In this document: piece by piece, positions 1 through 64,000 of the stretch | Layout: each line of letters starts with the position of its first letter | Position numbering within the stretch: the stretch's first letter is position 1 | NCBI GenBank assembly: GCA_018401885.1 | Contig: JAGYKB010000007.1 | Span: 1-64,000, forward strand | Direction of reading: 5' to 3' | Origin: Gammaproteobacteria bacterium | GTDB taxonomy: Bacteria; Pseudomonadota; Gammaproteobacteria; Pseudomonadales; Pseudohongiellaceae | DNA length: 64,000 nucleotides | The notes under the pieces: model-generated | What the model saw: only the letters and a program-made list of their open reading frames with translations | The model's database searches: none | Told to the model about the DNA's origin: nothing | Made by a program: the position numbers and the translations under genes

Positions 1-1205
1 GTAAGTTCCTGCGCGAAATCGAGGTTGTAGAGACTCTGCAATCGCTTCCACTCCGAGCGCCCGAAAAACTCGAGATCGCCGCCAGCGCTGAGTATGCCTG
101 CCAATGGCGCGAGGTCTCGCACGCTTTCAATACCCAACTCCTCGGCACGTTCCCTGCGCATTGCAAGAGCGTAGCGATTCTGAAACCCTGCGAGGCCCAC
201 CGGATTCAATCCGCGTTCACGCACAAAGGCTTGGGTAATGTCGGTTATTTCAGCTCGCCCGGGATTCCCCTCACGGCGCATGTAGCTGCCCCAGATCGTG
301 CCGGTGTATTCAACATAAAGATCGACCGTCCCTGCGCCGATTGCATCGAAAATAACGTCCGATCCCATGCCGATGTTCTGATCGACAATAAAGCCTGCGG
401 CCGTCAATCGATCTGCCAAGACGCTTGCCAAAATATACTGTTCGGTGAATGGCTTGCCGCCGACAATAAAGTCTGGCTTTGGGGCTGGCTTTAGGGTCAC
501 CAGTAAAGCCACGGCGAAGGCGAAGGTGAGGCTTGTTGAAAGCACCAACGCCCTACGCAGCTCACGCAGACCTACGCCAATCGCACGGCGTTCGGCAATC
601 CATTGCAGGCTGCCGATGAGGGTATCGAGTAATATTGCAAGTCCCGCGGCGGCGAGGCTACCAACAGTCACAGCGGTGAGATTGCGTGTCTGAATACCGA
701 TGAAAATATAGTTACCAAAACTACTCGCGCCGACCAATGTAGACAGCGTCGCCATGCCGACGGTCCAAACCGCGGCTGTGCGGATTCCCGCAACGATTAC
801 CGGCAGCGCGAGGGGCAGCTCTACTTTCCACAACCGCTGCCTCGGAGAAAGACCAATTCCGCGCGCAGCTTCGACCACATCGGCTGGCACGCCTTCGAGA
901 CCGGTCACCGTATTGCGCATAATTGGCAACATTGAATAAAGGGTGAGAGCAATAAACGCCGGCAAAAAACCAATCTGGCCGCCCAACATTGCGACGACAA
1001 GCGCGAGTATCGCGAGTCCTGGTACTGTTTGAATGAGGCTGACCGTAGCAAGAAGCGGATGACGAATGCGTGGCGATCGCGATGCGATAATTCCAAGAGG
1101 CACGCTCACCGCAATACCCGCGCCGAGCGCGGCGAAGGTCAAAGCGAGATGACCCTGTAGATATTCTGGCAATACAAGAAGCTGTTCGCGTAACACGGGA
1201 TTCAT
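1..1205 (-). CDS. Osmoprotectant (glycine betaine/choline-type) ABC transporter permease fused to substrate-binding domain, partial
   Basis: The frame is open from an ATG at 1205 to the left edge, so the C-terminus is missing (at least 401 residues are present). The first ~210 residues are hydrophobic and carry the EAA-type loop of ABC permeases (EAARGIGLSPRQRLW). After another hydrophobic segment the protein continues with an OpuC/ProX-like binding domain: GGKPFTEQYIL, then GSDVIFDAIGAGTVDLYVEY, then TGT. Permease-binding protein fusions of this kind are known in the quaternary-amine uptake family and would place the binding domain on the periplasmic face. It lies 4 bp downstream of the ATPase gene, so the two form an operon. 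Substrate identity is inferred from the family. Confidence 0.88.
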   Translation of the reverse strand, partial: MNPVLREQLLVLPEYLQGHLALTFAALGAGIAVSVPLGIIASRSPRIRHPLLATVSLIQTVPGLAILALVVAMLGGQIGFLPAFIALTLYSMLPIMRNTVTGLEGVPADVVEAARGIGLSPRQRLWKVELPLALPVIVAGIRTAAVWTVGMATLSTLVGASSFGNYIFIGIQTRNLTAVTVGSLAAAGLAILLDTLIGSLQWIAERRAIGVGLRELRRALVLSTSLTFAFAVALLVTLKPAPKPDFIVGGKPFTEQYILASVLADRLTAAGFIVDQNIGMGSDVIFDAIGAGTVDLYVEYTGTIWGSYMRREGNPGRAEITDITQAFVRERGLNPVGLAGFQNRYALAMRRERAEELGIESVRDLAPLAGILSAGGDLEFFGRSEWKRLQSLYNLDFAQEL

Positions 1206-1209
1206 GTTA

Positions 1210-1980
1210 TCACTCCGCCGCTCGCATCACGCGCTCGAGGCGCTCGGCACGGCGACGCGGCATTTCCATTAGCTGAGTGACATAGTCATGAGCAGGATGA
1301 TTTAGCAGTTCACTCGCTGTCCCCACCTGAATAAGCTCACCACCCTGCATCACGGCAATTCGATCTGCCATTAGCATCGCTTCGGTTATGTCATGGGTAA
1401 CGAGCACAACGGTCAGTTGGAGCTCTTGCTGAATGCGACGAAATTCCTCTTGCAGCCCGGCCCGCGTAATCGGATCAAGTGCGCCGAATGGCTCGTCCAT
1501 TAGGAGCACATCGGGGCGCGCCGCAAGCGCCCGTGCAACGCCGATACGCTGCTGCTGACCACCGGACAACTCTGAGGGAATGCGCAATGCATAGTCGTCA
1601 TACGGCAGACCAACGAGAGCGCAGACTTCTCTGCTTCGGGCCTCAATGATCTCTTTCGACCAGCCGAGCAACTCAGGCACAGCGGCGATATTCCTTGCCA
1701 CGTTATGGTGCGGAAAGAGGCCTGCACCCTGAAAAACGTAGCCGATGTTCCGGCGCAATTCCTGCAGGTTTTGCTCCAACACATCGCGGCCCGCAACCAG
1801 TACCTGTCCGGCGGTCGGCTCTTCGAGGCGATTGATCATTTTAAGCGTCGTAGTCTTGCCACTGCCCGACTCACCAATTAAGGCAAGCAGCTCACCACGA
1901 GCAATGGTGAGACAGGTGTCGAAGACGGCATAGCTGGCGCCGCCGTCGAAAGTTTTTTGTATGTGTCTAAGTTCGATCAT
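1210..1980 (-). CDS. Osmoprotectant ABC transporter ATP-binding protein
   Basis: ABC ATPase of 256 residues that would energise uptake through the fused permease encoded 4 bp downstream. It shows Walker A GESGSGKTT, signature LSGGQQQR, Walker B VLLMDEPFGALD and the switch histidine in LVTHD. Length and motifs fit the OpuCA/ProV class; the C-terminal CBS domains of long OpuA/ProV forms are absent. I chose the ATG at 1980 (MIELRHIQ) because the protein fold begins there; a TTG at 2019 would add 13 residues without family support. The TPR/TonB gene ends 46 bp upstream on the same strand. Confidence 0.9.
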   Translation of the reverse strand: MIELRHIQKTFDGGASYAVFDTCLTIARGELLALIGESGSGKTTTLKMINRLEEPTAGQVLVAGRDVLEQNLQELRRNIGYVFQGAGLFPHHNVARNIAAVPELLGWSKEIIEARSREVCALVGLPYDDYALRIPSELSGGQQQRIGVARALAARPDVLLMDEPFGALDPITRAGLQEEFRRIQQELQLTVVLVTHDITEAMLMADRIAVMQGGELIQVGTASELLNHPAHDYVTQLMEMPRRRAERLERVMRAAE

Positions 1981-2026
1981 CAGGCGAGCGAGTCTAGCAA
2001 GGTGGTCTATCCCTGCCAACTGGGGA

Positions 2027-3592
2027 TCAGTCGAGAATTGGAACGCGCACCCGCATGCATTGGTCGCGCAGTCTCTGAGTGCGCCCCTTCACTACTGCTG
2101 GCCTAAACTGGAAATCCTTCATAGCTCTATTCACAGCGCGGCGCAGCCTCGCGTCCTCAGCGCCAGCGTCGTCTATTTTGACACCAGTCGCCTTTCCCCT
2201 CCGCGACACATCGAAGCGCGCAGTGATTTCGGCGTGCGGCAACTCTATGTTCCACGCGGACGACTCCACATCCGGCGCTGCCAGCGTTGCAAGCCGGTCG
2301 CTGAGTGCGGTGAAAGTAGGAAGGCATTCACCGTTAGGGTTGTCTGCCTTAAGCTCTTCAAATGTGAGTCGCAGTTGAGCCGACGGAATGAGAGCGGGTT
2401 GCGCAAAGTAGTCGCCAACCTCGTCTTCTGTCAGCCCTGATGCGAGCAGCAGTTCATGTGCCTCGCGATACTCACGAATGCCCGAGCCGCGGTTCTGTAA
2501 TAGTTGGTAATCACCCCGGTAGATCTTGCTCGCGGCGAGCGCCTGCCTCGTCAGAGCGACCTCGTTATTGCTCGCGCCCGCCGCGATTTGACGCTCAAGA
2601 AACTCGGTTAATCTCGCATCCATCGCCCGAATACCGAAATAACCGTCACGCAGGTAGCCCACACCAATCGGATCGCCTCTCTCTAAGAGAGGAACTCTGC
2701 TCATCGGTCCAGATACAGACCGCGCAGAAAGGCCCGGCGAACTCAGCTTATTGAGCGCACCGCCTTCGCGCCGGACTAAGTGATCAATGGTGTCGTAGGA
2801 AAAACCGCTCCGCGCATTAAGCAGTTGTACAAGCGCGAAATCGTTGTACGACTGGCGGTACATTAGCGGGAGCCATTGAGTAAGCAACAGGTACTCTGCC
2901 GCCGGATCGCCATAGCCTGAAAGCGACTCGAGGCGATTAACTACCTCCTCTGAAAGATCGAATAGCCGATCATCTATCTCTCGCGCGTCGAAAAAGCTGT
3001 CAATAGCCTCCCGTGTGGGCGTCAGGGCAACCTGCTGTACTAACCAGCCAGACTGGAGGGCAAGCGCATTGGCGAGCGCCATGCGCGCAGAGTTATCCTT
3101 TGGGCTAAGCACATCTCCCTTCTCTTCTGCTAGGCGCATTTCGTCGAAGGACCCGATGTAAATTTGACTTCTAAGGTCTAGGTAATCTGCGACCTGTTGC
3201 CAATTGGACCTGGCAATCTCGGTTCGCACAAGTGCATCCACCAAGGGGAGAAGGCGTGGATCCTCGAAGCCGAACGTGTTCCGCGTGATTTGTAATTGCC
3301 GTCTTAGCGAGCTTGCCGAGGCCTCGAAATCCCCTCGCTCAAACTGAAGCTCCGCCAATCCGGCCAAGGGTTCGAGCAGTCGGCTATCAAAGGGGCCAAA
3401 TTCGGATTCGATCGCCTCGATCTGAGCGGTGTAAAGCGCCGCATCGCTTTCAACAGACGCATTCTGCGCCACGGCAGAAAAATTACAAAAAAGCGCCAAC
3501 AAGAGGAAGAGAGCAAACCTTGGGCGAAACGGGGCGAAAAGTGTTGCTCTAGGCAAGTGTTTAGAAATTACACTGCAGGGATGTATGCTCAT
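2027..3592 (-). CDS. TPR protein with C-terminal TonB domain
   Basis: Protein of 521 residues. From the ATG at 3592 it has a signal sequence (hydrophobic run FALFLLLALF, cleavage near AVAQ), then TPR-like helices, for example LAELQFERGDFEASASSLRR, a long helical middle part, and a last ~75 residues resembling a TonB C-terminal domain (AEITARFDVSRRGKATGVKI, later FQFRPAVVKG, ending VRVPILD). Proteins of this build may pass proton-motive energy to outer-membrane receptors or act as periplasmic scaffolds; which is unknown. A TTG at 3688 would lengthen the N-terminus but spoil the signal peptide. A shorter relative without the TonB domain is at 33523-34740. Confidence 0.8.
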   Translation of the reverse strand: MSIHPCSVISKHLPRATLFAPFRPRFALFLLLALFCNFSAVAQNASVESDAALYTAQIEAIESEFGPFDSRLLEPLAGLAELQFERGDFEASASSLRRQLQITRNTFGFEDPRLLPLVDALVRTEIARSNWQQVADYLDLRSQIYIGSFDEMRLAEEKGDVLSPKDNSARMALANALALQSGWLVQQVALTPTREAIDSFFDAREIDDRLFDLSEEVVNRLESLSGYGDPAAEYLLLTQWLPLMYRQSYNDFALVQLLNARSGFSYDTIDHLVRREGGALNKLSSPGLSARSVSGPMSRVPLLERGDPIGVGYLRDGYFGIRAMDARLTEFLERQIAAGASNNEVALTRQALAASKIYRGDYQLLQNRGSGIREYREAHELLLASGLTEDEVGDYFAQPALIPSAQLRLTFEELKADNPNGECLPTFTALSDRLATLAAPDVESSAWNIELPHAEITARFDVSRRGKATGVKIDDAGAEDARLRRAVNRAMKDFQFRPAVVKGRTQRLRDQCMRVRVPILD

Positions 3593-3730
3593 GGCTTCGA
3601 CCCAAGCGTGAGAATGAAAGAGCGGGACTACATAGAAGCCCCCTCGTAGTATGCTAAATCCGCAACAAGAGATCATCGATTGAGGCAATAGCTTCTGTAT
3701 CGAGCCTCACCAAACGCTGACTCTACTCTT

Positions 3731-4156
3731 ATGATTATAGCCCTAGCAATTAACAGCACTCTCGTTGCGGTCGCCGTAGTAATCCACTATGAAATGCTGC
3801 GCGTGCTTTCCATTTTGATTCCAAGGCTACAAATCAGACACCGGCTCCGCGTCCTGATCGGTGTCTTTGGGACTATCTGTGCGCACATTATTGAGGTTTG
3901 TCTGTTTGGCCTCGCTTTCTACTTTATGGTGAGACACGGGGGCTTCGGAAACTTAGTAGGAAGTTTCGACGGAAGTCTCGTCGACAGCATCTACTTCTCA
4001 TTTACCAACTACACGACGGTCGGTTATGGCGACATCGCTCCACAGGGAAGCCTTCGCTTTCTCGCGGGAGTCGAGGCCATTACAGGCCTTTCCCTAATCA
4101 CTTGGTCAGCCTCCTTCATGTTTATGGAAATGACCCAGTTTTGGGATGAAGGCTAA
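3731..4156 (+). CDS. Small two-TM ion channel protein (K+ channel-like pore)
   Basis: Protein of 141 residues. It has an N-terminal hydrophobic segment, a second one around residues 46-70 (IGVFGTICAHIIEVCLFGLA), a pore loop with the potassium-filter motif TVGYGD near residue 97, and a last hydrophobic segment (AGVEAITGLSLITWSASFMF). This is the Ion_trans_2 (Pfam) layout, with no cytoplasmic RCK or cyclic-nucleotide domain. It probably forms a tetrameric K+ channel in the inner membrane. The gene stands alone, convergent with the gene at 4159 with 2 bp between them. Confidence 0.85.
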   Translation: MIIALAINSTLVAVAVVIHYEMLRVLSILIPRLQIRHRLRVLIGVFGTICAHIIEVCLFGLAFYFMVRHGGFGNLVGSFDGSLVDSIYFSFTNYTTVGYGDIAPQGSLRFLAGVEAITGLSLITWSASFMFMEMTQFWDEG

Positions 4157-4158
4157 GT

Positions 4159-5193
4159 TCAGTCCTCGGCCGCCGCGTCAGCCTCTGCTCGTCGAGCACC
4201 GGCAAGAATGCCGGGAAGCCCGTAATTACCCTCGTGGCAAGCATACTCGTAGAGCTTGTTCTCCGACGCATTCAGGCTCATTTCACCGCGCCAGTCTTGC
4301 GTGTAATAGATGGGATCAGAGACCTCGAATGTATAGAGAATTTGATCATCCGAATAGCGACTGAACCGCTCTATAATTTTTCCCTCGGCGGATAATGGCG
4401 CTGCATTGCGTGGCGCCTGCTGCGGATGCAAATTGACAGTTTCAACAACGAGCGTATCGCCTTCCCAATGTCCTATCGAGTCGCCGAGCCAGCGCTGGTG
4501 TTCAGCGGGTCTATGCGTGTCACTAAGCGGGATGATGCGAGCATCATTGACCATTTCAACGAGGATCATTACATAATCATCGGTCTGCACTATCTGGTAC
4601 ATGTTGTTGTAGAGAACATTATTCATCGGCGGACCACCGGTGCTGCCAAAGCCTATAATGCAGCGTTCCCCTAATGCGCGCCCCTCTGGGCCATCATTGC
4701 CCGAAAATTTCGCCCGATTCGCTCCGCGAATATCATTGCCTGCATCCGAAAATGGGATACGTCCGTCGGCGGGCTCTACTATCCAAGAGGTGCGCGCCTC
4801 GCCTTTGACAATGCCAAACCGCGTACCAGGATCGACCCAAAACGCGTTATAACCACGCCCTTTACCCAAGTCCGAGCCGTCAAGGAGTTCGCCTTGCACC
4901 AAACCATCGTCCGTTGCCTGTCTGACATTTTGGTGATGGTTACGCGTGAAGTCTTCTATCTCGCTGGCCGGTATAACTAAGCGATCATAATCCGAACTGC
5001 GCTGCAGCTGTGTCAGCGAAGCATTTGTCCAGTAGCCCTGCAAGTCGGGCTTACCCGATTGAGTGCGCGGCGGTTCATAGTCCTGAGCAACAGCAGCTGC
5101 GGACCAGAGCAATCCAACGCAGAGTAGGGCAAAGGCCGCAGAGGATGACTCAAGCGTAAATGCGGGAGAGAATCGTGGCTTTGTTCTTTTCAT
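4159..5193 (-). CDS. Secreted protein of unknown function, PRTxSGKPDLQGYW family
   Basis: Protein of 344 residues with a signal peptide (hydrophobic AAFALLCVGLLWSAAAVAQ) followed by PPRTQSGKPDLQGYWTNASL. A related opening (PRTPAGKPDFNGIWQVL) and further shared blocks (GHWEGDTLVVETVNL against GYWDGDTWVVEVSGL) occur in the lipoprotein at 10430-11320, so the two are paralogues. The family is widespread in marine gammaproteobacteria and acidobacteria as far as I recall, and has no established activity. Start ATG at 5193 gives a sensible signal peptide. It is convergent with the ion-channel gene. Confidence 0.8.
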   Translation of the reverse strand: MKRTKPRFSPAFTLESSSAAFALLCVGLLWSAAAVAQDYEPPRTQSGKPDLQGYWTNASLTQLQRSSDYDRLVIPASEIEDFTRNHHQNVRQATDDGLVQGELLDGSDLGKGRGYNAFWVDPGTRFGIVKGEARTSWIVEPADGRIPFSDAGNDIRGANRAKFSGNDGPEGRALGERCIIGFGSTGGPPMNNVLYNNMYQIVQTDDYVMILVEMVNDARIIPLSDTHRPAEHQRWLGDSIGHWEGDTLVVETVNLHPQQAPRNAAPLSAEGKIIERFSRYSDDQILYTFEVSDPIYYTQDWRGEMSLNASENKLYEYACHEGNYGLPGILAGARRAEADAAAED

Positions 5194-5373
5194 GATGAGC
5201 TCTCTTTTCTTATTTCTCTTACGAACTTAATTACTGTTTAGAGTCTTGTAAAACTAAGTATTGAAGCTAAACCAACTAGAGTAATTAGGCAACACACCCA
5301 ATCTTGCTCACGATCAATAAAATTTTTCCTGTCAGGGTACACAGTGTTACTTCACGAATCAGGAGATGCTGCC

Positions 5374-5772
5374 ATGAACAACCTTGACTCACTCGATCAA
5401 AAAATCCGTGCAACGCTTGCAGAACACGATTCAAAATTGCAGAAAGAAATAGAACTGATAGATCGCGGAGAAGGCTACTTTGACCTTCTCAAGGCAAGCC
5501 TTCACGGCCGCCAAGCTTGGATCACCTACTATTTATGGGTGCTCGGGTTCGCCACTCTTGCACTCTTTATTTACTGCCTGACAAGCTATCTCGCTTCTGA
5601 AAGCGTCGATTCATCTCTTGATTGGGTGCTTGGATTAATCGCCTGCATGTTTGTCTTTACCTTAATAAAATTAATCGCATTCGAGCAAATGCTAAAATTC
5701 GAAATGCTTCGCGAATTGAAGCGCATCGAACTTAGACTCATGCTTAATAATAGAATCACGGGAGACTCGTAA
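5374..5772 (+). CDS. Small membrane protein of unknown function
   Basis: Protein of 132 residues. The start at 5374 is preferred because AGGAG lies 8 bases before it; an upstream in-frame start at 5344 lacks this. The first ~45 residues are charged and helical (LDQKIRATLAEHDSKLQKEI). Two hydrophobic segments follow (WITYYLWVLGFATLALFIYC and WVLGLIACMFVFTLIKLIAF), then a basic helix at the end. I do not recognise a family. A dimeric inner-membrane protein with a coiled-coil N-terminus is possible. Confidence 0.65.
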   Translation: MNNLDSLDQKIRATLAEHDSKLQKEIELIDRGEGYFDLLKASLHGRQAWITYYLWVLGFATLALFIYCLTSYLASESVDSSLDWVLGLIACMFVFTLIKLIAFEQMLKFEMLRELKRIELRLMLNNRITGDS

Positions 5773-5866
5773 TCCCCGGGTAACTACCAAGAGGCGGCAG
5801 GTTTATTGGTGCGCCGGAGATGTTAGAATCGTGCCGTCAATTCCCTAGCAGAGCACTCACGAGTCG

Positions 5867-6310
5867 ATGACCAGAAAAACAGTAGTCACTAGCGTTCCCG
5901 TTTTAGACCTTATGCCGAGTCCGCAACCTGCAGGTTCCGGTGTTGATAACAAATGCGGACGCTGCACTCGTTCGATTTGTTGCAACTCGATAAACCAGCA
6001 GGTTCCTACGCCGCGAAGCAAAAGCGATTTCGATCATTTGCTCTGGCAGGTCGCGCATGAGGGAATTAACTTGTTCAAAGACTCCGACGGTTGGTTCTTA
6101 CACATCGAATCGCGCTGCGCTCATCTGCAGCCAGGCGGATTTTGTGGGATCTATGAAAAAAGGCCTGAAGTCTGCCGAGACTATAGCAACGACTTCTGCG
6201 AGCTCGATGAGTCGATTCCTGAGGGCAGCGAATTATTCTTTAGCACCTACGCGCAGCTCGACGCGTATTGCCGCGCTCGATTCAAGCAGTGGGATAAACG
6301 CTTCGACTAG
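5867..6310 (+). CDS. YkgJ family cysteine-cluster protein
   Basis: Protein of 147 residues in the UPF0153/YkgJ group, thought to bind a metal (zinc or iron) through conserved cysteines. The cysteines are in KCGRCTRSICC, in RCAHLQPGGFCGIYEKRP, and in EVCRDYSNDFC; the last two blocks are the family hallmark. Its biochemical role is not established. It has its own intergenic region upstream and runs toward the propeller gene on the opposite strand. Confidence 0.85.
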   Translation: MTRKTVVTSVPVLDLMPSPQPAGSGVDNKCGRCTRSICCNSINQQVPTPRSKSDFDHLLWQVAHEGINLFKDSDGWFLHIESRCAHLQPGGFCGIYEKRPEVCRDYSNDFCELDESIPEGSELFFSTYAQLDAYCRARFKQWDKRFD

Positions 6311-6345
6311 GGCATAGTCTGCCGAAGGCAGCCTTCTAGATCGCG

Positions 6346-7545
6346 CTACCAAAGCAGCAAAAAATCATCGTCGCCGATCGCTGCTGCGGCGGGGAAACTA
6401 AAGTTAGGTATCGTGATCTGCGCATCAAGAGTCCAATCGATTTTGTCGCCGTGCTCACCTGTGAGCTGTGCGCGAAGTTCACCTCCTTTACTGTGGCTGA
6501 TCGCCTCACCCCACGCGGTCAGAACGGCGCCGCTGGCGGCGACGGCTATGCTCGGGTTTTTTTGCCTAGTCTCTGTTTCCGGCTCTTGGACGGCCTCCGC
6601 AGCGCCACTGCTTTTTAGTCGAACAACCCTCGCTGCCGTCTCGAACACGGCCCAAAGCTCGCCATTTTTGTCGACCGTGAAGTCATTCGTACTCAGAGGA
6701 CACGAACTCATTTCCCATTCCTGCAAAGGCTGCAATGGCGAATAATCTCCGCGCAGGGCCTCGTTCGCCTTCGCAAGGCTCGGAGAATCGGCATAAAGCG
6801 TGAGCCATTGCATGTGACGCCCCACCCCTCCTATCGCAGAACGGTAGGCAATTGATAGCCTTCCGCGAGGGTCAAATTCGGTTGCCAGTGAACAGCAGGC
6901 ACAGGCGCCGAGGTCTGTATTGCCGACACGTTGTTCGGGACCGAAGTTTTCACCATTATTATCCGAAAAACGCGCGTAGACAGTTCTTTCTTGCTCAGCG
7001 CTCAATGCGCCCGCGCCCCAAACGACCGCCACCTGATCGCCCTCGGCTGCGACGTCTGCTGCAGCATCAACGCCTTCGATATAATCGGAGACAAGCGAAC
7101 GCTGCACCTCAAACTGCGACCGTTCAATATCAGAGCGAGAGTAGTAATAGCGATTTTCGCGAGGCAAATACCAGATTACGTGCGCGCGCCCGTCTCCACC
7201 AATCGCCATGGAAGCCCGAGCAATAGCAAATGTTTGCAGATCAAATGCGCTGCTAGACACCTTGACCGGCAGCCCGAACCGACGTTCCTCGCGGAGATAC
7301 TCTCGGTAATAAAGATTGCCCTCGCGCGCGCTTGGTGCGCTGAGCCTTTTCTTGAAATAGAGAAGATGGACGCCACCGTCGAAAGAGGTAACCAATCGCG
7401 GTTGTAACCCTCCGTCAGGAGTTGGCATGTCAAAAACCTCTCCGAGTAAAGGAGCGGCGGCTAATAATAGGAGTAGCGCCAGTGATACAGCACTCAGCAC
7501 TTGAGCGAAGGACTGGCTCATTGATTTATTCGCGTAGAATCTCAC
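6346..7545 (-). CDS. Secreted sialidase-like beta-propeller protein
   Basis: Protein of 399 residues starting at GTG 7545, supported by GAGGAG 6 bases upstream; an ATG at 7521 is possible. Signal peptide with hydrophobic core VSLALLLLLAAAPL. The rest shows repeated propeller-like strands with sialidase/BNR flavour: GGVHLLYFKKR, GRAHVIWYLPRENRYYYSRS, QVAVVWGAG, RFSDNNGENF. A CACC cysteine pair sits in the middle. No sialidase catalytic set could be confirmed by eye, so the enzymatic function is open. Confidence 0.7.
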   Translation of the reverse strand: MRFYANKSMSQSFAQVLSAVSLALLLLLAAAPLLGEVFDMPTPDGGLQPRLVTSFDGGVHLLYFKKRLSAPSAREGNLYYREYLREERRFGLPVKVSSSAFDLQTFAIARASMAIGGDGRAHVIWYLPRENRYYYSRSDIERSQFEVQRSLVSDYIEGVDAAADVAAEGDQVAVVWGAGALSAEQERTVYARFSDNNGENFGPEQRVGNTDLGACACCSLATEFDPRGRLSIAYRSAIGGVGRHMQWLTLYADSPSLAKANEALRGDYSPLQPLQEWEMSSCPLSTNDFTVDKNGELWAVFETAARVVRLKSSGAAEAVQEPETETRQKNPSIAVAASGAVLTAWGEAISHSKGGELRAQLTGEHGDKIDWTLDAQITIPNFSFPAAAAIGDDDFLLLW

Positions 7546-7697
7546 TACCTACTCCTCGTCTATTGGCCATTTGTGGGAAGCGCATCCATCCACTATTCGT
7601 GTAGCAGCATTCATCTATTTAGGGCAGACTATTCCTTTTAGCTATGTCTCACTTTAATTACGCCGTTTTGGTTACTAAAGACTATCAGGTACACATC

Positions 7698-8216
7698 ATG
7701 AATGCATCGAGCCACCTAACCATGTTCGCCAAGACGTTCTCGTCGTTATTTTTGGCAGCAAGCTTGGCCGCCTGCTCTGCACCAGACGAGCCGTCTCAAG
7801 CCGATGAAACCGCCGCTCTCTACAACACCACGCTGACTAATAAAGAGCTCATGGCGCTCATCATTGAACCTGCGTCAGATATTCTTTGGGATTCCGGCGG
7901 TTGGGTGCTCGATGCATCGGGCTACGAAGAACTCTACCCGACTACTGACGCGGGTTGGGCCTATGTACGCGCGCAGGCGGCGATCGTGGTCGAGGCAGGC
8001 AATATGCTCGCACTTCCTGGCAGAGCCGAGGACAACGATGCATGGATGATCTATTCGCAAGGGCTAAGCGATGCTGCCTTACGTGCCATGGATGCCGCAG
8101 CTGCCCAGGACGAAGAAGAATTTTTCCAAGCTGGCGCTCAACTCTATAGCGTCTGCTCCGCCTGTCATCAGGCTTACAATCCCGACATCGTGAACCGCTT
8201 TGTCGAGTCCGACTAG
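7698..8216 (+). CDS. Cytochrome c'-like lipoprotein
   Basis: From the ATG at 7698 the protein has a lipoprotein signal peptide ending in the lipobox LAAC (MFAKTFSSLFLAASLAAC), then a helical domain of ~140 residues. A single heme-binding motif CSACH lies close to the C-terminus, the arrangement of c'/c556-type four-helix cytochromes. It would be an electron carrier or small-molecule sensor anchored on the periplasmic side. An upstream ATG at 7644 would bury the lipobox and is unlikely. It is followed 26 bp later by the HupE-like gene in the same direction. Confidence 0.83.
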   Translation: MNASSHLTMFAKTFSSLFLAASLAACSAPDEPSQADETAALYNTTLTNKELMALIIEPASDILWDSGGWVLDASGYEELYPTTDAGWAYVRAQAAIVVEAGNMLALPGRAEDNDAWMIYSQGLSDAALRAMDAAAAQDEEEFFQAGAQLYSVCSACHQAYNPDIVNRFVESD

Positions 8217-8242
8217 TCGGCCTTCTGTTTGGAGAGAATACG

Positions 8243-8974
8243 TTGCTCGTTGATAAATCGGCAAATCGAGCGAACACTCGGCGTACAGTTTTTTTTCAGC
8301 GCTGCTCGGTGGGAGTGGTCACTGCATGCGCCACAAGTCTTGCGCTAGCGCATTCTATCGAAGGTGGCGACGCGAGTTTTGTGGCCTCGATCAACGGTCC
8401 GGCGATAGGCCCCTTTATCTATCTTGGGGCAAAACACATGGTGACGGGGTACGACCATCTCTTATTTTTGGTCGGAGTTATTTTTTTCCTCTATAGGCCT
8501 GCCGATGTCATCAAATATGTCACCCTATTTGCGGTTGGGCACAGCATTACACTCCTAGCTGGCGTTTTAGGTGGACTGCAGGTTAACGCCTACCTCATCG
8601 ATGCGATAATTGGCCTTTCGATTGTTTACAAGGCGTTTGAAAATCTTGGGGGATTCGAGCGCCTACTCGGATTTACTATAGATGCTCGGCTCGCTGTTTT
8701 CATATTCGGGCTTTTTCACGGATTAGGTCTTGCCACTAAGCTTCAGGAATTTTCGCTCTCAGACAATGGCCTAGTCACGAATATCATCAGTTTTAATATG
8801 GGTGTAGAAATAGGCCAGATCTTAGCGCTCTCCGGGGTTTTCATTTTGCTCACACTTTGGCGAACAACGGAAAGCTATTTGCGACATGCGTTTACCACCA
8901 ACATAGTGCTGATGACGGGCGGGATTTTGCTGACTTTTTATCAGCTAAACGGTTATTTCTTGACGGGCTATTAA
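8243..8974 (+). CDS. HupE/UreJ-type membrane protein (possible metal permease)
   Basis: Protein of 243 residues with a signal-like N-terminus (hydrophobic VVTACATSLALAH) and about six further hydrophobic segments. It carries the HupE/UreJ features GAKHMVTGYDHLLFLVGV and FGLFHGLGLATKLQE, with histidines and an aspartate inside membrane segments. HupE proteins are linked to Ni or other divalent metal transport; that role is inferred here. The start is a TTG with GGAGAG 6 bases upstream. It sits between the cytochrome lipoprotein and the membrane-anchor gene, as one likely transcription unit. Confidence 0.85.
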   Translation: MLVDKSANRANTRRTVFFQRCSVGVVTACATSLALAHSIEGGDASFVASINGPAIGPFIYLGAKHMVTGYDHLLFLVGVIFFLYRPADVIKYVTLFAVGHSITLLAGVLGGLQVNAYLIDAIIGLSIVYKAFENLGGFERLLGFTIDARLAVFIFGLFHGLGLATKLQEFSLSDNGLVTNIISFNMGVEIGQILALSGVFILLTLWRTTESYLRHAFTTNIVLMTGGILLTFYQLNGYFLTGY

Positions 8975-9102
8975 TGAAGGGCGCTTCATAAAAGGCGGCT
9001 TCTTGACAGTCTAGCGTGGTCTTCAGCTGGGAATTCTGCCCACCTAATTACATTTCAAAACAAGCCTCATAATTTAACTGCCAACGATTTCGAGGGAAAC
9101 GA

Positions 9103-9684
9103 ATGAACAACCATAAACACAACCCAACGGAGTTAACAGGCTACTCCCCGCGTAGCATAATCCTTGCGACCGTGAGTGCCATTGTTGTCGCGACCTTGGT
9201 CTTTGTTGCTGCAATCCTGCCAGCCGAATACGGCAGTGATCCACTAGGCACAGGTGCCTTACTAGGGCTCAATGCCCTCGCCAATGGCGAAAATCCGCTA
9301 GAGGAGCAAATCGAAGGCTACCGCCAAGACAAGGTGGAGTTCATTCTCGAACCTTTTCAATCGGTTGAGTATAAATACCACCTAGACCTTGACGCCCCGA
9401 TGGTCTTCGACTGGCAGTCTACTGGTGTCGTTTATTACGACATGCATGCAGAGCCGGCTGGTCTCGGCGAGGAAGGCGTGCAGAGCTTTAAACAAGACAA
9501 CGGCGTCGCACAAACCGGCTCTTTCCACGCGCCTTTTGCGGGAATACATGGGTGGTTCTGGGAAAACCGCAGTGGGCGCGAGGTAACAGTCACATTGAAT
9601 GCAGCCGGCTATTTCTATGCCTCGACTGTGTTTAGGGACGGCGGCGATTACGAGCGCAACATCGACGCTATCAGCGCGCCTTGA
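9103..9684 (+). CDS. Transmembrane anchor protein (HupE-associated)
   Basis: Protein of 193 residues with one N-terminal membrane helix (SIILATVSAIVVATLVFVAA) followed by LPAEYGSDPLGTGALLGL, a sequence typical of the so-called transmembrane anchor proteins found next to HupE/UreJ and metal-efflux genes. The periplasmic part is a beta-rich domain with aromatic-rich stretches (EYKYHLDLDAPMVFDWQSTG, HGWFWENRSGREVTVTLNA). The activity is unknown. A start with AGGG upstream and the terminator at 9735-9766 close this unit. Confidence 0.8.
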   Translation: MNNHKHNPTELTGYSPRSIILATVSAIVVATLVFVAAILPAEYGSDPLGTGALLGLNALANGENPLEEQIEGYRQDKVEFILEPFQSVEYKYHLDLDAPMVFDWQSTGVVYYDMHAEPAGLGEEGVQSFKQDNGVAQTGSFHAPFAGIHGWFWENRSGREVTVTLNAAGYFYASTVFRDGGDYERNIDAISAP

Positions 9685-9734
9685 AAAGGCGGACAGCGCA
9701 CCTTTCAATCCTAGTCTAGATTTCAAGGTATAAA

Positions 9735-9766
9735 AAAACCCACGTCGATTAACCGCCGTGGGTTTT
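9735..9766. terminator. Bidirectional Rho-independent terminator
   Basis: A 10-bp perfect stem (AAAACCCACG with CGTGGGTTTT) encloses a 12-base loop. A-rich on the left and T-rich on the right, it can serve the + strand gene ending at 9684 and the - strand gene ending at 9806. Confidence 0.85.
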
Positions 9767-9805
9767 GGTGTAGCAGAGTGTTCGTTGGCCAAAAACGCCT
9801 AGATC

Positions 9806-10255
9806 TTACTGCTCTGTCTCGTCAGAACCGTCGCGTGGCGCGCCAGTACCCGATGAACCCATGAAGAGTTTGCGTCCGTCTGGGAATGTGATGTCGCGGC
9901 CATTAGCGCGGCAAGTCGGTTCGCAGAGGCGATCCTTTGACTGATAGCCGGTAACGACGATATCCGTACCTAAAACAAGAGAGTTGCGATTGATGCCACG
10001 ACGCAGCAGCGTGTTTGGCGTGCCGCCCTCAACCATCCATGGACCCGGATCGCGAGTCGCTTCGGGATCGTTGTTATCGAGGTGAATCCAAGTATGTGGG
10101 TTAATCCACTCTACACGTGTAATCGGACCGCCGAGCCTTACTGGCAGGTTCGCATCGAATTCGGCTGAGAAAGCATGGTGAGCAACCGCAGGAGTTTTGA
10201 TTGCAGCAACGCCAAGAGCGGTTACAGCGGCAAGAGCCAGTAGTTTGATTTTCAT
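9806..10255 (-). CDS. DUF6152 family secreted protein
   Basis: Protein of 149 residues starting at ATG 10255, which gives a clean signal peptide (MKIKLLALAAVTALGVAA) ending before HHAFSAEFD. The motifs HHAFSAEFDANLPVRLGG, VEWINPHTWIHLD and WMVEGGTPNTLLRRG are characteristic of the DUF6152 group, which has no known activity. A cysteine pair (CEPTC) lies in the second half. The gene is 175 bp downstream of the 10430 lipoprotein gene on the same strand, a pairing that recurs in related bacteria to my knowledge. Confidence 0.85.
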   Translation of the reverse strand: MKIKLLALAAVTALGVAAIKTPAVAHHAFSAEFDANLPVRLGGPITRVEWINPHTWIHLDNNDPEATRDPGPWMVEGGTPNTLLRRGINRNSLVLGTDIVVTGYQSKDRLCEPTCRANGRDITFPDGRKLFMGSSGTGAPRDGSDETEQ

Positions 10256-10429
10256 ATTTATAACCCTATTGTAAAACCAGAACCTAGAAAGCCTTGGCCT
10301 TCTAGTCTTATCCATCAATGTTAACCCTATTCTAACGCTTTCGTGCGTCTAAGCAAGGCATCGGTAACTATCTATTTTAAGCTCCGCGGGCACTCGATTT
10401 GCCTTGCCCGCAGCGCAGCGTTGCGGGTC

Positions 10430-11320
10430 TTAAAACCCTAGTTCAGACTCGCGACCTTTTCGGTATTTTCCGTACATCATCTCTTCGACGAATTCGACGC
10501 ATTTGAATTGGGGCAATTCATAGCCTTCCTCGAGCCTGCGATAGATAGGCATCTTGATAGTCCAAGGACGCTCAAATACCTGAGGATCTTCCATCGTGGC
10601 TTCGTATTCGATGACATTCTCGCTTACGAGCGTATAGCGTTCGGTGACCTTGAGCTCATAGCTGTGGTAGTTACCAGCGCGGTCAAACCAGGTACGGTCG
10701 TCGAGGCCAGATACTTCGACCACCCAGGTGTCACCGTCCCAATAGCCATGCGATTGACCCATCCACGAATCGAGGGGTGGCTCACCCGGATCAGAAAGAA
10801 AGACATTGCGCACTGCACCGGCAAACGAATAGGCGATAAAAAAGGCACTCTCGCTCTGGAATATCTGGAAAGGATGCGGCAGATAAGTCGCTCGCGGCAC
10901 ACCCGGCATATAGCATTTTAATTCGGGGTCATTGGTAAGCCAGTTGGCGGCGTTTTCATCGCGTCGAGCAAGCGCCTCTGGCTTATAAGGAATGGCCCCG
11001 CCTTCAACTACACCGTAGCTCGCAGGAACAGCACCTACAGCGCCCATCGCGACTATTTCAGGAGCGGGCACAGGGACGAAATCGCCAGGGACAAGCTGAT
11101 AGGCCGCCTTGGGTGGCGCTGGTTCTAGATTGTCATTGGCATTCATTAGCACCTGCCAGATACCGTTAAAATCTGGCTTACCGGCTGGCGTACGCGGTAT
11201 ATCGTTACTCGTGGCCATTGCCGTCGCCGCATTCGCGCCGGCGTCAGTCGAGGCTGAATCAGTTGGGGAACATCCCACGGCGAGCGCGGTGATTACAGGA
11301 AGCAGCCATTGAATCTTCAT
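10430..11320 (-). CDS. Lipoprotein of unknown function, paralogue of the 4159-5193 protein
   Basis: Protein of 296 residues with a lipoprotein signal (MKIQWLLPVITALAVGC). It then shows PRTPAGKPDFNGIWQVL and GYWDGDTWVVEVSGLDDRTW, both shared in altered form with the protein at 4159-5193. GRESELGF closes the protein. The start has AAGGGATG just upstream. Function unknown; the presence of two diverged copies in one window, one soluble and one lipid-anchored, suggests different locations or partners. Confidence 0.82.
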   Translation of the reverse strand: MKIQWLLPVITALAVGCSPTDSASTDAGANAATAMATSNDIPRTPAGKPDFNGIWQVLMNANDNLEPAPPKAAYQLVPGDFVPVPAPEIVAMGAVGAVPASYGVVEGGAIPYKPEALARRDENAANWLTNDPELKCYMPGVPRATYLPHPFQIFQSESAFFIAYSFAGAVRNVFLSDPGEPPLDSWMGQSHGYWDGDTWVVEVSGLDDRTWFDRAGNYHSYELKVTERYTLVSENVIEYEATMEDPQVFERPWTIKMPIYRRLEEGYELPQFKCVEFVEEMMYGKYRKGRESELGF

Positions 11321-11448
11321 AATTCATCCCTTGTTGTTTTAATTGGTTTTTAGACGTTGAATCGTGTCTTGTAGATAGCACTGATATAACCATCGCGCCC
11401 AAAAACTGTCAAGCACGATGCCTTCGCCAGCACGCGCCGCCTAAGAGT

Positions 11449-12708
11449 CTAGCTAACCGTCAAGCTATCGCGCCTGCCGAGCGTCGTAAGCCCAAAATGC
11501 CTAACCAAAGGAACGAACAGAATAAGACTCGCCACAGTCAGCAGCGCAGCGGCAAGAAAAGGCGCACCGGGTAAATAGTAACTGGCATCGAGACCGGTAT
11601 AGGTCGAGAACAGTTTGGTCATCAGCAAGGGGCCGACAATCGAGGTGACACTATTCAAACTACTTAACGCACCTTGAAGCTCGCCCTGCGCATTGGCTGG
11701 CACCTGACTGGTCATAATCGACTGGAAGGCTGGGGACACGAAACCCGACAGCGCCGCGAGCGCGAGCCACCCGTAAAGCTGCCAACCTTCGGTGGATAGA
11801 GCATAGCCTGTGAATCCCATAGCCATAGTCAGCAGCCCGACTAAACCTGCTTTGTAAGCACCAAGATTGGGAATAGCCCAACGAATCAAAAAGGCCTGCA
11901 CGATAATCATAAACACACCGGCATAGCCTAGCGAGAGTCCAACCTGCCATTCCGACCAGGCGAACTTTTCCATGGTGTAGTAGGTCCATGTCGATGGCAG
12001 CGATAAATGGCCTAGCATATAAAGGAAATAAGCGAGTGCGAGACCAGATACTATCGGGTATTTCCGCAACGCCACTAAAGCCCCTATCGGGTTGGCCCGA
12101 CGTAACTCGAACGGGCGTCTATTCGCCAACGACAGCGATTCGCCTAAGACGAGGTAGCCATAAACCACATTAACTGCGGCTAGAATCGCCGCCACGATGA
12201 AGGGAAGTCTGGCACCGTATTCTCCCAAGAGGCCACCGATGACAGGGCCCAATATAAAGCCGCCGCCGAAGGCCGCACCAACCATGCCAAAGCGCTGTGC
12301 GCGTTTTTCTTCGGGGGTGATATCAGTGATATAGGCGTAGGCGAGTGAAAAGGTCGAGCTCGCAGCACCGGCAACCATACGCGCGGCAAACAGCCAGAGC
12401 AGGGTCGGCGCGAACGCCATCATCGCGTAACCTGTCGCTAGCACGATTAAGGAGTAGAGGATAATTGGGCGACGACCGAACTTGTCTCCCAAATTACCCA
12501 AAATCGGCGCCGCAAAGAACTGCATTAGCGCATAGGCAAACATGAGGTAGCCACCAAGCTGTGACGCATTCGACAGATCCACGCCTGTCAAATCAATAAT
12601 CAGCTTCGGTGTTACGGGGAGAATTATGCCGAAGCCGATGGCATCAAGTAATACAACGACGATGATAAAGGCTAAGGCATGTTTATGCGTGCCTGGGTCG
12701 ATGCTCAT
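11449..12708 (-). CDS. MFS transporter, TetA-like drug:H+ antiporter family
   Basis: Protein of 419 residues with about twelve membrane segments. The N-terminal half has DAIGFGIILPVTPKLI and the MFS motif A GDKFGRRPIIL, as in tetracycline/multidrug antiporters of the TCR/Tet group; ITDITPEEKRAQRFG is another group hallmark. It would export a hydrophobic compound in exchange for protons; the substrate cannot be read from sequence. Its ATG follows directly on the stop codon of the PhoX-like gene (TAGATG), so the two are translated from one transcript. Confidence 0.88.
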   Translation of the reverse strand: MSIDPGTHKHALAFIIVVVLLDAIGFGIILPVTPKLIIDLTGVDLSNASQLGGYLMFAYALMQFFAAPILGNLGDKFGRRPIILYSLIVLATGYAMMAFAPTLLWLFAARMVAGAASSTFSLAYAYITDITPEEKRAQRFGMVGAAFGGGFILGPVIGGLLGEYGARLPFIVAAILAAVNVVYGYLVLGESLSLANRRPFELRRANPIGALVALRKYPIVSGLALAYFLYMLGHLSLPSTWTYYTMEKFAWSEWQVGLSLGYAGVFMIIVQAFLIRWAIPNLGAYKAGLVGLLTMAMGFTGYALSTEGWQLYGWLALAALSGFVSPAFQSIMTSQVPANAQGELQGALSSLNSVTSIVGPLLMTKLFSTYTGLDASYYLPGAPFLAAALLTVASLILFVPLVRHFGLTTLGRRDSLTVS

Positions 12709-13932
12709 CTAGACCCTGCTAATTTCGAATGTTACGCCGAACTCATTCGCACCCTCGGCGCCGCGCTGCGAGCTGAAATAAAGCCGTGTATAGCTCGGAT
12801 CGAATGCAGGCCCCGTAATCTCCGACGCATCGTGCCCAACCACTTGTAGCAACGGAACAGCATCAAATTGTTCGCCCTCTTCGGACGGCAGCAGCACAAC
12901 GAGTTGCATGTCACCACCGTCCTCTGCAACAAGGACGTCACCGCGAGGGGTCACAGTCACATTATCGACTCCCGCCAAGACTGGATCGGTTGATGTTTCA
13001 ATATCGTAGATTACTCGTAATTCGCCAGACTCAACCTCGTAAGACCACACCCGATTGTCGCGCTTGGTCGTAAAATAAACAGATCCGTCGTGATAGGCGA
13101 TGCCTTCGCCACCGCGAAACGCGTGATAACCCGCGACCTGATGGCGCGTCGCCGTGGTACTTGCAAGAGGGTCTGGCACAGCAAGCCATTCGATATACTG
13201 CCTATCCCCGCGCTGGACCACAGACGCAATCTCTAGTTGACCGGCACTTAAATCCGGCAGCCCGCGCGTCGCGGTGAAACGATAGAAACCACCGTCGCGC
13301 TGATCTTCGGTAAGATAAAGCTGATCGTTTGCAAGGTCGACTGCGACAGCTTCGTGTTCGAATCGGCCAAGCAACGGCCTTGCTTCGCCGTTCCCTGCTT
13401 TCTGAGGATCGCACTCAAAAACCAATCCCTGTTCATATTCCTCACAGGACAACCAGGTACCCCAAGGCGTCGCTCCGCCAGCGCAGTTCGACGTCGTATT
13501 CTCCAAAATGCTATAGCAGTCGACTATCTCTCCATTGGCGTCAAAGCGCAGCGCGCGAACGCCACCAGCGGCATCGCGCAATTCACTATTCGAGGCGTAA
13601 ATCCAACCTCCATCAGCGCTTGGAAACACAGCACCCCCGTCTGGCGCTCGATGCCAAACGACCTCTGAATTTTTGCTTGGCGCCACACCGCTTCTTGCAA
13701 CAATGCGTGACCGAAAGCCCGCCGGCAAGCGCAGCCCGTTTTCATCTGGCGGCAGCAACGGTCCTAGCTCGCTCAGACGAGCGATAGCTGCGAGCAGTTC
13801 TGTATTTTTCTGCGCAGCATCGCCGGAGTTCATAACAATCGCCTGTGCCTTGATGCCGCCGGCCGCAAACAGGGCGAAGCCAGTGGCGCCGTGGCGCATA
13901 AATGCTCTTCGATTTACTCTTAGTGTTTTCAT
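12709..13932 (-). CDS. PhoX-like (DUF839) Tat-exported protein
   Basis: Protein of 407 residues starting at ATG 13932. The N-terminus holds a twin-arginine motif (VNRRAFMRHGATGFALFAAG), so it is probably exported folded. The body resembles the PhoX alkaline phosphatase/DUF839 propeller: NCAGGATPWGTWLSCEEY, GRFEHEAVAVDL and TEDQRDGGFYRF. PhoX enzymes use calcium and iron to hydrolyse phosphate esters; this one is shorter than typical PhoX, so phosphatase activity is not certain. It is cotranscribed with the MFS gene, an odd partnership. Confidence 0.82.
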   Translation of the reverse strand: MKTLRVNRRAFMRHGATGFALFAAGGIKAQAIVMNSGDAAQKNTELLAAIARLSELGPLLPPDENGLRLPAGFRSRIVARSGVAPSKNSEVVWHRAPDGGAVFPSADGGWIYASNSELRDAAGGVRALRFDANGEIVDCYSILENTTSNCAGGATPWGTWLSCEEYEQGLVFECDPQKAGNGEARPLLGRFEHEAVAVDLANDQLYLTEDQRDGGFYRFTATRGLPDLSAGQLEIASVVQRGDRQYIEWLAVPDPLASTTATRHQVAGYHAFRGGEGIAYHDGSVYFTTKRDNRVWSYEVESGELRVIYDIETSTDPVLAGVDNVTVTPRGDVLVAEDGGDMQLVVLLPSEEGEQFDAVPLLQVVGHDASEITGPAFDPSYTRLYFSSQRGAEGANEFGVTFEISRV

Positions 13933-14064
13933 AGGGTAAGCATACCTTAGGGTACGTGACATTATTTTGACCAAGAGTATAGATCAGTTGCGACGGAAAA
14001 GTTGCATCGCTACGTAGAAGATTTCGAAGGCGCTTTCCACTATTGATTAATTTGGAGCACTACG

Positions 14065-14679
14065 ATGATAAACAATACAGATCGACTGACAGACAATGGC
14101 TTCGCCCGCAGCTCGAATAAGGTAATTGGCCTTACTCTCGCGCTAGCACTTTTCAATGTGTCCTCGCTGTATGCGCAAGATGCGCCGCCGACTCAACGGG
14201 CAGCGGCATTTGATACGTTGGATGCTAACGGTGACGGTAATATAAGTTTCGACGAGTTCTCAGTTCGTGAACGGACAATTATCGACCGACTAGACAGCGA
14301 CGAGAACGGTGTTTTGACCCTCGACGAGTTTTTAAACGCTCGACCATCTCGTCCCGGTGTTCGCGGCCCAAAAGATCCGTCGAAGAGGCCGGCCCAGCGC
14401 GGAGAGAGAGCGCCTCAATCTAATGTCGAGAAGCAAACCCAAAAAGAGGGAGAGCGAGAGCCGCGGGCCGAAAAAATGGCAGAACGCCGTGCTATGATGC
14501 AACAAAGAATTGAAGCGCGTTTCATCGCAGCAGACACTAACGGCGATCAATTGGTCACTGCCGCTGAGTGGATGGAAGCGAATTTCTTGGCTCTCGACGC
14601 GGATAACAATGGCGCGCTAACCAAGGCCGAGTTTGCGACACGCGGCGATGCGCGAGATGGCGCCCATAAGCAGCGATAA
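14065..14679 (+). CDS. Secreted EF-hand protein
   Basis: Protein of 204 residues with a hydrophobic N-terminal signal (LTLALALFNVSSLYAQ). Four EF-hand loops can be read: DANGDGNISFDE, DSDENGVLTLDE, DTNGDQLVTAAE and DADNNGALTKAE, as two pairs separated by a basic, proline-rich linker. It should bind calcium in the periplasm or outside. GGAG lies 7 bases before the ATG. It is followed by an ECF sigma factor and two membrane proteins in the same direction, so it may belong to their regulon. Confidence 0.88.
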   Translation: MINNTDRLTDNGFARSSNKVIGLTLALALFNVSSLYAQDAPPTQRAAAFDTLDANGDGNISFDEFSVRERTIIDRLDSDENGVLTLDEFLNARPSRPGVRGPKDPSKRPAQRGERAPQSNVEKQTQKEGEREPRAEKMAERRAMMQQRIEARFIAADTNGDQLVTAAEWMEANFLALDADNNGALTKAEFATRGDARDGAHKQR

Positions 14680-14756
14680 TTTGCACACTGAGTGCGGACG
14701 CAACGGCGGCTCCGCACTCAAATTTCGCTCGGCAAACGCCACACAGACGACACGCG

Positions 14757-15353
14757 ATGAATGATGAAGAGCTGATGGCAGCAGTCGCTCAAGGCGACCG
14801 GCGGGCCTATGACGCACTGGTCCGAGCACACCTGCCTGCAATCACGCGCTACTCATTGAGGATGCTCGGCAACGGGCGTGATATCGAGGACGTTGCCCAA
14901 GAAACATTTCTTCGGCTCTGGGTTAGCGCAAAAAAATGGGACCCTGGGAAAGCTAAACTAAGCACCTGGCTCCACCGCATTGCGCATAACCTCTGTATCG
15001 ATATGCTTCGTAAGCAGCAACGTGTGTTGCTCGGCGAGCGATTCGACGAGGAATTAGATAGCAATTCGAACTTTGATAATTCGCTGCGTAACGCAGTCGT
15101 CGAACACGCAAAAGAGGAACCAAGCTCTCAGCAAATGATCGAGAAAGACTCCGAGCTTTCAGCATTGAATCTGGCGATAAGCAAGCTACCAGAGACACAG
15201 CGCAGCGCCCTACTGCTCTGCTACTATCAAGGCTTCTCCAATAAAGAAGCGGCGGACATCACAGGATTATCAGTGAGAGCACTCGAATCACTTATAGCAA
15301 GGGCTAAACGCAGCTTACGGACACAAATGGAGGCCCATTACAATGAGCGGTAA
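14757..15353 (+). CDS. ECF-type RNA polymerase sigma factor
   Basis: Protein of 198 residues with sigma-70 region 2 (AYDALVRAHLPAITRYSLRM, then DIEDVAQETFLRLW) and region 4 (LPETQRSALLLCYYQGFSNK, then LSVRALESLIARAKRSLR). Length is normal for a group IV (ECF) factor. The next gene overlaps its end by 11 bases and looks like its anti-sigma factor. Signal unknown; the Spy-like protein downstream hints at envelope or metal stress. Confidence 0.92.
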   Translation: MNDEELMAAVAQGDRRAYDALVRAHLPAITRYSLRMLGNGRDIEDVAQETFLRLWVSAKKWDPGKAKLSTWLHRIAHNLCIDMLRKQQRVLLGERFDEELDSNSNFDNSLRNAVVEHAKEEPSSQQMIEKDSELSALNLAISKLPETQRSALLLCYYQGFSNKEAADITGLSVRALESLIARAKRSLRTQMEAHYNER

Positions 15354-15792
15354 GGATAATAATCGCATAGCATCCCTCAGGGACGAGGAACTCGAAGCCC
15401 TGATCGCCCGCGCGGCAGCGAGCACGATGAACGGCCAGGACGACAGAGCGCTCTACAAGCGCATCGAATCGCGAGTACTAAACCAATCGCTTCCCCCTCA
15501 GGTAGCCCAGACACCCCGCAAAGTGCTCGCAGCATCCGACAGTTTCATGCGGGGCATCGATGCGCTTATCGATTGGCTCAACCCACAGCGGCAGAGTCTT
15601 TGGCGTCCGGTTTTCGCCGCCGCCTGCCCGCTCGTCCTGGGTATTGTGATCGGCAATTTTTTCAATTTTGGCCTAACCCCGGCGAGCGAACCAAACTTCG
15701 AATCGTGGGACGACGAACTCGTCATGTTGTCTTTTTTGGATATGTCAAACCAAGGTGAAATAACCGAAGAAAACGAAGGCGAAATCAGATGA
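15343..15792 (+). CDS. Putative anti-sigma factor (single-TM protein)
   Basis: Protein of 149 residues that begins inside the sigma gene and overlaps the next gene by ATGA, so translation of the three is coupled. A ~85-residue polar N-terminus (LRDEELEALIARAAASTMNG) is followed by one membrane segment (PVFAAACPLVLGIVIGNFFN) and a short acidic C-terminus. This is the usual layout and position of an anti-sigma factor, but no zinc-binding HxxxCxxC motif is present, so the role is inferred mainly from context. Confidence 0.78.
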   Translation: MSGKDNNRIASLRDEELEALIARAAASTMNGQDDRALYKRIESRVLNQSLPPQVAQTPRKVLAASDSFMRGIDALIDWLNPQRQSLWRPVFAAACPLVLGIVIGNFFNFGLTPASEPNFESWDDELVMLSFLDMSNQGEITEENEGEIR

Positions 15793-16373
15793 CACAACTC
15801 AATAGACGTCGCGGCCTTGTCGTCGCGTTGCTTATTTCGATCGCGATCAATCTTTTCTTAGTCGGCGGCGTCGCTTATCGATTCTATCTGATCAACAGTG
15901 AGACGAGCATCGGGAGACCCTTACCACCTAATATCAGCTGGCTCATTCGCGACATCACACCCGAGCGTCAAGAAGAGCTACGCGCTGGCCTCAGAGAACG
16001 AGGAATGCAGGGGCGCGCAGCGCGCAGTCGATTATTTAAAGCACAGAGTGAATCGAACAGGCTCATGGCCCAAGATCCTTTCGATGAAGAGGCGCTCGCC
16101 GCAGCTTTGGCCGAACTGAGAGACGCTGCCAACGATTACCAACGCCTGTCTCATCTACAGACAGTTGAGACTTTAAGCGAGTTGAGCGCCGAGGAGCGCC
16201 GTAACGCGGTAGAATTTATTAATCGCCGTGGACCTCGCGATGGCAGGCCACCGGCGCTGAACAACAACGCCAGACGGCCTCCTGGACCACCACTCGGAAA
16301 TGACAGTGATCGGCGTGGACCACGAATCGATGCGACTGTTGGGTCTCCACCCTTAGGACAAGAGCGTCGATAA
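15789..16373 (+). CDS. Periplasmic Spy/CpxP-like (heavy-metal sensor type) protein
   Basis: Protein of 194 residues with an N-terminal membrane anchor (VVALLISIAINLFLVGGVAY), then a helical domain with LTXXQ-like family features (DITPERQEELRAGLRERG, LSAEERRNAVEFINRRG). Similar proteins (periplasmic heavy metal sensor, RseP/CnrX/Spy-like) modulate sigma/anti-sigma pairs or act as chaperones. The C-terminus is proline/arginine rich and probably disordered. Translation is coupled to the anti-sigma-like gene. Confidence 0.78.
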   Translation: MTQLNRRRGLVVALLISIAINLFLVGGVAYRFYLINSETSIGRPLPPNISWLIRDITPERQEELRAGLRERGMQGRAARSRLFKAQSESNRLMAQDPFDEEALAAALAELRDAANDYQRLSHLQTVETLSELSAEERRNAVEFINRRGPRDGRPPALNNNARRPPGPPLGNDSDRRGPRIDATVGSPPLGQERR

Positions 16374-16402
16374 GGACTAGTAGCATTTACACAAGGCAAG
16401 CT

Positions 16403-16663
16403 ATGAGCAATCAGAGTAACAGCGACAAACCAGAAGTCACTATTCCTTCAATACAGCGTGGTAGATACCAACACTATAAGGGACAGTTTTACGAGGTAAT
16501 CGACGTCGTGCACCACAGTGAGACGCAAGAGCCTCTAGTTTTGTATCGCGCGCTGTATGGGGCACAGGGGCTGTGGGTCAGGCCTTACCAAATGTTTTTT
16601 GAAGACATAAGTATTGAGGGAAATTTGTTACCTCGTTTCGCCTTTCTCGGCGAAGAGAAATAA
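16403..16663 (+). CDS. DUF1653 domain protein
   Basis: Protein of 86 residues consisting almost entirely of a DUF1653 domain: RGRYQHYKGQFYEVIDVVHH, then EPLVLYRALYG and LWVRPYQMFFEDI. This small SH3-like cytoplasmic domain has no established function. It ends 3 bp before the stop of the convergent gene at 16667. Confidence 0.85.
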   Translation: MSNQSNSDKPEVTIPSIQRGRYQHYKGQFYEVIDVVHHSETQEPLVLYRALYGAQGLWVRPYQMFFEDISIEGNLLPRFAFLGEEK

Positions 16664-16666
16664 GCC

Positions 16667-17473
16667 TCACTCCAGCCGTGCTGCCAGACTCTTAAACTCC
16701 GCCAGTTGAGCGTCGATGAATTTATCCGCCACAGCGCGCTGAGCAGGTGGAAGATTTTCGCCCAGTTCACGTCGTGTAAGTTCCAATGCCTCGCGCTGCA
16801 AGCTTAACCGCGCTTGCTGCGAGGTTTCTTCAAGGGCATGTGGATTGAGCAGCGCATAGCTGCTGTCAAAGTGGGTTGCAACGAGATGATCAATCTCACC
16901 CGCAGCAAAAACCAGTCCATTCTGGCGCGCGAATATTTCGACTTGCCCACGATAGCTTGGCTTAAATCTTTCCCATGCGTTGCGCCGCATAAGCGTCTCA
17001 AGCTCTGTGATTTCGTTTTGACTAAGTGTGGCCCGAAGGCGCGACAGCACATAATTTGCAGCCGGCTTATACGCCCTCTGTCTGCTGCCCATCACACCCA
17101 TGCTCTGCGCCAACCTAAAATCAGTTAATTCGCGATGAGCCTGGACAAGCGCATTGCGAATCGCGATCTTTCGCTTTTCGTCACCGGAGAGGCTGGCATA
17201 AAATTGTGCAAAGTCAGCGTCTACCTCGCCGAGTAGACGCGCCTCAGCGACCGCCGACTGCTGCGCATCAAGATCAGCGAAAAGAAATTGATTTTGAAGC
17301 TGCGCGAGGGAGAAGTCTTCAGAGGCATCTTGGACTAAGAAGCCAGAGCGCGGAGATGCACTCGACTCGGGGCCCTGCGGCGTTGGCAGCACGAGCGTTA
17401 GAATCAAGACTATACCGAGGCCTAACAAACCGCCCAGAAAAACGCGAAGTACTCTTCTTACACTGTGCTCCAT
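16667..17473 (-). CDS. Membrane-anchored helical protein of unknown function
   Basis: Protein of 268 residues. One N-terminal hydrophobic segment (VFLGGLLGLGIVLILTLVLP) is followed by a long, charged, mostly helical region with few prolines (AQLQNQFLFADLDAQQSAVA, LSRLRATLSQNEITELETLM). No catalytic motif or family recognised. The topology (short N-terminus in, large periplasmic helical part) recalls lipase-foldase-like or scaffolding proteins, but I found no specific match. Confidence 0.7.
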   Translation of the reverse strand: MEHSVRRVLRVFLGGLLGLGIVLILTLVLPTPQGPESSASPRSGFLVQDASEDFSLAQLQNQFLFADLDAQQSAVAEARLLGEVDADFAQFYASLSGDEKRKIAIRNALVQAHRELTDFRLAQSMGVMGSRQRAYKPAANYVLSRLRATLSQNEITELETLMRRNAWERFKPSYRGQVEIFARQNGLVFAAGEIDHLVATHFDSSYALLNPHALEETSQQARLSLQREALELTRRELGENLPPAQRAVADKFIDAQLAEFKSLAARLE

Positions 17474-17650
17474 GCAACCTCTTCTAATTCACTTAACATC
17501 ACTCTGAGTTTACGCTCTTTTGGCAATAGCTGATCAGTGTGACTCCGGTTACAATTTGCACAGAGCACTGTTGTAGAATTCCATAGTTAGCCAAGTGCAT
17601 CAGATTCACCCATTTATCACTCTTGCTAACTGCATTTAAGGAAATTAGAA

Positions 17651-18607
17651 ATGTCGTTCCGCTCGTTTCGTCACCTCAGATACCCTTCGAGACTCATTAA
17701 AGCTCTCACAAACTGCAGCCTAAGAAAAAGTTTGGCAGTCGTGGTTCTCATCTCGACCCTCGCTCAAGGTACCTTGGCTTCAGAGATAGTTCGCGTCGAC
17801 ACCGACACCGGAAGCTTCGTTCTCGAGATGTATGCAGATATCGCACCGGTAACTGTCGCTAACTTTCTTTCCTATGTGAACTCTGGTGCCTACGAAAACA
17901 CAATTATCCACAGAAAAGTAACTAATTTTGTCATTCAGGGCGGCGGCTTTCTTTACAACCCAGAACTTGGTGACATTTCAAGTATCAACGTTGGGCCTGC
18001 GATTGTGAATGAGTTCAATCGTTCGAACACGCGAGGGACTATTGCGATGGCAAAGTTCCCGATCAGCCCAATAGCGCAACAAGCCAAGATGGTTTATCAA
18101 TCTTCAAGACAACAGCTCCCAACTTCGACACTCAAAACGAGGGGTTTACGGTATTCGGCGAGGTATTGGGCAGAGGCTTAAACGATCGATTCTATTGGCA
18201 GACTTAACGACACGGGATGCTTTCGGTCAGTTTTCATCTCCCTTACACAAGAGAGGGCAGCACTCTCTTTCTTTTAACTTTGTCAGCGATCGATGGAGAC
18301 ATCGAGCAAGCTCAGTACAATCGAGTTCTCTCTGTCGCTCTTGACGCTGGCGACTTAGGTCAGGCCTGGGTCAGATTTTACCGTGACTCAAAATTCACCA
18401 GCACCAATAATCAAACTTGTCCCTTCGAGTGTGTTGTTCATCGACAAAGTACTGGAGGAGATGGCAACTTTCGACGGCTTCTCAGGCACTCTATCGATCC
18501 CAGAACTGGAGTTAAATGGGAAAGTAGCCTATACCAATGTCGTTTTTAAACTCACTGACACGCAGACCTATTCCTTCACACTGCAAAGTTTCGACGAAGC
18601 GCCTTAA
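17651..18607 (+). pseudogene. Frameshifted periplasmic cyclophilin-type peptidyl-prolyl isomerase
   Basis: The first ~135 codons are intact: signal sequence, then VRVDTDTGSFVLEMYADIAP, ANFLSYVNSGAYENTIIHRK and NTRGTIAMAKFP, the cyclophilin N-terminal half. After about 18058 family-typical pieces continue in changing frames: DQPNSATSQ, WFINLQDNSS (from 18090), NFDTQNEGFTVFGEVLGRGL (from 18121), IDSIGRLND (from 18185), SAIDGDIEQAQYNRVLSVAL (from ~18285), and a C-terminal module SGTLSIPELELNGKVAYTNV ending at 18607. At least five indels in ~350 bp are needed to explain this. Either a decayed gene or a badly resolved stretch of sequence. Confidence 0.8.
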
Positions 18608-18631
18608 ACAACCACAGAGCAACTCGGTAAT

Positions 18632-18664
18632 AAAAAAGGGTCAACTTAATGTTGACCCTTTTTT
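18632..18664. terminator. Bidirectional Rho-independent terminator
   Basis: Perfect 14-bp stem (AAAAAAGGGTCAAC with GTTGACCCTTTTTT) around a 5-base loop TTAAT. It lies between the convergent cyclophilin remnant and the NHL gene and can serve both. Confidence 0.92.
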
Positions 18665-18710
18665 GTAATGCGACTTCAGCATGAAGGCCGCTGTCGCTTT
18701 TTATCGCAGC

Positions 18711-19886
18711 TTAGGGGATTAGACGCGGGATAAACTTAGTCATACCCTGAATCGGGCCGACTTCACCAGCGTACACCACGCCATTGCGGTCAACCGTTAC
18801 GCCTTCACCCATTGAGCCAGTGCCGCCCATACCAGAGGCTCGCTCCGAAACGTGCTCAGGAATGAAGTACATGACTTCACCTGTCTTCGCGCTGCCTACT
18901 CGAAGACCCTTACGCCAGCCACCTGGGTTGTAGTTAGGATCAGACTCGGAGTCGATTGCGTAAAGCATATCTGTCGACTTATCGATAAACAGACCACTGA
19001 TGCGGCTAAACTGATACCAGGTGTCTTGATGATTGCCGTCTTGGTCGAATATCTGAATGCGGTTATTGCCGCGGTCAGCGACGAAGAGTCGACCCTGAGA
19101 ATCCATTGCTAGAGAATGCGGTGAGCGGAATTGGCCATCTTCGAAGCCCCAATCACCGAAGGATTTGATGAAGCTACCATCCGGGGCGAAAATAGATATT
19201 CGGCTCTTAGCAGTGGGTCCTGCTTCGTCTTGGAACTGTGCACCGTGCGTATCGGCAACGAAAATATTGCCGTTCGGCGCGATGAGCACATCATTAGGCG
19301 CGTCAAAATGCGTCGGCGGATCGCCTGCTTCTCCACCCGTTCCGAGGGTCATAAGTAACTCACCGTTTGGGCTAAACTTAAGCACAGTATGACCCTTACC
19401 AGCCGCCGCAGGGTTCTCTTCAAGCTCCCTTGCGTTTGCGGCGCGTGCATCAACCACCCACACGTTGCCATCAGCATCTACATCCATGCCGTGAGGCCAT
19501 ATGATGAGGTTGGCGCCAAAACTTTGCACCACATTGCCCTGTGGGTCGAGCTTCACAATAGGATCGACGTTTGACGTCGCACAGGAATTTGAGCCACAGC
19601 GGTCACCAGCCCATACGTGGATTCCGTCGATATCGATATTAACAGCGCTCACCGAGCCCCAGCTGCGACCATCGGGTAACACACCAAAGTCGCGCTGTGT
19701 TTCATAGGGATTAGGCAGGTGGTTGACGGGTTCCTGGTTCGCATGCTCTGGCGGCTGCACCGCACCGCGCTGAGCGACAGCGGCACCTGACAACAAACAT
19801 AGCGCGAGCGAGGCAAGGCCCGCCTTGCGCGCAAACCCCGACTGCATTGTCCGCGTTGTTTTTGTTAAAAATGTATTGGTCTTCAT
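18711..19886 (-). CDS. Secreted NHL-repeat beta-propeller protein
   Basis: Protein of 391 residues with a signal peptide (GLASLALCLLSGAAVAQ) and a six-bladed propeller built from NHL repeats: PHGMDVDADGNVWVVDARA, APNDVLIAPNGNIFVADTHG and SPHSLAMDSQGRLFVADRGN followed by RIQIFDQDG. The pattern resembles peptidyl-alpha-hydroxyglycine amidating lyase-like proteins of bacteria, whose natural substrates are unknown. Two cysteines in GDRCGSNSCATSN may form a disulfide. No neighbour suggests a pathway. Confidence 0.85.
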   Translation of the reverse strand: MKTNTFLTKTTRTMQSGFARKAGLASLALCLLSGAAVAQRGAVQPPEHANQEPVNHLPNPYETQRDFGVLPDGRSWGSVSAVNIDIDGIHVWAGDRCGSNSCATSNVDPIVKLDPQGNVVQSFGANLIIWPHGMDVDADGNVWVVDARAANARELEENPAAAGKGHTVLKFSPNGELLMTLGTGGEAGDPPTHFDAPNDVLIAPNGNIFVADTHGAQFQDEAGPTAKSRISIFAPDGSFIKSFGDWGFEDGQFRSPHSLAMDSQGRLFVADRGNNRIQIFDQDGNHQDTWYQFSRISGLFIDKSTDMLYAIDSESDPNYNPGGWRKGLRVGSAKTGEVMYFIPEHVSERASGMGGTGSMGEGVTVDRNGVVYAGEVGPIQGMTKFIPRLIP

Positions 19887-20300
19887 CTCTCACCTCGTTG
19901 AATTTATGAAACGGCTAACTATTGGGTTTGCAGGCCCTAATAACTCGAAGCACACAGTTGGGTTCGGCTGAAATCTGTTTCCTCAACCTTTTCTTAAACT
20001 TTCTTAATTTTCTTTGTGAGCTTTTAGCTTAGTCGTCGGAAAATGACCTACAGGAACCAACTTGTCAAGATTGAGAGGAGCTGAGGGATAACTGCGCAAG
20101 AGCTAAAAGAGGTGTCGCAAGAAAAGCTGCGAGAGAGTGCATCTCCCAATTCTTCGGTCGAGCACACTGCCCCTAGACTAAGGGAGAGGCGCGCTTTATG
20201 CTCGAATCCTCATCGCCGCGCCCTTCGAACGATGGGGCATCGCTTGCTCTATGCGGGCATGAATCAGATTCTCACTGAAAAAGTGAGCCGGAGCCGCCAA
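19887..20300. other. Intergenic region between divergent genes
   Basis: About 414 bp between the NHL gene and the symporter operon. I see no RNA gene or clear repeat. An in-frame GTG at 20112 could extend the downstream gene by 63 codons, but that extension is arginine-rich and has no ribosome binding site, so I leave it out. Confidence 0.5.
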
Positions 20301-20885
20301 ATGGGCCGACAGCTTATCTACGTCATCGCCGCGATCTGCACGACAATGACCGTAATTTTACTCTTGATCCTAACGGCCGAGCCGGTTGCCAATGCCGGCG
20401 GCGCTGCCCACCCCGTGTTCGCAGGAATGCGCATCGGCGGAGACGGGCTCGCGCGTCTCGAAACTATCGGCTCTCTGGGCTATGCCTTCCAAGCACTTCT
20501 GCTCTCGCTTATCGTCGCGTTCGCCACGCTTGGCGTGAGCGAACGTCATCGCACGCCGCGACTGCGTGCTTACATGATAGCGACGCTGGTTTTTAGCCTG
20601 TTTATCCTGTGGCGCATGGTGGCGAGTCACCTGAATTTTATAGCGACAGGTGAGACAAGTTACTTTATGGGCTTCCCTACCGCCACGGCGTGGGCGATGT
20701 ATGGCGTGTGGCTTGGCGGCATACCGCTCGTTTTCATTTACACACTAGGCTTTCGCCAATTTATCTATACCGATGAAGATCAAGCCGAATTCGAACGGCT
20801 TGTCGCCGAGTCTATCGCCGAACCTATCGCCGAACCTATCGCCGAAGGGCGCGAAAACGAAAACAGCTCCGAGGATGCGCGCTAG
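20301..20885 (+). CDS. Membrane protein coupled to the sodium:solute symporter
   Basis: Protein of 194 residues. ATG 20301 has GGAG 7 bases upstream and fits best. Four hydrophobic segments can be read (VIAAICTTMTVILLLILTA, YAFQALLLSLIVAFATLGV, MIATLVFSLFILWRMVASHL, WAMYGVWLGGIPLVFIYTL). Its stop overlaps the GTG start of the symporter gene (TAGTG), so it is probably a small partner subunit, comparable in position, not in sequence, to DUF4212 proteins. The C-terminus carries an IAEP repeat. Confidence 0.75.
   Translation: MGRQLIYVIAAICTTMTVILLLILTAEPVANAGGAAHPVFAGMRIGGDGLARLETIGSLGYAFQALLLSLIVAFATLGVSERHRTPRLRAYMIATLVFSLFILWRMVASHLNFIATGETSYFMGFPTATAWAMYGVWLGGIPLVFIYTLGFRQFIYTDEDQAEFERLVAESIAEPIAEPIAEGRENENSSEDAR
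20811..20846 (+). repeat. 12-bp tandem repeat encoding IAEP units
   Basis: Three adjacent 12-base units (CCTATCGCCGAA, the first with one or two differences) encode SIAEPIAEPIAE at the end of the symporter partner protein. Copy number could vary by slippage without changing the frame. Confidence 0.8.
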
Positions 20886-22381
20886 TGGAAGCCTACAGAC
20901 AGGAAATAATACTCGCAGCCGTAGCTCTGTATATGGTGTTTTGTGTCATCACCGGTCTATGGGCAATGCGGAAAACAACTGACGCCAGCGACTTTTTCGT
21001 CGCAGGCCGCGGTCTCGGTCCTATTGTCATCTCGCTCGCACTGTTCTCTTCGACGTTGAGCGGCTTCGGCTTCGTTGGCGGGCCCGGGTTGGTCTACTCC
21101 ATTGGCGTGAGCTCTTTTTGGATGATTACCATCTCGACGGCCGGCTATGCCTTGGGCTTTTTCATGGTATCCAAGCGCATCCGAATGATTGCCGAACTAC
21201 GCAACTGTATTTCCCTGCCCGATGTGCTCGCAGCGCGCTATGGTAGCGAGGCCGTTCGCCTACTCGTCGCCATAACCATCGTGTTAGGCGTTATGGGCTA
21301 TCTCGCCACGCAGATTCTCGCGATGGCGGTTGTGATGCAGGCAATTCTTTCGGGCACAGCGATGTTCGCCGACATCAGCCTCGTTTCCTGCGTGGCGATT
21401 TCTTCGGCTGTGCTTATTTTTTACTGCGTAACCGGCGGGATCATAGCCTCGGTTTATACCGACGTCGTTCAGGGTGGCATTATGATGACCGCCGGCGTTT
21501 TGATCCTCCTCACCGCGATGTCTGTTTTCGATGGCGGGATGACAGAGGCCACCTCGATTATTCTGAAAGACGATTCGGAGGCGATTATGCCGTGGGGATC
21601 GGCCGGCATCATGGCATCGCTTGGCTGGTTCTTCGTTTTTGGCCTCGGCCTTGCTGGACAACCGCATCTGGTTACCAAGATGATGATGAATCGCAAAATC
21701 TCGGACAACCGGCACATTTTTCCTCTGTCGATTCTGGGCTATGTGCTGGCTGCTCTACTTTGGGTATCGATTGGCATCATCATGCGCGCTACGGTAATCG
21801 ATGGTGTGATACCGCCATTGACTCTGCCAGACGACGCTGCGTCGGTTTTCCTCTCTGTCTTTACCAGCCCGCTTTTAGCAGGCATCGTGTTTGCCGGTCT
21901 CTTCGCTGCTATCATGTCTACCTCAGACGCCTTTCTTAACATCGGCACTGCGGCAATAATTCACGACATTCCAAAAGCTATTCGTGGGAAAAGCATCAAC
22001 AACGAGTTGCTCTGGGCGCGCATCGTCACGGTGATACTCGCCATCGTGGCCGCGCTGTTTGCCCTTTATTCCTATTATGCGGATGCGACGCTTGTCGCGC
22101 TCCTCGGCGCTTTTGGATGGGCAACCTTTGCGGCATCCCTATTTCCGGTTGTCGCACTCGGCCTAAACTGGAAAGGCGCCACCGTCCCTGGCGCCGTTGC
22201 CGCGATTGTTTCGGCGCTGATAATAAATTTCGGGGTACAGCTGGCAGGCATAGCTCTTCCCTACGGCGTGAGTGGAGGCCTTCTCTCCTTTGTCGTCTCT
22301 CTGTTCCTCTTCGTCAATGTCTCTCTTCTCACCAAACCGCCGTCGTTAGACAGCGACATTGATCGCGTCATGGATATTTAA
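20885..22381 (+). CDS. Sodium:solute symporter (SSS family)
   Basis: Protein of 498 residues with about thirteen membrane segments, typical of the SSS (SLC5-like) family. Signature stretches: DASDFFVAGRGLGPIVISLA, SSTLSGFGFVGGPGLVY, VYTDVVQGGIMMTAGVLILL and FAAIMSTSDAFLNIGTAAI. It imports an organic solute with Na+; the substrate is not readable, though the FVAGR and MSTSDA motifs resemble proline/pantothenate-type carriers. Start is a GTG overlapping the stop of the preceding gene. Confidence 0.9.
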   Translation: MEAYRQEIILAAVALYMVFCVITGLWAMRKTTDASDFFVAGRGLGPIVISLALFSSTLSGFGFVGGPGLVYSIGVSSFWMITISTAGYALGFFMVSKRIRMIAELRNCISLPDVLAARYGSEAVRLLVAITIVLGVMGYLATQILAMAVVMQAILSGTAMFADISLVSCVAISSAVLIFYCVTGGIIASVYTDVVQGGIMMTAGVLILLTAMSVFDGGMTEATSIILKDDSEAIMPWGSAGIMASLGWFFVFGLGLAGQPHLVTKMMMNRKISDNRHIFPLSILGYVLAALLWVSIGIIMRATVIDGVIPPLTLPDDAASVFLSVFTSPLLAGIVFAGLFAAIMSTSDAFLNIGTAAIIHDIPKAIRGKSINNELLWARIVTVILAIVAALFALYSYYADATLVALLGAFGWATFAASLFPVVALGLNWKGATVPGAVAAIVSALIINFGVQLAGIALPYGVSGGLLSFVVSLFLFVNVSLLTKPPSLDSDIDRVMDI

Positions 22382-22518
22382 ACCCAACATTCCTAGAAAT
22401 CTAGGTAAAAGGGTGCCTAAATAAGAAGAGAAGGAAAAACAGAGGCATACATAGCCACGCTTTTCGCGTAGACTCCGCACTCAATTTTTTGGCCACGGCT
22501 GTGGCAGCAAGGATTATC

Positions 22519-24480
22519 ATGTCGGAGTCAGAACAACTAACATTTCAGCAACTAGCCCTCTCGGCGCCCATTTTACAGGCGCTGAATGACGTTGGTTACG
22601 AAACTCCGTCGCCTATCCAAGCGGAAACGATTCCCCTACTTCTCAGTGGCCGTGATGTACTAGGCCAGGCACAAACCGGCACGGGAAAAACTGCTGCTTT
22701 TGCACTGCCCGCGTTGTCTAATATCGATGTAAACCAGCGCGACCCGCAGATCCTTGTTCTCGCGCCGACGCGCGAGCTAGCTATTCAGGTCGCCGAGGCT
22801 TTTCACAAATACGCGAAACACATCAAAGGCTTCAACGTCTTGCCGATCTACGGCGGCCAAGAGTACGGCGGCCAAATTCGCTCATTAAAACGTGGCGTGC
22901 ATGCAGTGGTGGGAACACCTGGCCGGGTCATGGACCATATCCGCAAGGGGACTCTCAACCTCGACGGGCTCAAAACCCTCGTTCTAGACGAAGCCGACGA
23001 AATGCTTCGCATGGGCTTCATCGACGATGTTGAGTGGATTCTCGAACAAACGCCTAAAACACGACAGATAGCTCTCTTCTCAGCAACGATGCCAACGCAA
23101 GTTAGGCGCATTGCAACGGCACACCTGACCGACCCGGCTCAGATTACGATTAAAATGAAGACGGCGACGGCCAATCTCATTCGTCAGCGCTTCTGGCCGG
23201 TCAGCGGCATGCATAAACTGGATGCCCTAACTCGAATACTCGAAGCCGAAACCTTCGACGGCATGATCATTTTCGTGCGCACCCGAATAGCCACTGTCGA
23301 GGTTGCAGAAAAACTCTCCGCGCGCGGTTTCACGGCAAGTGCCCTCAATGGCGACATTCCGCAGGCTCAGCGTGAGCGCACGATCGACCAATTAAAGAAA
23401 GGCAAAGTAGACATCATTGTTGCTACCGATGTCGCTGCCCGCGGTCTCGATGTTGAGCGCATAAGCCACGTTGTTAACTACGACATACCCCACGACACCG
23501 AAGCCTATATCCATCGTATTGGCCGAACAGGACGAGCGGGACGCGAGGGCGATGCGATTTTATTCGTAGCCCCCCGTGAGCGCCGCATGCTCAACGCCAT
23601 CGAACGCGCAACTAGTAAGAAAATCGAATTGATGGAGTTACCGTCGACAGAGTTGATTAACGATAAGCGAATCGCTCAGTTTAAACAGGCCATTTCCGAC
23701 ACGCTCGCCACCGAAGACCTCGGCCTTTTTAAACATCTCGTCGAGCAGTATCAGAACGAACACAATGTACCCGCCATCGAGATTGCATCGGCGCTGGCCA
23801 AACTCGTTCAGGGTGACTCGCCCCTACTGCTTCAGCACAAGCCCGTACCACGCGCCGACAAAGCATGGGAAGCACGCGGCAATGATCAGCCTCGCACTCG
23901 CGACCGTGGCAAAGGTTCGGAGCGCTCGGACAGGCCGCAGCGCCCCCGTAAAGACGCACCACCTGAAAAAGGCATGCAGCGCTTCCGTATCGAGGTGGGT
24001 CACATACACAAAGTTATGCCAGGTAACATAGTTGGTGCGATCGCCAATGAAGCCAATATCGATGCGCAGAATATTGGCCGCATCAATATTTTTGATGATC
24101 ACAGCACGATTGATCTTCCTGCCGATATGCCCGACGACATCTATGCTGGTCTCAAAAAAGTCTGGGTTGCCGGTCAGACGCTAAATATAAGCCGCGAGGG
24201 AGAAGCACCTAAGGCGCCATCGAAGCGTTCGCCGGCCCGCCGCACAAGCGATGACCGCGGCCGTGTATTCGACGATGACAAACTAGGCAAAGGCTCAAAA
24301 TCCAAGCGCGATGCCGGCGATAAACCGGTTAAGAAAGCCAAGCCTGGCGTAAAAGCACGTGAGCGTGAACGCGAGAAAGCCGCTGCAAAGGCAAAAGCGA
24401 AAACGGCTAGCTCGAAGGCGAAGAAAACCAAAGCAGCGGGTAAAGCTAAGAAGAAGGCAAACGGCAAACCGTCTCTCTAA
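22519..24480 (+). CDS. deaD: DEAD-box ATP-dependent RNA helicase DeaD/CsdA
   Basis: Protein of 653 residues. ATG 22519 has AAGGA at the right distance; an upstream TTG is not needed. Helicase motifs: AQTGTGKTAAF, PTRELA, GTPGR, VLDEADEML, SAT, and HRIGRTGR. After the core comes a linker rich in charged residues and a DbpA-type RNA-binding domain (MQRFRIEVGHIHKVMPGNIV to AGQTLNISREG), then a lysine/alanine-rich tail of ~80 residues. DeaD unwinds structured RNA during ribosome assembly and mRNA decay, especially in the cold. The gene is monocistronic. Confidence 0.95.
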   Translation: MSESEQLTFQQLALSAPILQALNDVGYETPSPIQAETIPLLLSGRDVLGQAQTGTGKTAAFALPALSNIDVNQRDPQILVLAPTRELAIQVAEAFHKYAKHIKGFNVLPIYGGQEYGGQIRSLKRGVHAVVGTPGRVMDHIRKGTLNLDGLKTLVLDEADEMLRMGFIDDVEWILEQTPKTRQIALFSATMPTQVRRIATAHLTDPAQITIKMKTATANLIRQRFWPVSGMHKLDALTRILEAETFDGMIIFVRTRIATVEVAEKLSARGFTASALNGDIPQAQRERTIDQLKKGKVDIIVATDVAARGLDVERISHVVNYDIPHDTEAYIHRIGRTGRAGREGDAILFVAPRERRMLNAIERATSKKIELMELPSTELINDKRIAQFKQAISDTLATEDLGLFKHLVEQYQNEHNVPAIEIASALAKLVQGDSPLLLQHKPVPRADKAWEARGNDQPRTRDRGKGSERSDRPQRPRKDAPPEKGMQRFRIEVGHIHKVMPGNIVGAIANEANIDAQNIGRINIFDDHSTIDLPADMPDDIYAGLKKVWVAGQTLNISREGEAPKAPSKRSPARRTSDDRGRVFDDDKLGKGSKSKRDAGDKPVKKAKPGVKAREREREKAAAKAKAKTASSKAKKTKAAGKAKKKANGKPSL

Positions 24481-24496
24481 GTTTTTGTAAAGCCCG

Positions 24497-25015
24497 TTAG
24501 CGCGGTTTCATTAAGTCGTTCAGATACTCGATATTGCGCTGGGGAATCGCGCCAATATCGGGGTGCGACGCAGCCGCGACCTCAATCGACTTCTCCCTCA
24601 GTAGATGCAACATAGGCGAGGGAGAGCGATTCGTCAGATTTTCGGGGGCGGACGCCACGGTACCGGCAAAACGATAGTCCGGATGAAAGCTCGCAACCTG
24701 CAACACGCCATCGAGCTCCATGCTCACTATAAGTTCGTCAGCAAGATCTAGAAAATCGTTATACGCAGCAAAGCTTTTAAGCACATGGGGATGGACGAGG
24801 AGCGTGGTCTCGATTCGCGAGTCGGCTTGGAGCAATGCTAACTCGTCACTGAGGCTGTGCAGAAGCGCTTCGATGTCCCTGGCGTGCGTCTCAACAAATC
24901 GGACTCGCCCCGCCCGCAGCTCTTTACCCGCGAAGGGACAAAGATTGTGACCGACAACAAAGTCACTCACCCAATTCTGCACCTCTTTTATTACGGCGCT
25001 GCACTCTTCAGTCAT
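24497..25015 (-). CDS. DUF1415 family protein
   Basis: Protein of 172 residues matching the DUF1415 pattern: VSDFVVGHNLCPFAGKELRA near the N-terminus, TLLVHPHVLKSFAAYNDFLD in the middle, and VASFHPDYRFAGTVASAPEN, then NRSPSPMLHLLRE near the end. Cytoplasmic, function unknown. The lipoprotein gene at 25037 ends 21 bp upstream, so these may be cotranscribed. Confidence 0.88.
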   Translation of the reverse strand: MTEECSAVIKEVQNWVSDFVVGHNLCPFAGKELRAGRVRFVETHARDIEALLHSLSDELALLQADSRIETTLLVHPHVLKSFAAYNDFLDLADELIVSMELDGVLQVASFHPDYRFAGTVASAPENLTNRSPSPMLHLLREKSIEVAAASHPDIGAIPQRNIEYLNDLMKPR

Positions 25016-25036
25016 CGAAAATCCTTAGTCGTGCTG

Positions 25037-25558
25037 CTAGAAATCGCCGAATGAATCCAGACCCAAGAGCTCGTCATAGCGCGAATCGGCGATTGACGCT
25101 TTATCAAGTTCGCGGCTCAAGAGGCGCCGAACGTCATCGCCTACTAGATTAAACACTTCGAGGCGTTGCGTCCCAGGCGTTGCCGACTGCAGCGTTGCCC
25201 CCCACAGTGCTAGCAGGCGATTATCGATGGCGCGGGCACTGTTCTCTTTGGCCCACTCTGCCGCGATTAGGCGCCCCATTTCCTCAATTTGAGGCACCAA
25301 CACGTCGACATTCTCAGGCGCAGAAGTGGCTAGCACGCGCTCTTGCACATCGAACCATCCCGTTGGATAGAGCACTGTCCCTCTGTAAAAACTCTTGATC
25401 CATCCAAGATATTCCTCGCGCGTCTGCAGCAATTGATTCGCCGCATCGGCAGAATAGGCTGACTCAAAAAAAGCGCGATCTGGTAACTCCGGCGGCCACT
25501 CGATCTGCTGCCTCGACGTACAGGCCGACAAAAGCACAAAAAGCATAAGCGCAATCAT
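25037..25558 (-). CDS. Lipoprotein of unknown function
   Basis: From ATG 25558 the protein has 173 residues and a lipoprotein signal (MIALMLFVLLSAC, lipobox LSAC). The mature part is acidic and helical (FFESAYSADAANQLLQTREE, then WIKSFYRGTVLYPTGWFDVQ). The long upstream extension of the same frame to 25810 overlaps the next gene and looks non-coding. No family recognised. It sits just upstream of the DUF1415 gene. Confidence 0.72.
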   Translation of the reverse strand: MIALMLFVLLSACTSRQQIEWPPELPDRAFFESAYSADAANQLLQTREEYLGWIKSFYRGTVLYPTGWFDVQERVLATSAPENVDVLVPQIEEMGRLIAAEWAKENSARAIDNRLLALWGATLQSATPGTQRLEVFNLVGDDVRRLLSRELDKASIADSRYDELLGLDSFGDF

Positions 25559-25695
25559 GCCCCGGCTAGGCGCAAAGTGGGTCTGCGACGACCGATTGCT
25601 CGCCCCACTCTGCAGCACTCGTTCGCAACTCCTTTCGATTAGTCTCACAAAAAATCCTTCGAATTTACCCAATCTGACTGACCCATCTCTTCTGT

Positions 25696-26886
25696 CTACT
25701 TTATCTTCACCAACCCGATTCGGTTCGAACTCGTTTGATGGATCAATAAGTCTCCCGCTTCGGTAACCCAAACGTTTCGCACGATGCCGACACCGGAGGG
25801 GATCGCCCAACTCTGAAATCGCTCCGCTTCTGGATCAAACCTCACGAGCGCATCAGGGCGCATGCCCGATTCGTTATACCAAATGACATCGTCGATAACC
25901 GCAAGTGCATAGGGGTGTGAGCTTTCGCCGCTGGGGGAATCCCACTGCTTGATGCTACCCGTCTTGGGATCAAGCCTGCCAATCTTCCCAAGCGTTGAAT
26001 TCACAAACCAAACATCCCCTTTACTGTCGATATCGAGGCGACGGATGCGCGTGCGGGCATCCGGAACATCGAAATAAGTGATCTCGAGGGTGTCCGGATC
26101 TAAACGTCCTAGCTTGTTTGTCCCGTTATAAGCGACCCAAACCATGCCATCGGGCGCGACCTGGATGCCGTAGGGTCTTAGCTCCGTGTCAATTTCGGTG
26201 ACCTTGCCACTACTGGGATCAACACGCCCGAGCATGCCAGCCCCCTGGGCGGTGAAATAGAGATTACCGTTAGGGTGAAACGTCGCTGAATGCGGGTCGC
26301 GCGCTTTGGTTCTAAACTCAGTCACAAGCCCGGTTTCGGGGTCGAGACGGCCTATCGTCGCATTACTATTTCCGGTATACCAAATACTGCCATCTTCGGC
26401 CGGCACCACAGTGTGGGGGCGTGCCGCGGGCGGCAGTAGAAATTCCTCCATCTCACCCGTCTCTGGGTCAAGCCGCCCAGCTAGGCTTGCCCACATACCG
26501 GTCCACCAAATTGAGCCGTCTTTCGCCTCGACTGGGTCTCGCGACCGCTGCCCGAGCGTTGGCACCATCCATTCAATTATTTCGATCTGAGTGTCGCCGG
26601 CAATAAGCGTCGGACGCCTACTCGCGTCTTCAGGGAAATGTTCAGCCAAATAATTTGCAATCGTCTCAGACTGAGCCCTGGGCAATTTAATCATCGTCGA
26701 AAAAAGCCCCTGCCATTCGGCGGCGCTTCCAAAACCTGCCGAACGCTCAATCTGCGCGGTGCCATGGCAACTCGTGCAATGCGCTAAAACCAAGTCGCGC
26801 CCTGCCCCTTCGGGCAGACCCGTTTGGGCCGAGGCGAACCAAGGAAGGGTGAGCAATAGCAGTAATGCGGATACGTTGCGAGTCAT
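25696..26886 (-). CDS. Cytochrome c fused to virginiamycin B lyase-like propeller
   Basis: Protein of 396 residues starting at ATG 26886 with a signal peptide (ALLLLLTLPWFASAQ). Residues ~30-100 form a small cytochrome c domain with heme motif CTSCH and a later AEHF segment. The rest is a propeller of repeats like GSIWWTGMWASLAGRLDPET, GSIWYTGNSNATIGRLDPET and GDVWFVNSTLGKIGRLDPKT, as in virginiamycin B lyase (Vgb/SMP-30-like). The histidine/glutamate set of true Vgb was not confirmed, so antibiotic inactivation should not be assumed. The fusion suggests a redox enzyme of the periplasm. Confidence 0.85.
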   Translation of the reverse strand: MTRNVSALLLLLTLPWFASAQTGLPEGAGRDLVLAHCTSCHGTAQIERSAGFGSAAEWQGLFSTMIKLPRAQSETIANYLAEHFPEDASRRPTLIAGDTQIEIIEWMVPTLGQRSRDPVEAKDGSIWWTGMWASLAGRLDPETGEMEEFLLPPAARPHTVVPAEDGSIWYTGNSNATIGRLDPETGLVTEFRTKARDPHSATFHPNGNLYFTAQGAGMLGRVDPSSGKVTEIDTELRPYGIQVAPDGMVWVAYNGTNKLGRLDPDTLEITYFDVPDARTRIRRLDIDSKGDVWFVNSTLGKIGRLDPKTGSIKQWDSPSGESSHPYALAVIDDVIWYNESGMRPDALVRFDPEAERFQSWAIPSGVGIVRNVWVTEAGDLLIHQTSSNRIGLVKIK

Positions 26887-27077
26887 TATCTTGATCCCTC
26901 TTAACAGACTCATCCTCGAGACTGGGCGGAAGCGGCTTTCTTTTGAACTGAGTTTCGCTCTGTCTGCCTGTTCAAATTGGAAACTAGATTAGCAGAAATT
27001 TAAGCCTGTGCCAGAAGCGCACAATGGTATAACCGGCCTTTCTTGATCGCTCGCTCTGCCTACTTTGCTTACTCTGC

Positions 27078-28457
27078 TCACTCCGCCATTACCGCGAGTA
27101 GTCGTTCCTCCTCGCGCCACCGTCCCTTCCAAAGACGCCACGAAAACAGCAAAGCGATTGCGAATAACATTGTAACGAACGCAACCCACGACGCCCGCGG
27201 CCCCCATTCTGCGACCTTAATAACGTAGTACTGCGCCCCAAGTGCAACCCAATGTGTCGTTGTCGACGCATACATTAGCCATTTTGTGTCCCCCGCGCCA
27301 CGCAGGACGCCGCCGGCTACCTGTATTGTCGCATCGGCCATCACATAGCTCGACAGACCGATCATCATGTAACCCGCAAGTGCGAGTATGTCGTCGAAAT
27401 CCCCTTCGGGCGGCTCGAACACACTCACTAACTGAAAACGAAATACGCTATAGATGAGTGCGATTATTCCCGAGTAGCCGAGCGCCATCACGAAGGCCGC
27501 AAAGATGACTTGATTCGTTCGATTCATATCTCGTGCCCCGACGAACCGGCCGATCAGGCTAACCACACCAATATTTAATCCGATCATTGGGACGAAACAG
27601 AGAATATCCCAATTGAACACGATGGCGGCCGAGGCTGCTTCGGTAATGCCATAACTCTGAAACATAAGAAGAAACAGGTTGAATGCCGCCACGTTGAGAA
27701 AAAGTTCTGTGCCCGCCGGGAGGCCCAGGCGAACGAAGCGGCGCATGATTCCCAAATCGAAGACAAAAGACTCCATCACGCGAAATGTTTGTCTATGCTC
27801 TTTTGCAAAGAAACAGCTGATGAATAGCACAAGCGAAAACAATGTCGAAAGTATTGTGGACAGAGCGGCACCAGTTATTCCCATCTCAGGGAAACCGGCA
27901 ATACCGAAGACCATGGCATAGCAAAGTGGAACATTGAGGACGAGGCCACAGAGGTCGCAAATCATGACGAGCTTGGTGCGACCAATCCCTGCAAAGTAAG
28001 ACGAGAACACCACCTTCGCGAGTGAGATTGGCGAGCCTATCATTAACCAGAGATAGTAGGTGCGCTCGAGCTCGGCAAGCTGAGGTTCATGCCCCATACT
28101 GACGAAAAGATCGGTGACAAAATAGGCGATAAACGCGAGCACCGGCAGACAGGCGACAGTCATAATCAGCCCCTGACTCACTACCTTCGAACATTTGAAC
28201 AATTCTCGGGCACCGAAATATTGAGCCGAAAGTGCGTTGGCGTACCCAAACAGACCTGAAAAGAAGCAAAACGAAAAAAACAAGGCCACACCACCGCCAA
28301 GCGCAGCGGCCATGTGCGTAGGATCGATCATCGACATAAATAGCCGATCGGTAAAAATCATCACGGCGAAAGTACCCTGTGAGACCACCATTGGAACGGC
28401 GAGCTTGAAGAGTTCGGAAAACGTTTCGCGATTGTAGTGCTGGGTAACTGCGCGCAT
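27078..28457 (-). CDS. MATE family efflux transporter
   Basis: Protein of 459 residues starting at ATG 28457 (MRAVTQHYNRETFSELFKLA); an upstream start would add an unlikely extension. Twelve membrane segments in two similar halves, with MATE features PMVVSQGTFAVMIFTDRLFM, LFGYANALSAQYFGARELFK and FLNVAAFNLFLLMFQSYGI. It would export drugs or metabolites using Na+ or H+. The gene stands alone. Confidence 0.88.
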   Translation of the reverse strand: MRAVTQHYNRETFSELFKLAVPMVVSQGTFAVMIFTDRLFMSMIDPTHMAAALGGGVALFFSFCFFSGLFGYANALSAQYFGARELFKCSKVVSQGLIMTVACLPVLAFIAYFVTDLFVSMGHEPQLAELERTYYLWLMIGSPISLAKVVFSSYFAGIGRTKLVMICDLCGLVLNVPLCYAMVFGIAGFPEMGITGAALSTILSTLFSLVLFISCFFAKEHRQTFRVMESFVFDLGIMRRFVRLGLPAGTELFLNVAAFNLFLLMFQSYGITEAASAAIVFNWDILCFVPMIGLNIGVVSLIGRFVGARDMNRTNQVIFAAFVMALGYSGIIALIYSVFRFQLVSVFEPPEGDFDDILALAGYMMIGLSSYVMADATIQVAGGVLRGAGDTKWLMYASTTTHWVALGAQYYVIKVAEWGPRASWVAFVTMLFAIALLFSWRLWKGRWREEERLLAVMAE

Positions 28458-28682
28458 AAAAACTTCGATTAGGCTTTGAGGACTAGAGAATTCGTCGGGG
28501 AGGGATGTTACGCGATTGAGTGGGGCTAAACAATCAAGCGGCCGAATACAAGCCATTGAGCGTTAACGCAGTTTTTGACGATGAGTCGGCAGTAGCCGGT
28601 TGGATGCCGCTTTAAAAAATGACGCCGACAAAGTACCATGTCTAGCTATAGATGACAGGTTAACCCCTCTTTATCGGAGTAA

Positions 28683-29186
28683 ATGATGGCAACTCTCCAC
28701 CTAGCTCAGTATCGCTCTCTCTCAGCAGTAATTGTATTTATTGCGTCACTCACCTGCGCTGCATCCCTCTCGGCTCAATCGATCGATGACATTACGCTAA
28801 ATGTTTACAAAGATATTAACTGCGGCTGCTGCGTAGGCTGGATCGATCATATGCAGGACAAAGGCTTCGCATCAAAGATTAATCACCCTCGCGATCTCAA
28901 CGGAGTGAAGCATGAACTCGGCGTGCTGCCTGAATGGCAGTCTTGTCACACTGCCGTGACTAAAGAAGGCTATGTTTTTGAGGGACATGTCCCAGCAAAA
29001 TTTATCGAACAGTTCTTGGCTGCGCCGCCAGAGGGGGCACTAGGACTGGCGGTCCCGGGAATGCCCTTAGGAAGCCCGGGTATGGAGATGGGGAACCGCT
29101 TCACTCCCTACGACATAGTTCTGATGAACAAAGACGGCAGTTCAAGCGTGTTCGCTCATGTCGAAAGCGCAGCAGCGCAGAAGTAA
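28683..29186 (+). CDS. DUF411 metal-binding protein, exported
   Basis: Protein of 167 residues with a signal sequence (SAVIVFIASLTCAASLSAQ). The DUF411 pattern is clear: LNVYKDINCGCCVGWIDHMQ, GVLPEWQSCHTAVTKEGYVF, EGHVPAKFIEQFL, then AVPGMPLGSPGMEMG. The CGCC cysteines plus methionine-rich SPGMEMG suit copper or another soft metal. DUF411 proteins often sit with copper-resistance genes; none are adjacent here. GGAG is 5 bases before the ATG. Confidence 0.87.
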   Translation: MMATLHLAQYRSLSAVIVFIASLTCAASLSAQSIDDITLNVYKDINCGCCVGWIDHMQDKGFASKINHPRDLNGVKHELGVLPEWQSCHTAVTKEGYVFEGHVPAKFIEQFLAAPPEGALGLAVPGMPLGSPGMEMGNRFTPYDIVLMNKDGSSSVFAHVESAAAQK

Positions 29187-29191
29187 GCCAC

Positions 29192-29605
29192 TTAGGCGTT
29201 AGTTGGGAAAACCAGCATAAAGGTCGCATTGCACTTTGCCACCAGCTTGCGCGTTTGGTTTTCCCCGAGAGTCATACTGAACACACACATCTCCACTCTG
29301 TACAGACGCTTTCCGGCATGCAGCACTTCGGCCTCGGCTTCGAGCCGATTTCCCATAGGCGGCCTGATAAAGGCGATATTTAGGTCGGTAGTAGCGGAAG
29401 CGACGCCTTCGGGCCGCAAGCTACGCACAGCGACTCCTGCGCACGAATCCGCAAGCGACGTCAGCACACCACCATGCACTCGCCCGCCTGCGTTAAAGTG
29501 GTGAGGCTTAACCGCGATACTGCATAGTGCTTTGCCTTCGCCAAAGGATTCGATTTCAATTCCGAGAAATTCACCAAAGGGGCTCATCACCAAGCTAGTC
29601 GGCAT
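29192..29605 (-). CDS. PaaI-type hotdog-fold thioesterase
   Basis: Protein of 137 residues from ATG 29605 (GTG/ATG further upstream possible at 29629). The hotdog-fold motif [20 protein letters not shown], followed by AGVAV and later [12 protein letters not shown], is that of PaaI/YbgC-like acyl-CoA thioesterases. It would hydrolyse acyl-CoA, substrate unknown. The start lies inside the end of trhO, so the two genes overlap and are coexpressed. Confidence 0.85.
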
Positions 29606-30623
29606 GGGATGTCCTTTTCGCCCGCTCATAGTCGCGCTGCTCTTCTTTAAACTTAAGCTTCTGTGCTTTGCGCTGCCTGATGAGCTGCTCCATCGGTTGC
29701 CCGATATGCGCGTCGCCGCGCGCTTTAGCGAGAGCCATCTGCCTTTCTCGCTCGGCCAAACCCTTCACTTTCTCGCGGGGCTTCTGCGCAGCGCAGTGAT
29801 GACAACTCACCCCTTTCTGATACTCCTCGCGTTGCTTGTCGTCTTCACTAATTGGCATGCGGCAGGCGTGACACTGATCAAACACACCCTGCTCTAGTTT
29901 GTGATTTACGGTAACTCGATTATCGAAAACGAAGCACTCACCGCGCCAGAGCGTCTCTTCCTCGGGCACTTCTTGTAAATAATTGAGAATGCCTCCCTTT
30001 AGGTGATAGACCTCATCGAAACCCTGTTCGCGCAAATAGGCCGTCGACTTCTCGCAGCGAATGCCGCCGGTACAAAACATCGCCACTTTCTTGTGCTTCG
30101 CCGGATCTAAGTTGTTCTTTACATAGTCGGGGAATTCGCGGAAAGAGTCGGTTTCGGGATTGACCGCAGACTCGAAGGTACCGATTTCAACCTCGTATTT
30201 ATTGCGCGTATCCAGCAAAAGCACCTCGGGGTCGCTGATAAGCGCATTCCATTCGCTTGGCTCTACATAGGTGCCAACGATCTTCTTCGGGTCGATGTCC
30301 TCGACACCCATCGTCACAATTTCGCGTTTGAGCTTGACCTTCGTGCGGTAGAAGGGATTTTCCGCCGCGAAGGATTCCTTTGGCGCGAGATCAGCAAACC
30401 GCGCATCTCGCTCAAGAAACGCAATCACAGCATCGACGCCCGCACGCGAACCTGCGATAGTGCCGTTTATCCCCTCGGCGGCGAGCAGCAGTGTGCCTCG
30501 CACATCGTTGTCGAGCATGCACTGTTTTAGTGGCTCGCGCAGGGATTCATATTCAGGGAATGTCGCGAAACGGTATAACGCCGCGACCACAGTGCCTGGC
30601 GTGGCAGAGTTTGGGTTATTCAT
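29595..30623 (-). CDS. trhO: tRNA uridine-34 hydroxylase TrhO (rhodanese domain)
   Basis: Protein of 342 residues. ATG 30623 has AAGGA 7 bases upstream. Family blocks: [20 protein letters not shown] in the N-terminal domain; [15 protein letters not shown] and the active-site loop [20 protein letters not shown] in the rhodanese domain; and a C-terminal cysteine cluster (CHACRMP, SCHHCA) with a basic tail. The TrhO (YceA) family adds the 5-hydroxyl of uridine 34 in tRNA with O2 as oxidant. It overlaps the thioesterase gene downstream. Confidence 0.95.
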
Positions 30624-30733
30624 GATGTGTCCTTTTTGCACTCTGGAGCGTAATTCCAGCGCAAATTAAATTACCTTAATCGCAATTGCTCTCGCTATCG
30701 CGTGGGCCCAGTGTACCAAAACAGCACAACAAA

Positions 30734-30753
30734 TGCCGGCAGGCTTACCGGCA
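30734..30753 (-). terminator. Possible terminator of the sulfurtransferase gene
   Basis: Inverted repeat TGCCGG/CCGGCA with an 8-base loop, followed on the minus strand by a T-rich stretch (TTTGTTGTGCTGTTTT). The tail is interrupted, so efficiency is uncertain. Confidence 0.5.
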
Positions 30754-30790
30754 GACCCTGTCACTCAGCGATTCTCAGAGACCTCTCAAC

Positions 30791-31720
30791 TTAAACGGTC
30801 TCTTTGTCAGGACCCGCAACAACCGGCAGAGCCGGATCCGCCCCCCAGTCTGCCCATGAGCCATCGTAGACAGAAAGATGCGTGTAGCCCGCGAGCGACG
30901 CAGCGAAAGTGACGACACAGGCAGTGAGACCCGAGCCGCAGCTGGTCACCACTCTCTGATTTCGCTGTGCAATGGGGGCCAGCATCAATGCGATCTCGAG
31001 CGCCGACTTCATTTTTTCGCCGTTTAGCACGGTCTGGAAAGGAAAACTCAGTGACCCAGGCATATGACCACCGCGCACGCCCGGGCGAGGCTCCGGAGCC
31101 TCGGCATTAAATCGAGCAGTTGAGCGAGCGTCTAAGACGCGGCAATTCGAATCGGTTAACGCCGTGGCTACTGCAGCGCTATCGACAAACGCGTCCAATC
31201 TGGGGATAGCGACATAATCACCCTCAGTATAGTCGTCGCCCGATGCTTTTTTACCCGCGCGCCATTGCGCACCTCCCACCTCCGTTGGATTGCCGGCGTC
31301 AATCCATGCTCTGAGGCCGCCGTCCAACACGGCGACATTGTCATGCCCCATTGCCTTGAGCATCCACCAGCCGCGCGGACTCGCGTAGACGCCAACATCG
31401 TCGTAAATCACAACAAGTGAATGCGTGTTCAGGCCTAGGCTGCGCACTTCTTTTTCGAAGAGTGCCGCACTCGGCATCATATGCGGAAGGGTGGCGTCGG
31501 GATCGCAGAGACGCGTGTCGAAATCAAAGCGGCGCGCGCCTGGGATGATACGCCAGTCAGCCTCCGGCACGTGGGAATTAAGTGACTCATATCCCGGCAC
31601 GACTGGAGGCGCAGAGGCATCGAACACTACTACCTCGCTTGAGTCCTGAGAAAGCAGAGCCTGCAAATCGGCAACCGATAATAAAGGCTTTAGAGGAGCA
31701 CTAGCGTGTGAGTTCAGCAT
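30791..31720 (-). CDS. Thiosulfate/3-mercaptopyruvate sulfurtransferase
   Basis: Protein of 309 residues with two rhodanese-like domains. The N-terminal one is inactive as usual (VVVFDASAPPVVPGYES); the C-terminal one has RVLDARSTARFNAEAPEPRP, PGVRGGHMPGSLSFPF, and the catalytic loop VTSCGSGLTACVV with the active cysteine. The CGSGLTA loop favours the 3-mercaptopyruvate (SseA) type. It supplies persulfide sulfur. An intergenic hairpin separates it from trhO. Confidence 0.9.
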   Translation of the reverse strand: MLNSHASAPLKPLLSVADLQALLSQDSSEVVVFDASAPPVVPGYESLNSHVPEADWRIIPGARRFDFDTRLCDPDATLPHMMPSAALFEKEVRSLGLNTHSLVVIYDDVGVYASPRGWWMLKAMGHDNVAVLDGGLRAWIDAGNPTEVGGAQWRAGKKASGDDYTEGDYVAIPRLDAFVDSAAVATALTDSNCRVLDARSTARFNAEAPEPRPGVRGGHMPGSLSFPFQTVLNGEKMKSALEIALMLAPIAQRNQRVVTSCGSGLTACVVTFAASLAGYTHLSVYDGSWADWGADPALPVVAGPDKETV

Positions 31721-31766
31721 AATTTCAGTTCTGGCCTGTCTAATCGATGTCAGTACTTCTCTTCAC

Positions 31767-32615
31767 CTAGAGTGCCGCTTTAAACTCGCGCAATTTCGCC
31801 TTTAGGCGAGCACTGTTCTCAGGACCAAGGCGGATAAGCTGTTTGTTCATGTCCGCAAGTTCCTCGAGCCGAGTATCGGCATAAAGATACATCACAGAAG
31901 GCTTAACCAATTGAAAAGGGCCCTCGACTTCGGGTGCACTCAGTACCGCATCAATAGCCTTTCTAAGCGACTGCTCAAATTCGGCGTCACGAAACCCGAT
32001 CTCGGCGTAGGCCTGTTGCAGTAGTGGAGACAGGAGTTTGTAAAGCCCCACGGCCTGATCGGTATCAAGCGCTACAAAGGCGGCGATTGCAGCATCGAAC
32101 CTTTTGTACGACGACGCTTCCATAGTAAACAAACGGCCATCGACGCTGCTCACCTGCATTTCTTCGGTTACCGGTTTATAGGGCAGCGCCGTCTGTGGAT
32201 ATTGTCCGCGTGAAATATTCTCGATCAGCACTACGGTTCTGCGGATAAGTTGCTCGTCGACGAGAAAGCTCAACAGCGACGCGCCGCTCGACAATTCCTT
32301 TAGCTTCTCCGCTACGAAACTGTCGCTATCGTTTAATCGCGGCAGATCGATGGCAGCCTCTATCTCGGGTGCTTCGACCTCCACTACTTCAACCACTTCC
32401 GGCTCCTCTTCGACGGAAGCTGGCGCGGCGGGAACAACAGGGGTTATGCGGGTGGGAACAGGACGCGGCGGAGTGATTTCTACCTCGGCCACAGGAGTCG
32501 GCAAGATAACCGTCGTGGTCCCACTCGGAGCTTCGAAAGCAACAGCAAGATAGACCAGATAAAGGAATGTACATACCGCGATTGCCGCGATGGACCAGAT
32601 TCCCACCTTAGACAT
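31767..32615 (-). CDS. DUF3014 membrane protein
   Basis: Protein of 282 residues starting at ATG 32615. One N-terminal membrane helix (IWSIAAIAVCTFLYLVYLAV), then a proline/valine/glutamate-rich linker (PVPTRITPVVPAAPASVEEE), then the DUF3014 domain beginning at LPRLNDSDSFVAEKLKELSS, with RRTVVLIENISRGQYPQ and SSYKRFDAAIAAF. Function unknown; periplasmic domain tethered to the inner membrane. It is followed 46 bp later by the sulfurtransferase gene on the same strand. Confidence 0.87.
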   Translation of the reverse strand: MSKVGIWSIAAIAVCTFLYLVYLAVAFEAPSGTTTVILPTPVAEVEITPPRPVPTRITPVVPAAPASVEEEPEVVEVVEVEAPEIEAAIDLPRLNDSDSFVAEKLKELSSGASLLSFLVDEQLIRRTVVLIENISRGQYPQTALPYKPVTEEMQVSSVDGRLFTMEASSYKRFDAAIAAFVALDTDQAVGLYKLLSPLLQQAYAEIGFRDAEFEQSLRKAIDAVLSAPEVEGPFQLVKPSVMYLYADTRLEELADMNKQLIRLGPENSARLKAKLREFKAAL

Positions 32616-32730
32616 GATTCGCTCCAAAATGCGTGTTGTCGTATCGATACCGCCTATTGTTGCATATCTAGACCGGCCAACAAATCAGTATCATCCTTAA
32701 AAGGGCCGCTTGAGAGAATTGCAATAAAAA

Positions 32731-32756
32731 AGGCAGACTCCCGAAAGAATCTGCCT
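32731..32756 (-). terminator. Rho-independent terminator of the peroxiredoxin gene
   Basis: Stem AGGCAGA/TCTGCCT with a 12-base loop. On the minus strand it is followed by a run of T (the A-run at 32725-32730). It ends the peroxiredoxin transcript 18 bp after its stop codon. Confidence 0.85.
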
Positions 32757-32774
32757 CTTTTACGCGACCTTTAT

Positions 32775-33317
32775 TTAGAGTTTGGGAAAGCCAAGCTCTT
32801 CCATCGTCCTCGTAAGGTCTTTACCCGCCGTTGCTGGCTTGGTTTGCTTGTCGATCTTTAGGATCGTGCCGTCGATGCCTATGTAGTAGGTCCACCGATT
32901 AGCAAAGCCTGCGCCCATCAGCGCGCCATATTCTTCAACCATGGTCTTCTCGGGGTCAGCAAGAATTGGAAAGCCCGCTTCATGCTCTGCCGCGAAAGCT
33001 GTGTTGTCCTCTAGCGTGTCAACACTCGCCATAAAATATGCAACGTCGAAACTCTGAATTTCTCTAGCACTGTCACGCAGCGCTTTACATTGCATCGTTC
33101 AACCACCGGTGAAAGCTTTCGGGAAAAACGCGATAACGACGGGCTTAACCCCGACGAATTCCGAGAGCGTGTACGTTTTACCGTCGGACGCTTGCAGCGA
33201 AAAGTCAGGCGCTTTATCGCCCTCTTCTAGCGCCGAAGCGAGCTGGCTGCCAAGTGCAGTGAAGGCAACGGTCGCCGACAACGCAATCTTTGCGAGCCTG
33301 TTTAAAAAAGATGACAT
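32775..33317 (-). CDS. Exported peroxiredoxin with in-frame UGA at the catalytic cysteine (candidate selenoprotein)
   Basis: Reading through one TGA (33099-33101) gives a 180-residue protein. ATG 33317 has a full AGGAGG 6 bases upstream. Signal sequence ([19 protein letters not shown]), then [34 protein letters not shown], the UGA at codon 73, [27 protein letters not shown], and [14 protein letters not shown]. Relatives read FPKAFTGGC at this point, the C being the peroxidatic cysteine; C77 could be the resolving partner (U-x3-C). The frame is unchanged on both sides and a SECIS-like hairpin follows. If selenocysteine is inserted, this is a periplasmic peroxidase. A nonsense mutation or base error is the alternative. 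Confidence 0.75.
33066..33084 (-). promoter_or_regulatory. SECIS-like hairpin downstream of the peroxiredoxin UGA
   Basis: Minus-strand AGCGCTG, loop CGTGA, CAGTGCT: seven pairs, one of them G-U. The stem begins 15 nt and the loop 22 nt after the UGA. Bacterial SECIS elements usually have a short apical loop with a G in its first two positions and lie 16-37 nt from the UGA; this one fits, and its loop contains the GU that SelB contacts in the E. coli fdhF element. It lies inside the coding frame, as in bacteria. Confidence 0.65.
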
Positions 33318-33522
33318 AAGTCCTCCTAGTTTAGTCCGGTCAGGACAGAGGATGCCGAGCAACTCCCAGCATCCCCCTTATTGAAGCGCGTCTTGCTCAA
33401 GATTACTACTGCCAGTGAGGGTACTTGAGAAAATGCAACGCACAACTTCCTCTACGCCGGCGCTAGACGAATAGGATCAACCGGTTCATCGCTCGGTGCT
33501 ACTCAGGGCCGCGTTCGAGCAT

Positions 33523-34740
33523 TTAGAATAAGCTGCGCGATCGTGCCTGCCGGAGCATCTGCTGAGTTTCCAGCTCGAGTCGTGCAATGCGCGAATCTAA
33601 TACATCAACCTCGTCTCGATCGAGCAGCGGTGCGCTATCACGGAGCCTCTCGATGCGCTCAATCGCCTCGCGGATTGACCTAACCTGCCGATTGACTGCG
33701 ACTTGCTTAGCGTCGCGCTGTGACTGCCGATACCTTGGGTTTTCGACCTGAATATTCGTGCACTGCTGGACGACCTGACCATTGGCATCTCGCACATTGC
33801 GACAGCGCGAACGGTAAACATACGGGCTTACCGTGCCCGGAAAATCGGTGTAAGGCGTAGACGCAATCGCTCTGATCAACACCATATCGGTCTCTGCCTT
33901 TGAAAAGACGAAATCCAACAACTCTCCTGATTTTTCCTGCCCCTCGGTCTCGAGGGCCACAATGACGGCGCCATAAAACCCAGATAGCTCCTCGGCAGTT
34001 CGCGCGAGTCCCTGGTAGGAGTCGTCGAGCAGGTTCTCACTCATGACGCGAAACCGCCAATCGCCATACTGCCTGGCAGCAGCCAAGAAGCGTCCGTCAG
34101 TTTTCGAGTACAGACGACTTGCGATATGCAAATGGAGACTCTGAAAGTCGTCCGCTTCGGCCCATGCTTTGCTTTTCGTGTTGCTTGCTATCAGCGCCAT
34201 GATGACTGGCAGCTGCTCCTCGCTATAGAGCCCCGTGTTTATTCTGGTAATTTGCAGGGCCTCAGAATACACCTTCGCTGCCCCCTCGAAATCCTCCATC
34301 TCAATCAAATAGGCGCCTAGGTCTGCCTGAACCTCGCGCAATTGATCCGAGTAAACCCCCGAGGAATAGCGAAGCTCCTCGATAAGCGCCTCGCGCCGCG
34401 CAATCTCGCGGCTAATTTCTAGCGAGCGCGCCGCCGCAGCGGCGCTCTCCGCAACACTTTCCTCATTACCCTCCGCAGCACTCTCATCAACACTCTCAGC
34501 TTCGCGGCCGGCGCCCGCGGCTACTGGCTCGGCCTGCTCTTCGCGAATCCCAAGTGAGTCGGGGACGCCGTCGGCGTTCGCATCAGTCAGCAAAGAAGAA
34601 CCATCCTGAATTGACTGCGACAGCGCCACCGAGGGCACAAAGATTATCGCAAACCCTAAAGCCAGAGCAGAGAGAAATAGACGCGCGAATAAACCGTGCC
34701 AACAGGCTGATGCGGCGAGGTGACCACTGTCATGACTCAT
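33523..34740 (-). CDS. Secreted TPR-like protein, relative of the 2027-3592 protein
   Basis: Protein of 405 residues starting at ATG 34740. Signal peptide (FLSALALGFAIIFVPSVALS), then a DANADGVPDSLG segment like a thrombospondin type 3 calcium repeat, then an acidic alanine-rich linker, and TPR-like helices (LGAYLIEMEDFEGAAKVYSE, ALQITRINTG). The order of helices matches the first part of the protein at 2027-3592, but the TonB domain is missing; the C-terminus is a charged coiled-coil-like helix (IREAIERIERLRDSAPLLDR). It follows the iron transporter ATPase gene by 44 bp. Confidence 0.75.
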   Translation of the reverse strand: MSHDSGHLAASACWHGLFARLFLSALALGFAIIFVPSVALSQSIQDGSSLLTDANADGVPDSLGIREEQAEPVAAGAGREAESVDESAAEGNEESVAESAAAAARSLEISREIARREALIEELRYSSGVYSDQLREVQADLGAYLIEMEDFEGAAKVYSEALQITRINTGLYSEEQLPVIMALIASNTKSKAWAEADDFQSLHLHIASRLYSKTDGRFLAAARQYGDWRFRVMSENLLDDSYQGLARTAEELSGFYGAVIVALETEGQEKSGELLDFVFSKAETDMVLIRAIASTPYTDFPGTVSPYVYRSRCRNVRDANGQVVQQCTNIQVENPRYRQSQRDAKQVAVNRQVRSIREAIERIERLRDSAPLLDRDEVDVLDSRIARLELETQQMLRQARSRSLF

Positions 34741-34784
34741 TTTCAGTGCGCGCATTGACTAGAGTCCTTGGCGAGAGCATTAAC

Positions 34785-35849
34785 TTAGACAACAGGAAGT
34801 TTAGGAAACGCGACCAAATGCTCTACATCGAGACGAATTCCCATTGGTTCGCCTATCGCGTGGTCGTGGTGGCTCGGGGCAAGAGACAAAACACGCTTCC
34901 CGCTTTCGAGTTCGAGCGTGTAGAGAAATACCGCGCCCCGAAACGCCTTCTCGACCACTCGCGCCTTCGTTGGGCTCGCGTCATCATGAAACACATCGTC
35001 AGGCCGCAGCAACAGCGAAATGTCTATCGTACCCGGTAAGTTGAAATCCTGGATCTGCCGCGTATCGATGACTCCGAGCTCAGTCTCGACAGTATGCTCT
35101 CCGACAGCACGTCCATCGATTAACACGCCCTCGCCGATAAAGTCGGCGACCGCGAGGGACGCAGGCGTATGGTAAAGATTAAACGCATTGTCCCACTGCA
35201 GCAGTTTTCCACCTTTGATCACCCCAATCTCGTCAGCCATGGCGAATGCTTCGAACTGATTATGACTTACCAGAATCGCCGTAATACCCTCGTGCTTGAG
35301 AACGCCCCTGATCTCACGCGCAAGCTGCTCGCGTAGCTCGACGTCTAGGCTCGAAAAAGGCTCGTCGAGGAGGAGTACCTCAGGGCGGGGCGCCATCGCG
35401 CGCGCAATCGCAACTCGCTGCTGCTGTCCTCCAGACAATCTATGCGGATAGGCATCGAGTAGATCGCCTATCGCCAGCAAGCGGGCTAGCTCGTCTACGC
35501 GCGCATCGCGCTTGGCAGCATTTAATGAGTGCAGGCCAAATGCGATATTGTCGCGAACACTGAGGTGTGGAAAAAGCGAGTGGTCTTGAAACACCATGCC
35601 CACTCGGCGTTTCTCTATATCAAGAGTTTTTTCCGGCGTGCTGACCTGCGCGCCATCGAGCGAGACGCTTCCTGAACTAACAGACTCAAATCCTGCGATG
35701 GCTCTGAGCAAGGTGGTTTTGCCGCAGCCACTCGCGCCTAGCAGACAGCCAATCCCACCTGCAGGGATGCGAAACGACACAGAGTCGACAATTAATTTAC
35801 CGCCGAGATGGACACTGACGTTGTCCAATTGCAGTGCAGGTGATGTCAT
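34785..35849 (-). CDS. fbpC: Iron(III) ABC transporter ATP-binding protein
   Basis: Protein of 354 residues. ATPase motifs: Walker A GASGCGKTT, LSGGQQQRVAIARA, Walker B VLLLDEPFSSLD, and LVSHN at the switch position, where most relatives have histidine followed by D or N. A C-terminal regulatory TOBE-like region follows (DISLLLRPDDVFHDDASPTK). Family FbpC/AfuC. Its ATG overlaps the stop of the permease gene (ATGA). The symbol follows the fbpABC naming; the family match is firm, the symbol less so. Confidence 0.9.
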   Translation of the reverse strand: MTSPALQLDNVSVHLGGKLIVDSVSFRIPAGGIGCLLGASGCGKTTLLRAIAGFESVSSGSVSLDGAQVSTPEKTLDIEKRRVGMVFQDHSLFPHLSVRDNIAFGLHSLNAAKRDARVDELARLLAIGDLLDAYPHRLSGGQQQRVAIARAMAPRPEVLLLDEPFSSLDVELREQLAREIRGVLKHEGITAILVSHNQFEAFAMADEIGVIKGGKLLQWDNAFNLYHTPASLAVADFIGEGVLIDGRAVGEHTVETELGVIDTRQIQDFNLPGTIDISLLLRPDDVFHDDASPTKARVVEKAFRGAVFLYTLELESGKRVLSLAPSHHDHAIGEPMGIRLDVEHLVAFPKLPVV

Positions 35850-37564
35850 CGATTCTCGTCCGAGGGTAAAGAGGCTTGGGGCAGAGAGGAAGGCGCCTCA
35901 CCTGCTTGCCGCAGTGTTCGACTGAGAAGAATAACAGGAATTAGGCTCGCCAACACGATCGCCAGTGCGGGACCGGCAGCATCAGCAAGTCTCTCTTCAT
36001 TAGCAAGCTCAAAGGTTCGAATGGCCAGCGTATTAAAATTGAAAGGCCGCAGAAGAAGCGTCGCTGGCAGCTCTTTGAGCACATCTACAAACACCAGTAG
36101 CAGCGCGGTTGCCAAGGAGCCGCGCATAATCGGAATATGTACACGCCGTAGCAACGCAGCCGGACCCAACCCCATACTCCGCCCAGCCTCGTCCATCGAT
36201 GGCCGAATCTTGGCTAGACCCGCATCTACGGTATTAAGCGCGATGGGTAAAAACCTGACTAAATAGGCAAATATCAGAATAAACACGGTGCCGCTCAGCA
36301 AAAGCCCCGTGTTGTAGTTAAAGTTAGCGATCATAAATTCACTCAGTCGATTGTCGAACCAAGCGAACGGCACCAATACGCCTATCGCGACCACGGTGCC
36401 TGGCAACGCATAACCGAGACCGACGAGACGCGCCGAAACACTAGACACTTTACTTGGGAAAGCCCTCTTGCCGTAGGCGATAAAAAGCGCGAGTCCCAAC
36501 GCCGCACTCGCGGTGAGAGCAGCGAGAGTGACGCTGTTAACGAGATAACCCGCAAAGTCGCTAGTCAAAATCGTGTCGTAGGTGATTGATGCCCAGAAGA
36601 GAAGCTGCAGAAAAGGCACAATAAAACCAAACAGCACTGGCAAGACGCAGACCGCATAGGCCAAACATAAACTGAGTCCTTGGAGCGTCCCAGGATCGCT
36701 CGGCCGGTTGCGCGCACCTGTATTAAAAAACTGCGACTGCTGCCGCGACCAAGCCTCTAGTGAAAGTAGTATAAAAACGAAGCCAAGCAAAAGCGCCGAA
36801 AGCTGCGCTGCACCAACACTGCTACCCAAGCCATTCCACGTGCGATAAATACCGGTCGTAAACGTAGAGAGACCAAAATACTGCACCGTGCCGTAGTCGG
36901 CGAGGGTCTCCATCAGGGCGATACTCAAGCCAACCACAATCGCTGGACGCGCCAGGGGCAATGCTACCCTCAGAAATGCGCTACGTTTAGTGCAACCCAG
37001 GCTCCGCGCGGCTTCCATTACGCTGCCCGACTGTTCGGTGAATGCGGCACGCGCGAGGAGATACACATAGGGATAAAAAACCAGAGACAGCATCGCAATT
37101 GCGCCGCCCAGAGACCGAATTTCGGGAAACCAATAATCACCGTAGCGCCATCCGAACGCCTCGCGCAAATTACTTTGCAGAGGACCCGCGACGTCGAGCA
37201 TTCCGGTATAGGTATACGCAATGATATAAGCGGGAATAGCCAGCGGGAGCAACAGCGCCCACTCGAGCACTTTACTGCCAGGAAACCGGTAAACGGTCAC
37301 AAGCCACGCAGGGAAAATGCCTAGGGTGAGAACGCCGACGCTAACACCCGCCATAAGCAGCAGAGAATTACGCACGTAGCGCGTGAGCACAGTGTCGAAC
37401 AGATGCGCCCAAATGTCCCCCGCGGGGAAAAACACGGAGGAGATAACAACGACGACTGGGGTTGCAAGCAGCAACGATAATACCAGCAACAACAAAGGCC
37501 AAGACCTCAATCGAGACAGCCTTGGCCTAGGAAAGTCACTCTTTATCAGTGAGACAACGCTCAC
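35846..37564 (-). CDS. fbpB: Iron(III) ABC transporter permease (two-domain)
   Basis: Protein of 572 residues made of two fused permease halves, as in FbpB/AfuB, with about twelve membrane segments. Each half has an EAA loop: MEAARSLGCTKRSAFLRVAL, then PLARP, and MDEAGRSMGLGPAALLRRVH, then IPIMRG. It forms the inner-membrane channel for ferric iron. Start is a GTG at 37564, with AAGAG upstream. It overlaps the ATPase gene and lies 87 bp after the binding-protein gene. Confidence 0.92.
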   Translation of the reverse strand: MSVVSLIKSDFPRPRLSRLRSWPLLLLVLSLLLATPVVVVISSVFFPAGDIWAHLFDTVLTRYVRNSLLLMAGVSVGVLTLGIFPAWLVTVYRFPGSKVLEWALLLPLAIPAYIIAYTYTGMLDVAGPLQSNLREAFGWRYGDYWFPEIRSLGGAIAMLSLVFYPYVYLLARAAFTEQSGSVMEAARSLGCTKRSAFLRVALPLARPAIVVGLSIALMETLADYGTVQYFGLSTFTTGIYRTWNGLGSSVGAAQLSALLLGFVFILLSLEAWSRQQSQFFNTGARNRPSDPGTLQGLSLCLAYAVCVLPVLFGFIVPFLQLLFWASITYDTILTSDFAGYLVNSVTLAALTASAALGLALFIAYGKRAFPSKVSSVSARLVGLGYALPGTVVAIGVLVPFAWFDNRLSEFMIANFNYNTGLLLSGTVFILIFAYLVRFLPIALNTVDAGLAKIRPSMDEAGRSMGLGPAALLRRVHIPIMRGSLATALLLVFVDVLKELPATLLLRPFNFNTLAIRTFELANEERLADAAGPALAIVLASLIPVILLSRTLRQAGEAPSSLPQASLPSDENR

Positions 37565-37651
37565 ACTTCGCTCTTATTCATAAACGATCGATCATTAACA
37601 CTGCTTGACCACACTCGAAAAAACCTAAAAAAACTTCTTTCCTCGAGTAAT

Positions 37652-38671
37652 TTACTGCCAACCCGCGCGGTCAGCGAGCCTTACTGCGGCCTCGTTATTC
37701 TTACCGAGCGCCTCGAGATTTAGCTGGTCAGCCTTGAACGAGCCAAATCCCTGGAGAGTAGCGCTGACAGGAATATCTGCTCGCACTGAATACTCGTTAT
37801 TAACCTCGGCATACCATTGCTGCGCATAATCGTCGCTCAAAAATTCGATTAACTGCTGTGCCTCATTGGGATTCTTCGCTGTTTTGATCATACCGGCTCC
37901 GCTCACATTCATGTGCGCGCCACGGTCTGCTTGGTTGGGCCAGATCACCCCTACCTGCTTTGCCACATCGACATCGGCGGCCACGCTCGAATTGAGCATG
38001 CCGGCGAGATAGTAAGTATTAGATACCGCGAGTTTGCATTGCCCTGCGACTGCCGCACGAATTTGATCGCGATCCCCGCCCTGCGGACGCCTCGCTAAGT
38101 TCGCAACCAACCCCTTGGCCCATGCCTCTGTCGCCTCTTCACCAAGATGCTCGATAAGCGAAGCGAGTAGCGACTGGTTGTAAATATTTCCCGATGAGCG
38201 GATGCATATTTCGCCCTTCCATTTTGGATCGGCGAGGTCTTCATAACTGGTTATTTCGTCAGCAGAGACACGCGACTTATCAAACATGATGACGCGCGAA
38301 CGCAGCGACAAACCGAACCACTGATTATCTGGATCGCGGTAGGCGGCTGGAATGCGCTGCGTCAGAATCTCCGACTCGAGAGGCGCCAGAATACCCGCTT
38401 CTTTAGCCCTGAAAAGTCGTCCTGCGTCGACCGTCAACAAAACATCGGCGGGTGAGTTGGACCCTTCAAGCTCAATGCGGCGGATAAGCGCGTCGGCGCT
38501 CTCGGTGATTAAATTTACTTCGATACCGGTCTCCTCGCTAAACCGGTCTAGCGCAGGCTTGATGAGTTCTTCAGAGCGCGCAGAATACACATTGACCTCG
38601 GCAGCACTTACGCAGCCTGCGGCGATCAATGCTGCGCAAGTGGCGAGTGACAATAGTTGTTTCCTAATCAT
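37652..38671 (-). CDS. fbpA: Iron(III) ABC transporter substrate-binding protein
   Basis: Protein of 339 residues from ATG 38671, with GAGG upstream. Signal sequence (LLSLATCAALIAAGCVSAAE), then VNVYSARSEELIKPALDRFS, SPADVLLTVDAGRLFRAKEA, PQGGDRDQIRAAVAG and SNTYYLAGML, the last with the tyrosine pair that holds iron in the FbpA/FutA family. A CVSAAE segment could also be read as a lipobox (AAGC), so a lipoprotein form is possible. It binds ferric iron in the periplasm and hands it to the permease. Confidence 0.92.
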   Translation of the reverse strand: MIRKQLLSLATCAALIAAGCVSAAEVNVYSARSEELIKPALDRFSEETGIEVNLITESADALIRRIELEGSNSPADVLLTVDAGRLFRAKEAGILAPLESEILTQRIPAAYRDPDNQWFGLSLRSRVIMFDKSRVSADEITSYEDLADPKWKGEICIRSSGNIYNQSLLASLIEHLGEEATEAWAKGLVANLARRPQGGDRDQIRAAVAGQCKLAVSNTYYLAGMLNSSVAADVDVAKQVGVIWPNQADRGAHMNVSGAGMIKTAKNPNEAQQLIEFLSDDYAQQWYAEVNNEYSVRADIPVSATLQGFGSFKADQLNLEALGKNNEAAVRLADRAGWQ

Positions 38672-38784
38672 CGATATTTTCCTCAAAAAATCTAATTACC
38701 TGATTCGTGCATCATAAGGAGCGCCTAGCTTCTGCGCTTTTCGGGCGCGTATTATGCGCCAAGTTTGACCCCGATTACATTGAC

Positions 38785-41025
38785 TTAAAAATTAAGTCTG
38801 AGCCCCGCTGACAGAGTGCGCTCTTTATTGGGGCGCGCGCCATAGGGCTGGCGACCCATGATGTCATGCGTGTTAGTCAGGTTTTCGACTCGTGCGAACA
38901 GATTGATCAGCGGACTTGACTGATAGCTCGTACTGAGGTCGATCGTGAGACTGTCATCGGTGCGCTCAAAAGCACCGCACGACGCGCGAACGCAGACATC
39001 GTCAACATAATTGGCACTCATGTACGCTGTCCATTGACCAGTCTCAAGCCCAAGTGCAATACGCAGCTGATTCTCTGGGAGATAAGGGAGTGGATCACCC
39101 GCCTCGACTGCGCCGAAGAAATCCGTGTCCGCAATACTCGTGTCAAATTCGCCATCAATACGCGTGTAGCTCAACGTTAGCGGCAGTCGATAGGCTGGGT
39201 TCTGCGATAGATCAGCCGTGAGCAACGCCTCCAAACCGCTTACCGTTGCCGCGTCGCCATTGAAAGCGTCGCCAATAATGCAGTCGCTGCCCGAGGAGGC
39301 TGTGCATTGGCCCAGTAAATTATCGTAGTCACTCATAAAGGCAATGAGTTCGGCTGAAAGACTGCCGTCTTGGAAGCGTGCTCCCAGCTCGTAGTTAATC
39401 GCCACTTCCTCCTCCACGCCAGGAGAATTTGACGGCGCTGTAAAGCCTTTATGTACCCCACCGATCAGACTCAAGCTAGGCGTTGCCTGGTAGCTTACGC
39501 CGATGCCTGGTAGCCAGACCTGCGCAGTGTTGGTTCGGCCATCGCGGAAATCACGCGCTGCGCCATTCTTGAAACGCGTGCGGTCCTGATCTATGTCTTC
39601 AAAACGAATACCGGGTGATACAGTCCAGTCGCCGAAGGAAATTTCATCGCGGATAAAGAAGGCGAGCGCCTCGGCCGACTGCACTTGATTACCCGCATTA
39701 CCCTCAGTACCCAGCGAGTCCAGACCAAGCTTACCTGCTCTTTGCGAGTAGGTATCGTTGCGTTGAAAGCGATCTTCCTCGTCTTCGTGGAAGCGCAGGC
39801 CAGCACTGATTTCATGCTGTGCCCCACCGAAATCACCTACCCAGTTTGCGCCGAACTGAAGTCCACGGGAATAGTACTCGCGGTTGTTCGATCGCAGCTG
39901 CACGCTGCCGGTTGGCGTGTCGACAGAGCCATCAAGAATGCCCTGTAGCTGTTCGTGGCTGTAAGCGCCCAATCCATTACCGAGATTCACGGCGTCGATG
40001 ACACTCGCCCAGCTCTTGCCCGAATAACTGTCAGCATTCGTACTGCCATCGAGGTCCAGCCCTTCGGTTTTGAACCAATTGCGCTGGTGCGTATTGTTGT
40101 AGGCCGTTGCCGTTACGCTAAAGTTCTCGGACACGTCAAAGCTGTAACGCAGAATCGCCTGCTCGTGTTCCGTCGCTATGTTGTCGAGCTCCGAAAGCCC
40201 ATAGCGGCGCAGAGCATCATCGCCGAAATCATTATCGGTGAGACCTAAATAGCTTTGATTCGAATCCTGATCAGCAAGCTGCAGCTTTAGTTCGATCGCG
40301 TGGGGCGAGCCGACGGGTGCGTAGCTTAGCTTGGCAGTAAAATCTGTAACGTCGAGACCTGTATTCGCATCGCTTCTATCGATCGTTTGAAACCCATCTG
40401 ACTGCCACTGATGTGCTTCGATGAGAAAGCCCACACCATTGTCGCTACGGCCACCGTAGGTGGCATGAACACGAACCGTCGCGTCTTGTCCGACTTCGGT
40501 TAGCCATGTACCACCAGTCTCGCGTGGGATCGGCGTCGATGCCATATTGAGCGCGCCACCAATTGTGTAAGGCCCCTGAGTAATTGCCGCCGGCCCTTTC
40601 ACTACTTCCACCGCCGCCATGCGTCCCATCGTCGGAAAATAATAAGCTGAAGGCGCTGAATAAGGTGCTGGGGCGATGAGCACATTGTCTTCGAGCAGCG
40701 TAATGCGGCCACTGCGCTCAGTCGCCACACCGCGAATACCGATATTTGGACGCAGGCCGTAACCATCTTCTATTTGCAAACTCACTCCGGGCACTTCGCG
40801 TACAATTCGCTGCACATCAGAATAGGCGAACTGCCTAAGCTGCTCCTCGCCAATAAAATGGGCCGAACCAGCTATTTTGCGTGCTTCTTCCAAGCTTCCA
40901 ACTATAGTGACTTCTTCGACCGATGAGCCAAACGCATCCTGCGCCGCGGCCAGAGTAGGGGTCATTTGCAGCACGCCAAGGGCTATCGCGCTAGCAAGAG
41001 TGTTACGTGAAAAGCGTGTGTACAT
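38785..41025 (-). CDS. TonB-dependent outer-membrane receptor, FecA-like
   Basis: Protein of 746 residues from ATG 41025 with AGGAAC upstream. Signal peptide (ASAIALGVLQMTPTLAAAQ), a plug domain (QRIVREVPGVSLQIEDGYGL, PNIGIRGVATERSGRITLLE, AAVEVVKGPAAITQGPYTIG), and a long beta-barrel ending in the aromatic C-terminus LSAGLRLNF. It imports a ferric complex in exchange for TonB energy. A Fur box upstream and the fbpABC genes downstream on the same strand (113 bp gap) point to one iron-uptake locus. The ligand, perhaps ferric citrate or a siderophore, is inferred. Confidence 0.9.
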   Translation of the reverse strand: MYTRFSRNTLASAIALGVLQMTPTLAAAQDAFGSSVEEVTIVGSLEEARKIAGSAHFIGEEQLRQFAYSDVQRIVREVPGVSLQIEDGYGLRPNIGIRGVATERSGRITLLEDNVLIAPAPYSAPSAYYFPTMGRMAAVEVVKGPAAITQGPYTIGGALNMASTPIPRETGGTWLTEVGQDATVRVHATYGGRSDNGVGFLIEAHQWQSDGFQTIDRSDANTGLDVTDFTAKLSYAPVGSPHAIELKLQLADQDSNQSYLGLTDNDFGDDALRRYGLSELDNIATEHEQAILRYSFDVSENFSVTATAYNNTHQRNWFKTEGLDLDGSTNADSYSGKSWASVIDAVNLGNGLGAYSHEQLQGILDGSVDTPTGSVQLRSNNREYYSRGLQFGANWVGDFGGAQHEISAGLRFHEDEEDRFQRNDTYSQRAGKLGLDSLGTEGNAGNQVQSAEALAFFIRDEISFGDWTVSPGIRFEDIDQDRTRFKNGAARDFRDGRTNTAQVWLPGIGVSYQATPSLSLIGGVHKGFTAPSNSPGVEEEVAINYELGARFQDGSLSAELIAFMSDYDNLLGQCTASSGSDCIIGDAFNGDAATVSGLEALLTADLSQNPAYRLPLTLSYTRIDGEFDTSIADTDFFGAVEAGDPLPYLPENQLRIALGLETGQWTAYMSANYVDDVCVRASCGAFERTDDSLTIDLSTSYQSSPLINLFARVENLTNTHDIMGRQPYGARPNKERTLSAGLRLNF

Positions 41026-41396
41026 TTCAGTTCCTGTGGACCGGCGCTTTATGGCGCGCCGATTTATCACTGTAATTGATTGGTAGCGATACTATTGTCT
41101 GTCTGCCCCGCCAGCGCCTGCGATCCTTCGCTAACACGCTTCGTGGCGAGACAGAGAAGACACTTTAATGCAGATGAGAATCATTATCAATTAGATTTGT
41201 GTTTATTTTTGATATTTTTTGCTTCGCGTTAGACACTACGCTCAGAAATCAATATTCGAGCATTCGCTCCAGCCCTAGGATGAGGCAGCCACGCAAGCAA
41301 ATAAGCAAGAAGCGATCTAAGCAGCATTAGAGAGCTTTTAAAGAGACGACAAAGAACCACCATAGGACCATCCAAGCGTTATTAAAGGACAGTTAA
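41026..41396. other. Divergent intergenic region, iron-regulated side
   Basis: About 370 bp between the TonB receptor and the M28 peptidase gene. It holds the Fur box at 41173-41191 and AT-rich stretches (41195-41235) that probably contain promoters. No gene seen. Confidence 0.6.
41173..41191. promoter_or_regulatory. Fur box
   Basis: GATGAGAATCATTATCAAT closely fits the Fur consensus GATAATGATAATCATTATC, with the right half almost perfect. It lies 148 bp before the TonB receptor start and should repress that gene, and the fbp genes if cotranscribed, when iron is plentiful. Confidence 0.85.
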
Positions 41397-42752
41397 ATGA
41401 CCCTACCTAACAAGCATTCGACACTCGGCGCCTTGTTTACGTCATGGCTCCTCGCCTGCTCATTTTCAGCCACTGCGTCAGCAAGCGATGCCAATCTACA
41501 GGCTATAGCTACCGCACCCTCCGCGGTGCGAATCGCGGCCGACATCGAGACGCTCGTGGGTTTCGGAACACGGCATACGTTATCGGAGACCCAATCGCAG
41601 ACACGGGGTATCGGCGCAGCGCGGCGCTGGATCGAAGACGAATTCAATCGAATCTCGGCTGACTGCGGCGGCTGCCTTGAGGTATTCACGGTCGGCGACA
41701 CCGTATCAGGCGATCGCATACCTAAGCCAACCGAAGTTGTTAACGTGGTCGCCGTGTTGCGCGGTACGCAGGACCCCGACCGCTATGTGATCATGAGCGG
41801 AGACATCGACTCGCGCGTCAGCGACCCTCTAAATGCCGAATCCGACTCGCCGGGCGCCAATGACAACGCCTCGGGCATGGCTGGGGTGCTTGAGGCGGCG
41901 CGAGTGCTTAGCAACTATCGGTTTGCGGGATCAATAGCCTTTGTTGGCCTTTCAGGCGAGGAACAGGGGCTTTACGGCGGCGCGATACTCGCCAGACACG
42001 CCATTGCCCAAAACTGGACTATTCAAGCAGTCATAAATAACGACATGATTGGCAACATAACGGGCGTTAATGGCGTCACCGATAATAGTACTGCACGCGT
42101 CTTTTCCGAGGGGACACGCTATGTCGAAACTACCGAAGAAGCGCGACTGCGTCGCTTCCAGGGCGGAGAGGTCGACTCCGCCTCGCGCAATATCGCGCGC
42201 TATGTAGATCTCATGGCCGACAAATACATAAGCAACCTTGATGTGATGATGGTCTATCGCTTAGACCGATTCGGGCGTGGAGGCCACCACCGCCCGTTTA
42301 ATGAAGCCGGTTTCCCCGCGGTACGCATCATGGAAACCAACGAGAATTACACACAGCAGCATCAAGACTTACGAATCGAAGACGGTATAGAGTATGGCGA
42401 CACGCTCGAGCATGTGGACTTCGATTACGCCGCCAAGCTGACCGCACTTAATGCGGTAGTCTTAGCCGGCATGGCATGGGCACCGGCACCGCCAAGCGAC
42501 GTCGAAATACGAGGTCAGGTTAGCCCCAACACCATGCTCAGCTGGACGCCGGACGAGCGTGCAGCGGGTTATCGCGTGCACTGGCGGCTAACCACGTCGC
42601 CAACGTGGGACTATTCGCGCGATGTCGGCAAAGTCGATACGTTTACGCTCGAGAATGTCGTCATAGACAATTACTTTTTTGGGGTGTCCAGTCTGTCGAC
42701 TGACGGCGTGCAGAGTCCGGTAGTATTCCCAGGGCCGGCCGGCGCTTTCTAG
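41397..42752 (+). CDS. Secreted M28 family metallopeptidase with C-terminal fibronectin-like domain
   Basis: Protein of 451 residues with a signal sequence (LFTSWLLACSFSATASA). The M28 core shows SDSPGANDNASGMAGVLEAA (metal-binding Asp), FVGLSGEEQGLYGG (catalytic Glu pair), INNDMIGN and EHVDFDYAAKLTALN. Where many M28 enzymes have a histidine in GHxDS, this one has MSGDIDSR. The last ~90 residues (VEIRGQVSPNTMLSWTPDER) look like a fibronectin type III domain. It would be an aminopeptidase outside the cytoplasm. Confidence 0.88.
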   Translation: MTLPNKHSTLGALFTSWLLACSFSATASASDANLQAIATAPSAVRIAADIETLVGFGTRHTLSETQSQTRGIGAARRWIEDEFNRISADCGGCLEVFTVGDTVSGDRIPKPTEVVNVVAVLRGTQDPDRYVIMSGDIDSRVSDPLNAESDSPGANDNASGMAGVLEAARVLSNYRFAGSIAFVGLSGEEQGLYGGAILARHAIAQNWTIQAVINNDMIGNITGVNGVTDNSTARVFSEGTRYVETTEEARLRRFQGGEVDSASRNIARYVDLMADKYISNLDVMMVYRLDRFGRGGHHRPFNEAGFPAVRIMETNENYTQQHQDLRIEDGIEYGDTLEHVDFDYAAKLTALNAVVLAGMAWAPAPPSDVEIRGQVSPNTMLSWTPDERAAGYRVHWRLTTSPTWDYSRDVGKVDTFTLENVVIDNYFFGVSSLSTDGVQSPVVFPGPAGAF

Positions 42753-42983
42753 CCAGACTTTCTAACCTCAAGCTTCTGGGATTGATGCGTGCAATTCGCT
42801 AGTCTGCGCGAGCTGTGTAACACTCTTATCCATCAGACTAGACCGATATAAGAGATCAGCAAAGCCTTAGTTTCGCTCGCTCAGAGACTGCAATTTTTTT
42901 GATGTTCAAAAACAAAGAGCCGCGGCCCTGGTGCCGCGCACGATCCATAACTAGCAACAGCGAGAAATAACAGGAGACTTAAC

Positions 42984-43646
42984 ATGAAGACTAAACGCTT
43001 ACTCACTTGTGCGGCGGTCATCGCGGCGTCGACTTTCAGCGTGATCAACGCACAGGACTCAGAGACAGATAATGCCATGAGCTTTTTTATCACTAGCGTC
43101 GGCAGCGGCGACGGCGCCAACCTCGGAGGCCTTGCTGGCGCCGACGCGCATTGCCAGAATCTGGCAGAAGCGGCTGGCTCACGCGGCAAGACTTGGCGCG
43201 CGTATCTCAGCGCCCACGCGACCGAAGAAATGGCAGCGATCGACGCCCGTGATCGCATAGGTTTTGGTCCGTGGTATAACGCGAAGGGAGTCGAAGTAGC
43301 GAGCACGCTGAATGCTCTGCACAGTGACTTCATGAATCTCGGCAAAGAAAATTCACTCGACGAGAATGGCAATCAAGTGAAAGGTCGCGGAGACTCGCCG
43401 AACGAACACGACATTCTTACGGGCTCCTCTTTAGCCGGCAACGCCATCGATGACGGCGAAGATCACACGTGTAACAACTGGACAAGCAACAGTGCGGGAA
43501 GCGCACAGGTCGGCCACTTTGATCGCCAAGGTGGCGGTGCCAATCCCAATTCATGGAATAGCGCTCACGGATCGCGCGGCTGTAGTCAGGCAAATCTAGT
43601 TGCGACTGGCGGCGCAGGTTATTTCTACTGTTTCGCGACAAACTAG
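42984..43646 (+). CDS. Secreted C-type-lectin-like domain protein
   Basis: Protein of 220 residues, signal peptide near residues 1-24 (CAAVIAASTFSVINAQ). The mature part begins FFITSVGSGDGANLGGLAGA and contains DAHCQNLAEAAGSRGKTWRA, YLSAH, CNNWTSNSAGSAQVGHFDRQ, and a last GYFYCFATN. This is the pattern of bacterial lectin-like (DUF1554/collagen NC10-related) domains, with conserved cysteines forming disulfides. Ligand unknown. Confidence 0.82.
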   Translation: MKTKRLLTCAAVIAASTFSVINAQDSETDNAMSFFITSVGSGDGANLGGLAGADAHCQNLAEAAGSRGKTWRAYLSAHATEEMAAIDARDRIGFGPWYNAKGVEVASTLNALHSDFMNLGKENSLDENGNQVKGRGDSPNEHDILTGSSLAGNAIDDGEDHTCNNWTSNSAGSAQVGHFDRQGGGANPNSWNSAHGSRGCSQANLVATGGAGYFYCFATN

Positions 43647-43659
43647 CGATCGCTGAATA

Positions 43660-43698
43660 GAGCAACGACTGCGAGAACCACTATCGCATTCGTTGCTC
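43660..43698. terminator. Possible terminator after the lectin-like gene
   Basis: GAGCAACGA and TCGTTGCTC form a 9-bp stem with a further GCGA/TCGC inside. A clear T-run is missing, so it may act as a weak terminator or RNA stabiliser. Confidence 0.5.
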
Positions 43699-43779
43699 GC
43701 TAATTTCCAACTTCCCTGCCCTGCGCGCGAAAACAAAATCGGCTATATCAGCGCTATTGTTTATTAAGAGACGAAGACT

Positions 43780-44418
43780 ATGACTCTCCCAACACCACTC
43801 AAACTCTATGGGTTTGGACCCTCTCGCTCTTTCCGCGCGCTTTGGGCGCTTGAAGAGGCTGGGCTTGCATTCGAGCATATCGAGACAGTCCTGCGTAAAG
43901 ATGGGGCGCTACCGAACAGCGCAAAGCACCCAAGCTATCTCGCACTCAATGCTCAAGGCAAAGTGCCAACCCTCGTCGACGGCGACAAGGTACTCACCGA
44001 AAGCATCGCAATTGTGAATTACATCGCACGACTCGCACCCGAATCGAAACTGATGCCAACCTCCGTGAGCGACCTCGCGCGCTATGACGAACTCGCATGT
44101 TTTGTTCTTGCTGAGCTTGAACAACCTCTATGGAGTAAAGGCAAACACCTGTTCGCGCTTCCCGAAGAACAGCGTGTGCCAGCGATGTTAGACACGGCCA
44201 AATTTGAATGGGCGAAGGCAGTGCGCAGCCTCGAGGCTCTGCTCGACGACACCGAATTTGCCCTCGGCGATCACTTCAGCGCGATCGATATTTTGCTCGC
44301 ACACACCTTTAATTGGGCCCAGCGATTCGAGTTTGACGTGCCCGAAAAATACATCGCGCTTCGCGATCGTCATTTCGCGCGCCCAGCGGCGCAGCGAGCT
44401 CTTGCGTCGATGGCTTAG
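43780..44418 (+). CDS. Glutathione S-transferase family protein
   Basis: Protein of 212 residues with a thioredoxin-like N-terminal domain (LKLYGFGPSRSFRALWALEE, NAQGKVPTLVDGDKVLTESI; the last stretch ends in the ES pair that binds glutathione) and a helical C-terminal domain with FALGDHFSAIDILLAHTFNW. The catalytic residue is probably the serine in GPSRSFRA. Detoxification or isomerase role, substrate unknown. Confidence 0.9.
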   Translation: MTLPTPLKLYGFGPSRSFRALWALEEAGLAFEHIETVLRKDGALPNSAKHPSYLALNAQGKVPTLVDGDKVLTESIAIVNYIARLAPESKLMPTSVSDLARYDELACFVLAELEQPLWSKGKHLFALPEEQRVPAMLDTAKFEWAKAVRSLEALLDDTEFALGDHFSAIDILLAHTFNWAQRFEFDVPEKYIALRDRHFARPAAQRALASMA

Positions 44419-44446
44419 GACTTCGATGCTGGGAGTATTATTTAGC

Positions 44447-45553
44447 ATGAGTTCACCGGCACGCCCTATTCGCTGGACACCGCGCCGTTGGCTTTATCTT
44501 TTTTTAGCGGCGCTTGCATCTGCAGGGGCGCAACATTCTGCTGCACAAGAAATCGACGCGCTGACGCCACTCGATAGTGCTTTCTACCGAGTCCAGAGTT
44601 TTAACACCAGCGCGGGAGACCGGCCTACCGCAATCAATCACCTTGGTATCGAGACCGAACGCGCAGCCGACGGCGGACACCTGATTACCGCTGCTCTCGA
44701 AGGCTATCCCGCGCACGCGGCTGGACTCGAGCGAGGCGACGTTATTCTAAGAATCGATGGTGCTGAATTTCACCCTATTCTCAGCTTGAACCCACGCGCA
44801 GCGGAAGGCGAATTTCATCCGCTATTAGGCAGTATAGAGATAACTTACATGCGCGGCGCGGCGATTCTTACCACCCCCGTCGCGCCTGTTTTCGAAAGCC
44901 TCTACGACAGTTATCGCACCGCCACACTCAATAGTGTGCTCAGCTTTGCTGCAGGCAATAAAGTCATTGGCTATGTGCGCTTCTGGGCGCTAACGCGAGA
45001 GACGGGCGATCTGATTACTTTGGCGAAGCTAATTCGGTCATTACATGAAACCGACGGCATCGTGTTGGATTTAAGAAATAGTCATGGGTATTTGGCTCCA
45101 GAGCACATCGATTTTTTTCGCACAAGCCGCAGTGATTTCTTATCGATTGGTCTGAGTGACCCAAGTGATGCAACCGGAACAAATCGCGAACGGAAACTAC
45201 TACCGGATCGGCCGCGAGATGATGAACTTCGCGCTTACCGCAAACCCATCGCGATCCTAATCGACAGCTCGACGCGCGGCGCGGCAGAATTGCTTGCCTA
45301 TCAATTAGCCAAACTCGACAGAGTCACCACAGTCGGCGAGGCGACTCTCGGGCGCCTAGGAAGCTACAAACTCGACAGCACTGATGAAATAATTCTGGAA
45401 TACTCGGAAGCCTACTCCACTCTGATAGATGGCGAGATCTTCGAAGGCATCGGCATCAAACCAAAGCGCAGTGTATCCTTTCCCTATGATTCCATTTCGC
45501 GTAATGATCCCCAATTTCAAGCCGCCGTCAATGTGCTGATGGGCGTCATTTAG
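44447..45553 (+). CDS. PDZ-S41 peptidase-like protein, probably inactive
   Basis: Protein of 368 residues from ATG 44447 (ATG 44426 with AGGA upstream is an alternative). Signal peptide (WLYLFLAALASAGAQHSAAQ), a PDZ domain (GYPAHAAGLERGDVILRIDG), and an S41/tail-specific-protease core (VIGYVRFWALTRETGDLITL, GIVLDLRNSHGYL, ILIDSSTRGAAELLAYQLAK, VGEATLGRLGSYKL). In active relatives the nucleophile is the Ser of SxxE; here the block is GAAE, and the usual lysine region has GR. Probably a non-catalytic binding protein. Confidence 0.82.
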   Translation: MSSPARPIRWTPRRWLYLFLAALASAGAQHSAAQEIDALTPLDSAFYRVQSFNTSAGDRPTAINHLGIETERAADGGHLITAALEGYPAHAAGLERGDVILRIDGAEFHPILSLNPRAAEGEFHPLLGSIEITYMRGAAILTTPVAPVFESLYDSYRTATLNSVLSFAAGNKVIGYVRFWALTRETGDLITLAKLIRSLHETDGIVLDLRNSHGYLAPEHIDFFRTSRSDFLSIGLSDPSDATGTNRERKLLPDRPRDDELRAYRKPIAILIDSSTRGAAELLAYQLAKLDRVTTVGEATLGRLGSYKLDSTDEIILEYSEAYSTLIDGEIFEGIGIKPKRSVSFPYDSISRNDPQFQAAVNVLMGVI

Positions 45554-45575
45554 ACGCTAATACCTGAACGTAGCG

Positions 45576-46376
45576 CTAGAATCCTGCGACTCGATCGTCG
45601 GCCTCACTCCACTTGAGCTTGCGATAATCAAAGCCCTGTTCCAGAGTGGGCTTTATAATGCGAAAGTAGGGAGATAAATCAAAATCTCGAGGCGTGTAGT
45701 GCGTAAAATGACGACGATAGTAAACTGGCACCTCGCCTCCTCTCCCAACAGTCTCACCGTCCAAGGTGAATTGCTTACCCGCCTCATTCAGAGCGAAATC
45801 TTGTATGGGCAGGATGGGGTAGTCGATGGATTGAAAGCTCTCTGCGATGAGAGTCGAACAAATCGCTTTCGTAGGCTCGCCGCTGCCGAGCCCGATCATC
45901 GCGCGGCGAAGCCTATTAGGAACCGCGGGTTTCTGAATAAGATACCGCATTAAGTCAAAGACGTTTTTCTTATCATACTGATGCCCAAGCTTCGACAGCG
46001 CAAAATTCACCAGCGCATCGCGGTCTTCGTCGCTTAGCCCGACGGGCCTGCAAATTCGTAAATTAGCATCGGCGTAATAGTTCGGCTCTACAAGCCTAAC
46101 GCCCTCCTGCAGATCAGCTTCAAGCAGCGTGCTCGCGCTACTCGACTCCCCTCCTCGCCCTACGAAGAGGCAGGCATGAGACCAGGAAGACTGGGTAAGG
46201 TATTTGATCGCCGTGCTTATGCGGGTATTGCCATCCACCAACAGAATATCGCCAGTTCGCAGCGCTGACGCGGTCTGATCTATTGACGTTGATTCGAAAC
46301 GTTTGTAGCCGGGTAAACGCTTGCTGAGAAACTCAGCAAGCTTGAAGCCTGTCGCCTGTTTCAACCAATTGAGCAT
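45576..46376 (-). CDS. YiiX/YaeF-like permuted papain-fold amidase
   Basis: Protein of 266 residues. It begins near a GDILLVDGNTRISTAIKYLT block, then SSWSHACLFVGR with the catalytic histidine, DALVNFALSKLGHQYDKKNV, and ICSTLIAESFQSIDYPILP with the catalytic cysteine. The order His before Cys is that of the circularly permuted NlpC/P60 (C92) group. Likely acts on lipid or peptide amide bonds. No signal peptide seen, so it may be cytoplasmic or use the amphipathic N-terminus (MLNWLKQATGFKLAEFL) to bind membranes. Confidence 0.85.
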   Translation of the reverse strand: MLNWLKQATGFKLAEFLSKRLPGYKRFESTSIDQTASALRTGDILLVDGNTRISTAIKYLTQSSWSHACLFVGRGGESSSASTLLEADLQEGVRLVEPNYYADANLRICRPVGLSDEDRDALVNFALSKLGHQYDKKNVFDLMRYLIQKPAVPNRLRRAMIGLGSGEPTKAICSTLIAESFQSIDYPILPIQDFALNEAGKQFTLDGETVGRGGEVPVYYRRHFTHYTPRDFDLSPYFRIIKPTLEQGFDYRKLKWSEADDRVAGF

Positions 46377-46501
46377 GCAATGACACCGTTATAAGACCGT
46401 TCGAAAACCTGTATGGAGCCTGCATACAACCTATACAGCCGATACCTGAATAGCCCATATGAGACGAGTAAAAAAACCGTTAATTTTCTAGCTATGTCTT
46501 G

Positions 46502-46525
46502 TACACTGATCCACGTAGTAGTGTA
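46502..46525. promoter_or_regulatory. Inverted repeat, possible operator of the aldehyde dehydrogenase gene
   Basis: TACACT and AGTGTA, 12 bases apart, lie 24 bp before the ALDH start, next to TTGTAC. The size suits a TetR or GntR dimer. No regulator gene is adjacent, so the binding protein is unknown. Confidence 0.4.
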
Positions 46526-46548
46526 AACGAATCATCAGGAGTTAAGAA

Positions 46549-47976
46549 ATGACAACAGCTTATAATAAATTTTATATCAACGGCGAATGGGTAGAGCCAG
46601 CTGGCCGCGAAACAATCGACGTAATTAACCCCGCGACTGAAGAAGCGTTCGCGACAATAAGCATGGGCACGGCAGAGGATGTGGACGCGGCGGCAAAGGC
46701 AGCCCGAGCAGCATTTCCAGCCTGGTCGCAGTCGAGTGTAGAGGAGAGAGTTGCTGTCCTTAAGAAAATCATGGCAGGCATTCAAGCTCGCGCTGGCGAC
46801 CTCGCCGCTGCGATCACTAGCGAAATGGGGGCTCCTGTGGGCCTCGCTAACGCCGCACAGGTCCCCAGTGGACTCGGGCATTTCGCCGCCGTGCTGCCAG
46901 TGCTCGAAAACTATAAATTTCAAGAAACGCGCGGCAGCACGCTGATTGTTAAAGAAGCGGCCGGCGTATGCGGTTTCATCACACCTTGGAACTGGCCGCT
47001 CAACCAAATCGCCTGTAAAGTCGCACCCGCGCTTGCCGCCGGCTGCACAATCGTTCTCAAGCCTAGTGAAGTCGCCCCTATTAATGCCTATATCCTCGCC
47101 GAGATAATCGATGAGTGCGGTCTTCCGCCTGGCGTTTTCAACCTCGTTAACGGTGACGGCCCTAATGTTGGCGCGGCGATATCGGCACACCCCGAAGTCG
47201 ACGTGGTTTCGTTTACAGGGTCGACACGCGCGGGTCGAGAAGTGGCGAAGGCAGCTGCCGATGGCATCAAGCGGGTCACGCAGGAACTGGGCGGCAAATC
47301 TGCCAATATCATCCTCGACGACGTAGCTGACTTCGGCAAAGCCGTGTTCAGCGGCGTGCTCAACTGCTTCGGCAACAGCGGCCAGTCGTGTAATGCGCCT
47401 ACGCGCATGCTCGTACCTAAGGCGCGCATGGCTGAGGCAATCGAATCAGCGAAGGCCGCTGTGGCTAAGGCTGTCGTCGGAGACCCCACTAACGAAGGCA
47501 CAAGCCTCGGCCCAGTCGTAAGCGAGCTCCAGTTCAATAAGATCAATGCGCTAATCGAAGCGGGGATCAAAGAAGGAGCAGAGCTCATCGCCGGCGGACC
47601 CGGTCGTCCAGACGGACTTGATAAAGGCTACTACATCAAGCCGACTGTCTTCGCCAATGTGACCAACGACATGACGATCGCTCGCGAAGAAGTCTTCGGT
47701 CCGGTGTTAACAATTATCGGTTACGAAGACGATGCTGAAGCCGTTGCGATTGCGAACGACACCGAATACGGCCTCTCGGGCTATGTTTCGGGCGAGCCGG
47801 CACACGCACAGCAAATCGCTCTCCAGATTCGCACGGGCATGGTTCATATCAACGGCGCTCCGCTCGATATCTCGGCGCCCTTCGGCGGCTATAAGAAATC
47901 TGGCAATGGGCGCGAATGGGGACTCGAAGGATTCGAAGAATATCTCGAGACTAAGGCGATGATGGGCGCGGCGTAA
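46549..47976 (+). CDS. NAD(P)-dependent aldehyde dehydrogenase
   Basis: Protein of 475 residues, typical ALDH length. Key blocks: FITPWNWPLNQIACKVAPAL, FTGSTRAGREVAKAAADGIK, VTQELGGKSANIILDDV with the base Glu, GNSGQSCNAPTRMLVP with the catalytic Cys, and AREEVFGPVLTIIGYEDDAE. It oxidises an aldehyde to the acid. GGAG lies 8 bases before the ATG. The VOC protein follows on the same strand after a possible terminator. Confidence 0.95.
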   Translation: MTTAYNKFYINGEWVEPAGRETIDVINPATEEAFATISMGTAEDVDAAAKAARAAFPAWSQSSVEERVAVLKKIMAGIQARAGDLAAAITSEMGAPVGLANAAQVPSGLGHFAAVLPVLENYKFQETRGSTLIVKEAAGVCGFITPWNWPLNQIACKVAPALAAGCTIVLKPSEVAPINAYILAEIIDECGLPPGVFNLVNGDGPNVGAAISAHPEVDVVSFTGSTRAGREVAKAAADGIKRVTQELGGKSANIILDDVADFGKAVFSGVLNCFGNSGQSCNAPTRMLVPKARMAEAIESAKAAVAKAVVGDPTNEGTSLGPVVSELQFNKINALIEAGIKEGAELIAGGPGRPDGLDKGYYIKPTVFANVTNDMTIAREEVFGPVLTIIGYEDDAEAVAIANDTEYGLSGYVSGEPAHAQQIALQIRTGMVHINGAPLDISAPFGGYKKSGNGREWGLEGFEEYLETKAMMGAA

Positions 47977-47999
47977 ACGCCACCATCTGCCTGTTTAAG

Positions 48000-48027
48000 A
48001 CAAATGGTCGCTGCTGCGGCCATTTGT
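48000..48027 (+). terminator. Possible terminator after the aldehyde dehydrogenase gene
   Basis: ACAAATGG and CCATTTGT pair across an 11-12-base loop that can itself pair partly (GTCGC/GCGGC). The following TTATTGG is only weakly T-rich. Confidence 0.6.
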
Positions 48028-48098
48028 TTATTGGCCTAACCGACGCTTACACAGGTCGCCTTGATTAGGCACAACACACCTCAGACAAAGGATTTACT

Positions 48099-48506
48099 AT
48101 GAGTCTTGCTATTACCAAACCCTCTATCGATCTAGGCATCGTCTGCAAGGATATCGATGCCATGATGACATTCTACGGCGAAACCCTGGGCTTGCCTTTA
48201 GAGGCAACAATCCCAATGCCAGGTGGCGGTAAGATGAATCGCTTCAAAGTTGGCGACAGCGTCATCAAGGTGATCGAACTCGACCCTACGCCTGCGACGC
48301 CAGCCGCGCCCGGCGGCATTCGCGGCGCGACAGGTTATCGCTACTGGACTATCGCGGTAAGTAATCTAGCCACGAGTGTTGAGAAAGCAGCGGCTGCAGG
48401 CGCACCAATTGTCGTTGCCGCAAAAGAAGTACGCCCCGGCATTACTATCGCCATTATCGCTGATCCCGATGGAAACTGGGTTGAATTACTCGAAGAAAGT
48501 GCATAG
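48099..48506 (+). CDS. VOC family (glyoxalase-like) protein
   Basis: Protein of 135 residues with the vicinal oxygen chelate fold: IDLGIVCKDIDAMMTFYGET, then LGLPLEATIPMPGGGKMNRF, a central YRYWTIAVSNLATSVEKAAA, and IAIIADPDGNWVELLEESA at the end with the metal-binding Glu. Function cannot be fixed beyond this superfamily. A ribosome binding site (AAAGGA) precedes the ATG. Confidence 0.9.
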   Translation: MSLAITKPSIDLGIVCKDIDAMMTFYGETLGLPLEATIPMPGGGKMNRFKVGDSVIKVIELDPTPATPAAPGGIRGATGYRYWTIAVSNLATSVEKAAAAGAPIVVAAKEVRPGITIAIIADPDGNWVELLEESA

Positions 48507-48937
48507 GTTGAGGTGACGTGAGTCTATTGAGCAGCGGCAGTTTGACACGGTCGAGGAGCAGTTTGAGATCGCCGCCGAGAGGATTCACGATTTCACCGTT
48601 CGAGTGAAAGCGCTTACGGAATAACAGCGCATAAAGTATCGGTATCTATTCCAATGGATACCGACTACACTGACCTCTCTTGAGCGTTGTTCTTTTTGGC
48701 GACCCCCTTCTTTTTGCACGCTGTGTAACCGCAGCCTATCCAAGATCGTAGTCATTGCCCGTCTTTAGATTGCATCCTAGCGGTGCAGTTTCTTGAGCAT
48801 ACTAGGCCCACTAGCTGACTCCTCTCTCGACAAAGGCACTGCCGACAAAGGCACTGCCGAAAAAAGCACGAAATGCGCGTTCGGCACTCTGCCGACTGTG
48901 TAAAGTGAAAGTTAATTCCAAATAAGGAAAGTAAGTA
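48507..48937. other. Intergenic region with coding remnant and cold-shock leader
   Basis: About 430 bp. From 48517 to 48624 a start-less open frame reads like the end of a helical protein (QFDTVEEQFEIAAERIHDFT), perhaps a gene remnant. From about 48780 on it is probably the leader of the cold-shock gene, with a 15-bp direct repeat. Confidence 0.5.
48829..48858 (+). repeat. 15-bp tandem repeat in the cold-shock leader
   Basis: GACAAAGGCACTGCC occurs twice in direct succession; a degraded third unit (GAAAAAAGCAC) follows. It lies about 80 bp before the cold-shock start codon. Confidence 0.85.
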
Positions 48938-49144
48938 ATGAGTAAAGGTACAGTGAAGTGGTTTAACGCAGACAAAGGCTTCGGCTTTATTACACCAGAA
49001 GACGGTGGCAAGGATCTGTTCGTACACCACTCAGAAATCAAGAACGGTGGCGGCTACGCGACATTGAACGACGGCCAAGCAGTAGAGTTCGAAGTAGGCC
49101 AAGGCCAAAAAGGCCCCTGCGCGAATAACGTCGTAGCAGTATAG
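48938..49144 (+). CDS. CspA family cold-shock protein
   Basis: Protein of 68 residues with both RNA-binding motifs: [20 protein letters not shown] (RNP1 and RNP2) after [10 protein letters not shown]. It is a single-stranded nucleic acid chaperone. AAGGAAA precedes the ATG. The long leader and strong terminator at 49193-49224 mark it as a monocistronic gene, as usual for this family. Confidence 0.96.
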
Positions 49145-49192
49145 CTCCTCCCATAGCTGCCGTTAGCGCGGCCTCTATGTGTTTCACATCTG

Positions 49193-49224
49193 CGCCCCGT
49201 CACGAGTCTTCTCGTAGCGGGGCG
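49193..49224 (+). terminator. Rho-independent terminator of the cold-shock gene
   Basis: Stem CGCCCCGT/AGCGGGGCG continued by ACGAG/CTCGT with one mismatch, loop TCTT, followed by TTGTTGTTT. Confidence 0.9.
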
Positions 49225-49352
49225 TTGTTGTTTCTGGGCTATACTTTCCCTGAGACCGTTGTCGAACTCATTAATACGTCTCGTCGACCCTACTTTAACG
49301 TATCTATTTAGCGTTTTTTTTGAGCCGCACCCTTTCGACATGGAGACACGCA

Positions 49353-49805
49353 ATGTCCACACTGATTCACCAGCGCGTTCGCGACTGCAACCTCGGCCTC
49401 TACCCAAAGGCGATTGGACGAGTGAGTTCTGGCTGGGTTGTCGCCGGCGATGTACAGTTTCTACCGGGCTATTGCCTCCTCTTGCCAGACCCCGTAGTGC
49501 CCGATCTAAATGCACTCGATCACGAGGCGCGGAAGACATTTTTGCTTGAAATGAGCGTGATTGGCGATGCGATACTCGCAGTCACCGGCGCGGTGAGGAT
49601 CAATTATGAGATGCTCGGCAACATCGAGCCGGCGCTCCACGCTCATCTTTTTCCTCGCAGAAATGATGAACCCGAGGCGCTGCGCTTAAAGCCAGTGTGG
49701 TTTTACGACTGGGAGAAAGAACGCGCGTTCGACCCAGCCCTAGACGCGCCAATGATGGCTGCTATCAGGGATGAATTAGCCAAACGCGGCGTCCTCATCG
49801 ACTAA
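49353..49805 (+). CDS. HIT-like family protein
   Basis: Protein of 150 residues from ATG 49353 with GGAG 7 bases upstream. The family-like segment is GYCLLLPDPVVPDLNALDHE, then VTGAVRINYEMLGNIEPALH, followed by AHLFPRR. The LHAHLFPR stretch fits the histidine triad of HIT nucleotide hydrolases, but the first histidine of HxHxH is replaced. It may hydrolyse or transfer nucleotides, or have lost activity. Confidence 0.8.
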   Translation: MSTLIHQRVRDCNLGLYPKAIGRVSSGWVVAGDVQFLPGYCLLLPDPVVPDLNALDHEARKTFLLEMSVIGDAILAVTGAVRINYEMLGNIEPALHAHLFPRRNDEPEALRLKPVWFYDWEKERAFDPALDAPMMAAIRDELAKRGVLID

Positions 49806-49806
49806 A

Positions 49807-50304
49807 TTACTTCCAGATGCTTCGTGCCTTGAGGTTAATATCGAATTTAGCCCCTGCAGCCTGCTCAACATGAATAATAAAGGTGTCGGCGTCTGGGTGA
49901 CTGTAGCCGAGGGTTTTCATTCCGCCTTCGCCGACCGCTTCGAACTTCACGCTGTTGTCGTCAATTTCCATAAGGCGCATTTTTTGCGCGCCTGGCGTGC
50001 GTGGCGACATGCCCGGATTCCACTGCTGAATGTTGAGCTCTAACGAACCGTCGACTTCTTCGATCGTGATCATCTCGAACATGCTCGTCGCATTGTCACC
50101 TGTCATTCGAACCATCGCGGCTAGTGAGCGCCCGTCAGTTCCAATCCAATTTTCTTCCAATTGATTCGGTCCTAGCGCGCCTGCCCAGTTACCCGTCATC
50201 CATGTCAGCTGTTCGATCTTCGCTTCGGGTGCGGCGAATGCCGAAACCGATGCGACTAGCGCCAAGGTTGCGAGGGCCGTGTTTGCAAATTTAGTCATTT
50301 TCAT
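49807..50304 (-). CDS. DUF6265 family secreted protein
   Basis: Protein of 165 residues from ATG 50304 with GGAG upstream. Signal peptide (ALATLALVASVSAFAA), then LTWMTGNWAGALGPNQLEEN, NIQQWNPGMSPRTPGAQKM and SVKFEAVGEGGMKTLGY, a lipocalin-like strand pattern found in DUF6265. No known activity. It runs in the same direction as the frameshifted SDR gene and is separated from it by 48 bp. Confidence 0.83.
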   Translation of the reverse strand: MKMTKFANTALATLALVASVSAFAAPEAKIEQLTWMTGNWAGALGPNQLEENWIGTDGRSLAAMVRMTGDNATSMFEMITIEEVDGSLELNIQQWNPGMSPRTPGAQKMRLMEIDDNSVKFEAVGEGGMKTLGYSHPDADTFIIHVEQAAGAKFDINLKARSIWK

Positions 50305-50352
50305 TTTTATTCTCCGGGTTGGTGATTTAATTTTGACAATCAAGTGGGTCGC

Positions 50353-51164
50353 CTAATCCTGCGATTCTTCGCGCTTTCGATAAGCGTCCTCGAACTTGTC
50401 GTTGAGTCTGCGCATACCGCCAAGCCAGCGATCATAATCATCAGTTTTTCGCCGCATATACGTTAGCACTTCGGGATGCGGTAAGACCAAGAATTCTTCT
50501 TTTTCGAGCGTCTCGATTACCGTGTTAGCGAGTTGCTCTGGCTCGAGCATACCGTCGAGTCCCGCAACGCCACCATCGCCCGCACCTACCGCAGTCATTG
50601 CAGTTCGCACGGCCTGTGGGCAAAGCGCTGACACTTTAATACCCGATTGCCATAGGTGATCGAGAGCCACTCGGCGAAGCCGATAGCCGCGTGCTTTGTT
50701 ACCGAGTACGGCGCAGAACCGACCTGGCTTAGTAGCCCGGCAGCCGAGGAAGTATTAAGCAAATAGCCCTCGCCGCGCGCGAGCATCGAGGGCAGCACGG
50801 CTCGCGCTGCAAAGACATGTGACATTACATTGATGTCCCAAATAGACTGCCACGCCTCGGTTGAGACATTCTCGCCGCCCGCAGTAAAAATGCCGGCATT
50901 CGAGCAGAACAGATCAACATGGCCAAATTCGGCGAGCGTGGCGTCAACCAGCGCGGTCACTTCCTCCTCTTTGCCCACATTCGCGACGATGCCCCGCGCC
51001 TGGGTGAGCTCGGCAATATCGGCAACGGTTGCATCAACGCCCGCTCGATTGATATCCGACACAATGACTGCTCGAGCACCCTCTCGCGCAAAGCGCTCGC
51101 TTAGGCTTTTCCCTATTCCGCTTGCACCGCCCGTTACGACGACGACTTTATCTTTAATTTGCAT
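50353..51164 (-). pseudogene. SDR family oxidoreductase, single frameshift
   Basis: The first part (from ATG 51164) has the Rossmann motif [20 protein letters not shown], a central CSNAGIF, and the catalytic YSVTKHAA. After [10 protein letters not shown] near 50651 the frame breaks; the rest continues in another frame as [16 protein letters not shown] to DAYRKREESQD, ending at 50353. One extra G in CGGGTATT would restore a complete 270-residue SDR. A 1-bp deletion or a homopolymer error explains it. Catalytic residues are all present, so a corrected gene would be active. Confidence 0.85.
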
Positions 51165-51516
51165 GCCGCTTTCTCTTTTTTGTCTTCAATCTGGCGCCGC
51201 GGCGTCTGCGTATAAGCAGAGGCACGACAGTATGACGAAGCAGTTTACGTGGTTATTTCGAGGCGTGCAAAGCCGCCTGAAAATCCCGAAATACGCACAA
51301 ATAACCTGCCTTTTAGCAGGTTGTAGGCAGTTACAATAGCCGAAGTCGAGGCAGAGCAGATCGCTGCGTCCTGTGTTATATTTAACGACTTAACACGACT
51401 CGTCGAAGCTGTCGAAGAGCAGCCGCAGAATACAAAGCTAATTACACGAACCCATTGACACGAACCCGTCTACAAAATCCCGGGTTCAACACAGTGAACT
51501 TCAAGTGGAGAGACTC
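51165..51516. other. Divergent intergenic region
   Basis: About 350 bp between the SDR and TonB receptor genes. It holds a hairpin at 51303-51322 (AACCTGC/GCAGGTT, loop CTTTTA). I looked for a cobalamin riboswitch because of the receptor gene and saw none of its conserved boxes. Confidence 0.5.
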
Positions 51517-53585
51517 ATGGTACGCACACTTCTACATACAGGCATCGCGACAAGCCTGGCACTCATCGCCCTCTCAGCCTCTGCACAACAGGCTGCAGAC
51601 GGTATAGAGGAAATCACAGTCACCTCGAATAGCCGCAAGTCTGAGGGGCTCGCTGACATCAACGCGGCAGTGTCGGTTATTGGCGAGGAAGAACTCCGCT
51701 CTATAGGTCACACACACCTACAAGAAACGCTCAACAGACTCCCAGGGGTGAGTATTCACCGCAACAATGGTCAAGAAAGCTTGACCGCGATTCGCTCACC
51801 AGTGCTCACCGGCGCCGGTGCCTGTGGCGCATTCCTCGTTGCCGAGAATGGCATACCGGTCCGCTCTAGCGGGTTCTGTAACGTAAACGAAATGTTTGAT
51901 CTACACGCCGAGAACGCGTCAAGCGTCGAGGTTGTTCGCGGGCCGGGCAGCGCATTTTGGGGTTCGAATGCTGTGCATGGACTCGTCAACGTGGTGCTTC
52001 CAAAAGCCGGCGACGCTCGCCAAGTCACGCTTGAGCAAGGCCCGCGCGGCTCGCAGCGGATAAAAGCGCAGCTCGGACAAGATCAGGGGAATTTCAAACA
52101 GCTCCTGCTCGTTAACGGTACGAGCGAAGAAGGCTATCGTACAGAAAGCGGCTTCGATCAGCAAAAACTCACCTACCTCTACAACTACACGACCAGCAAC
52201 GGCTGGGAACTCGATGGCGGCATCACCCACATTAACCTCAATCAGGAGACTGCCGGGTTCGTCACAGGTTTCGAGAGCTACAAAGGCGCCAGTCGCACAG
52301 GCAACCCAAATCCCGAAGCGTATCGCGACAGCAAAAATACGCGCGCATGGACCACTCTCACTAACACCCTAGGTGACTGGGATGTTGTGCTGACGCCCTA
52401 TGTGCGCGACATCGATATGAATTTCATTCAGCATTTTTTACCCGGCCAGCCAATTGAAGACACCGAGCACCAGAGCATTGGCTTGCAGTCCGTAGCCTTT
52501 ACTGATCTCAGCAATGGTGCCGAGCTCGCCATAGGCTTCGACGCCGAAGTCACCGATGGCTCACTCATTCAGACCCAACCGAACCCAACCGAAGGCTCGT
52601 TCTTCTTAAGAAACTCGATCCCTCAGGGTAAGCACTACGACTATCAGGTAGACGTCGAACAGGTCGCCGCGTTCGTGAGCTACGAACAGAGCTTCCAGTC
52701 AGGCTGGGACTTGTCCCTCGGCCTGCGCGTCGAAGATACCAACTACGAGTACGACAACGGATGATCGACGGCGCACTGATGAATTCAGCGTGAAAGCACC
52801 GCTTCGGCTGCCGTTACAACCGACCTGCAGATCGCAGCGACAGCTTCACCAATATTTCACCGAAACTGGGCTTGAGCTATGCGCTTAACGACTCGCATAG
52901 CTTGCAATTCCGCGCGCAGCGCGGCTTCCGTGCTCCTCAGGCGAGCGAAATGTACCGCCTGCAGGAAGATCAGAATATCGCAGACCTCGACTCAGTAGAG
53001 CTCGACAGCTACGAAGTCGAGTTTAAAGGCGCAGGCGAAGGTTGGGCCTACTCCGCCGGTTATTACTTTATGGACAAGCAAAATGAGATCGTCACCAATA
53101 GCGATCGTGTGAATCTCAATAACAGCCACACACAGCATACCGGTCTCGAGTTCACGCTCGGCCTCGATCTCACTGAAACCTTGGCGTTAGCAGCGGTCTA
53201 CAATTTTGCAGAGCATACCTATGAAAACTCCGAGCTCTCAGGTGGCATCGATATCCAGGGCAACAACGTTGACACAGCGCCGCGTCAGTTTGGCAATCTA
53301 CGCCTGCGCTGGACACCGAGCGAGCGCATTACAAGCGAGCTCGAACTTGTCAGCATGGGCGAGTACTACTCAAACCCCGAGAATACGGCGAGCTACTCTG
53401 GTCACAACCTGCTGAATCTCCGCACGCAGTTTGCGGTCAATGACTCGGTGCAGATCTATGCGAACATTCTGAATCTCGACAACCGCGAATACGCCGAGCG
53501 TGCAGACTGGACCTCGTTTACCGGTGACCGCTACTTCCCAGGCGAGCCACGTCGCGCGTTTATAGGTATAACGATTAACTACTAA
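51517..53585 (+). pseudogene. TonB-dependent receptor, frameshifted in the middle
   Basis: ATG 51517 has GGAG 6 bases upstream. Signal peptide (TSLALIALSASAQQ), plug (LQETLNRLPGVSIHRNNGQE, VRGPGSAFWGSNAVHGLVNV) and barrel are readable to NYEYDNG at 52761, and from GCRYNRPADRSDSFTNISPK (about 52805) to the barrel end FIGITINY at 53585. Between 52761 and 52803 the family-like stretches MIDG and RTDEFSVKA lie in different frames, so about three 1-bp indels are needed. Both halves are otherwise intact. BtuB/CirA-like receptor, ligand unknown. Confidence 0.8.
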
Positions 53586-53604
53586 TTGCAGCGCAACCTG
53601 GAAT

Positions 53605-54303
53605 ATGAAGAAGACTCTCAGCAACCTCTCTCTTAGCGAGTACAAAAACGCTTCAAGAGAGGCGACTGAGCCCTTCGAAAAATCTGAGCAGCATCGCACT
53701 TTCGCGGCACTGCTCAGACATTTTTCGGATCCAGCAGAATCTGTAAATAAACCTACCGAACACGCCGACCCCCGCATCCATCAAGACATACTCTCACCAA
53801 GCTCGCTTCGAGCAGCGGCAGTATTAATTGCGGTTACCAAACCAACCATGACTGATGTCAGTCGAGTAGTACTAACTCTTCGTTCCGAAAATCTCAAGTC
53901 TCATGCCGGCCAAGTAAGTCTGCCTGGCGGCACTTGTGATGCTGGGGACGATAGCGCGATCGCTACCGCATTAAGGGAGGCCGAAGAAGAAGTGGGACTT
54001 GCCCGCTCATCGGTAGAGGTCATTGGACAGATGAGCGAGATTTCGCTCCCCTCGGGCTATCGGATCACTCCCATAGTTGGCCTTATCGATGCTGGTCTCA
54101 CCTTGACGCCCTGCATCGACGAGGTCGCGGATATCTTCCATCCGCCGCTGGATCTGCTGCTCGACCCCAGCGCTTATTCGCGCTCGACAACCCATTACCG
54201 AGGCGCCGATCGAACAATTTTCGAATTGCCCTATGAAGGTTTTCGCATTTGGGGAGCGACAGCGGCCATCCTGCATTCTCTTGCCCGGCAAGTGAGGTGC
54301 TAG
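53605..54303 (+). CDS. nudL: Nudix hydrolase, CoA pyrophosphatase-like (NudL)
   Basis: Protein of 232 residues. Nudix box: GGTCDAGDDSAIATALREAE followed by EEVGL, preceded by the UPF0035 signature LTLRSENLKSHAGQVSLPGG. NudL hydrolyses CoA to 3',5'-ADP and phosphopantetheine. The N-terminal ~55 residues are a poorly conserved extension. It starts 20 bp after the TonB receptor remnant. The symbol rests on the family signature. Confidence 0.9.
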   Translation: MKKTLSNLSLSEYKNASREATEPFEKSEQHRTFAALLRHFSDPAESVNKPTEHADPRIHQDILSPSSLRAAAVLIAVTKPTMTDVSRVVLTLRSENLKSHAGQVSLPGGTCDAGDDSAIATALREAEEEVGLARSSVEVIGQMSEISLPSGYRITPIVGLIDAGLTLTPCIDEVADIFHPPLDLLLDPSAYSRSTTHYRGADRTIFELPYEGFRIWGATAAILHSLARQVRC

Positions 54304-54470
54304 CGTTGCAGTTTCTGCGCTTTATTCTGATAGAGAGCCTCATCGGCTGCGGCCAAGAGATTGGCTGATAGTTGCTCGAGGGAGTCTTCATGCGTCGCGC
54401 AAACTGGGTTAACGAGGACTGGTTTTCCACCAGAATTTGGCACCGAAACTCCGCTGAGATCCACGCTCGC
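54300..54470 (-). pseudogene. Remnant of a GGDEF (diguanylate cyclase) domain
   Basis: The minus-strand frame ending at 54300 reads PVCATHEDSLEQL, then LLAAADEALYQNKAQKLQR, which is the last helix of a GGDEF domain (usually ADEALYxAKxxGRN). The rest of the domain and any start are absent; the frame continues only into the SLC13 gene. Probably a leftover of a deleted cyclase gene. Confidence 0.5.
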
Positions 54471-54525
54471 GAAGCAAATGTCATAGACCACGGCGACCCC
54501 CTCGCCGAAACCAATTACAAGATTG

Positions 54526-56223
54526 CTACGGCGCGGCCCAGCTTGGGAATTCGCCAAGCACATCGAAAGCAACGTGACCTAATGTGTAAACGAAGGCTGT
54601 AACGATAATGACCGATAGGAGATCAAGCCAGAGACCGGCGATGACCATTTTGGTGATCGGCACACGTCCAGACGCGTAGATAATTGCATTCGGCGGGGTT
54701 GAGACAGGCAGCATAAAAGCGCAGGACGCCGCGACTGTCGTCGGGATAATAAGCAACAACGGATGGACCGCTATCGCCTGCGAAAGTGAGCCCATAATCG
54801 GAAGCGCGAGTGAAATGGTGGCAACATTAGATGACACCTCGGTCAGCAGCGTGATAAATCCAACGGTGCTGAGTACTATCGCAAACGGACTCGCATCACC
54901 CAGCAAGGCCTGAAGTTGACTCGCCATATAGGTGCCAAGCCCCGACGTTGAGAACCCCTTCGCAATCGCGAGCCCACCGCCGAAGAGAAGCAAAATTCCC
55001 CATGGGACATTTTTCGTGTCTTCCCAATCCATCAAGCGGCCGCCTACGCTTTTGCTGGCAGGAATAATAAACAGAGTGAGCGCCATTGCGATAGACACAG
55101 TACCATCGTCGATGAGTGAGCTTATTGGGGCTGCACCAAATTTTTCGAACAGCAGGTCGAGATAATAACTCCAGCCGAATATGTCGACGTCCTCTCCAAA
55201 AAGCCTCTCTTTTCGAGTCATCCACAACACCGCAACGGCAATAAAAACGCCGCGCACTCGCCGCTCTTCCGTTGTGATTGGACCAAGCTTTTCGATTTCT
55301 TCGGCAATAAACTCTTTGCCGCTAAAAGGCGTGGTAGCCGGCAGCGGGAAAACGAACCGCGTCAGCAACACCCAACTGGCGAGGAGAAATACGAGACTCA
55401 TCGGCAGGGCAAATGACATCCACGTCATAAAGGCGAATTCAGGCGCGTCTGGAAACAGTTGACCCATTTGCGTCACCAGCACGCCATTAGGAGGTGTGCC
55501 AATCAACGTTGCAACGCCGCCGATTGACGCCGAGTACGCGATACCCAATAGCAGCGTAAGCGCAAAGTTAGGCGCTCGCGCGTCCACGTGTCCGCCAGCA
55601 AGTCGTGTCTTTTCATTGAGCTCTTCGTAAAGCAACACGAGAGACATACCCATAGGCATCATCATCATCGCGGTTGCTGTGTTGGAAAGCCACATCGATA
55701 AAAACGCCGTGGCGACCATAAAACCAAGGACAAGTCGATGCGGCTTACCACCAATGATGCGTAGAATGCTGAGGGCGATTCGCTTATGCAAATTCCATTT
55801 TTCAACCGCGGTTGCGATGATAAATCCGCCAAGATACAGGAGGATGATCCAGTCCATGTACTGCGCAGCAACGTTAGGGTACACAATATCGAGATCACTC
55901 AGTGCCACCCCCGATGGCAGACCAGCTCCCTCGGCGTCGATAAGCCCAGCTGCCGACTGTGCGCGCCCGCGCATGATGCCGAGAAGCGGGAACAGCACGA
56001 TAGGGAGAAGCGCCGTCGCGGACAGTGGAATCGCCTCAGTAATCCACCAGATAGCCATCCAGGCAATGACTGCGGCCATTCGCGTAACCATGGGATTACT
56101 TGGATCTAGCTCGACGAACAACAACATAAAAATAAAAGCAGCCGGCCCGAGAAGGAGACCAATGCGCGACCTCAAAGGCGTTTCTACGCTCGCGTTCTCA
56201 TTCAACTCTGCTTGCACTGTCAT
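54526..56223 (-). CDS. SLC13/DASS family anion symporter
   Basis: Protein of 565 residues from ATG 56223 (AGAGG upstream). About eleven membrane segments; DASS motifs include WWITEAIPLSATALLPIVLF, LSNTATAMMMMPMGMSLVLL, ATLIGTPPNGVLVTQMG and SSNVATISLALPIMGSLSQA. Na+-coupled uptake of a dicarboxylate or sulfate-like anion is expected; the substrate is open. A loop of ~45 residues in the middle (ERRVRGVFIAVAVLWMTRKE) is usual for the bacterial forms. It is preceded by a strong inverted repeat. Confidence 0.9.
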   Translation of the reverse strand: MTVQAELNENASVETPLRSRIGLLLGPAAFIFMLLFVELDPSNPMVTRMAAVIAWMAIWWITEAIPLSATALLPIVLFPLLGIMRGRAQSAAGLIDAEGAGLPSGVALSDLDIVYPNVAAQYMDWIILLYLGGFIIATAVEKWNLHKRIALSILRIIGGKPHRLVLGFMVATAFLSMWLSNTATAMMMMPMGMSLVLLYEELNEKTRLAGGHVDARAPNFALTLLLGIAYSASIGGVATLIGTPPNGVLVTQMGQLFPDAPEFAFMTWMSFALPMSLVFLLASWVLLTRFVFPLPATTPFSGKEFIAEEIEKLGPITTEERRVRGVFIAVAVLWMTRKERLFGEDVDIFGWSYYLDLLFEKFGAAPISSLIDDGTVSIAMALTLFIIPASKSVGGRLMDWEDTKNVPWGILLLFGGGLAIAKGFSTSGLGTYMASQLQALLGDASPFAIVLSTVGFITLLTEVSSNVATISLALPIMGSLSQAIAVHPLLLIIPTTVAASCAFMLPVSTPPNAIIYASGRVPITKMVIAGLWLDLLSVIIVTAFVYTLGHVAFDVLGEFPSWAAP

Positions 56224-56286
56224 TTCCGAACCTCTGTTATTTTTATTCGCTCGTGTCATGCGATGGTCTGCTCTTCACCCTCGCAG

Positions 56287-56321
56287 CCGTTGCAAAGCAC
56301 CTGACCGGCTCTTTGCAACGG
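56287..56321. repeat. 11-bp perfect inverted repeat between peroxiredoxin and SLC13 genes
   Basis: CCGTTGCAAAG and CTTTGCAACGG with a 13-base spacer. On the minus strand there is no T-run after it, so it is more likely an operator or an RNA hairpin at the start of the SLC13 transcript than a terminator. Confidence 0.7.
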
Positions 56322-56343
56322 AGGAGAAGTGCTCGACGGTTAG

Positions 56344-56823
56344 CTAGAGCTGCGCGAGGATCGCGTCGGCCGAACTAACTTTTATTTCGCCAGGGGCTTC
56401 GACGCCAAGATACGTCACCGTTCCGTCTTCGACAATCATGCCGAAACGCTGCGCGCGCTGCCCCATGCCAAAACCGCTTGCGTCAAGCGACAGACCGATC
56501 GCAGAAGTGAACTCGCCATTGCCGTCTGCAAGCATGACAATCTCTTCAGCATTCTGCGCCTGCCCCCAAGCTCCCATAACGAAGGCGTCGTTAACTGACA
56601 TGCAAGCAATCGTATCGACACCCTTCGCTTTGATCGCATCGGCATTCACGACGAAACCAGGCAAATGCGTCATAGAGCAGCCCGGGGTAAAGGCGCCTGG
56701 TACCGCGAAAAAGGCCACTTTTTTACCGGCAAACAAGTCTTCGCTGCTCAGCGGCTTGGGGCCTTCGCTAGTCATCACTTGAAAGCCGATCGCTGGTACT
56801 TTATCGCCCACTTGAATAGTCAT
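56344..56823 (-). CDS. Peroxiredoxin, Prx5 (glutaredoxin/thiol-dependent) type
   Basis: Protein of 159 residues. ATG 56823 has AGGAG 8 bases upstream, so longer starts are not needed. Prx5 pattern: MTIQVGDKVPAIGFQVMTSE, VAFFAVPGAFTPGCSMTHLP with the peroxidatic cysteine, and VDTIACMSVNDAFVMGAWGQ. No second nearby cysteine for an atypical disulfide is seen except in IACMS. It reduces hydroperoxides in the cytoplasm. It keeps Cys where the peroxiredoxin at 32775-33317 has UGA. Confidence 0.93.
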   Translation of the reverse strand: MTIQVGDKVPAIGFQVMTSEGPKPLSSEDLFAGKKVAFFAVPGAFTPGCSMTHLPGFVVNADAIKAKGVDTIACMSVNDAFVMGAWGQAQNAEEIVMLADGNGEFTSAIGLSLDASGFGMGQRAQRFGMIVEDGTVTYLGVEAPGEIKVSSADAILAQL

Positions 56824-56901
56824 AAAAATGCTCCTGCGGCGTTTGCCGCTGTAGGGTTTATAGCTGGGTATGAATAAATTTCGCAGGAATAATAACAAAC
56901 A

Positions 56902-56931
56902 AGCCGTCTAACTGACGACAGTTAAACGGCT
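56902..56931 (-). terminator. Rho-independent terminator of the AsmA-like gene
   Basis: AGCCGT(C)TAACTG/CAGTTA(A)ACGGCT, one mismatch, loop ACGA. On the minus strand TGTTTGTTATTATT follows. It separates the AsmA-like gene from the Prx5 gene. Confidence 0.8.
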
Positions 56932-57020
56932 CGATGTGAGAACTAGTCGCTTAGGCTAAGGTATAGTTTTCAGGGTATAGAGCGAACCACCGCCCTCTAG
57001 ACCCTGCGTAACTCATTGGC

Positions 57021-57797
57021 CTAATTTCTCAGGTTACGCAGCCTGTTACTGAGATCTTCGACTGAGGTACCGAGCGCCTCCTCTACTTTTTCTGTTATTT
57101 GGTCTTCGATTTTTTCAACCTCCTCGCGTGCGCGGTCTTCGACGCCCTGCCTCACTTGATCGAGACTCGGTAAATTAGCTTCGCCAATCGAGCTTAGCAG
57201 TTCTCTTATTACGACCTCGGCCGCCGCGGCTATTGACGCACCACCGTTTGCGCCACCGATGTCTGTCAGGATAATGTCCGGCAGAACCAACTGAGTTGAG
57301 CCAAGTGCCGCAGTGACGGATAGCAGTGGTCCAAGGATTTCGACACGCCGCAGGAGAATTTTCTTAGCCGAGTCCGTCGCAGGCTCTTCTTCTGATTCTG
57401 AACCAGCATCGCTGCTTGGCAGATTAGCGAGCAGCGCCCGGAGATTGTCGCGAGTGATCTTTGTTTCGTAATTGATCTGTGGCTGGGCAAGTCTTAGCAG
57501 CTCGATCTCTATCGTGTCATCGAAAATAGAAGAGAGATTTACCGTAGCTTCGACGGCGCCTAAAGCAATGGCAGGTCCTTCGGAGAACCCCGCGGGGTTC
57601 GCTATCGATAGACCGCGAATGCTAGATTCGCCGGTGAGGGGAGACAGCGTTACTGAATCAACTCGCACCTCGGTCTTAAACGCTGATTGTCCCGCAAACT
57701 CGATACCCGCCTTCGCCGCCGAACCAAGATAATAATAGCCAGCCCACAGAACAATAGAAATCAGCAGTACGAACGTCATAAAAATTCGTGCAATCAT
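57021..57797 (-). CDS. AsmA-like membrane-anchored protein
   Basis: Protein of 258 residues with an N-terminal anchor (RIFMTFVLLISIVLWAGYYY), then a domain resembling the start of AsmA proteins (KTEVRVDSVTLSPLTGESSI, RGLSIANPAGFSEGPAIAL, INYETKITRDNLRALLANLP) and a charged coiled-coil C-terminus (EDRAREEVEKIEDQITEKVE). Much shorter than AsmA, which transports phospholipid toward the outer membrane. Role unknown; terminator present downstream. Confidence 0.78.
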   Translation of the reverse strand: MIARIFMTFVLLISIVLWAGYYYLGSAAKAGIEFAGQSAFKTEVRVDSVTLSPLTGESSIRGLSIANPAGFSEGPAIALGAVEATVNLSSIFDDTIEIELLRLAQPQINYETKITRDNLRALLANLPSSDAGSESEEEPATDSAKKILLRRVEILGPLLSVTAALGSTQLVLPDIILTDIGGANGGASIAAAAEVVIRELLSSIGEANLPSLDQVRQGVEDRAREEVEKIEDQITEKVEEALGTSVEDLSNRLRNLRN

Positions 57798-57927
57798 TGG
57801 CTAATCTCCTCTCCTGCCCACGCGAACGAGAGGCAAAATCCAACTCGCTTAGGCATAGATGTGATTTAAGTCTCCTTGTAGTAGACCCGAAGGAAACCAG
57901 TTTATGCTCGCCTAAACGGGGAAAATA

Positions 57928-58968
57928 CTACGGCGCCAACGGCCGACTCTCGAGACTTGCCCCGACAACACTCTCGATCCAATCCCGATGCAGACCAAGA
58001 TACTCGAACACGGCGACAGCGCCATAGCTACCTTGTGTCTCCTCATTGAACGCCGCGCCGATAACTTCGCCCACGGTGATCCCTCCAAGCGCATAGCCTT
58101 CGGCGGTCTTCATGAGTGCAGGACCGCCACTGTCGCCTAGACTAGGCATTCCCTCGAGTTTTTCAGTCGCCCCCCTATCGACGCGGGGGTCGTCGAAAAA
58201 AATACTGAGACGGTTATCCACCTGAGTAAGACGGTTGCTCGCCCGCCTAAACTTACCATCGTCACGATCACGCCCAGACAGTCCCTGCCCGGTATATCCC
58301 CATCCTAGCAAGTAGATGAGCTGACCGACCGCGACCTCGCCGTCGGCTAGTAGTATGGGCCTCGGAAAAGCGAGCGGTTCCTCAAAGTGCAACAGTGCAA
58401 GATCAACATCAGTTGACGAGGTCAGGTCGTAAAGGGGATGAACGACGAACGCATCGATTGCTCTCGATTCATTGGCAAGCTTCACACTAAACTTTGCCTC
58501 ACTCGCAAGCGTCGATTTCAATGAAGTTTGCTCTAGGCAGTGCGCTGCAGTGATCGCCCACTGAGCATGAATCAGCGTCGCAGCACAAACCTTACGAGAG
58601 CCCTGCTGTTCGAGAAAGAATACCGCTGGAAAGTCGCTCGCGTTAATCTGATAGGCGCTGTCCGCGACGTCATGCCGCGTGATGATCGCGCTAGCCTGAG
58701 AAGGCAACGCGCCAAGTGAAACACTCAATACAGACAACGCAGTACCTAAAATCCATCTGGACTGCTCAGTGTTTTTTTCGTGTTTTGCTGCGCGTGGGCG
58801 GCGCAGCGGTCTGAGATTGGGTGCCAAGCGCTTGCGGCGAGAAAGCGAAAAAAGACCAACCATGCGCCACAGCACCACACCCATCGTGACGAAGATAAAC
58901 GCTAAAAGGACCGCCGCGAGCCATTCTTGCGATCCCCAGCCGTTTGTATTGATGAACTTTGCTAGCAT
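57928..58968 (-). CDS. Trypsin-like (S1) serine protease, membrane-anchored
   Basis: Protein of about 346 residues; ATG 58968 chosen, GTG 58974 possible. A first membrane helix (AAVLLAFIFVTMGVVLWRMV) is followed by a very basic stretch (SRRKRLAPNLRPLRRPRAAK) and a second, signal-like hydrophobic segment (GTALSVLSVSLGALPSQASA). The protease domain has TAAHC (His), DVDLALLHF (Asp) and GDSGGP (Ser), all three present. It would cleave proteins in the periplasm or outside. The double N-terminal segment is unusual. Confidence 0.85.
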   Translation of the reverse strand: MLAKFINTNGWGSQEWLAAVLLAFIFVTMGVVLWRMVGLFSLSRRKRLAPNLRPLRRPRAAKHEKNTEQSRWILGTALSVLSVSLGALPSQASAIITRHDVADSAYQINASDFPAVFFLEQQGSRKVCAATLIHAQWAITAAHCLEQTSLKSTLASEAKFSVKLANESRAIDAFVVHPLYDLTSSTDVDLALLHFEEPLAFPRPILLADGEVAVGQLIYLLGWGYTGQGLSGRDRDDGKFRRASNRLTQVDNRLSIFFDDPRVDRGATEKLEGMPSLGDSGGPALMKTAEGYALGGITVGEVIGAAFNEETQGSYGAVAVFEYLGLHRDWIESVVGASLESRPLAP

Positions 58969-58986
58969 AAGCACGCCACAGTGGGA

Positions 58987-59616
58987 TTAATCTTCACCTG
59001 ATAAATCCTTGAGTAACTGCATAAGGCTTTCGGCGCGCGCCCAAGGGTCGTCTAGCTCAAGCAGCGCCTGCCGACTATTCTCGCTCATCGGTATGAGCTC
59101 GCTAAGATGCCAACCAAGGTGCCAGAGATTATCGTACTCGATAGCGAAATTCTTCTCGGCAACGAGCGGGTGTTCCTCTAACCCCCGAAGCACCTCGACT
59201 AGCTCACCAAAGTCATCTCCGTAGGCCACAGGCTCGCTATCTATCGTATCGCGTTCGCTTAACACAACCTTTGCCATCAATAGATCAGAGTCCGCCTCCC
59301 AACAATCTTCGACACGGAATTTAGTTGTGCCTTCGATGGTAATACCGAGCAGACCGTTTTCAAGTTGGTTCCAATCGATGATGCGGGCAAGTGTCCCTAT
59401 GCGATTAACGCTGTGCTGCGTGCCCGCCGCACGCTCGCCGGTTCCCGACTCAATCGAGCAAATACCAAAAGGCGTGCCTGACTTGAGGCTCTCAGTGACC
59501 ATATCGATGTAGCGCCGCTCGAAAATCTGCAGATCATGTCTGCCGGCGGGAAACAGCACGATTCGGAGTGGGAAAAGGGGTATGGTGATGACGTCTTCTA
59601 ACTTCGCGAAAGACAT
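58987..59616 (-). CDS. LON substrate-binding domain protein
   Basis: Protein of 209 residues from ATG 59616. It is made of the Lon N-terminal domain alone (ITIPLFPLRIVLFPAGRHDL, QIFERRYIDMVTESLKSGTP, GTLARIIDWNQLENGLLGIT). Without ATPase or protease domains, it is presumably a peptide-binding protein. It begins 35 bp after mpl and may be in an operon with it and with the protease gene downstream. Confidence 0.9.
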   Translation of the reverse strand: MSFAKLEDVITIPLFPLRIVLFPAGRHDLQIFERRYIDMVTESLKSGTPFGICSIESGTGERAAGTQHSVNRIGTLARIIDWNQLENGLLGITIEGTTKFRVEDCWEADSDLLMAKVVLSERDTIDSEPVAYGDDFGELVEVLRGLEEHPLVAEKNFAIEYDNLWHLGWHLSELIPMSENSRQALLELDDPWARAESLMQLLKDLSGED

Positions 59617-59650
59617 AGAGCTTGATCCTGAGGTGACGCGCGGGCTCAGC

Positions 59651-61078
59651 TTAACGTCGAAGCGCCCGCAGTAGTTTGTCGTGTATGCCGCCGAAACCAC
59701 CGTTGCTCATTACAACGATATGATCGCCTTCGACCGCACTCTGTGCGAGATAGCTCACAATGTCATCGACCTCATCGAAGCTGCGACTCGGCACAGGATT
59801 GCTGGCCTCGAGCGCGGCGAAATCGAGACCGGAGTTTGCGGGGCGACGCCAAACGACCTCATCTGCTGATTGGCATGCGGCTACCAAGGTCTCCTGATGT
59901 ACGCCCGCGCGCATCGTGTTGGATGCCGGCTCTATCACGGCAACCAGCCGCTGTGGCTTGCCGTTGCGGTCAGAATGAATCCGTGACGCCATACCCTCGA
60001 GTGTTGTTTCGATCGCTGTCGGGTGATGGGCAAAATCATCATAGACGCGAATACCACGACGCTCACCTCTAAGCTCCATGCGTCGTTTTACGCCACGGAA
60101 ATGATTGAGCGCCTCCGCCGCAGTCGACACCTGAACGCCTGCATGATGGGCCGCCGCGATCGCAGCCACAGCATTGTTGACGTTGTGACGCCCGGTCATC
60201 TGCCACTCGATCTGCACATACTCTATAGGTTCTCCCCCTACGCCCATCTTCGACAAGGAAAACCGGCTGCCGTCATCGCGATTGAGTTCGGCATTCCAGT
60301 AGACGCCGCCAGCATCAAGCAGCGCAAGCGAATCCGCCGGGACCGCATCAACGCCAAAGCTCTGCCGCGGAGTCCAGCAACCCCGCGCGAGAACATCCTC
60401 AAGCGCCTCTTCACCACTGCCTGATAGAATAAGCCCGTTGCTCGGAAGCGTTCGAACGAGATGCTGAAACTGACGTTTGATCGCCTCGAGATCATCGAAA
60501 ATGTCTGCGTGATCGAATTCGAGGTTATTTAAAATTGTCGTACGCGGCGCGTAGTGAATAAACTTCGAGCGCTTGTCGAAAAATGCACTGTCGTATTCGT
60601 CTGCTTCCACAACGAAGAAAATAGAGTCGCCCAGACTCGCCGATGCCGGAAGATTATTCGTCACACCACCGATCAGATAGCCCGGTTTCATTCCCGCGTA
60701 TTCGAGAATCCACGCAAGCATGGCGCTAGTCGTCGTTTTACCATGCGTGCCCGCAACCCCGAGCACCCATCGGCTGTGTAGCACATTTTTTGCTAACCAC
60801 TCTGGCCCCGAGGTATAACGTATCCCTCGATCGAGCACGTACTCGACACTAGGATTCCCACGGGACATCGCATTACCAATGATCACGAGATCGGGTGCAG
60901 GGCGCAGATGCTTGGGGTCAAATCCCTCACAGAGACGAATGCCCTGCTGTTGTAGCTGCGTACTCATCGGCGGATACACGTTTGCATCGCTACCGCTGAC
61001 TTCGAATCCGAGTTGCTTAGCAAGTATCGCGAGGCTGCCCATAAAGGTGCCGCAAATACCTAAAATATGAATATGCAT
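59651..61078 (-). CDS. mpl: UDP-N-acetylmuramate:L-Ala-gamma-D-Glu-meso-DAP ligase (murein peptide recycling)
   Basis: Protein of 475 residues from ATG 61078. Mur ligase features: MHIHILGICGTFMGSLAILA, LGVAGTHGKTTTSAMLAWIL (ATP loop), FFVVEADEYDSAFFDKRSKF, ILNNLEFDHADIF, and a C-terminal DDFAHHPTAIETTLEGM. Mpl reattaches the recycled tripeptide to UDP-MurNAc. The stop falls 34 bp before the LON gene. Confidence 0.95.
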   Translation of the reverse strand: MHIHILGICGTFMGSLAILAKQLGFEVSGSDANVYPPMSTQLQQQGIRLCEGFDPKHLRPAPDLVIIGNAMSRGNPSVEYVLDRGIRYTSGPEWLAKNVLHSRWVLGVAGTHGKTTTSAMLAWILEYAGMKPGYLIGGVTNNLPASASLGDSIFFVVEADEYDSAFFDKRSKFIHYAPRTTILNNLEFDHADIFDDLEAIKRQFQHLVRTLPSNGLILSGSGEEALEDVLARGCWTPRQSFGVDAVPADSLALLDAGGVYWNAELNRDDGSRFSLSKMGVGGEPIEYVQIEWQMTGRHNVNNAVAAIAAAHHAGVQVSTAAEALNHFRGVKRRMELRGERRGIRVYDDFAHHPTAIETTLEGMASRIHSDRNGKPQRLVAVIEPASNTMRAGVHQETLVAACQSADEVVWRRPANSGLDFAALEASNPVPSRSFDEVDDIVSYLAQSAVEGDHIVVMSNGGFGGIHDKLLRALRR

Positions 61079-61230
61079 AGGGCCTAATTCTGCGGCTCCG
61101 CGGGCCGCCTCTTTCATGGATGTATCGTGTTTATAACATGAATCTCGGGTAGCATTGCAGCACTGGGTAGGCAAACTTTCCAACAAGCCCGACCCGAACC
61201 TACTTTAACCCCGACAACGAGACTATTTCT

Positions 61231-61764
61231 GTGACCCTCTGGGATTTTTCGCTCTCGCTCTACGATAAACCGGGTGTGCCTGAGGCCTGCCTTACCTTGC
61301 AGAACAGGCACAATCTCGACGTTAATCTGGTTCTATTCTGTTTGTGGCTAGCCGCCGAGTCTCGCTGTTTAACCAAAGACGCTATGCAGGAGGTCATCGC
61401 TCACTCTGATACGTGGCGAGAGAAAATGATTACCCCTCTGCGCGCACTGCGGACAGAAATGAAGGGCTGGCCTTCGGATGTGAGCATCTCCGATTTCTCT
61501 CGACGCGAAGACTTCGAAGCGCTAAGAGGTAAAGTGAAAGCAATAGAACTCGAAGCTGAGAAGTGGCAACAGGAAATGCTCACGAGCTACGCCGAACACT
61601 CCGCGGATGTCGCAGATCCCGAACTGGCCTGCTTCTCTACAAGCCTGGGTTTATTAATCGCGAGGAGCGGCGACGATAATCCAGGCTGGAAAAACGCAGT
61701 TTTATGGATTGCCGACGCCCATGGAGCGGACTTTGCTGAAAAAGTACGCATCGCTCTAGTCTAA
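61231..61764 (+). CDS. TIGR02444 family protein
   Basis: Protein of 177 residues starting at GTG 61231. It opens with LWDFSLSLYDKPGVPEACLT, then LQNRHNLDVNLVLFCLWLAA, the TIGR02444 hallmark, and a charged helical rest. Function unknown. Divergent from mpl, convergent with rhlE 24 bp later. Confidence 0.87.
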   Translation: MTLWDFSLSLYDKPGVPEACLTLQNRHNLDVNLVLFCLWLAAESRCLTKDAMQEVIAHSDTWREKMITPLRALRTEMKGWPSDVSISDFSRREDFEALRGKVKAIELEAEKWQQEMLTSYAEHSADVADPELACFSTSLGLLIARSGDDNPGWKNAVLWIADAHGADFAEKVRIALV

Positions 61765-61787
61765 ATACGAAGACGCGAAACGTATCG

Positions 61788-63404
61788 CTAGCGAGAAGGA
61801 CGAACCTTTTCACGAAGCGTCTGCCACAGAGAACCGCCGCTCTCGGACTTCGCTGGCACCGATCGCTGCCCGCTTGAGCCTTGACGCCACGAACGCGCAG
61901 TTGCCGCGCCATTGGCGCCTCGACCGCCTGCAGGGCGCGGATTCGCAGCATGAGAAGGAGCGCGATTCCCGCGATTGTCGTCTGCATCGATTCGGTTGCC
62001 GTCACGATCACCGTTCTCATCGCGCGGCACTGGTTTCGCCTTTGCTTGGTTTGGGCGTCGATTCTGAGCTTGGGCCTGTGTTCGGCCTGGCGACTGCCCC
62101 GCACCTTGCGAGCGAGTGCGACCCCGCCCATCACCCGCTGCGGAACCAGAAGAACGGCGACTGCTAGTCGCGCCACCTTCGGCACTTCGCCCATTACGAC
62201 CTCCACGCGCACCGTTGCCCCGGGGCTGTCTAGGCGGACGCGCTTCTTCGACATAGTCCTCTGCACCCGCAACCGGCGTTAGATCGAACTCTTTCATGTC
62301 GGCTTTGGGAATAGGCTTTTTGATGAGACGCTCAATATCGCGTAGCTGTTTGCGCTCGTCGCTGCTGACTAAAGAGATAGCAAGACCGCCTGCGCCCGCG
62401 CGTCCGGTCCGACCGATGCGGTGTACATAGTCCTCAGGTACATGCGGCAAATCGAAGTTGATCACTGACTCAAGCTGATGAATATCGATACCTCGTGCAG
62501 CAATATCGGTTGCTACGAGTACTTGAATCGAATCTTGCTTGAACGAGTCCAATGCTTTGGTGCGCTGAGCCTGCGACTTGTTGCCGTGAATCGCCGCGGC
62601 CGTGATGCCGTCTTTGGACAACTTTTTAACAAGGTTGTTGGCACCGTGTTTAGTCCTGCTGAAGACCAGTGTCTGAGCTGTATTAGAACGAAGAATCGCA
62701 CTTAATAGCTGCGCTTTCTGCTGCTTCTCTACTTGATACATACGCTGCGTAATAATCTCGACGGTCGAGTTGCGCGGCGCAACGTCGATTTCGACAGGTT
62801 GATAGCAGATTGTTTTTGCCAGCTTGCGAATGTCGTCTGAGAAAGTTGCAGAAAACATAAGATTCTGTCGTTTTTTGGGCAGCAGCGCCAAAATCTTTCG
62901 AATATCGCGAATAAAGCCCATATCGAGCATGCGATCGGCTTCGTCGAGAATAAGAATATCGACTTTGTCAAAATGCACAGAACGCTGCTGATGAAGATCA
63001 AGCAAGCGACCCGGCGTCGCCACCAAAATATCGAGGCTTTTGCGCAGCATCGTTTTCTGCGGATTGATATTCACGCCACCGAACACGACGCCCGAGCGCA
63101 GATTCTCATTCGTGCCATAGGTTTCGATGCTGTCTTGAATCTGTGCGGCGAGCTCACGGGTAGGCGTTAAGATTAACGCGCGCATCGTGTCTGGTTTTTT
63201 ATTGGTCTCACCACTAAGTAGCTGTAAAAGCGGGAGGGTAAATCCAGCCGTTTTGCCCGTGCCGGTCTGTGCGGCTGCCATAACGTCTTGACCGCTCAAG
63301 ATTACGGGTATCGCTTTTTCTTGAATCGGTGTTGGCTTAGTGTAGCCAGTCTTTTCGACGGCGCTGAGTAATGAATCGGACAGGCCGAGGTTTGCAAATG
63401 TCAT
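61788..63404 (-). CDS. rhlE: DEAD-box RNA helicase RhlE
   Basis: Protein of 538 residues from ATG 63404. Motifs: AAQTGTGKTAGFTLPLL, PTRELA, ATPGRLLDLH, LILDEADRMLDMGFIRDIRK, FSATFSDDIRKLAKT, HRIGRTGRAG. The C-terminal ~140 residues are arginine/glycine/asparagine-rich and basic, typical of RhlE tails that bind RNA. It helps mature ribosomes and decay mRNA. The cluster of two DEAD-box genes (with deaD at 22.5 kb) covers the usual set. Confidence 0.95.
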   Translation of the reverse strand: MTFANLGLSDSLLSAVEKTGYTKPTPIQEKAIPVILSGQDVMAAAQTGTGKTAGFTLPLLQLLSGETNKKPDTMRALILTPTRELAAQIQDSIETYGTNENLRSGVVFGGVNINPQKTMLRKSLDILVATPGRLLDLHQQRSVHFDKVDILILDEADRMLDMGFIRDIRKILALLPKKRQNLMFSATFSDDIRKLAKTICYQPVEIDVAPRNSTVEIITQRMYQVEKQQKAQLLSAILRSNTAQTLVFSRTKHGANNLVKKLSKDGITAAAIHGNKSQAQRTKALDSFKQDSIQVLVATDIAARGIDIHQLESVINFDLPHVPEDYVHRIGRTGRAGAGGLAISLVSSDERKQLRDIERLIKKPIPKADMKEFDLTPVAGAEDYVEEARPPRQPRGNGARGGRNGRSAEGGATSSRRSSGSAAGDGRGRTRSQGAGQSPGRTQAQAQNRRPNQAKAKPVPRDENGDRDGNRIDADDNRGNRAPSHAANPRPAGGRGANGAATARSWRQGSSGQRSVPAKSESGGSLWQTLREKVRPSR

Positions 63405-63681
63405 AAAAATCTCTAATTTATCTGTTTGAATTGCGCACGAAACGCCGGCTAGCTGCGCGCAAGGCGGCAACAGATAACTTAGGTGACAAGGTGCACGGGT
63501 GTGCATTCGAAAGGTCGCAAGCTTACTTGCCAGAGACGCATAAGTGCGCTCAAGGGGAGCTAGACTCAGTAGAAGCACAGTCGACGGCAATAAGGTGCCT
63601 TGATCGACTTGCGCGCAAGGTACAGCAATAAGAGGCTCGCGTCAGCTTTTATTTCGCGCGCCTCTCGTGAGGAACCTCTGC

Positions 63682-64000
63682 CTAGTTAATGAAGAACCCG
63701 CCGTCGATCAACAGGCTGTCTCCAGTATGATAGCTGCTCGCATCACTCATCAGATAAACCGCAATTGCCTCGAAATCTGATCGGTCGCCCCAGCGTCTAA
63801 TCGGTATGCGTGGTAGTACTGCGTTGGCGAATCGCTCGTTTGCATAGTTATCCGCCGTCATCGCGGTCTCAATATGCCCGGGCAACACAGAGTTGGCAGT
63901 AACGCCAAAGCGCGCGTACTCGACTGCCAGCGCCTGCATCATCGAGATAACAGCTCCCTTGCTCGCGCCGTAAGCCTCTACACGCGCCATACCCATTAGC
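63682..64000 (-). CDS. SDR family oxidoreductase, partial
   Basis: C-terminal part of a short-chain dehydrogenase cut by the right edge. Visible: ARVEAYGASKGAVISMMQAL with the catalytic Tyr and Lys, VTANSVLPGHIETAMT, and the end YHTGDSLLIDGGFFIN. The Rossmann half lies outside the window, so cofactor preference cannot be given. Confidence 0.9.
   Translation of the reverse strand, partial: LMGMARVEAYGASKGAVISMMQALAVEYARFGVTANSVLPGHIETAMTADNYANERFANAVLPRIPIRRWGDRSDFEAIAVYLMSDASSYHTGDSLLIDGGFFIN

Follow-up and report, generated by a model that had tools for sequence, protein, structure and literature searches.

A gene predicted to encode a selenoprotein peroxiredoxin of 180 residues, with selenocysteine (Sec) at residue 73, was revealed by frame translation, Pfam and comparison with relatives at positions 33317–32775 of the window (the whole stretch of 64,000 nucleotides that was analyzed). 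It lies on the minus strand, which the initial annotation had left unstated, as do its two flanking genes and all its elements described below. That annotation had described a peroxiredoxin frame interrupted by a single TGA at codon 73, and this was confirmed: the frame contains one TGA (33101–33099) directly after the residues FPKAFTGG and ends with TAA, and the Pfam AhpC-TSA domain spans the codon (residues 33–153; 99.9 bits, cut-off 26). The Redoxin model of Pfam also scored above its threshold. As had been foreseen, ORF calling with translation table 11 splits the gene into two false ORFs of 87 and 106 amino acids, and a gene of this kind is therefore easily missed.

The UGA occupies the peroxidatic position of a PxxxTxxU motif formed by P66, T70 and codon 73 (the motif is defined as in the accessible text of PMC13188914). 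Four residues further, Cys77 (33087–33089), the sole cysteine of the protein, is the candidate resolving residue of a U-x3-C pair. In an alignment of 41 proteins (the window and 40 of the 80 public loci, L130 being left out) P66, residue 73, Cys77 and R141 were invariant, and T70 was nearly so. The N-terminus begins with basic residues, continues with a hydrophobic segment and closes with AxA at A29, so that residues 1–29 (33231–33317) form a predicted signal peptide. By a simple hydropathy rule of thumb that is not SignalP and has no negative control, all 80 loci in which the start is present contain a hydrophobic 12-mer after K/R, and 79 of these 80 also contain an AxA-like end. The peroxiredoxin is probably exported.

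An AGGAGG ribosome-binding site, read directly from the sequence, is located 4 nt before the ATG (33322–33327), and downstream of the stop codon lies a terminator-like hairpin with a U-tract (32721–32765; –26.3 kcal/mol, z –6.4). Because of these two elements the gene appears to form a unit of its own. A consensus scan of positions 32600–33620 listed no sigma-70-like promoter, nor did it list the hairpin and U-tract past the stop. The gene is flanked downstream by a conserved gene for a DUF3014 protein (31767–32627), present in 62 of 80 loci, and upstream by a conserved gene for a 410-aa protein without a Pfam family (33523–34755), present in 63 of 80. Beyond the DUF3014 gene, on the downstream side of the peroxiredoxin, two rhodanese-domain genes, one of UPF0176 type and one for a two-domain sulfurtransferase, occupy positions 29595–31720 and are found near the peroxiredoxin in 41 and 52 of the 80 loci, respectively. 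It is a guess that these neighbors are linked to the handling of sulfur or selenium.

Selenocysteine machinery in the genome and in its relatives

The initial annotation had proposed to search the genome for selA, selB, selD and tRNA-Sec (selC), and three of these four genes were found. The tRNA-Sec has the anticodon TCA and scored 67.4 bits (cut-off 47), SelB scored 351.9 bits (cut-off 242.25) and SelD 271.7 bits (cut-off 125). SelD contains a CGAK motif, which we take to have the same catalytic role as in Escherichia coli SelD. The fourth gene, selA, was not found by two models in the assembly, which consists of 70 contigs and is scored as 99.63% complete. It should be mentioned that SelD does not stand alone but forms the C-terminal portion of a 751-aa protein (G000:C4:3155–5410, L021), at whose N-terminus lies an NDH-like oxidoreductase domain; the fusion passes the SelD and Nterm_to_SelD models and not the cut-off of the fusion_not_SelD model.

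Comparison with the genome of a close relative, G042, in which selC, selB and selA follow each other in this order on one contig, indicates where selA may be located. In our assembly, contig C4 corresponds to G042 as far as selC and terminates 196 bases past this gene, while contig C30 (8,340 bases) matches the selB part and starts about 9.4 kb from the position of selA in G042. The 10-kb stretch of G042 with selA and its neighbors had no match in our assembly in a search run without a positive control. An assembly gap is the likely reason why selA was not found, and the gene would be present in the strain.

Alternatively, the strain may have truly lost selA, so that its own peroxiredoxin copy is dead while the gene of the lineage still encodes a selenoprotein. 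The high completeness score of the assembly from which selA is absent speaks for such a loss, but the fact that the whole 10-kb stretch is unmatched, the positions of the ends of C4 and C30 and the presence of selA in G078, whose peroxiredoxin is 99% identical, speak against it. We consider a true loss very unlikely and an assembly gap the simpler reading.

The Sec pathway is widespread among the 84 genomes of the genus: selA was found in 76, tRNA-Sec in 71 and SelB above the cut-off in 74, only scores of the latter kind being counted because EF-Tu genes also match the selB search. Among the 73 genomes with the UGA gene, 68 contain selA, and a single one, G019 (85% complete), was found to have neither selA nor selC nor a selB above the cut-off. 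Three genomes represented by one contig (G024, G056 and G063) each carry selA, selB and selC together with the UGA gene.

We also analyzed carriers of the UGA gene that had been selected as falling outside the genus, although the kinship of most is not given; they represent 16 additional distinct genomes, L118 and G474 counting as one. In 13 of these selA was detected; it was absent in L109, L120 and L132. One Sec form, L131, comes from a contig whose title is Candidatus Hydrogenedentota and whose assembly also contains selA; it represents either a transfer or a mis-binned contig. Among eight more distant homologues without a stop, selA was present in the genomes G093 and G129 and was found in none of G100, G114, G130, G132, G166 and G313; the codon was read in G166 and G313 only and encodes Cys in both.

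The UGA codon and the downstream hairpin in related loci

In the relatives search (146 genomes), exactly one in-frame TGA and no other stop was present in the peroxiredoxin gene of 73 of the 84 genus genomes. All 73 orthologues lie above E 1e-30, and three are fragments. Among the matches listed, to about E 1e-16, the orthologue was not found in the other 11 genomes of this genus, in which many genomes are incomplete, and no Cys form was found in any of the 84. Several stops in the gene of close relatives had been named as a sign against the selenoprotein reading; instead, the same single TGA recurs in them. In a class-wide search the orthologue was found in just five of 369 genomes (E ≤ 1e-30, our genome included), three of them with TGA.

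In total, we compared codon 73 in 81 loci, namely our own and 80 of 157 relatives, many of them from the same genomes as the genus count. The codon is TGA in 73 loci, TGC in seven and TGT in one, and nothing else was found; thus, alignment of the homologues, another check proposed at the outset, revealed that only Cys replaces the UGA. All 72 Sec forms with a visible end continue in frame to a further stop, which is TAA or TAG in 67 and TGA in five.

These data bear on the possibility that the UGA is a genuine stop, in which case the locus would contain a gene in decay or would encode two small independent proteins. The two ORFs obtained with table 11 are compatible with this explanation. However, the genus copies have a single TGA and no further stop, conservation extends over both halves in a single frame, one domain model reaches across codon 73, the UGA is replaced by Cys only, and every Sec form with a visible end runs on in frame, mostly to TAA or TAG. 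A genuine stop is very unlikely.

The position of UGA73 among other in-frame TGAs was also considered. In the window and 37 kb of other stretches of the same genome, 328 in-frame TGAs are flanked on either side by 25 or more open codons, and UGA73 alone is broadly supported: 108 of 116 spanning matches pass, with a stop or Cys only at this site, against 13 of 40 for the runner-up. This comparison is tilted towards the peroxiredoxin, since most target loci were fetched around it and few genomes cover the rest of the window. With the same coverage, the scan revealed no other selenoprotein with comparable support in the window.

Folding and comparison with the published model revealed a putative bacterial SECIS-like hairpin downstream of the UGA (33066–33084), with a stem of 6–7 bp and a 5-nt loop CGUGA at 33077–33073; the element GCGCUG-CGUGA-CAGUGC corresponds to nucleotides 19–35 after the UGA. 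According to the accessible text describing the bSECIS model, the loop has 3–9 nt with a G in its first two positions, the stem 4–16 bp, the spacing is 16–37 nt and the minimum free energy at most –7.5 (PMC13188914). The hairpin of our gene agrees with this model in its loop of 5 nt, the position of the G within the loop, its stem of 6–7 bp, a spacing of 21 nt between UGA and loop and an energy of –9.5 kcal/mol. Its energy alone is ordinary (z –0.79), and 44 of 200 shuffled sequences fold as well. A longer pairing, UGCAAUG/CGUUGCA, seen in the 63-nt fold of our own gene, was dropped because it is only partly kept in relatives.

The hairpin is encoded by the codons GCG-CUG-CGU-GAC-AGU, which are strongly constrained at synonymous positions. 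Codons 80–82 are CTG, CGT and GAC in all 67 Sec genes counted (67 of the 73 Sec loci, six being too short or containing N), while elsewhere in the same genes these triplets make up 38, 13 and 50% of the codons for their amino acids. Of 38 five-codon windows, those starting at codons 80 and 79 had the lowest synonymous diversity. The folding set comprised 80 of the 81 loci (72 Sec and 8 Cys; one with N was dropped), and the 72 Sec loci correspond to 56 distinct 63-base sequences. Across 31 distinct Sec rows, 95.2% of cells keep the hairpin pairs, as compared with at most 53.8% for slid versions and 22.9% in the eight Cys rows. Judged from these sequences, the predicted hairpin is specific to the UGA forms and absent from the Cys forms. 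Covariation is weak, since there is hardly any variation in the hairpin: 80 of 500 shuffles reach its score, and the version slid by +3 exceeds it. Hence, it is the synonymous freeze that carries the argument for the hairpin.

One might suppose that a suppressor tRNA or an altered code assigns some other amino acid to the UGA. We found no point in support of this explanation, and other suppressor tRNAs were searched for in the window and four short loci only. It is contradicted by the tRNA-Sec with anticodon TCA in the genome, by the replacement of UGA by Cys only, by the restriction of the SECIS-like hairpin to the UGA forms and by the use of TGA as the frame's own end in five of 72 Sec forms, all of which makes it highly improbable. 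Although the window comes from a draft assembly of 70 contigs, the probability of a sequencing or assembly error behind a true TGC or TGT is practically negligible, since the same TGA is present in 73 of 81 loci, nearly all of them in other assemblies and some in one-contig genomes.

We conclude that UGA73 is very probably decoded as Sec, in agreement with the selenoprotein reading of the initial annotation. At the level of sequence, this conclusion is supported by the conserved UGA (73 of 81 loci, with Cys in the other eight), the constrained hairpin, the peroxiredoxin domain with its active-site residues and the selB, selC and selD genes.

Relation to known peroxiredoxins and proposed mechanism

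Sec-containing peroxiredoxins (Sec-Prx) had been thought at the outset to be known from a few bacteria; in fact they form a well-populated family. In the accessible parts of the sources, the family is reported from the Sargasso Sea (PMC1088965) and is represented by 253 sequences in GOS (PMC2398784), by 12 Prx selenoproteins in a survey of 2006 (PMC1794560) and by 91 in 78 organisms in a survey of 2016 (PMC5029168). Therefore, the kind of protein found here is already known. Our gene shares with the TxxU family (PF00578/COG1225) the AhpC-TSA domain, the PxxxTxxU motif with peroxidatic Sec and a bSECIS past the UGA (PMC1088965, PMC2398784, PMC13188914). The same accounts, in their accessible text, do not assign their records to an OM182/Pseudohongiella-like lineage and make no mention of export, of a U-x3-C pair or of Cys orthologues in synteny. 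Those records may well include the very sequences analyzed here.

The model of PrxU (NF040737), a thioredoxin-dependent peroxiredoxin that we take to be the Sec enzyme of Eubacterium acidaminophilum, yielded 36.9 bits against a cut-off of 270. The best NCBIfam match was PrxQ/BCP (NF006960), with 76.9 bits against a cut-off of 140. In PrxQ/BCP the resolving Cys is usually at i+5, whereas our peroxiredoxin has its candidate resolving Cys at i+4 and a predicted signal peptide.

An AlphaFold2 model, built from 41 sequences with Sec substituted by Cys, had a mean pLDDT of 83.9, with lower values over the signal peptide and around residues 61–80, the active site included. The best PDB matches found with Foldseek include Bcp1 of Sulfolobus, in line with the likeness to PrxQ/BCP, and AhpE of Mycobacterium tuberculosis. 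The latter shares the fold and the FPxAFTG motif with our protein; it is titled a 1-Cys peroxiredoxin in PDB, whereas Cys77 is invariant in all 41 aligned sequences of our group.

From these features we infer the following mechanism. SelB would bind the hairpin, whose stem starts 15 nt past the UGA, and deliver Sec-tRNA(Sec) to UGA73. We are less sure of the subsequent steps. The signal peptide would direct export of the product, and the peroxiredoxin would act in the periplasm, where Sec73, aided by P66, T70 and R141, would attack peroxide. Cys77 may then resolve the oxidized selenium as a selenylsulfide, which a thiol partner would reduce; a Sec73–Cys77 bond is a natural guess because Cys77 is the only cysteine of the protein.

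On the evidence of its sequence, the gene is a real selenoprotein gene. Its product belongs to a known family and is probably exported, and the literature searched does not describe Sec-Prx for this lineage. No papers on selenocysteine or selenoproteins in OM182, Pseudohongiella or Pseudohongiellaceae were found in a search that most subscription journals lay outside. What appears new is the host lineage, the OM182/Pseudohongiella-like Pseudomonadales as drawn by record titles, the near-universal retention of Sec-Prx within it and a form that combines predicted export with a U-x3-C pair. Thus, a member of a family frequent in ocean metagenomes is given a genomic home and a host lineage. According to the accessible part of the 2006 survey, formate dehydrogenase was the sole selenoprotein of the Pseudomonadales covered (PMC1794560); the order, as record titles draw it, would now gain another one.

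Cysteine orthologues at the same locus

Cys is encoded at position 73 in eight loci (L110, L111, L113, L114, L116, L117, L119 and L122), and the titles of two of them name Pseudohongiella. All eight contain the 410-aa gene upstream (27–33% identity), and seven the DUF3014 gene downstream, the eighth locus being short. Since they keep the gene order of the genus Sec loci, the Cys and Sec forms can be considered as orthologues with a Sec/Cys exchange. The Cys proteins of these Pseudohongiella-like loci are 60–68% identical to the Sec protein and differ from it in having Cys at residue 73 and lacking the hairpin. The stretch before the active site also differs at position 67, being FPKA in Sec forms and FPAA in the eight syntenic Cys forms.

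The peroxiredoxin tree contained 81 rows (L099, L123, L127 and L204, the last from the same genome as L118, were left out). Holding the 70 core-family Sec rows together as a single clade was not rejected (p-AU 0.459), nor was it when L207 was added (71 rows; p-AU 0.172); the tree is therefore compatible with either direction of the Sec/Cys change. As a tentative scenario, which we regard as possible and rather less than probable, an aquatic and apparently oxygen-exposed lineage keeps the Sec system largely for a periplasmic peroxidase, and the related Pseudohongiella-like group reverted from Sec to Cys at this locus while the machinery was kept. If true, this would be a Sec-to-Cys reversal in a peroxiredoxin; the 2006 survey, in its accessible part, counted five Cys-to-Sec and no Sec-to-Cys conversions (PMC1794560).

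The occurrence of Cys orthologues in synteny, mostly in genomes with selA, also appears new. Seven of the eight genomes encoding the Cys form have retained selA, so that the Sec pathway is probably maintained there by other selenoproteins. With most of the Sec and most of the Cys forms found in genomes that contain selA, these syntenic orthologues are a natural pair for testing the benefit of Sec to such a peroxidase. It should be mentioned that one of the eight Cys loci, L111, is titled Rhodoferax sp. yet has a Cys gene and a gene order of the Pseudohongiella type, so that its label looks wrong.
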